Part shown: piece by piece, positions 1-27,847 of the stretch
Layout of the letters: the number at the start of each line of letters is the position of its first letter
Position numbering within the stretch: the first letter of the stretch is position 1
Source of the DNA: a virus
Length of the DNA stretch: 27,847 bases
IMG/VR virus record: IMGVR_UViG_3300006736_000071
Location: 1-27,847 of that record
Direction: 5' to 3' (one strand)
Position numbers and translations under genes: made by a program
Notes under the pieces: generated by a model
What the model was told of the DNA's origin: nothing
The model's database searches: none
What the model saw: the letters and a program-made list of their open reading frames with translations, nothing else

Positions 1-455
1 CCTTTTTTAATTTCATCCTTTGCCAGCAACCGCGCAAAGTTCAAAAAGAACACCTCTTGTAGTTTTGTCCCACCGGCGAGAAGATTGCCGTCCTCGTCAA
101 ATTCTTGAATAGAACCAGTCACGTCATGGCCCATTAAAATTTGAGCCATTTGGTTATAGATGTTTGTTTTCTTCGCTTGCTGAGCCGTAGTAACAGAATA
201 TAAACCGCTCTGCGAAGAAATACCAACCGTAATATCAAAAATATGATTTGCAGACGAGCTGAGATATGGGTAATCATAAACTGACTGAAACATTCCGTGA
301 GAATAATTTTTGATGTGTGGTTCGCTGCCTAGCGCTACGGGAGCGCCCCCATATGTTCCAGAAACCAGCGAGCCGGTAATCGGAATCGACTCATGCAGCA
401 TCGTCCTGGTCGAAGCGATATCGTTATTTAAAAACGTTTTAAACGTGGTTGCCAT
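1..455 (-). CDS. Phage structural-type protein, 3' end cut by window edge
   Basis: The minus-strand frame opens with ATG at 455-453 and stays open for 151 codons to the left edge, so the C-terminus lies outside the window. A purine-rich ribosome binding site, AGGAAA at 466-461, lies 5 bases upstream of the ATG and supports this start. The protein begins MATTFKTFLNNDIASTRTML and continues with ordinary soluble sequence. There is no signal peptide or membrane segment. Later stretches include SHGMFQSVYDYPYLSSSANH and NIYNQMAQILMGHD. I do not recognise a named family. The style, and its place 19 bases after the 307-residue gene in the same operon, suggest a virion or tail-associated protein. Function is unknown. 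Confidence 0.8.
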   Translation of the reverse strand, partial: MATTFKTFLNNDIASTRTMLHESIPITGSLVSGTYGGAPVALGSEPHIKNYSHGMFQSVYDYPYLSSSANHIFDITVGISSQSGLYSVTTAQQAKKTNIYNQMAQILMGHDVTGSIQEFDEDGNLLAGGTKLQEVFFLNFARLLAKDEIKK

Positions 456-474
456 ATTTCTTTCCTTTCATCCT

Positions 475-1398
475 TTAGCTTTTCTTGACAAATCTAACTG
501 GAATGTCAAGAGCAAATCCTGTAGTTGCTCCGACGACGCGGACAATGCTGTCAATGAAATAAACATCGCCTGCCGGGGACAGGTTAGGGGTGGTTGAGTT
601 GCCTGTTGTCAAGTCGCCAAGCTTTTCAAACAAGTAAGTACTACTGTTCAATTCAATTGAGGATTGAATCTTGAATTCAAGAATCGTCCCTCGCGGACCA
701 GTGATGACCTGGGAGCCTGTCGCCGTTTCCCTTTCGGTATTTTCTGATACATATTCCTGGTCTGTCCCGAGCGACAAATAATAAGAAGCGATGTTGTCAT
801 CATCAATGAATGAAACCTTCGCTCGGTTGCCGGTTTTACTTACAAGGTTCCCAAACCTATTATCAATTTGAATAATATATTGAGTTTCAACCAAGTCTGA
901 ATCTAGATTAAAACTAGGCGGAATCTCGCTGGTGTCGAGCCCTTGGTCGACGCGAATAAAATCGCCAGATTTTGGATTTTCGCCAAAAAGGGTTCCTGGT
1001 TTCTTTTGGCCCGATATGATGGCTGCGGCATCCTCAGTTTCTTTATCTACGCAAACAATATGGGCTCCGGTATCTTCTCTTTGCGGAGCCTCTTTAGTGT
1101 TCAATCTCGTGACCGGGAGGTATAACAAGTTGGTGCGCGGGATAGAAATCAATCGGTGCTTAAGCATAGAAGTGTTGTTTGTAAACGCTTCAAGGGATGG
1201 CGTCTGCAAGATCTCTAAATCATAATAAGCGCTGCCGCTAGCGTGGTCTTTATTATAAAGTCCATAATTTATTTCATCGTCGCCAATAGCGAACTTCGCT
1301 ATTCTAAAGCTCCCATCACCTTTAGCTAGACGAAATCTCCCTGTGTCCGTTAAGACGGCATCAAGGATGATATCGCCTGAGTTGTCAAGAAATGCCAT
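475..1398 (-). CDS. Phage structural-type protein with shared N-terminal module, 307 aa
   Basis: A complete 307-residue frame starting at ATG 1398-1396, with GGGAG at 1411-1407 eight bases upstream. The N-terminus (MAFLDNSGDIILDAVLTDTG, then LAKG and FAIGDDEINY) is clearly related to the first ~45 residues of the 368-residue protein encoded at 7661-8767. Both have the pattern M-x-F-x-D, a Thr-x-x-Gly, L-x-K-G, then an aromatic-Ala-x-x-DD-x-I-x-Y segment. The rest looks beta-rich and polar: residues 200-307 contain several Thr/Ser-rich strands and end in a short basic tail, RFVKKS. No signal peptide or membrane segment is seen. The upstream gap of 67 bases is the longest in the window, so this gene and the next could start a new transcript. 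Exact role is unknown; virion protein is an inference from context. Confidence 0.85.
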   Translation of the reverse strand: MAFLDNSGDIILDAVLTDTGRFRLAKGDGSFRIAKFAIGDDEINYGLYNKDHASGSAYYDLEILQTPSLEAFTNNTSMLKHRLISIPRTNLLYLPVTRLNTKEAPQREDTGAHIVCVDKETEDAAAIISGQKKPGTLFGENPKSGDFIRVDQGLDTSEIPPSFNLDSDLVETQYIIQIDNRFGNLVSKTGNRAKVSFIDDDNIASYYLSLGTDQEYVSENTERETATGSQVITGPRGTILEFKIQSSIELNSSTYLFEKLGDLTTGNSTTPNLSPAGDVYFIDSIVRVVGATTGFALDIPVRFVKKS

Positions 1399-1465
1399 TA
1401 GTTATTCTCCCTCATATATGTAAATAGGCTTTTGCAATAAATAGTTCTAATCTTCCAAAAATACA
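1399..1465 (-). other. 67-base intergenic gap, longest in the window
   Basis: This is the longest non-coding stretch here. Read on the minus strand it is AT-rich, contains CTATTTATTG (1444-1435) and CTATTTA again at 1427-1421, and ends with the GGGAG ribosome binding site of the 307-residue gene. No convincing hairpin followed by a T-run is visible, so I do not call a terminator. A promoter is possible, but no clean sigma70 pair or canonical T4 late TATAAATA box reads in the direction of the genes. Confidence 0.4.
1435..1444. repeat. Copy 1 of 10-base motif CAATAAATAG
   Basis: CAATAAATAG on the plus strand (CTATTTATTG in the direction of transcription). The identical 10-mer lies at 24202-24211 in the only other gap longer than 40 bases. 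Sharing by chance is quite possible in AT-rich spacer. A common regulatory role is a guess. Confidence 0.35.
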
Positions 1466-4105
1466 TTATTTAAGTGTGGACTTCCGCTGCATCGCCGTCT
1501 TAAAATCAACATTTAGGTCTATTTTTTTTCCTGTTTTTCTGGACACCAATCTAAACTTAAATTTTCTTCCCCATGGGGATTCTTCCAAAAGTCCTAATTT
1601 CACGTTCTTTGTGCGGAAAGCTGATTTTTCGCCATCCAGAAGATCTTCATCAATATAAGTATGTTCCAATCCTGGCTTTATTTGTAACAGTCTTCTCATT
1701 TTTTTTGAGGGATGCTTCGGTTCCACTGGTGAAAAATCTACTATTCTTTTTATCATATAAACAGAACCTTCGTCGTTGACTAGTTCAACTTCATAAATGT
1801 CTGACGGGTTCGAAACATGTCCATGTACATCTATCATTCTACAGATATAATAATATTTTCTGTTTGATGCGATGCGGTCAATATATTCTGCCGAGGATGC
1901 GCTTAAAGATTCAGTATTCCCGTATGTCGAATTGTTAGCTATCGATGTCAACAAGTTGCCATGAAAATCAGACCACGATTTTGGGTGGTTTTGCAATCTA
2001 TAAATTTCAAAATATCCCTCCTTCCCAATCGGGTCATCACTTTTAAATCTTATTGGATCATTTATGCCAACCTTTTGCGCCCGTCGAATTTCAGCATGTG
2101 CAGCCACATCTTTATTATTTAAAGCAACAGGGTCAAATTTATATTCTCCCACGGCACTTTTCAAATTAAATAAAAGGTTGCGTCCGTCAGCAAAGTAGGG
2201 CACAATCTCAACTTCCGGTGGCACGGGCGGGTCATCTATAATCAAATGATCATCTGTAAATATCTCTTGTTCAATTAACAACACCTCTGGTCTTTGCTTG
2301 ACACGAAAAGCGGCATGCCTATTCCATACCTTTAGTCGGTCATAAGAATATTTTGTATTGACGGCGAGCTGGTATGCATAAATTCGATATGCATATTTTT
2401 TGTTATATTTTATTTGAGTGTCTACTAGATGTAGCACATCAATCTGATTTGTATTTGGAAACCAAAAATTTTGAATCGTTTGGCCAGCTGGTAACCCTGC
2501 CTCGTTAGCTAAAGTTTTTTCTACTCTATAGAGAACCGATTCTGTGTGACAAGGGTGACCTTCGATAATTTCGTCAAACGTTCTAAACCTGTTTTTGAGG
2601 AACGTTTTTAATTTCCCCAGAAAAATAACTCCCAATAAACTCCTAAAAAACTTTTTTCGTGGATCCACTGTCATGTTGTCCTGAAGGGTGCCATCATCCA
2701 GAAGAACGGTGCTTTTCAAGGCATTCTCTTCATCTTCCGCAGAAAAGCTCGGGGTTTTAATGGTGCCAGTCTCGAAATCCATCAATGAATTATTTTTGAG
2801 CCATGAAAGAATATTCCAAACTTTTCTGACTGTGCTGGTTGTGCTCATACTTTTAGTAGTGAATGGCGTATCGTCTGGTCGTCTCGCCTGCGCAGAAGTT
2901 TCTACAACCTCCATAAAATTAATTTCTTCAAATCCCGTCGATGATGTAATGTCTTTTACCATAGACCAAATAAAATCATCGGTTAGCATAGTTTCCGAAA
3001 GCATTTGAGCGAATTCTGTCATTTTATCGGTTGAAAACTCCATGTCGACAAACATGGGGAACAATTCTTTCTTATCCGATATTTCTTTCAGAAGATTGAC
3101 ATTCTCGACAGGCACAACAATATTCTTAAACTTTCGGCCTAACTCTGCAATCTTTGCCTTCGTAGCTTTTGAAAAACTTCTTCCATAAATGTCAAAATAT
3201 TGTCCCGAATGTTTCTTTATATCAAACTTATGTTTCTTGGAAGCGCCGACTGCCGCTTCGTTTGCACTAATGGTACCGCCTAACGTAAGATGGTCAACAA
3301 ACACTGGGTTACTTGTATCATTTATTTTTTCTAACATCAGTGCATATAAGTTCGGGAACGTTGTCTCTGGCTGATTGAGCCCATCCCCAAACCTTAGCAT
3401 GTGCTCATAACCCTGAATGTAAAAATTATATTCCGGCCTAATCTTCGCATACTGCGGGCCTGCAATGCTAAGAGAGTCTAGTTCTCTATAATTAAAAGGC
3501 ATTTGCATATCAAACGCTAAATAATCATAATCAGTTCCAACAGGAAACAATCCATCAATTAAAGTCTTCCAATTATCCGTTCTATAGTTGCCCTTGTTGT
3601 CAGTGAAACTATGTTTGTTCGCTTTCAGTCTAACAACCTGCTCAACTTCAAAAAAAGGATTGTGCTCTCCTACAAATTCGTCAGGGCTAAGATTATAAAT
3701 CGGTTCTGAGGTCCAAGTAGAAAACGGAATGTTAGCTCCTCTATTACTCGAACTGCCGCGTTCAATAAATCCAACCGATCTTGGCGAGTCTCTCTTGTTA
3801 TCATAGCCCCAGTATTTTCCCGCGACGTCACGAAATTTATCACGGCGAGGGCTTTCCCGTGAGCCTACTTGATACCCTGGCGCTTGGCGCTTTTCTAATG
3901 ATGTGCTCCAATTGTTTTCTTCGATTACGAACTTCCGCTTGCTGGCTCCTGCGAAAGAAAATACTTGATTAGTTTTTTTCTGGCGATCCCTGTGTTCTTT
4001 TTCAAGTGTCGCTTCATTAATGTTTTCCTCTAGAAGCGAAGCAATCCGCTGTTCATTAACGTAGTGCGCATCTTCTATCTTTGGTTTTTTATCTTCGAGT
4101 GCCAT
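1466..4105 (-). CDS. Large phage structural-type protein with FN3-like segments, 879 aa
   Basis: Complete 879-residue frame starting at ATG 4105-4103, four bases after the stop of the 1183-residue gene. AGGA lies about 12 bases upstream of the ATG, a rather long spacing that fits coupling to the preceding gene. Residues 1-130 are highly charged and low in hydrophobics, probably disordered. Residues ~130-480 look globular. Around residue 565 is YNKKYAYRIYAYQ, and around 750-777 is YYYICRMIDVHGHVSNPSDI; both look like the last strands of fibronectin type III-like beta-sandwiches, separated by a Pro-rich linker (DDPPVPPEVEIVPY). The C-terminus is basic (GRKFKFRLVSRKTGKK). There is no signal peptide or membrane segment. 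I cannot assign a named family. A baseplate or tail-fibre-associated virion protein is likely from context and FN3-like content. Confidence 0.85.
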   Translation of the reverse strand: MALEDKKPKIEDAHYVNEQRIASLLEENINEATLEKEHRDRQKKTNQVFSFAGASKRKFVIEENNWSTSLEKRQAPGYQVGSRESPRRDKFRDVAGKYWGYDNKRDSPRSVGFIERGSSSNRGANIPFSTWTSEPIYNLSPDEFVGEHNPFFEVEQVVRLKANKHSFTDNKGNYRTDNWKTLIDGLFPVGTDYDYLAFDMQMPFNYRELDSLSIAGPQYAKIRPEYNFYIQGYEHMLRFGDGLNQPETTFPNLYALMLEKINDTSNPVFVDHLTLGGTISANEAAVGASKKHKFDIKKHSGQYFDIYGRSFSKATKAKIAELGRKFKNIVVPVENVNLLKEISDKKELFPMFVDMEFSTDKMTEFAQMLSETMLTDDFIWSMVKDITSSTGFEEINFMEVVETSAQARRPDDTPFTTKSMSTTSTVRKVWNILSWLKNNSLMDFETGTIKTPSFSAEDEENALKSTVLLDDGTLQDNMTVDPRKKFFRSLLGVIFLGKLKTFLKNRFRTFDEIIEGHPCHTESVLYRVEKTLANEAGLPAGQTIQNFWFPNTNQIDVLHLVDTQIKYNKKYAYRIYAYQLAVNTKYSYDRLKVWNRHAAFRVKQRPEVLLIEQEIFTDDHLIIDDPPVPPEVEIVPYFADGRNLLFNLKSAVGEYKFDPVALNNKDVAAHAEIRRAQKVGINDPIRFKSDDPIGKEGYFEIYRLQNHPKSWSDFHGNLLTSIANNSTYGNTESLSASSAEYIDRIASNRKYYYICRMIDVHGHVSNPSDIYEVELVNDEGSVYMIKRIVDFSPVEPKHPSKKMRRLLQIKPGLEHTYIDEDLLDGEKSAFRTKNVKLGLLEESPWGRKFKFRLVSRKTGKKIDLNVDFKTAMQRKSTLK

Positions 4106-4109
4106 ATAA

Positions 4110-7100
4110 TTATACTATCCTGCCAGATTTGAGATTCTTTGTGAGGTCGGTGTTGCGAATAATTCTCTGCCTAGAGGCACGCTTTGGAATAATACGCTTC
4201 GAACTTATGACCGCTGTAGATAAATATTCGCTGGATAAAAATCTGTGTTGGCGCAATATTCTATTTAATCGCCTTGAAAGGCGATCGCGATAGAGAACTC
4301 GTCCGCGCCGCAACAAACCACTAGCTGTACCGGGATTACTAATGATGAAATATTTATTATATACTGGTAGTCTCGTGCCCTTAGCTTCCTCTACTCCAAA
4401 CGCTTTGTTTTCATATTTAACTGTTCTACACAAAAGATTTTTGTCTCCAGCACGGCGAAAAACACTATATGTCAGGGGCACCCATATGGGATGTTTCAAG
4501 AGAGGGTGCCCGTTTGAATCAATTTTGTAACCTATCATCGCTTCGGTTTTTCGTAGTGTCTTATAATTAAATATGAATGCTGCTTTGCCCGCCGGGGTTT
4601 GCAATAAAGAAGAGCGAGCGCCGGTCCAATCGTATCGAGTAACCCCTGTTGTCGCTTTGGCCAGAAACAAAGACTTGATTTGATTTGGTAAGCCCGCCAT
4701 TACCGTCATTATCTTAGGAGTAACAATGTTAGGGGAAGCTCCAGGTGGCTGTGCTGTGGGAGATACCAAAGCAGTCATATTTTCTGATTTTATAAAAGTG
4801 CGAATAGCGCTCCGTGAATCGCTCCCCAACTCATAAAAGTCCATACTAAATTTAAACCCCGCCTGCGATCGCGCCTCTCTACTACCCGCTTGATTTGTTA
4901 TAGGGTGTTGTGATTTTATATTACTCGTTCCAACGCCGTCTAAAAACAATGGGGCAGCAAGATTGGCAAATAAAGGAATAGGATTCAAGTTTGTTTCCTG
5001 TTCGTCGGCTTCGCCGGGCTCTCCAGACACAATAACATCAACCTCTGCCCACTCTCTTCCTAAAATGTCGTCTACATCTGTATATGGGTCATAATCTTCC
5101 TCTAGAAGTTGTCTTATGTTATGGTAGGGAGAAGATACCGGCGTAATCAAAGTACAATTAAAGTTCGCCATTATGTTTGTTAATTGGCTTTTTACTTGAA
5201 GTTCGTCCTTGTTTAGTTGGAGAGCCGCCTGAGTATTTTTTTTAGGGCTTGGTGGTAAAAGTGGGAGAAATGGTGATTTTCGCGCTAAATTTATATTGGC
5301 TATTGATGTTTGAATTCTTAAACTGGCTTGGGCGTCAAATGCGTTGTCCAACAAAGATATGTTTCCTTGAGTACCAAGGCTTACATTGGAAGGGGTAAGA
5401 AAAGTAAGACGAGTATTGTCAACACTATCATTTTTTGTATAAACTGCGGCTCCATCAGTCATATTAATGTTAGCGGTTGTTGAGGTGAAATACTTAAGAG
5501 ATTCTAGCTCTGTACGTTTTTCATATTCGGCTCCAGTGATCACCCTTAATCCATCTTCGTTCGATTCTCTTTCCAAGGCACCCGGCGAAAGAAAATCATA
5601 ACCTAATCCTTTCGGAACATTACTATCAAACAGTTGTGGGAAAAAATATTCAATCGTAAATGTTTTTACTTGAGGCTTCCCCGGTGTTAATATGGATGAA
5701 GGTCTAACAAAGTTTCCATCGGAATCGGCGCGAATACCTTTTGACCGTTGAGATTGTAAGTTAGCTCCAGTTGCCGAAGCCAGCCGTTGCATTAAATTTT
5801 CAATCAACTTTTGAACCATGGCAATTCCTCGGGGATTGCCACTTTTTGGATCCAAATACTTCCATAGCGCGGCGGCAAGCTTTATATCAACCGAGGATTT
5901 GCGGAAAAAAGATAAAACAGATAAATATGTAATCAATGGTTGAATCCAAGGACTCCTAACTGGGCGCTCTTGATTTTTTTTCCACCCATATTTAGAATAC
6001 ATCTTTTCGATAAATTCTTCAGTGAACCGATTACTGACTGGATCAAAATGATTGGGTAGCGTAGCTGTATTATAATAATAATCAAGCCAATACTTGGCTA
6101 CGGATAAATCACGAATCTTATTATTAATAAATTTTTGTGTATTGTCCTCTACTACAATTTCAACACCATATTGATAAAAACCATCTGTCACCAATGGCAT
6201 TGTTTTATCAATTGCCGTAAAGTGACGTACCTCATCGAACTCTGAATCTAATTCAATAACTATTTCTTTAACCGCCCCCTTTGTGGAAACAGATTTTTGC
6301 ATTTCGCCAGGACGTGATTCCCCAGTATAAGAAATAACTTCAAACGGCTCATCTTTATCAAATATATCTCTAAGCTGCGTGGGGCTTCCAAGACGGTTCA
6401 GAGTTGTGAACTCGCGCGTCATACGTCGACGTTTAATCTGGAAGTTTCTAACTTTAACATTTTTAAAAAGCTCGTCTTGGTTGGCCTTGCTGTATAGTGC
6501 GCCATACTGAGTATGATCTTTAATCATTTTCCCATAATCTATTGCGAACGCGAGTCGCGCTGCTCCTCTACTGTCCCTCGCCAAAGCTACTTCTGAAAAA
6601 TAGCTCTCTGTTCTTGGCACATCCATATTGTCATTTGTGAGCCTTTTAAATGGCAAATTAACATTGAATAGTTTATTTTGAACGATAGAAAAATCTAATT
6701 GTAGCTTTTCCAACTCGTCGAAGTTTCGAAAATCTTGAATTTTATTATTTTCAACCTCGTGTTTTGTTACAGGCTCTTTGACCTCACTATCAACAGTGCC
6801 GGTTAGCCACCCTCCCTCCGCTTGGTGCACGGGGCCAGACCAAATGTTCCCATTGGCGTCTTTAAACACGAACGATTTTGATACAAGACTGCCATTTCTA
6901 ATCACAGTATCGGTTGCAACCTTTCCGTTCATAAGCTCAAAAAGATATGCGCCACTAGCGTCTAAATTATAATCTTCAATTAATTGGTCGATGTCAATAG
7001 ATGACACAGCAAAATAACTTAAGTGTCGGGGTGTCTTTGTTGGCACTTCAAACTTAAGCCGAAATGTAATATCATAAATGCGTTCACCCGTAGAACTCGT

Positions 7101-7661
7101 TGAGCTATATTGTTGATTTAGTAAAGACTTGTTGTTTAAGAAGTGTTCTTTAATGGATATATATTTTGTGCTCGTGTTCTCAAAGATAAGCTCCAATAGT
7201 TCAGGGATATCTTCTTCAGAATAAGCAGGCGGTCTGCCACCGATGGAGGCGAACTCTGGTAATTCTTTTAACTCTTCCATGAGTTCTGCAACAAATACAG
7301 CCGCCTCTACCGCAGAATTTATATTTGCAAGCTGGATGGCGTTATTTGAGGCCGACATGATTTTTGTTACTAGGGGGTCTGTAGATTGTATAACCACAAA
7401 CCTCAAATATTTTTGGAAGTCCTGATTGCTGAACCATGTATCAATGATGCCGTTATCCAATTGCTCTTTCAAAAGCAGATCTAAATTAACAATAAGGAGA
7501 CTATCGGACGGCGACTTTTGCACTCGAACTGTTTCTCGGGCATGGTCAATGTGTGGGTTGGTTTCTCGGATTGGTGTGCCTGCTGTTTCCAAAGTTACTG
7601 TCTTAATATATACGTCTGGAATCAGAGAGCCAATTAGTTGTTCTTGATTTACTGCCGCCAT
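4110..7661 (-). CDS. Large phage structural-type protein with Arg-rich C-terminus, 1183 aa
   Basis: Complete 1183-residue frame with ATG at 7661-7659. The A of this ATG is the last base of the TAA stop of the 368-residue gene (TAATG), and GAGGAA at 7675-7670 sits 8 bases upstream, so both coupling and direct initiation are supported. It begins MAAVNQEQLIGSLIPDVYIK. The middle of the protein is mixed alpha/beta with long charged stretches. The last 82 residues (about 1102-1183) are strikingly basic, with roughly 16 Arg and 5 Lys against 3 acidic residues, including LLRRGRVLYRDRLSRRLNRI. No catalytic motif, signal peptide or membrane segment is visible. It is most likely a virion protein because of its size and its place among tail genes. 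Whether the basic tail contacts nucleic acid or an acidic partner is unknown. Confidence 0.85.
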   Translation of the reverse strand: MAAVNQEQLIGSLIPDVYIKTVTLETAGTPIRETNPHIDHARETVRVQKSPSDSLLIVNLDLLLKEQLDNGIIDTWFSNQDFQKYLRFVVIQSTDPLVTKIMSASNNAIQLANINSAVEAAVFVAELMEELKELPEFASIGGRPPAYSEEDIPELLELIFENTSTKYISIKEHFLNNKSLLNQQYSSTSSTGERIYDITFRLKFEVPTKTPRHLSYFAVSSIDIDQLIEDYNLDASGAYLFELMNGKVATDTVIRNGSLVSKSFVFKDANGNIWSGPVHQAEGGWLTGTVDSEVKEPVTKHEVENNKIQDFRNFDELEKLQLDFSIVQNKLFNVNLPFKRLTNDNMDVPRTESYFSEVALARDSRGAARLAFAIDYGKMIKDHTQYGALYSKANQDELFKNVKVRNFQIKRRRMTREFTTLNRLGSPTQLRDIFDKDEPFEVISYTGESRPGEMQKSVSTKGAVKEIVIELDSEFDEVRHFTAIDKTMPLVTDGFYQYGVEIVVEDNTQKFINNKIRDLSVAKYWLDYYYNTATLPNHFDPVSNRFTEEFIEKMYSKYGWKKNQERPVRSPWIQPLITYLSVLSFFRKSSVDIKLAAALWKYLDPKSGNPRGIAMVQKLIENLMQRLASATGANLQSQRSKGIRADSDGNFVRPSSILTPGKPQVKTFTIEYFFPQLFDSNVPKGLGYDFLSPGALERESNEDGLRVITGAEYEKRTELESLKYFTSTTANINMTDGAAVYTKNDSVDNTRLTFLTPSNVSLGTQGNISLLDNAFDAQASLRIQTSIANINLARKSPFLPLLPPSPKKNTQAALQLNKDELQVKSQLTNIMANFNCTLITPVSSPYHNIRQLLEEDYDPYTDVDDILGREWAEVDVIVSGEPGEADEQETNLNPIPLFANLAAPLFLDGVGTSNIKSQHPITNQAGSREARSQAGFKFSMDFYELGSDSRSAIRTFIKSENMTALVSPTAQPPGASPNIVTPKIMTVMAGLPNQIKSLFLAKATTGVTRYDWTGARSSLLQTPAGKAAFIFNYKTLRKTEAMIGYKIDSNGHPLLKHPIWVPLTYSVFRRAGDKNLLCRTVKYENKAFGVEEAKGTRLPVYNKYFIISNPGTASGLLRRGRVLYRDRLSRRLNRILRQHRFLSSEYLSTAVISSKRIIPKRASRQRIIRNTDLTKNLKSGRIV

Positions 7662-8767
7662 TAATCACATTCCTCAAAATCATCTAAGTCTTGTTGTGCT
7701 GAATCATATAATCCGCTAGCCACACCTATCATGGTCCTGCTCGGAGAATCGTCCGGGCATTTGAATTCTTTGGCTAGTCTCAGACCCCGACTCTTATCCT
7801 TTGGTAAAGCCCCGCAAATATCATATTTATCAATCTCCCTGTCAACATTCACTTCGAAAAAGTATTCAACATAACTAGGATCGACCTGGGGAAACATTTC
7901 ATCAACACTCTGCGCGGAACCCTCTGGAGCATTGGTTAGATACACCGCACCAAGGTCCGATTGTTGGCGTGCAAAAAAGAGAGGGATTAGTTCTTCTTTT
8001 TCCCCCTTTCCGTGGCCCGGTTTCATGCTCCCTGATGCTGAAATAGTTTTAATTTCATATACTTCAATATCGAAATTTTCTTGGAGGTAATCTGTATTCG
8101 ATTCTTCGATTTCTAAAAGTATATTATTTTCAAACACTTTTAGGGCAGACCCATCTTCGAACTCCAATTCGGTGCTTCCAAGCTCTATCGGTTGATAATC
8201 ATTTGCTGCCGGGTCATCCATGGGGCGGCCCGGAGGTCCAAAAACATCGTGCTCGCCCTCAGCGAAAGCCCGTATATTATATAAGACTTGGCAGTCAAGC
8301 TGCGGTATTTTAATATTTGGCGAAGAACCCGTTGTATAATCAACAGAGGATGAAAGTTGACCCTGTAAAAAATATGTTTGCCATGCGGGTAATTTATCTG
8401 TATGTAAGCTGGAGTTGCCGAGCGGTAATGTCATTACATGATGCTTCGATGCCATGGGCTGCAACATATCATCGCCTAGTTTCGCCTTTTTTTGTCGCAC
8501 CAATTCATTTATTTTTTTTATTTCTGTTTCTACTCCGTGATAACAATTTTGCACGCGAGGTCGCGGAGTTTCGTCCTGAATTCTATCCTCGACATCACTT
8601 TGTCTTTCCGATAGGACAGAGCCGGTAACCCACTTTGTATCGTATATAATATCATCATCAAAGAAGGCATAATACTTCGGAATAAATTTGCCCTTAGATA
8701 ATAGATGCTTGCCGTATTGGGTTATCTTCAAATCAATAACATCTTCTTTTGAATCAAAAAATTTCAT
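7661..8767 (-). CDS. Phage structural-type protein with shared N-terminal module, 368 aa
   Basis: Complete 368-residue frame with ATG at 8767-8765, overlapping the TAA of the giant gene by one base (TAATG). A consensus AGGAGG lies at 8783-8778, inside the end of the giant gene, and strongly supports this start. The first ~45 residues (MKFFDSKEDVIDLKITQYGK, LLSKG, YYAFFDDDIIYD) match the N-terminus of the 307-residue protein at 475-1398. Residues ~70-130 include a helical charged stretch (EIKKINELVRQKKAKLGDDM). Two strongly acidic patches follow, and the protein ends in DLDDFEECD. It has no signal peptide or membrane segment. I recognise the N-terminal style as common in large marine-type phage genomes but know no assigned function. 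A tail or baseplate protein is the best guess. Confidence 0.85.
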   Translation of the reverse strand: MKFFDSKEDVIDLKITQYGKHLLSKGKFIPKYYAFFDDDIIYDTKWVTGSVLSERQSDVEDRIQDETPRPRVQNCYHGVETEIKKINELVRQKKAKLGDDMLQPMASKHHVMTLPLGNSSLHTDKLPAWQTYFLQGQLSSSVDYTTGSSPNIKIPQLDCQVLYNIRAFAEGEHDVFGPPGRPMDDPAANDYQPIELGSTELEFEDGSALKVFENNILLEIEESNTDYLQENFDIEVYEIKTISASGSMKPGHGKGEKEELIPLFFARQQSDLGAVYLTNAPEGSAQSVDEMFPQVDPSYVEYFFEVNVDREIDKYDICGALPKDKSRGLRLAKEFKCPDDSPSRTMIGVASGLYDSAQQDLDDFEECD

Positions 8768-11700
8768 TATGGTTCATCCTCCTGATCAGGCAGCGGTGGC
8801 GGGATTGGAACATTGCCGGGTGAAAGGGTTTTCCATTCTGGGTTAGTTTCCCCATAAAGCCCTGTTTGTTTGCTGCCCTTGCCAAGCCAAGGTGGAGGTG
8901 CGCCTAAGTTAAGATTCGTTAATTTAACCGGATTAATCAAGCCTGGCCTCCACGCAGGCAAAGTACCTACAAATTCCATGGCTTGAGGACTAGCAGGAAC
9001 AACCGGAACGGGTGGCGCTGCTGGCTGTTCCGCCTCCACCGCTTGCGCCGCCATATGACCAGCGGCCAAAGACCTATAGGCTTGCTCACCAATTATTGCA
9101 TCGGGAACGGACCGAGGAGGCAACATTGGAAAGGAGTCATTTCCTAATCCGACTTTCACATCTATCTTTGCAAGTTCGACCAAACTAAAGAAGTCATAAG
9201 GCCAATTATAGCTGTAATCAGGAATTGTTTTATGGCCACCCTGCGAAAAATTGAAACTAAACTGGTGGTCATCGCTAGAATCAGCAGTAAGCTTGAAATA
9301 ATCTTTCCTGGCCTTTTTCTTAACTTTAAAAACCATCCAGCGCGTGTGCTTTGGTATTGGGTTCCCCCTAAAGAATTCGTTTTCGCCAGTTTCATGCATC
9401 AATACTGACGTCCCTTTCTCTGCGGTAACCGATATGTCAGGCATAACATTTTGCCAGATATTCGATAAGTCTTGTTGAGATAGTTTGTGATGGAACTCAA
9501 AAATATACATTGCATATGGCTCGATACCAGAATCAGTAAGAAAGTCCATATGAGGGGGGAAGATATATCTTTGCATGCGATGTGCCATCTTATTTATTGA
9601 GAGCCCTGGGCCATCTTCACCGGATAGCGCAGCTGAAAATATAGCACGAGATTGGCGAGGTGTATTGCCAAGAGAAAAAAACTTTCGTCGGCCCTTAACA
9701 TCAACAAACGGAATTGCTACGATTGCCTCTGAAATCCACTTCGACTCTGCCAACTCTCCAACCCTCCTTTGCTCGGCTCGGAAGTTGCATGCTTTTAGCA
9801 AAGACCCAACTTGCCCAAGAGACGGATCCGGACCTCGGAGAAGTTGAGAGGGAAAACTTTCTCGAAGGCCAAACCAAATACCGGAATCACCTGTTGGTAC
9901 TGAGCCGTATCCGTTCCAAATACCTATAGGTCGTCGCAAGGGCATGGGGACCACGGCATCCGGGTCGTCTACTTGAGCATGTGTTGTCCACCAATCGCCG
10001 TAGCCATCCAAGGACATGTCAGAATCGGATTCTCCTGGGCCAAGCCCGCCGCCCATTCCATTGGCGAAGTTCAAAGTGGGACATTCCCATTTAGTATGAA
10101 TTACCCACGATTTCGACGCTAGTTGTTCGTCTGCGCGGATTGGGCGTCTGGTTGTGGGGTCATACTGAATTGTTGGAGTTCTAGTTGTTCCAAAAAGATT
10201 TATAGAAGAACTCACACGCATTGCGCTTTTGTTTGCTGCCATATTCCCCATAGTTAGGACTTTCTCCAGCTCGGAAGTGAGCGGCACATTTTCGTTTTTA
10301 TCATAAAAATATGCTGTGCTTTTCGCAACATTAGCTAAAATCTCGTCGAGGCCAAACGCCATGCTCTGGCCTTCCGCCATTTCAACCGCCTCGTGGGGTT
10401 TAAAGGACAGCCGCGCAACAGCAGTTCCATAATAATATGGAGGTGTCGAAGGGGCGTACGCTGGTGCGCCAGCGTTCCATATGCCGCCCATGCCGACGGA
10501 ATAAGCGTGGTCGTGAGGATAAACTTCATAGCGAGGTCCGAAGCCCCATCCGTATGGTTGAAGCCCGTATATGGGTAAGCTTCCATACATCTTGTCGATT
10601 TGGAGTCCTTGATAGCGGAAATGCGCGTTCATATGAAAATCTGGTGTCTTTCTTAAAACTACATCCATGTAATAAGTCGTTCCAGAGGCGAAAGCTTGAA
10701 AATCCGTCTCTCTCGATGACCGAAGTGTGGATAAGGTCTTGCTTTTCAAAAAGAAGTTTGGAACTTCAGCAGCCCAGTTGTTTGCAGCCAAACTATAATG
10801 CGGCTTGCTTTGACCCGACCACGTAGCATAAAAAGAAGATGAACCATAATACGGAGCTGTGAGATACATCCTTCCCTCGGAATCCAACCCCAGTAAGTCG
10901 GTGTCCAGATTATCCGGCGACGGTATCGGCAGATATCGGTCAGGATTAATTAAAGCTTCAAATGGCATTCGCATGTCAGGCGTATCGATAATAGCGTATA
11001 TCGAGCCTGTGGCAGATAGAACATCGCCATGCGGGGTGGGGGACGCATCCCAGTAATTGGTAACTGGTACAATTTCTGCACTACTCGTGTGAACCGGATA
11101 ATCCACCGCAATACCAGACTTAATAGAATTATACATAATACCGGGCGCATAAAAGGGTTGCAAGAGAGATTGCAGTCTTTCCGCGAAATATTTATCACGA
11201 GTGATTCCCTGCCCCGGTGCTTTGCCATAATGGGCTGAAGTTGAACCACTTATAAATGGCGCGTATGATGAAGAGAACAGAGAGGCCAACTGCACCGAGC
11301 GTTGCACGGGATAAAAACCATTATATGGCAAAAGTTTCTTAACTGCCGAACACTTCAAGCTAATACGCCCAGGCGATGCTATATCTTCATGGTCTTCCTG
11401 AATAAAATTGAAGTGATTCATAAAGTCGCTATGGCAATAGTCTTTCCAGAACTGTTCATTATAATATGCGGTATTTTCCCAAGCGCTAAAATCCGTTCGA
11501 CCGAAGTCATCGGGTGCCGATGCGCCTTCTAGCGATAAAAACTTGAAGTTGTTTGTTTTGAAGCCGTTCTCAATATAAAAGTCCATGTGCTCCGATATTC
11601 TAAACTCGGGAATGGTTGTATATTCTTTCGCTATACTTCGGATATCATCGGCGTAAGCTTCATATGAATCAAACCATGGATTTCGACCTGACCAATAATG

Positions 11701-14700
11701 TGTTTTCCAGTTAGAAGGTTGTGGGCCGCGATATGGGAATTTTGTAGCATTATTACCCATGCCGTTAACCGTTAGGGGATATAGTTCCGCATGCCACCCT
11801 TCATCCCATCCATCCCCCTCGGAATACTCGTAGGAACTGAAATGCACCTGTCCCGCCACCGAAAAATGATTGAAGCATAATGAGGCAGTTCCGTGGGACT
11901 TAAAATAAGTATCCGACAAAAAGTGAGCACCATCGGCAGCGCCACGACCACCAGCAAATATTGTAGGTTGGTTGCTTGCCGAATTGCAGTCCCCGTCGGC
12001 GGCCATGTTCCAGAGGGACGCAGTTCCATATGCGATGGTTTTATTACCCAATACCCCAACCACGTCTTGTTCGAGGATCAGATAAGGATCTTCATTATAG
12101 GCAGTTATTTTTATGGCGTGGTCATTAATGTGTTTCACCAATGATGTTATTAGCCAAGAATCGATAAATTGTGTTACCGGATGTGGAGATCCATCTGCAT
12201 AGGAATTGGTAACTGGTACAATTGTGGCGGGGCCAGTCGGGACAAAGTGTGGGCCGTTCGAACCAGGGTCGACCTCGAAATACACCACTGTATTATCGGT
12301 ATCTGTCAATTTTATGGTTTCGGGTGGATTCCAGAAACCGTCGTTCGCACCATATTCAGAACCACAGTCGTCGCGCAGGTCCATTGGATCCGCCCATCCG
12401 CTAAACTTAAGTCTAGCCGTGGCTTTGACCGCTGCGACACCACCAAGAAGGTCAAGGTGGTCATCCGTCACACTACCAAATATAGAACCAATCGTATCAC
12501 GCTGTAGTTCGCCGAAAGTGCCGCCGTATTCATCATAATATGGTATAGACGTGCCTTTCTGCTCGGTATCGTCGTGAGGCCCAAGAGTTTCAACACCATC
12601 AGCACCCCAAGAGGCGCTGCCTGGGAATCCAAAATATTGGTCATCAAGACCATAAAGCCAATTGCGATGACCAGACCCAACATCCAAAGGCCACATGCTC
12701 AACGTGCCTGACCCCAAAATCCACATTGGCTGTTTGGCAGGATTAGCAGCACCGGCAACATTTTCCGGGTTAGCATTATTAAATATCTGGAAACCCATCG
12801 AGTTATACGCGCCATCACCCCTATTTCTATCCCACAAATTATCTTTCCAGAAAGCTCTGTAATTGCCATTGGAGGTTCCCCAAATAGTATTGTAGCTTTC
12901 AGCATATTGTGTGCGGCCCCGAGATTTTGACAAAAAAGTATTAACCTCTTTCGGATAAATTGTTTCGCTATAAGATAAAGACCTGAAAGCCTTAATTGGA
13001 TTTGCGAAGCCAGACTCTTCTCCTAGTAAATAATTGTCCTTAAGAGTATCATAAAGTTGCCTGGGTTGCTCTTGATTGGTGATCAAGTTCATCAAGGGTG
13101 GATTGGCGAAAACCGTGAGGTTATTGCCATACGAGTGTCGAATGGCCAAGTCCTGCGGCATACCATTCGCTAAAGAATCGATTCGATGAACCAGGGGAGT
13201 GTGCTTTATTGTTACTGGCGACTCAATATGATTTGAATGAGTTGAGGCTTTGAGTTCTGTAATTTCTTGTTTTGTGCCACCATAGAAAAGCGTTCTTGTT
13301 GTTGGCGCATCTGAAACAGATATAATGTTATGTTTTCTATGATTCCTCGCAACTGGATGTTCGCCAGTTCTGATTTGTTTCCAACTTGGATAGCCGTATG
13401 GTCCGTTGCGGTGGAGCATGAGGGCGTTAAAAGTTGCGCCAACTCCGAGGGCATCATTGATAGAGGGTACCCAACCCGGCACCCTAAGACTGTCAATCAT
13501 ATCCATGTTGAGATAATTGTTGGTGTCTGGAGAACCAGCGGCATCAGCGAAAAAACTAGGTTGTCCTAAAAAGTTCGAAGATGCAGTAAGAGGTTCATAA
13601 ACCTGAGTATTAATACCTGCAAAATCAGTATATATGGGTTGAGCAGGGGAGAGTAGCTGGTCATTGCCAAATATCCGACTAGAGGCGTAATAACTAGCAT
13701 AAGAACTCGCCGTCACAAACGATGCCGTTGTCAACACATCACACCCAACCTCTTTCTGAGCCGACGCTGTAATCCAAGCATAACCAAATTCATTTGCTGG
13801 AATTGGATGTTGGACAAACCAGTTGTCTCGTGTTTCGAAGCAATCAGTTGCATAGTAATTGGCGGGGAGGTAGATGGTAGTGCTTGTTGCAGCCTTGTAA
13901 CTACCGCCGCCGTCGACAAGATCATAACCGTTCCCAATTGGCGCTGAATCAGTTATAACATCAATGCTATCGCCCAACTTCCACCAAGAAATAAGAGAAT
14001 TTGATCTCTTATCACCCGTAACAAATTTTATTCTCGTTAAATCACCTGGACCGGCTGAATCGTAGCCCGGTAAACGGTAAAGATTGGCGACCTCAGTCGG
14101 GTTCAGTGCTCTGTCCCAAAGAGAAACATCCTGTATATGGCCGACGGGACTAAAATTAGCTTCCTCGGTACCAATCCAGAATTCGTCGACAGTCGCATTA
14201 TACCACGTTGGAGCAAGACCATCGGTGCCCGTGTCGACATACCCAGTGAAGAGTATTTGGTTTCCATCTAAATAAAGCCTCGGATCTTCCGTAATACTAA
14301 GTGTTTTATTGTCCCACACAAGGATAATGCTATGCCACTTGTCGACTTCAATAGTGCCGATGGGGGAGTAGCGAGAACGTCCAGGGGTGCTAGATGGCCC
14401 GTGAAAGGTCTGCACGACAATCCTTTCTTGGCTATCTACGTGGACCTGGAGCGACTTCCCATTCACGCTATCGCCAAACATGAAAAGCTTAGCTACGAAC
14501 CCCGTACTTTCGCCTGTCTTTTTATACCATATGCTAACCGTAAAATTAGTAAAAGTTTCATTTACAGTTGTATTTTTGTAATAATCATCATCATCAAAGA
14601 GGAGCGAAGTCGCCCGATAAGCAGTCAACGTCGGAGTCTGCCTAATATCATAATCTGTGTTGCGGTGAATTTTGTGGAAGGAAGCTGTTAGTGCTGTTGA

Positions 14701-17700
14701 TGCCTCACCAACTGATAAAGTGCTATTCGGCAACGCTCCATATTTAGCACAATGAGCTGTCTGCATCGCATCGAGCGGTGTTCGGACAGCGAGATTACGC
14801 CAAGGGAGCGCATTATAAACAGAATATTTATTTGCAGACTCGTCAATGCCAAAGCCGCCATAAGAATCGCCGGAAGTTTCAGGACCGCCTGGAGCAGAGA
14901 AACGCTCTACAATTAGATGTGGGGATGTGTAGGGCCATGCGTCCGACCCCCCGCCCTCTTCGGTAGGCGGTCCCGCTTCGGGGCCAGCAAATGGTGGAAA
15001 GGTACCGGCGAGGACATTGTAGTCATACTCGGCGAGCATATCTTCATACATCTCCCCATAAAGTAAAAGCGCTTTCCCGAACCCTCGCAACTTTGCATAA
15101 TCATATGTATCAGAAATGAGCGGGCTTTCGACGGGTTGTTGGAGTTGGTCAATCGTCAAGTCAGCTTTGGCCCACGCGCCCGATAACTTTGCATAAAAGG
15201 AATCTCCAGAACCCTGGACACTGATAATTTGTCTTGGGCGATCGTAGTTCCCTGCAAATATATGCGCTGCCGAAGCGTCTAGTTCTGTTGATACTCCCGT
15301 CTCGCTAGAGCGGTTATAACCGTATGCATCCGCGTTTGGGATTGTTCCGTGCCACACCACCGAACGAATGTTTCTAATGTTTACAGGGCGCTTAGCTGTC
15401 TCATCTCGGTAGTATAGGGCGGGCGCATTCCATGGATAGGTGATACCACCATCGGGGTCAATGATGGGACCACCAAGAATTTCTCCATCTTCATGAATTC
15501 TAAATCCCTCGGCCCGATTTTTTTCATTGTGACTCGTGCCCAAGAATGAAGATGTCCCGGCGAGATGTCTATATTGGCGGCCCCCGACGTGTGCCTCCGT
15601 GAACGGACCCTGCATTGGGGTTTCGTTTGATTCCCCATAAGAATCATCATGGAGCCCGAAATACGCTGTAGTACCATCCTGCCCATTGGATGGCACTGAT
15701 GTTACTATATCAGAAGATTGCGAAAAGTATTGGAAAGGCGCTATAAGCATACTTTTCAACGCATTGGCGGGGGGGGTATTTTCCAAGTTCGCAAATCTGG
15801 TTTCGCCAGACCGCCTGATCTTTCTTGTTTCTATTGGTCTAACGTTGTCGGTGCAAGAATACCACGGATCTCCCTTAAGATTGTAATCTGCTTCGGCTGC
15901 TTCAAGATCAAATTTGTACCAATACGATATTGTTGATGACTGATTTCTGAGCGCCGCATAAGTCCAATCAATACCCTTATGATTCATTGGAACATTTGTG
16001 CCGCCGTGCAGGAGCCGAGATGTTTTTAAGTCTAGCTTGTACGGTTTTGAAAATCGCCGAAGAGCATAGGTTGATCCTTTGTATTGTGTCCGAGCGTTAT
16101 ATTCATCTCCGTCCTGTGACAAGTTAAACTGCGCTGCGTTTGGGAATCCGCTGTTCGGGTAATCCGTTGGGTCTGTGTATTCTCCCGTGGCTAGAATTTT
16201 ATTTGTTGTAACATCAGAAGTTAAAATTCTACGGAGGGTGTTCCGGTCAGCATCTACTGAATCATCCGTAGAAGGATTAACAAGAGCCTCGGCTCTTTCT
16301 TTCCACCAAAGACAATTTTCGCCGGTATTATAAAAAAGTGGATTTCCACTGGTATCATAAAAAAGTGGGAGGTTATACGGCGTCATGAGGGTACCGGGTA
16401 GTTCCGATGTCACGACACCACTAGTTGTAGTACCTTCAAACTCATCCATTACTGCGTTGTTGCTGCCAACTTGATCAGGAATAGTAAAATTTGGAGAGGT
16501 TCCTGTCGCACTATCGCCCATTCTCCACCAAGAAACTATATCACTTTGGGCTGACCATGAAGATTTTAAATCCCAAGGTGAACCATTATTATAGAGTGTT
16601 GCAACCTCCGGTGCGCTGAGCACTTTATTGAAAATTACTACCTCATCGATAAGCCCCTTAGCAACATCGTTCGTCGCCGTTGAATAGGCTCGTCCGATAG
16701 CCAAATTGTAAGCTGTTGAATGCATCGCAGTATAGCTACCCTGAGTAATATCATGGGCAGAGTGGGCAGCGCCATTGACATACATGCTAATATCGTCTGC
16801 GTCTCCTCCTCCATTGTATGTGACACAAACATGAGTCCATATATTTTCATAATCCTTCATGGCATTCTCGGTGCTTGATTTCCGTGATATGTAATTTGAA
16901 CCATTCAAATCATAAAGGGCTAATTGCATCCTATAGTTATAATCTGTATTGCCTGTACTATTACGAATTTTCCATTGATATTCATATCCCCCTTTGGATA
17001 AAATCGTAAAATGTTCCGGCCAGTCACTATTGATTTTTACCCAAGCAGCAAACGAAAAAGCCGAATCATCAGACGCGTCCCCAAAGCTTAGATTGTCTGC
17101 ATCTGCTATTGTTAGCTGAGATTCATCATCCACGCCATTAAAAGCGATGGCGCTGCTATTAGAAGTTGGAACCCGAGAAGGGATGGGTGCGTGACCGTGC
17201 TTCCAATCATAAGTTAGTTCGCTGATACCCTTAACGAACGCCACGGGATCTTCCGCTTTCATTTCAAGGGTGGGAAACTTCGTCCAATATTTATTTCTCT
17301 CAAGAATATGACTCTCTACCATGGTCTTTACACCATCAGAGAAGTTCGCTGTTGCAGGCACCAACTGCATCAGCATTGTTGTGAGTGAATCATCAATCCA
17401 TTTATAATACTCAACAAACTTATTAAAGTCAGGCGCATTAGTGACCTTCCTGAAGAAAGCTTCGCGCAATTTACCAAGAGCTTTATATTCCTGACGATAC
17501 CGGTTTGCTGGTTCTCCAATGATGTTGTTAAACTCCACCGTCGTTGCAAACATATTAAGCATTTCTTCTGAAATGGTTTGATACATGCTTTTCTCGATGG
17601 CGAAGTAATGGTTGATTGGTTTACTATCGCGTGTAAAATAATTGTCATCAACATCCAAAATACTGATAGTATCGGGGCCACTCATAACTTCCGGCAGATT

Positions 17701-20700
17701 GGTTTTTGCTGCGTATAAGAAATTCAAATCTACAGCTTTGAGTTCATTTGGCAAGAAATAATCGCCGCGACCTGTGTAGTGATATTTGTATTTATCAGGC
17801 ACGTCCCACTTATCATCGGAGCCGGAAGAAGCATCGACAACGGGAAAAGAACTATCCCAACTTGTGCCACCGTACGGCGAGCCCGGCCCAGGTTCCACCT
17901 CGCCATTACTAGATCCTGTTATGTCCGCAAAATCCCAGTTCAAGAGCAAGGTTTCAAACTGCGGTATAAAAATAGAATCAATGTTTGGGTCGCCACTCTG
18001 ATTAAACAAATGCGAGCTTTTATAAACTCTTTCGCGGCCAAAATTTGTGGGGTCTATGGCGTGCGTCTTGATTTCAGAATCACTAAGATAGTCATCCCAA
18101 ACACGAACTGCGCCAATCTTTACGTCGGAATAATCGAGTATACTACCAGAGAAATTTTGTCTGTGTGCTCCTGCGTAAATCCTTTTGTTGGCATTCATAA
18201 AAGCCGCGCCGTTTGCAGCAGTTAGTGTCCCAGACAAAACAAAACTATTTTGGAATTGATCTAAAGAGGGGTTATAACCCTGAAACTCGATGATGTGATT
18301 GCCGCCAATCTGTGTAGCAAGAGAACCACTTACGTGACGCCCCTCCAATGAACCCGATTCAGGATATACCTTCACGGCAAACAGCCAACGCTCATTATCA
18401 TACACATCCGCGAATTCGCTAGAAGTTAGTGTGGGTATGCCTTCATAACTTGATGTAAGCATAAACCTCGCATCTTTAGAATCTTCTTCCGGTCTTAGTG
18501 CATATATTTGAAAGGATGCTTTATCATCCGACGTTATATCCGCGCCTGTCCAATAAAAATCTTCGTTGGCGCGGGTGGTCGATTTCTCATGACAACCAAA
18601 CAATGAACTTGTCAAATACGGATAATCATACCACAGGTTGGATGGGTGAGTTCTTTCAAATTTAAGTGGAAATACAACATCGGTTTCAAACGTCATTGCA
18701 GAGCCCGTCGCTAAAGCTGTGGAGGCATTGGACGGGTTATCTCCAGGTATATAACTTATAGAGTTTGTGGTGCCCTCGCTGGCCGATTGATACATTGTAG
18801 ACTGAACCCGGTCCGGTTCATTAAAATCAATATATTTGCTCTTGATCGAGGTAGAACGATAATTTGCATCGTCCAATCTATAAACTGTATTATCGGCATA
18901 AAGATTAATTCTAATCAGCTCGTCATCAACGCCGAAGCAGCGAATCAGATTTCTAAAAGATTTCTCAGTGCCCTTCGTTTTATAAATGTAAACGAGGTTG
19001 TTGTAGATGTTTTGGTAAATGGTGTTCTTGATATCGTAAAGTTTTTGGTCAAACTCTCGATATTCATCTCGATTGGCGAGTTGTGCCAATTCACTCGCCG
19101 CCACAAAAATTTCTGGGGCATGCATCCCCATCCCTTCAACCATGTGCTTGGCATAAGGAACTGGACTATTAGAGTAGGGGCGAACCTGAGTTTGAGCTTC
19201 AGTTTTTTCATTTGGGTCGTGAACAATTAATTCTTCATATGGATATTGAATATCGCCAATGGTCGGAATCGCTTGGATTTGAAGATGCATCGTATCCAAG
19301 TAACTTGCAATAATTTGAGTAAGCTTTTTAAGAGTGTCACCTCCCATATCCTGATCTTCGGACGTAATCCATTCCGGCATGGTGTGGTAGAGCGCCGAAT
19401 TATTATTAAGATCCCACTCCATACCGGAGGCTGACATTTCTGTCATAAGTGCAGATACATCGGGATGCCCTGAATAAATAATTGGGTCGTTGAACTCAGT
19501 CAAAGAAGCTGACGATTCAATCATCGCGGAAGATGTTGGGCCTGCCACGCGAGACAAACCAGGAACAAACCCGGTCCAGGCTCCATTAGAGATTCTGCCT
19601 GAATAGTCTAAAACAACTGAATCAGCCACGGCGTTGCCGGTGTTACCCTCGTTGAATTTATAATAAACACCTAAGTCTACTGGTTGTGCCGAACCAGAGA
19701 ATTTCGCTGCATCTGTGTTTGTTCCACCACCAATTTGAGTGAACCAGAATCGACTAATCTCTTGGGCAGTTCTTGCAGTTTTCCAGTAACGAAATTCATC
19801 AACTGATCCCGATAGTTTACCATACCCGTCCACCGCATGAGCTTCAATCAGGGCCGCCGCTTCCGCCTGGTTGGTTGCTGGAAGCCTGAATGCGCCAATG
19901 TTTGCAATCATAGAGCCTGTTACTGGTCCCCACGCAGTCGCTTCAGCTTCTTCAAAGGTTGCAACATATTGACCATCTAAAAACTGATTCCACTCAATAT
20001 AATTCGCACCCGCATCGTTCTGAACCTGCTTAACACTAATAGCAACATGATGCCAATTTCCGTCGAGTATTGCTGTGGATATGGTTGAATCTGGCGTAAG
20101 GGCAGACGAAAGGGAACCAGAATGAATCTCCGCTTTGAAGGTGGCACCCTGCATGCCCATAAAAAATCGTCCATAGGCCGCATCAGATGCCTGGTCCCCT
20201 TTGCCATTCCAAAGGTCAAAAATAGCTTCGATGTCGGTAAGCGCTGAACTAGGAGTTCCAGGCTTTTTTATCCAAAACTCGACAGTCGCGCCTTCGTCCA
20301 AGTCGAGAGCAAGGTTTGAAATACGATTAATCCCAGTTGTATTGTCCCAAACATTTGCTTTGCCGTCCCACGGTTCTGGAAACTGGTGTGATAATTTTTT
20401 TCCACTGTCGGGGTCCGCATGTGGTCCACCCTTTATTTGAACATATTCTGGCGCATCTGAGAGCCCGAAGATGGTGGTCACCTTCGAGCCGTCCCGTGCG
20501 CCCCAACCATCCTGCGTGGTACCACTTACGGAAAATTGAGCGTAACCGCAGGTTCTCGGATAGCGGTGATTGAAAATATATAAATCATAAAAATTGGATA
20601 GATTGAACCACTCAATCTTCTCCGACAAAGAGCCATCATAAGGATACGTTTGATAAATCCTAGAAATAGCATCGGAAGCGTATTGCTCGGCAGAACCATA

Positions 20701-20880
20701 TCTTGCAAAGTTGCTCGCCGTGGCAAAATTTATTGGGGGGAGAAACCGCGTCTTTTGCTTTAGGTAGTGGTCAATATAATCAGATGACTCTACCGGAGTA
20801 GCGCTACCCGTAATATCGGATATGCTTTTCTGCGATAAAACTTTATAATTCTTCCCGAAAAGTTCCTTGATATTACCCAT
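8767..20880 (-). CDS. Giant LamG-module phage tail/baseplate protein, 4037 aa
   Basis: A single uninterrupted 4037-residue frame with ATG at 20880-20878, one base after the TAG of the 499-residue gene. Four concanavalin A/LamG-like beta-sandwich modules are visible: about residues 180-385 (ATVEFWIKK ... WHHVAISV ... GSVDEFRYWKTARTAQEI), 725-945 (a divergent copy ending IGAVRVWDDYLSDSEI), 1245-1435 (FSFAAWVKI ... IDEVVIFNKVLSAPEV) and 2090-2270 (FTVSIWYKK ... IQDVSLWDRALNPTEV). Each is followed within ~65 residues by a similar short segment, e.g. SWWRMGDS and SWWKLGDS. Residues ~629-657 hold KTKGTEKSFRNLIRCFGV, resembling the KGT motif of P2 I-like tail proteins. Residues ~1105-1230 form a helical non-LamG block (NFSDGVKTMVESHILERNKY). 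Residues 2325-3940 are Tyr/Trp/Gly-rich and unassigned. The last ~95 residues are Pro/Ala-rich. From its position after gp25 and gp6 it may be a wedge protein of gp7/I type carrying glycan-binding modules. That role is inference; the LamG calls are fairly firm. Confidence 0.85.
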   Translation of the reverse strand: MGNIKELFGKNYKVLSQKSISDITGSATPVESSDYIDHYLKQKTRFLPPINFATASNFARYGSAEQYASDAISRIYQTYPYDGSLSEKIEWFNLSNFYDLYIFNHRYPRTCGYAQFSVSGTTQDGWGARDGSKVTTIFGLSDAPEYVQIKGGPHADPDSGKKLSHQFPEPWDGKANVWDNTTGINRISNLALDLDEGATVEFWIKKPGTPSSALTDIEAIFDLWNGKGDQASDAAYGRFFMGMQGATFKAEIHSGSLSSALTPDSTISTAILDGNWHHVAISVKQVQNDAGANYIEWNQFLDGQYVATFEEAEATAWGPVTGSMIANIGAFRLPATNQAEAAALIEAHAVDGYGKLSGSVDEFRYWKTARTAQEISRFWFTQIGGGTNTDAAKFSGSAQPVDLGVYYKFNEGNTGNAVADSVVLDYSGRISNGAWTGFVPGLSRVAGPTSSAMIESSASLTEFNDPIIYSGHPDVSALMTEMSASGMEWDLNNNSALYHTMPEWITSEDQDMGGDTLKKLTQIIASYLDTMHLQIQAIPTIGDIQYPYEELIVHDPNEKTEAQTQVRPYSNSPVPYAKHMVEGMGMHAPEIFVAASELAQLANRDEYREFDQKLYDIKNTIYQNIYNNLVYIYKTKGTEKSFRNLIRCFGVDDELIRINLYADNTVYRLDDANYRSTSIKSKYIDFNEPDRVQSTMYQSASEGTTNSISYIPGDNPSNASTALATGSAMTFETDVVFPLKFERTHPSNLWYDYPYLTSSLFGCHEKSTTRANEDFYWTGADITSDDKASFQIYALRPEEDSKDARFMLTSSYEGIPTLTSSEFADVYDNERWLFAVKVYPESGSLEGRHVSGSLATQIGGNHIIEFQGYNPSLDQFQNSFVLSGTLTAANGAAFMNANKRIYAGAHRQNFSGSILDYSDVKIGAVRVWDDYLSDSEIKTHAIDPTNFGRERVYKSSHLFNQSGDPNIDSIFIPQFETLLLNWDFADITGSSNGEVEPGPGSPYGGTSWDSSFPVVDASSGSDDKWDVPDKYKYHYTGRGDYFLPNELKAVDLNFLYAAKTNLPEVMSGPDTISILDVDDNYFTRDSKPINHYFAIEKSMYQTISEEMLNMFATTVEFNNIIGEPANRYRQEYKALGKLREAFFRKVTNAPDFNKFVEYYKWIDDSLTTMLMQLVPATANFSDGVKTMVESHILERNKYWTKFPTLEMKAEDPVAFVKGISELTYDWKHGHAPIPSRVPTSNSSAIAFNGVDDESQLTIADADNLSFGDASDDSAFSFAAWVKINSDWPEHFTILSKGGYEYQWKIRNSTGNTDYNYRMQLALYDLNGSNYISRKSSTENAMKDYENIWTHVCVTYNGGGDADDISMYVNGAAHSAHDITQGSYTAMHSTAYNLAIGRAYSTATNDVAKGLIDEVVIFNKVLSAPEVATLYNNGSPWDLKSSWSAQSDIVSWWRMGDSATGTSPNFTIPDQVGSNNAVMDEFEGTTTSGVVTSELPGTLMTPYNLPLFYDTSGNPLFYNTGENCLWWKERAEALVNPSTDDSVDADRNTLRRILTSDVTTNKILATGEYTDPTDYPNSGFPNAAQFNLSQDGDEYNARTQYKGSTYALRRFSKPYKLDLKTSRLLHGGTNVPMNHKGIDWTYAALRNQSSTISYWYKFDLEAAEADYNLKGDPWYSCTDNVRPIETRKIRRSGETRFANLENTPPANALKSMLIAPFQYFSQSSDIVTSVPSNGQDGTTAYFGLHDDSYGESNETPMQGPFTEAHVGGRQYRHLAGTSSFLGTSHNEKNRAEGFRIHEDGEILGGPIIDPDGGITYPWNAPALYYRDETAKRPVNIRNIRSVVWHGTIPNADAYGYNRSSETGVSTELDASAAHIFAGNYDRPRQIISVQGSGDSFYAKLSGAWAKADLTIDQLQQPVESPLISDTYDYAKLRGFGKALLLYGEMYEDMLAEYDYNVLAGTFPPFAGPEAGPPTEEGGGSDAWPYTSPHLIVERFSAPGGPETSGDSYGGFGIDESANKYSVYNALPWRNLAVRTPLDAMQTAHCAKYGALPNSTLSVGEASTALTASFHKIHRNTDYDIRQTPTLTAYRATSLLFDDDDYYKNTTVNETFTNFTVSIWYKKTGESTGFVAKLFMFGDSVNGKSLQVHVDSQERIVVQTFHGPSSTPGRSRYSPIGTIEVDKWHSIILVWDNKTLSITEDPRLYLDGNQILFTGYVDTGTDGLAPTWYNATVDEFWIGTEEANFSPVGHIQDVSLWDRALNPTEVANLYRLPGYDSAGPGDLTRIKFVTGDKRSNSLISWWKLGDSIDVITDSAPIGNGYDLVDGGGSYKAATSTTIYLPANYYATDCFETRDNWFVQHPIPANEFGYAWITASAQKEVGCDVLTTASFVTASSYASYYASSRIFGNDQLLSPAQPIYTDFAGINTQVYEPLTASSNFLGQPSFFADAAGSPDTNNYLNMDMIDSLRVPGWVPSINDALGVGATFNALMLHRNGPYGYPSWKQIRTGEHPVARNHRKHNIISVSDAPTTRTLFYGGTKQEITELKASTHSNHIESPVTIKHTPLVHRIDSLANGMPQDLAIRHSYGNNLTVFANPPLMNLITNQEQPRQLYDTLKDNYLLGEESGFANPIKAFRSLSYSETIYPKEVNTFLSKSRGRTQYAESYNTIWGTSNGNYRAFWKDNLWDRNRGDGAYNSMGFQIFNNANPENVAGAANPAKQPMWILGSGTLSMWPLDVGSGHRNWLYGLDDQYFGFPGSASWGADGVETLGPHDDTEQKGTSIPYYDEYGGTFGELQRDTIGSIFGSVTDDHLDLLGGVAAVKATARLKFSGWADPMDLRDDCGSEYGANDGFWNPPETIKLTDTDNTVVYFEVDPGSNGPHFVPTGPATIVPVTNSYADGSPHPVTQFIDSWLITSLVKHINDHAIKITAYNEDPYLILEQDVVGVLGNKTIAYGTASLWNMAADGDCNSASNQPTIFAGGRGAADGAHFLSDTYFKSHGTASLCFNHFSVAGQVHFSSYEYSEGDGWDEGWHAELYPLTVNGMGNNATKFPYRGPQPSNWKTHYWSGRNPWFDSYEAYADDIRSIAKEYTTIPEFRISEHMDFYIENGFKTNNFKFLSLEGASAPDDFGRTDFSAWENTAYYNEQFWKDYCHSDFMNHFNFIQEDHEDIASPGRISLKCSAVKKLLPYNGFYPVQRSVQLASLFSSSYAPFISGSTSAHYGKAPGQGITRDKYFAERLQSLLQPFYAPGIMYNSIKSGIAVDYPVHTSSAEIVPVTNYWDASPTPHGDVLSATGSIYAIIDTPDMRMPFEALINPDRYLPIPSPDNLDTDLLGLDSEGRMYLTAPYYGSSSFYATWSGQSKPHYSLAANNWAAEVPNFFLKSKTLSTLRSSRETDFQAFASGTTYYMDVVLRKTPDFHMNAHFRYQGLQIDKMYGSLPIYGLQPYGWGFGPRYEVYPHDHAYSVGMGGIWNAGAPAYAPSTPPYYYGTAVARLSFKPHEAVEMAEGQSMAFGLDEILANVAKSTAYFYDKNENVPLTSELEKVLTMGNMAANKSAMRVSSSINLFGTTRTPTIQYDPTTRRPIRADEQLASKSWVIHTKWECPTLNFANGMGGGLGPGESDSDMSLDGYGDWWTTHAQVDDPDAVVPMPLRRPIGIWNGYGSVPTGDSGIWFGLRESFPSQLLRGPDPSLGQVGSLLKACNFRAEQRRVGELAESKWISEAIVAIPFVDVKGRRKFFSLGNTPRQSRAIFSAALSGEDGPGLSINKMAHRMQRYIFPPHMDFLTDSGIEPYAMYIFEFHHKLSQQDLSNIWQNVMPDISVTAEKGTSVLMHETGENEFFRGNPIPKHTRWMVFKVKKKARKDYFKLTADSSDDHQFSFNFSQGGHKTIPDYSYNWPYDFFSLVELAKIDVKVGLGNDSFPMLPPRSVPDAIIGEQAYRSLAAGHMAAQAVEAEQPAAPPVPVVPASPQAMEFVGTLPAWRPGLINPVKLTNLNLGAPPPWLGKGSKQTGLYGETNPEWKTLSPGNVPIPPPLPDQEDEP
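8778..8783 (-). promoter_or_regulatory. Consensus ribosome binding site AGGAGG
   Basis: AGGAGG reads on the minus strand 10 bases before the ATG of the 368-residue gene and lies within the last codons of the giant gene. It is the strongest Shine-Dalgarno match among the junctions examined. It fixes the start at 8767 and suggests this protein is made independently of full readthrough of the 12-kb upstream gene. Confidence 0.75.
11055..11074. repeat. Direct repeat, copy 1 (20 bases, inside giant gene)
   Basis: A 20-base string identical to 12204-12223 and in the same codon phase, encoding IVPVTN in the giant protein (around residue 3270). The flanking protein sequence shares only Asp/Ala/Ser/Pro character, so this is a short conserved turn rather than a clear domain duplication. 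Confidence 0.6.
12204..12223. repeat. Direct repeat, copy 2 (20 bases, inside giant gene)
   Basis: Second copy of the 20-base string at 11055-11074, 1149 bases (383 codons) away and in the same frame, again encoding IVPVTN (around residue 2887). The ends AATTG/CAATT are inverted relative to each other, but the core is not palindromic. Confidence 0.6.
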
Positions 20881-20881
20881 A

Positions 20882-22381
20882 CTATTCTTCTACTCTAAAT
20901 TTAAAAACCTCGGGCTGTTCCACATATTTCCCATTCAAATAATAAGAAAAGTTCATACCATAAGCAAAATCAGGTTCAAAAAGACTCATATTCAAATCAA
21001 AATAACTTCCACTTTGATCATATGAAAGTCTCGTCTGATTGTCGCTTCCCGTACCATATGGAATCACCTCAAAGTTATCAGAAACTCTAAATATTTTATA
21101 ATACGCTGAATCCACTATAACACTATCTAATGTCTCTGTTGCCTTAGTATAAATAGTAGGCGACCAATTTTGTTTTCTGATGAAAAGTCTAAAACGGGCT
21201 GTCTCTTTTATAGAGTATGTCGAACGAAAGCCGACCATCGAAGTGACATGATTTGGATTCGGATTTTCGCCCATGGCGCTAAAAGTTTTTACAGAAATTG
21301 CAGAACCAGTGTGAAGGGAAACAGAACCAGTAGTCCAAACATCATAAAGGTATGATACAGGTGTGGCTGAGGTATAGGTAATTGACGCGGTATAAATTCC
21401 GGCATCTGCTGTGGGATATCCGATGGCGGAGACAACAGGGGTTTCTGCGTCGCCGATAGCAGAATACAATTTGACATCCAACGTATTACTAGCATGAAAA
21501 CCTTCGAAGGTTTTCAGCTGTCCCCGCACCGAATTATATAAATATAAAGTATTAGCCTGGTCCGCCAGCAGCAAGTGGTTTGAGTTCGTAGCAGCATAAA
21601 AATTAGCCCTGTCGTCTCTTTTCGAGTCGTCCCATCGCGCTTCAATGCGCGGACGCTTGTAAAAGTACTCGCTTGTTCTAGTAAAATATTTCTTTGTATA
21701 GAATGACGCGCTTAGAGTGCCGTCTTCGTATGCTCCCGACATCATCACGCCAACGCCATAATTAGCCTTTGTTGAATCTATCCATTGTTCAACAAGTTCC
21801 GATATGTCAACCTCGATATTTTTGGTGCCGTCATCGCCAACTAAACTTGTATACATTGTTCGAATATTCTTTGTGTTCATGGCTGAATCAGTAGCAAGTA
21901 GCGCGGCGCTCGACGTATGATACGCGCCACCTTGAGCGGCAGCTAGGCCGCCGCCCCACAGGGTACCCGTAGTAGCATTAAGCCAGCTAGCTGATCCTGA
22001 ATCCATATACGTTTCCATATCTAAACCATAACCTTCAGTCCAACTTTCGGAAACGGGCAAGACACTAAGAGTATAATCCGATGGAAGAGTGTTCGGGTGT
22101 TCTGCGTTTGTAAGCTTTAAATAAAAACTGACTGAACCCGAGGCGGGAATGTTGCCAGCTGTTCTGTCGGAACTTATGGAATCGACTGGAAATTTCACCA
22201 ATGCTCGGGATGCTTCAATGGACGGACCATCTATACTACTTGACCTTTGCCCCCAGATTGAAAACACCTCCATTGAATCTGACGCTCCCATATTCGCACC
22301 AGTCGCCAAATCAGATAAGTTTTCTTTATATGCGTTTGAAATTGTAGTGTCGGCATCTGCAATGTATCTTTTAATTGCCAT
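20882..22381 (-). CDS. DNRLRE-like beta-sandwich phage structural protein, 499 aa
   Basis: Complete 499-residue frame with ATG at 22381-22379, overlapping the TAA of the gp6-like gene by one base (TAATG), with AGGGGTGG just upstream. It begins MAIKRYIADADTTISNAYKE, like the opening of DNRLRE-type domains, which usually start with a short strand followed by 'aD..i......'. Further support is EVDISELVEQWIDSTKANYG at residues 190-209, matching the 'vDvT.lV..W..g..nyG' strand-helix of that family, and a Ser/Ala/Gly-rich beta pattern over residues 20-240. Residues ~270-499 look like further beta domains, ending in YYLNGKYVEQPEVFKFRVEE. No signal peptide is present, as expected for an intracellularly assembled virion protein. 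It sits directly between the gp6/J homologue and the giant LamG gene, so it probably decorates or bridges the wedge. The DNRLRE assignment is by eye and moderate. Confidence 0.8.
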   Translation of the reverse strand: MAIKRYIADADTTISNAYKENLSDLATGANMGASDSMEVFSIWGQRSSSIDGPSIEASRALVKFPVDSISSDRTAGNIPASGSVSFYLKLTNAEHPNTLPSDYTLSVLPVSESWTEGYGLDMETYMDSGSASWLNATTGTLWGGGLAAAQGGAYHTSSAALLATDSAMNTKNIRTMYTSLVGDDGTKNIEVDISELVEQWIDSTKANYGVGVMMSGAYEDGTLSASFYTKKYFTRTSEYFYKRPRIEARWDDSKRDDRANFYAATNSNHLLLADQANTLYLYNSVRGQLKTFEGFHASNTLDVKLYSAIGDAETPVVSAIGYPTADAGIYTASITYTSATPVSYLYDVWTTGSVSLHTGSAISVKTFSAMGENPNPNHVTSMVGFRSTYSIKETARFRLFIRKQNWSPTIYTKATETLDSVIVDSAYYKIFRVSDNFEVIPYGTGSDNQTRLSYDQSGSYFDLNMSLFEPDFAYGMNFSYYLNGKYVEQPEVFKFRVEE

Positions 22382-24186
22382 TATTTAACCACCCCTTTGA
22401 TATCAACAACCGGATGTTTGATTTCCCAAATCATATCTTCAGGAATTTTAATTAGCCGACCATCGGCGGAAATATTTCCGTCTACATCAAAAGCTAAGTC
22501 GGAATGCATGCCGCCCGACTTCTGACTAATTTCTACATTTATAACATCAGTAACGCCTATGATATCATTTAAAAGAGAGTAGACATCGCTAATATAAAAT
22601 GGCTCAGCGATATCTGGTCTTTGAACATAATGACGCTTTAACGCCGTATTAGCGCTGTTGAGAATATCATATCTATTCATCTCAGTATCACCAACAACAC
22701 TAAACTCTATTCCGAGATTTAAAACTCGCGCATCAAGAATATCAATAGTGTCATTAATCATTTTACTTTTTGCTAGCCAAACTTTTAAATTTTGTTTTAT
22801 GCTATCGTTTGTTCTTACCAAGGCACCGCCGCGATTTTCCGAAATGACATATAAATTGAGATTCCTCTTGAGTGAATTGTGGTCCCGTAATATATTACAG
22901 CGCTTAACAGAACCGAACTTTGGCGGCAAAGAATAAACAACGGAAATATAATCTTGTTTTGTTACAGCGCGGTTTTGTGTGGCAAAAACGTCTTTTGCAC
23001 GGCGCTTCACTTCTAATGACGTGGGCAAAGGCATATCGCCAATTATTGGCTCTTCGTTTGTGACTTCAACATTTTTGTTAATAAAAGCAATAGTACTCCT
23101 ATTCAGTGAGGAGCGGTTCTCAAAATATAATTTTGCCCTTATCACGTCGCGAATAGTATCAACTCCAGCATTAACATTCTCAGTTGAATTGATTCGGTAA
23201 GTTACAGTTAGTTGAGTGTTTGACGGTGCCACTCCAAATTTATCAGTTTCCATAAGTTTTGCCGGGTCAAACGACTCGTCGGTTATATGTGACTTCCCCC
23301 ATTGATTTAAAACTACCGAAGTGGGCTCAGCAACACTATTAGCAGTCAATTCGGAATCGGACCCATATCCAAACTGAAGAAATGTTCTCTTATCATCTTG
23401 TTCCATAACAAAACGCCTCGGCACGACGAATGGTTTTAATAAATGCTGGACTTCTCCATTCTTGCCCGAGTAATTTGGATTTTTGACCGGCTTGTGAATA
23501 ACGTTCTGCGAAAGGTAATCTACCTCATAATAACTATGACCCTCGGAGTCTGTGACTTCAATAATCTCTGCTATATCAGAAGATTCAATTTCTACCCTTC
23601 GGAACTTTTCAAAGTTTCCAACTGGAATAATAACCCGAGCTAGCATTCCAGATATAAGTTGCCCGTGGCATTTCACAGCGAACCATGTGGGCAGCCCGGT
23701 TGTATCATTGACACGAGCAACAACAATTTCATTATTTTCGTGGCCGACATGAACGTCTTCATTTAAAATATATTGATTTCCATTCGCCGCCGAAAAAGAA
23801 CTGCCCCTTTTTATAATTGGCATATAAGAGTCGTCGGGATTCCCAGTAATTGTAGCCGGTATCATAACATAAAATGTTCCCATGCCGGAAGCGCTTGGGC
23901 TTCCTCTAAACTTATATCCCAACCTGTTGGCATGCCTAATAACATTTTGATATTCAATTGAAGTATCAATAAAAGATTCATTAGCTTGGTAGTCCATATA
24001 AAAAGATAGCATATCGCCGACATATGCGACCGTATCGAGCATCAACGCGCCAAACGAAGCTTCATTAAAATCTTTGAATGTTGTTGGATAATACTTCTTT
24101 GCATATTCTACAAGTTCACTTTTAATCGAAGCAAAATCTCTTGCCGTATATCGCACAGGTACTATTTTTTTATAATTTTTTGGCAT
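22381..24186 (-). CDS. Baseplate wedge protein, T4 gp6 / P2 J-like
   Basis: I place the start at ATG 24186-24184, giving 601 residues, because AGAGGA at 24199-24194 is 7 bases upstream. A TTG at 24204 extends the frame by six codons but would overlap this site. Residues ~12-80 contain the classic gp6/J N-terminal signature: ARDFASIKSELVEYAKKYYP, then DFNEASFGALMLDTVAYVGD, then MLSFYMDYQANESFIDTSIE. The C-terminal half carries the J-like segment with RRAKDVFATQNRAVTKQDYI and a late NVEISQKSGG stretch. In T4, gp6 dimers join neighbouring wedges and form the ring of the baseplate; P2 J plays the same part. The length is close to that of T4 gp6 and longer than P2 J. It lies 41 bases after the gp25-like gene and overlaps the next gene by one base. 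Family assignment is firm. Confidence 0.93.
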   Translation of the reverse strand: MPKNYKKIVPVRYTARDFASIKSELVEYAKKYYPTTFKDFNEASFGALMLDTVAYVGDMLSFYMDYQANESFIDTSIEYQNVIRHANRLGYKFRGSPSASGMGTFYVMIPATITGNPDDSYMPIIKRGSSFSAANGNQYILNEDVHVGHENNEIVVARVNDTTGLPTWFAVKCHGQLISGMLARVIIPVGNFEKFRRVEIESSDIAEIIEVTDSEGHSYYEVDYLSQNVIHKPVKNPNYSGKNGEVQHLLKPFVVPRRFVMEQDDKRTFLQFGYGSDSELTANSVAEPTSVVLNQWGKSHITDESFDPAKLMETDKFGVAPSNTQLTVTYRINSTENVNAGVDTIRDVIRAKLYFENRSSLNRSTIAFINKNVEVTNEEPIIGDMPLPTSLEVKRRAKDVFATQNRAVTKQDYISVVYSLPPKFGSVKRCNILRDHNSLKRNLNLYVISENRGGALVRTNDSIKQNLKVWLAKSKMINDTIDILDARVLNLGIEFSVVGDTEMNRYDILNSANTALKRHYVQRPDIAEPFYISDVYSLLNDIIGVTDVINVEISQKSGGMHSDLAFDVDGNISADGRLIKIPEDMIWEIKHPVVDIKGVVK

Positions 24187-24193
24187 TACGAAT

Positions 24194-24199
24194 TCCTCT
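24194..24199 (-). promoter_or_regulatory. Ribosome binding site deciding the gp6-like start
   Basis: AGAGGA on the minus strand, 7 bases before ATG 24186-24184. It favours that ATG over the TTG at 24204, which lies upstream of it and has no comparable site. Confidence 0.65.
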
Positions 24200-24201
24200 G
24201 T

Positions 24202-24211
24202 CAATAAATAG
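24202..24211. repeat. Copy 2 of 10-base motif CAATAAATAG
   Basis: Identical to 1435-1444. Together they occupy the two longest gaps of the operon. On the plus strand the core is AATAAATA, close to a T4-type late box but pointing against the genes, so a late-promoter reading is not supported. Confidence 0.35.
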
Positions 24212-24227
24212 GATAGAACTATTAAAC

Positions 24228-24647
24228 TTAAACTTTCAATTCCAAAGTTGTTCCCCTACCTATAGGTGTAATTGTTAAAAATATTTTTATCTGTAGTCGG
24301 TTTGGGTCGAGGTTTGGCGATTCGATTCCCGGTAGATATCCGTTGGTGCTGCTCCAAATTCCGTCTGGTCCGTAAAAAACCACATCATTAATCCCTACAA
24401 ACGGCATATATTTTTCTACTTGATTTGTTATCCTTGCGTGGATATTAGAATAAGTGATGACCGAGTGTTGTTCAAACAGATACTTTTTAAGGCCCACCCC
24501 AAACGCAGGATCCATTATTCTTTCGCCGGGGAGCGTCAATATAAGACCTTTCAAATTTTGAAGAATCATCTCAGTATAGGTTTTCGTTAGAGAGTATCCG
24601 TCTGCAACGTCACGCTGAATTGGCAATTTTGGTGATAGTCCCGCCAT
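24228..24647 (-). CDS. Baseplate wedge protein, T4 gp25 / P2 W-like
   Basis: Complete 139-residue frame with ATG at 24647-24645, nine bases after AAGGAG (24662-24657). The signature of the gp25/TssE/W family is clear: LKGLILTLPGERIMDPAFGV at residues 32-51, with the conserved Gly-Glu-Arg at 41-43, then GLKKYLFEQH. The C-terminal part is beta-rich and ends with LTITPIGRGTTLELKV, the usual strand pair of the family. Length is typical. In contractile systems this small protein sits at the core of the wedge, contacts the gp6/J protein, and provides the strand that seeds sheath assembly. Its start directly abuts the stop of the -1 frame of the upstream gene, and the gp6-like gene follows it, the conserved W-J order. 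Assignment is firm. Confidence 0.94.
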   Translation of the reverse strand: MAGLSPKLPIQRDVADGYSLTKTYTEMILQNLKGLILTLPGERIMDPAFGVGLKKYLFEQHSVITYSNIHARITNQVEKYMPFVGINDVVFYGPDGIWSSTNGYLPGIESPNLDPNRLQIKIFLTITPIGRGTTLELKV

Positions 24648-24815
24648 TTATCCTTTCTCCTTTTCCTTTATAGCATCTTCGTCTGGCTCTGGCGCGTCGC
24701 ATTCCGGTTCGGTATTGCTAGCGATGTTTTCCTCTTCTTTAGCTTTCTTCTTTGCCTGTTTCTTTTTCTTTTTATCAGCTGGTAACTGCGGCATACTGTA
24801 AGCAACATCCCCATT
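24648..24815 (-). other. Probable true C-terminal end of the upstream gene, in the -1 frame
   Basis: From AAT at 24815-24813 the -1 frame reads NGDVAYSMPQLPADKKKKKQ and then a Lys-rich followed by Glu/Asp/Pro-rich tail, stopping with TAA at 24650-24648, directly next to the gp25-like ATG. This looks like a natural, low-complexity charged tail. The zero frame over the same bases gives an Arg/Lys/Cys mixture with no such pattern. The frame has no ATG or ribosome binding site of its own, only a TTG at 24881, so it is better read as a continuation of the preceding protein than as a separate gene. Confidence 0.6.
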
Positions 24816-27800
24816 GGACCCAAAGCTGGACCCCATCCAAAAGGAAAAGTCACCGGCCAAAGCGGGAATACTGATTTCCAATTTTTAGGCAAAGGCCAAA
24901 TTCCTGCATCAACCATTCTACTAACCAGTTGATAATGCGGATCCGTCCACTCGGCAACTCCGCGAAGCAAGATGGGGACAGTCCTCAGAGCCATTTTCAA
25001 TAAATCCGGTGAGCACCCCTTTGTCCCAACATTCCCCTGGTGGGCTTGGTGCAAACCGGCATTCCCGCCCACAGCTGCAACTGTCTCGTCTTGGCGAGCC
25101 CACCAATCTTCCTTACTTGGGGAAAAAGAATAAAACAAAGATCTTAGTGCCTCCTTAGTTCTGTTAAATGCGAGGTCGAGTTCAGGCTTTGATAAAACCA
25201 TCGAATTGCCATTATAAATAGTTACAAGGGACAACATTCTTGGAAGGGGGAAAACATATTCAAATAAAAATTTATATTGTGACGACTCCAAAAGTTTTTT
25301 TCTTAATTTGGCCATGGTGTTGTTGGGATACTTCTCTAAGTCTGAGCGTTTACTGACATTAGGAGAGGCTTTCAAGTTGGTTCTCCATGACGTCTCAGCC
25401 GAAACTAGTGGAAAAATATGAATTGGGCGGCTAATAGTGGTGCGATTTGTTTTCAGCGCAGCAATGTCTATGGTCATATACTGGAAATTACCATGTTTCG
25501 ATGTCGTCTTTTTCTTAAGTGACTCTTCTAAGAAATATGCCTTTTCTTTTTTCGCAACATTAATGGCGGCGCTCTTATCCCACACGGCAAAAATATTCTT
25601 TTCAAACTCTGTTAAGATGTCGTTGTCGACTCCACCCCCAGAATTTGTGATTTTCCAAACAGCTTCATCTTCATCCATATCCGTATAAGACTTTGCTCCC
25701 CCTAGAGTTTTAGCGCTGGTGAGTGCTATGGAAGCGGCAGTAGCAAGCGCGCCGTCGTCGAGAACTGAGGGGTCTGCTCTAACCCACTCTTCCATTTTTC
25801 CAGTTTGATATTCTCCAGGTTTTAATCTCGGAAGCCACACTAACCGAATACCATACGAATGGGTTTTGAAAAAAAGAGAAGTGCTTACATTTTCTAGACC
25901 GCCCAATTCATTATCGAGATCTTCAATAAACGATTTCCATTCATCAATGTTGACAACACCGCTCAAGTGCGGCTCGGCGGGGCCAGGATTTTTATTGAGT
26001 GGACCACCTGGACGATTTCTAATTGCCATAAGTATGGGGTCGGTTGGCGCAATGCCACTGTAATTTATTTTGTCCTCGATACGAATATATCTTTCAAGAA
26101 AAAATGTTCCACCATCTTTTTTTAAATCTGGATATCTTGAATCTATTTGTTGGTCGGATGCTTGTGTTTCCCAACTATTTGCGCCTCCGCCTCCCAATGT
26201 TCGGGCTCGCTGAAAGCGCAACTCGGAAGGCGCAGGCCCATATTTCCGTGCTCTGGGTACATCCACTGTCCTAATCCAGCCGCCTAGCGTTTTTGGCGTT
26301 TGTACAACAGCGCCTTCGGGAGTCGACTCATAATCTCTATTCGATGGCGGGTCTGTAAAACGCCGATGAATGTTGTGAGTATTAGTGCCGATTTTTGCGT
26401 CTAACTTTAAAGCCAGATCTGGTAGTTGTTCCATGGCAAGATATTTTATTGCTTCTTCGCCCGTACTATACGCGACGCTATTTTCGTCTAGTAAGGCTTT
26501 CATATCAATTATATCATACAAATTTTCAATTGGGATATTGGCATCTCTTCTTTTCTTAATCATTTCATTTGCCGCTTCGCCGACATCTTTATAAAAAACG
26601 GGGTTGAATCGCTTAAGATCCTCTTTAAGTTTATGGCTAATAAATTCAATAATCAATTGGTCGCCAAGTAACGTGCTTGTTTTAAATTCTGAAAAAGCGA
26701 AAATAGATTTCAGAAGCGTTTCCAGCATATACACTCGAGTAATTAACTTGACCACGCCAGACTTCGCTGATTTTTCAAACTCGGACGTAGGATCATTATT
26801 TTGTCCGAAAGGGGTACAACTTTTGTTGTATTCTTCTTTTATTTCTTGAGCAATATTATATATGTCTAACAAATCAGCTTCAGCTGCGCTGGTCGCACAA
26901 TTGTCGCCAGAACCCTGCGGGTCCGGCACTAACTCAACGTCTTCCAACTCTTCTAAGTCGAAGAGCCGAGAATTAGACGTCTGCCGTGCAATCTTCCGAA
27001 GTAAATCAACCATAATTTCTCCGTGAAGAGTTTTTAAACGATCATAGAAAAAGACTTTTTCGTCACCTTCTGTAGCATCTTTGTCGGCCAGTTCAACGAG
27101 CCCATCTGCACGAAGCCTCGATAATACATAGCTGGCAAACGCCTCCGCTTGAGGTGTATTGTCTCCGATTTCCCACGATTCCGATGGTGATATGGGGGCT
27201 GGAGTCGAAAGAGATTTATCTTCTGCGGCCAGTTCAAAATCTAACTGCTTTTGTGTTTGCGCAGCCTTGGGCGTAGTAAGGCGCAGCAAAAAATTATCTC
27301 TAAACCCGCCTGCTGGATTGTCAACATACGGAATTTCATATTCTACCATCGGCGCAGGAGGAAGAAAATGTAACTGGGGAGTTCCAACTTCGTCACCCTC
27401 AGCTTCTTTTTTCGCCTTCGCTTCCCTTTCAAGCTCCGCTCGCCACCATTCATAATTTGCGCGTGTTCTCTGAATGGATCCTTTTTCGTATTGCGAGATT
27501 TCAAGACGTTTGCCCTTCTCTGGCTTGTTGCTTGTAAGGGCTGTAAGTTTATTGATTTCGTCCTGGGTACCCTGGTCAACCTCGCCCAATTCTTCTTCCA
27601 GTTCTGCGGCTGTTTCCCTCAGTTCAGCTAATTTATGCTGCTTCTTTTCGAGCCGCGCCTGGGCGTCGTTGGTCTTTTGGCGAATTGCTTCCAGTTCGTC
27701 GCCTGACGCTGGAGCTGTGAGCGGCTGAAGCGCCTGGGCGAGAAACTGAATTTGAAAAGAACTCTCCACATCTTCTACAACAATAAACGAACGCTTGCCT

Positions 27801-27847
27801 GTTCTTAGGTTTTTCTTTAGGCGCGGGGCGACTTTCGAAAACAGTCG
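24668..27847 (-). CDS. Large phage structural-type protein with N-terminal coiled coil, 5' end cut by window edge
   Basis: The frame is open from the right edge (27847) to TAA at 24670-24668, 1059 residues in the window. A GTG at 27769 is not needed as a start, because the 26 upstream codons (including KVAPRLKKNLRTGKRSF) are open and look coding. Counting from the edge, residues ~45-150 form a charged heptad-like coiled coil (ARLEKKQHKLAELRETAAEL ... AELEREAKAKKEAEGDE). The centre is mixed and unassigned; a conserved-looking stretch near 850-885 includes YKFLFEYVFPLPRMLSLVTI. Near 975-1013 it is Pro/Trp/Gly-rich (DAGIWPLPKNW ... FPFGWGPALGPMG). After that the zero frame loses natural character, while the -1 frame continues sensibly to 24648, suggesting a -1 frameshift or a missing base at 24809-24812. 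It lies just upstream of gp25, so it is probably a baseplate or tail protein. No named family is recognised. Confidence 0.8.
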   Translation of the reverse strand, partial: RLFSKVAPRLKKNLRTGKRSFIVVEDVESSFQIQFLAQALQPLTAPASGDELEAIRQKTNDAQARLEKKQHKLAELRETAAELEEELGEVDQGTQDEINKLTALTSNKPEKGKRLEISQYEKGSIQRTRANYEWWRAELEREAKAKKEAEGDEVGTPQLHFLPPAPMVEYEIPYVDNPAGGFRDNFLLRLTTPKAAQTQKQLDFELAAEDKSLSTPAPISPSESWEIGDNTPQAEAFASYVLSRLRADGLVELADKDATEGDEKVFFYDRLKTLHGEIMVDLLRKIARQTSNSRLFDLEELEDVELVPDPQGSGDNCATSAAEADLLDIYNIAQEIKEEYNKSCTPFGQNNDPTSEFEKSAKSGVVKLITRVYMLETLLKSIFAFSEFKTSTLLGDQLIIEFISHKLKEDLKRFNPVFYKDVGEAANEMIKKRRDANIPIENLYDIIDMKALLDENSVAYSTGEEAIKYLAMEQLPDLALKLDAKIGTNTHNIHRRFTDPPSNRDYESTPEGAVVQTPKTLGGWIRTVDVPRARKYGPAPSELRFQRARTLGGGGANSWETQASDQQIDSRYPDLKKDGGTFFLERYIRIEDKINYSGIAPTDPILMAIRNRPGGPLNKNPGPAEPHLSGVVNIDEWKSFIEDLDNELGGLENVSTSLFFKTHSYGIRLVWLPRLKPGEYQTGKMEEWVRADPSVLDDGALATAASIALTSAKTLGGAKSYTDMDEDEAVWKITNSGGGVDNDILTEFEKNIFAVWDKSAAINVAKKEKAYFLEESLKKKTTSKHGNFQYMTIDIAALKTNRTTISRPIHIFPLVSAETSWRTNLKASPNVSKRSDLEKYPNNTMAKLRKKLLESSQYKFLFEYVFPLPRMLSLVTIYNGNSMVLSKPELDLAFNRTKEALRSLFYSFSPSKEDWWARQDETVAAVGGNAGLHQAHQGNVGTKGCSPDLLKMALRTVPILLRGVAEWTDPHYQLVSRMVDAGIWPLPKNWKSVFPLWPVTFPFGWGPALGPMGMLLTVCRSYQLIKRKRNRQRRKLKKRKTSLAIPNRNATRQSQTKML
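24809..24812 (-). other. Candidate -1 frameshift or indel site (GGGG)
   Basis: In the zero frame the codons are CCA ATG GGG ATG. A one-base backward slip of the GGG codon re-pairs perfectly with GGG and continues as GAT GTT GCT TAC (DVAY). One missing G in the assembly would give the same result. No classical X XXY YYZ heptamer is present, and I did not identify a downstream pseudoknot. Confidence 0.5.

Follow-up and report, generated by a model that had tools for sequence, protein, structure and literature searches.

What kind of protein is encoded by a gene of about four thousand codons that lies behind the baseplate wedge genes of a phage, and why should it carry laminin G-like (LamG) modules? 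The window analyzed here is an entire IMG/VR fragment of 27,847 bases, and 12,114 of these (43.5%) belong to this single gene, P0001. The coordinates and the length of 4037 residues given by the original prediction are correct, as is its estimate that the gene fills over 40 percent of the window; the strand is minus. The gene and its neighbors are arranged as follows:

8767..20880, minus strand: giant, probable wedge-type gene P0001, 4037 aa, a single open frame with an ATG start (20880) and a stop at 8767
24228..24647, minus strand: gp25/W-type gene P0004 (PF04965, 5.6e-8; phrog_261, 2.4e-15)
22381..24204, minus strand: gp6/J-type baseplate wedge gene P0003 (phrog_219, 9.3e-21)
20882..22381, minus strand: P0002, 499 aa, between the gp6-type and giant genes, possibly CBM96-like according to a match of its Mel-JY01 homologue
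7661..8767, minus strand: P0005, 368 aa, a conserved gene next downstream of the giant gene

The giant gene had been described as following W/gp25 and J/gp6 homologues with one gene between, and both the Pfam and PHROG matches and the single 499-aa gene agree with this. A P0001-type gene occupies the same locus in 40 related contigs, and therefore the long open frame is not an assembly artefact.

Relatives were collected as 80 viral contigs from a scan with the gp6 protein; the same scan of bacterial genomes returned no relative. A homologue of P0005 was present in all 42 of these contigs that were searched for it (up to 193 kb) and adjoins the giant gene in 40 of 40 fetched contigs. The order gp25-gp6-P0002-giant-P0005 is kept in the 40 contigs fetched through to P0005, two of which share one and the same gp6 sequence and could represent a single virus. 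In its unsplit form the giant gene ranges from 2938 to 5104 aa among the related contigs. The gp6 tree separates this clade, with full support, from Flavobacterium phage immuto, Microcystis phage Mel-JY01 and LR756508. Among seven large relatives and three reference phages, the tail sheath (PF04984) was detected in 10 of 10 genomes (8 above cut-off) and the gp23-type capsid protein (PF07068) likewise in 10 of 10. Judging by the kind of contigs found rather than record by record, the phage family appears to be mostly oceanic.

Several observations concern the remaining genes of the locus. The shortest P0002 homologue, that of immuto, has 369 aa and the longest, that of L036, has 912 aa; the Mel-JY01 homologue matches CBM96 (PF24517, 5.5e-5) slightly under the cut-off, and that of L039 contains an inserted LamG domain (Pfam 6e-16; also found by our home-made LamG profile). 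P0005 (7661-8767) and P0008 (475-1398) have a common N-terminal pattern (hhalign 16.9%) and may be old paralogues. Upstream, P0009 (24668-27847, 1059 aa) is cut by the window end and has no Pfam match; its homologues are very long where BLAST finds them, those of L003 (2294 aa) and L021 (3026 aa) being examples. In record G006, a terminase match (48827-50269) contains one in-frame TGA.

Within P0001, three blocks outside the LamG modules form a conserved core within the first ~1235 residues:

20491..20880, minus strand: coreN block, aa 1-130, N-terminal part of the core (33-55% identity to relatives, 74% to the nearest)
18811..19470, minus strand: KGT block, aa 471-690, helical, a candidate gpI/gp7-type domain from alignment and profile
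18967..18975, minus strand: KGT motif, aa 636-638 (K and G invariant in 34 sequences)
17176..17640, minus strand: hel block, aa 1081-1235, the most conserved part of P0001

The KGT motif, which lies within a near-invariant stretch of the alignment, is thus located where it had been placed, near residue 636; the helical block noted near 1105-1230 extends over aa 1081-1235 and shows 46-68% identity to relatives and 82% to the nearest. The clade architecture is collinear, in the order coreN-LamG-KGT-hel followed by the second half. Outside the clade, the KGT profile matches immuto (2e-16), Mel-JY01 (7e-16) and LR756508 (5e-12). The hhalign values against the core proteins of these three are 96-98% for the KGT block and 70-95% for hel, and coreN matches them weakly with the order preserved.

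Laminin_G_3 (PF13385) occurs above the cut-off three times in P0001, at aa 186-376, 1263-1427 and 2098-2265, and we delimited the modules as follows:

19585..20373, minus strand: LamG module 1, aa 170-432, between coreN and KGT (PF13385; LamG HMM E 4e-57)
16453..17154, minus strand: LamG module 2, aa 1243-1476 (Pfam 2.2e-23)
13891..14631, minus strand: LamG module 3, aa 2084-2330 (Pfam 4.7e-15)
18001..18723, minus strand: possible diverged LamG-like module, aa ~720-960, between KGT and hel (hhalign)

Three of the four carbohydrate-binding-type modules originally proposed are therefore found by Pfam, and the fourth is a possible one. Against the LamG profile, aa ~720-960 gave 45% (E 2e-4) in hhalign as query and 6.7% when reversed, with controls at 0.1-0.4%; from these sequence comparisons it is at best a diverged LamG-like domain. 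When 41 clade genes were scanned with the home-made LamG profile, a LamG domain was found between coreN and KGT in all 41, between KGT and hel in one, and after hel in 14, where it is facultative.

Behind hel follow LamG modules 2 and 3 and blocks E-J, and the second half of the protein is delimited as follows:

8770..16443, minus strand: second half, aa 1480-4037, collinear blocks conserved in relatives, with LamG module 3 inside

No similarity of the second-half blocks to one another was found, and aa 2961-4037 contain no Pfam domain. In eight contigs the gene appears as two adjacent ORFs, the second half being wholly or partly a separate ORF. The splits fall at three kinds of boundary (about 1228-1267, 1963 and 2175 aa), and the gp6 tree requires three or more changes to account for them, so that the second half is separable. 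In one separate second-half ORF (L042 16885-21807), a LamG domain is accompanied by FG-GAP repeats (4.3e-10).

The core also occurs without the long second half. The core proteins of immuto (1265 aa) and Mel-JY01 (1336 aa), annotated merely as hypothetical, both have the arrangement coreN-KGT-hel, and the LR756508 protein is likewise about core-sized. In immuto, KGT spans aa 393-582 and hel 665-745, with no LamG before or between them. LamG modules are thus facultative at these sites. In Mel-like proteins an inserted LamG-like segment (77.6%) separates KGT from hel, and an immuto-like contig, L264, has a Fib_succ_major domain there (2.8e-42, aa 653-834); different adhesion-type domains have therefore entered the same stretch. 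By eye from the alignment, L266 3883-7074 has an apparent Fib_succ_major-like insertion inside the KGT block, at a site other than that of L264. The immuto-like core protein of L261 (4870-9018) ends in a C-terminal HINT-type domain (PF07591, 1.4e-10).

How far does the core resemble the third wedge subunit of known baseplates? A likeness of the KGT region to P2 I had been suggested, and the register agrees: in hhalign the KGT motif aligns with the KGT of P2 I at 15.8% at best (E 0.0016), above all 14 null comparisons; for the P2 I pattern of a KGT helix with a beta hairpin after it, the best matches keep this register but score 15.8% at most. The motif is likewise in register with the KG of T4 gp7 (DFYSTKGIEAS) at a score not above the null, one of 14 null comparisons being higher. 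Whole-genome scans with Tail_P2_I (PF09684) gave sub-threshold rows only; the best of those at this gene, in LR756508, lands on the KGT block with 12.7 bits against a cut-off of 20.6, and P0001 is accordingly not assigned to this narrow family. No usable wedge match was obtained for the KGT block or the whole proteins against Pfam, PHROG and PDB sequences. Matches to IcmE/DotG from direct searches were rejected as repeat noise.

Structure prediction of fragments, also proposed at the outset, yielded one structural match that bears on the helix-turn-helix core bundle and trifurcation fold of such subunits. The AF2 model of the immuto core, of low confidence (pLDDT 54), has as its best VIA match 8kea_c, the wedge protein gp32 of cyanophage A-1(L), with Z 6.6, a value within the middling range of the tool, and the next row at 4.3. 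The VIA ranges, counted without gaps, would place K299 of the model near K108 of the gp32 KG motif. The alignment behind this model comprised 73 rows, each a contiguous piece of sequence from the window or from a fetched locus; the window-clade rows for coreN were omitted because MAFFT misplaced them. With Foldseek, the same model found nothing below E 2 in the PDB, rank 1 being 9gtp_A, a Streptomyces CIS baseplate chain (E 2.3), and in BFVD significant E-values for uncharacterised phage proteins only. For the AF2 model of the KGT block of the window, likewise of low confidence (pLDDT 62), the VIA search found no wedge protein and BFVD gave nothing meaningful.

A gene matching only tape-measure or tail-fibre families, or a gp7/I homologue elsewhere in the genome, would speak against a wedge protein here. 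P0001 matched no tape-measure or fibre family in Pfam or PHROG. With the KGT profile, every one of 14 genomes gave a single copy of the block and no second one; a search with the P2 I profile, run without a positive control, found no separate P2-I-type gene.

All lines combined, although none is significant alone, make a gp7/gpI/TssG-type wedge identity likely. The original reading of P0001 as a gp7/I-type wedge protein that has absorbed modules fits the position, the single copy, the KGT block and the insertions; as the similarities are weak, we regard P0001 as a probable wedge protein of this type, enlarged by adhesion-type modules. The first ~1235 residues would correspond to T4 gp7, P2 gpI and TssG as third wedge subunit in the baseplate of a contractile-tailed phage whose capsid protein is T4-type, and within each of the six wedges the core (coreN, KGT and hel) would link a pair of gp6-type subunits. 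Modules of the LamG type would sit in loops of the core, always between coreN and KGT and possibly between KGT and hel, with extra copies behind the core and a second half of ~2800 residues usually fused to it. Such a wedge subunit with loop modules and a fused second half, making contact with the host, is in our judgment the best explanation and a likely one.

P0001 might instead be a receptor-binding or peripheral protein attached to the baseplate (gp10/gp11/gp12-like, or of a two-layer baseplate), with a convergent KGT resemblance: its LamG modules and very long variable second half are as expected of an adhesin, and the gp7/I scores are weak; unidentified ConA-domain proteins in pelagimyophage tail operons have also been proposed as components of fibres or baseplates (PMC7029224). 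However, the most conserved blocks are those of the non-LamG core, which is also found in immuto without any LamG; the locus follows gp25-gp6 closely; the KGT block, present once per genome, keeps the register of P2 I; and A-1(L) gp32 is the best structural match of the core. We consider this reading quite improbable. Much closer to an even chance, if slightly short of it, is a variant of the wedge explanation, with which it can hold together: the wedge subunit would consist of the first ~1235 aa, and the second half would be another structural protein (fibre-like or peripheral), merely fused to it in most members, with the two halves working separately. The eight split contigs with their three boundaries and at least three tree changes agree with it, as do the core-sized proteins of immuto, Mel-JY01 and LR756508. 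On the other hand, most clade members have the fused form (32 of the 40 clade rows of the gp6 tree), and every split copy remains adjacent.

LamG domains can bind glycans or proteins. In the wedge explanation, the modules would project from the wedge and attach to host-surface glycans or proteins, supplementing the contacts of separate fibres and perhaps contributing to baseplate triggering; thus the baseplate itself, and not only the attached fibres, may touch the host. What the sequences show is the gene, the gene order, the conservation, the LamG domains with their occurrence among relatives, and the splits; the gp7/gpI identity, the outward position of the modules and their binding are what we infer here. 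The LamG domains might alternatively serve assembly or stability through contacts between wedges or with neighboring proteins. The first LamG, which keeps a single site in all 41 genes, is as expected of a structural role, but additional copies vary in number and place, Fib_succ_major, another adhesion-type domain, can occupy the site between KGT and hel, and in phage Vp4 the wedge protein bearing carbohydrate-binding modules (CBMs) binds cells and a CBM-less homologue does not (PMC11406892). A purely structural role is accordingly unlikely in our view.

The suggestion that receptor recognition is built into the baseplate rather than into a separate fibre is not supported, as relatives carry other large LamG ORFs elsewhere and downstream genes of immuto have tail fibre and tail spike annotations. 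With such genes present, the baseplate modules would add to other adhesins. A bolder proposal, which we rate as doubtful, is that in this clade six giant wedge arms with lectin-type modules are a principal receptor-binding organ and do the job of the T4 short tail fibres; modules would be swapped at fixed loop sites, so that host range would evolve by insertion into an essential structural protein. In the low-confidence model of the immuto core, the insertion site between KGT and hel may correspond to the C-terminal loop (129-151) of A-1(L) gp32, which touches the long tail fibre (PMC10966104).

The probable core wedge protein would be a platform for adhesion-type domains (LamG and Fib_succ_major) at recurrent insertion sites. 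This pattern is seen across 40 contigs of uncultured phages and in two more groups of relatives, with repeated fission or fusion of the very long second half. If the reading is true, part of the host recognition in these phages resides in an essential assembly protein. The annotation of tail genes in metagenomes should then seek wedge subunits within very large LamG genes; none of the Pfam and PHROG models tried identified these as wedge proteins.

Compared with known systems, the classical wedge subunits T4 gp7, P2 gpI, TssG and XM1 gp17 adjoin gp25-gp6 (gpW-gpJ) as P0001 does, and the KG[TI] helix is in register for gp7 and gpI. In contrast to these likenesses, they have no significant sequence match to P0001 and are about 4-23 times shorter; to our knowledge, none of them has a LamG domain. 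T4 gp7 is, like P0001, far longer than its minimal orthologue (1032 aa versus 242 in XM1; PMC10457771). Cyanophage A-1(L) gp32, which forms (gp31)2-gp32 wedges (PMC10966104; PDB 8kea), is like the core in being the best VIA match of the immuto core, in having a KG motif at the corresponding place and in its weak P2 I profile match. Unlike P0001, it has 191 aa and no inserted modules, and it helps to hold a separate long tail fibre. The immuto and Mel-JY01 core proteins are closer, with homologous KGT and hel blocks, probably a homologous coreN, and the same locus; however, they have no long second half, immuto is without LamG in the core and Mel-JY01 has one LamG-like insert.

Module-bearing wedge components have precedents in Vp4 Gp119 and AlgoCIS Alg11. 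Gp119 is baseplate wedge 3 with CBM folds and binds bacterial cells, and its homologue, Deep-Blue Gp177, is without CBMs (PMC11406892). The likeness is one of architecture: there a wedge protein, and here a probable one, has carbohydrate-binding-type modules that a homologue lacks. Gp119 differs in its 831 aa and its other CBM folds, in belonging to a Bacillus cereus phage compared with A511, and in that no fused second half is reported. AlgoCIS likewise carries CBMs in a baseplate wedge component, but these are in Alg11, in the spike cage, and not in the gp7-like part, which belongs to Alg12 and has been called a re-engineering hotspot (PMC8894135).
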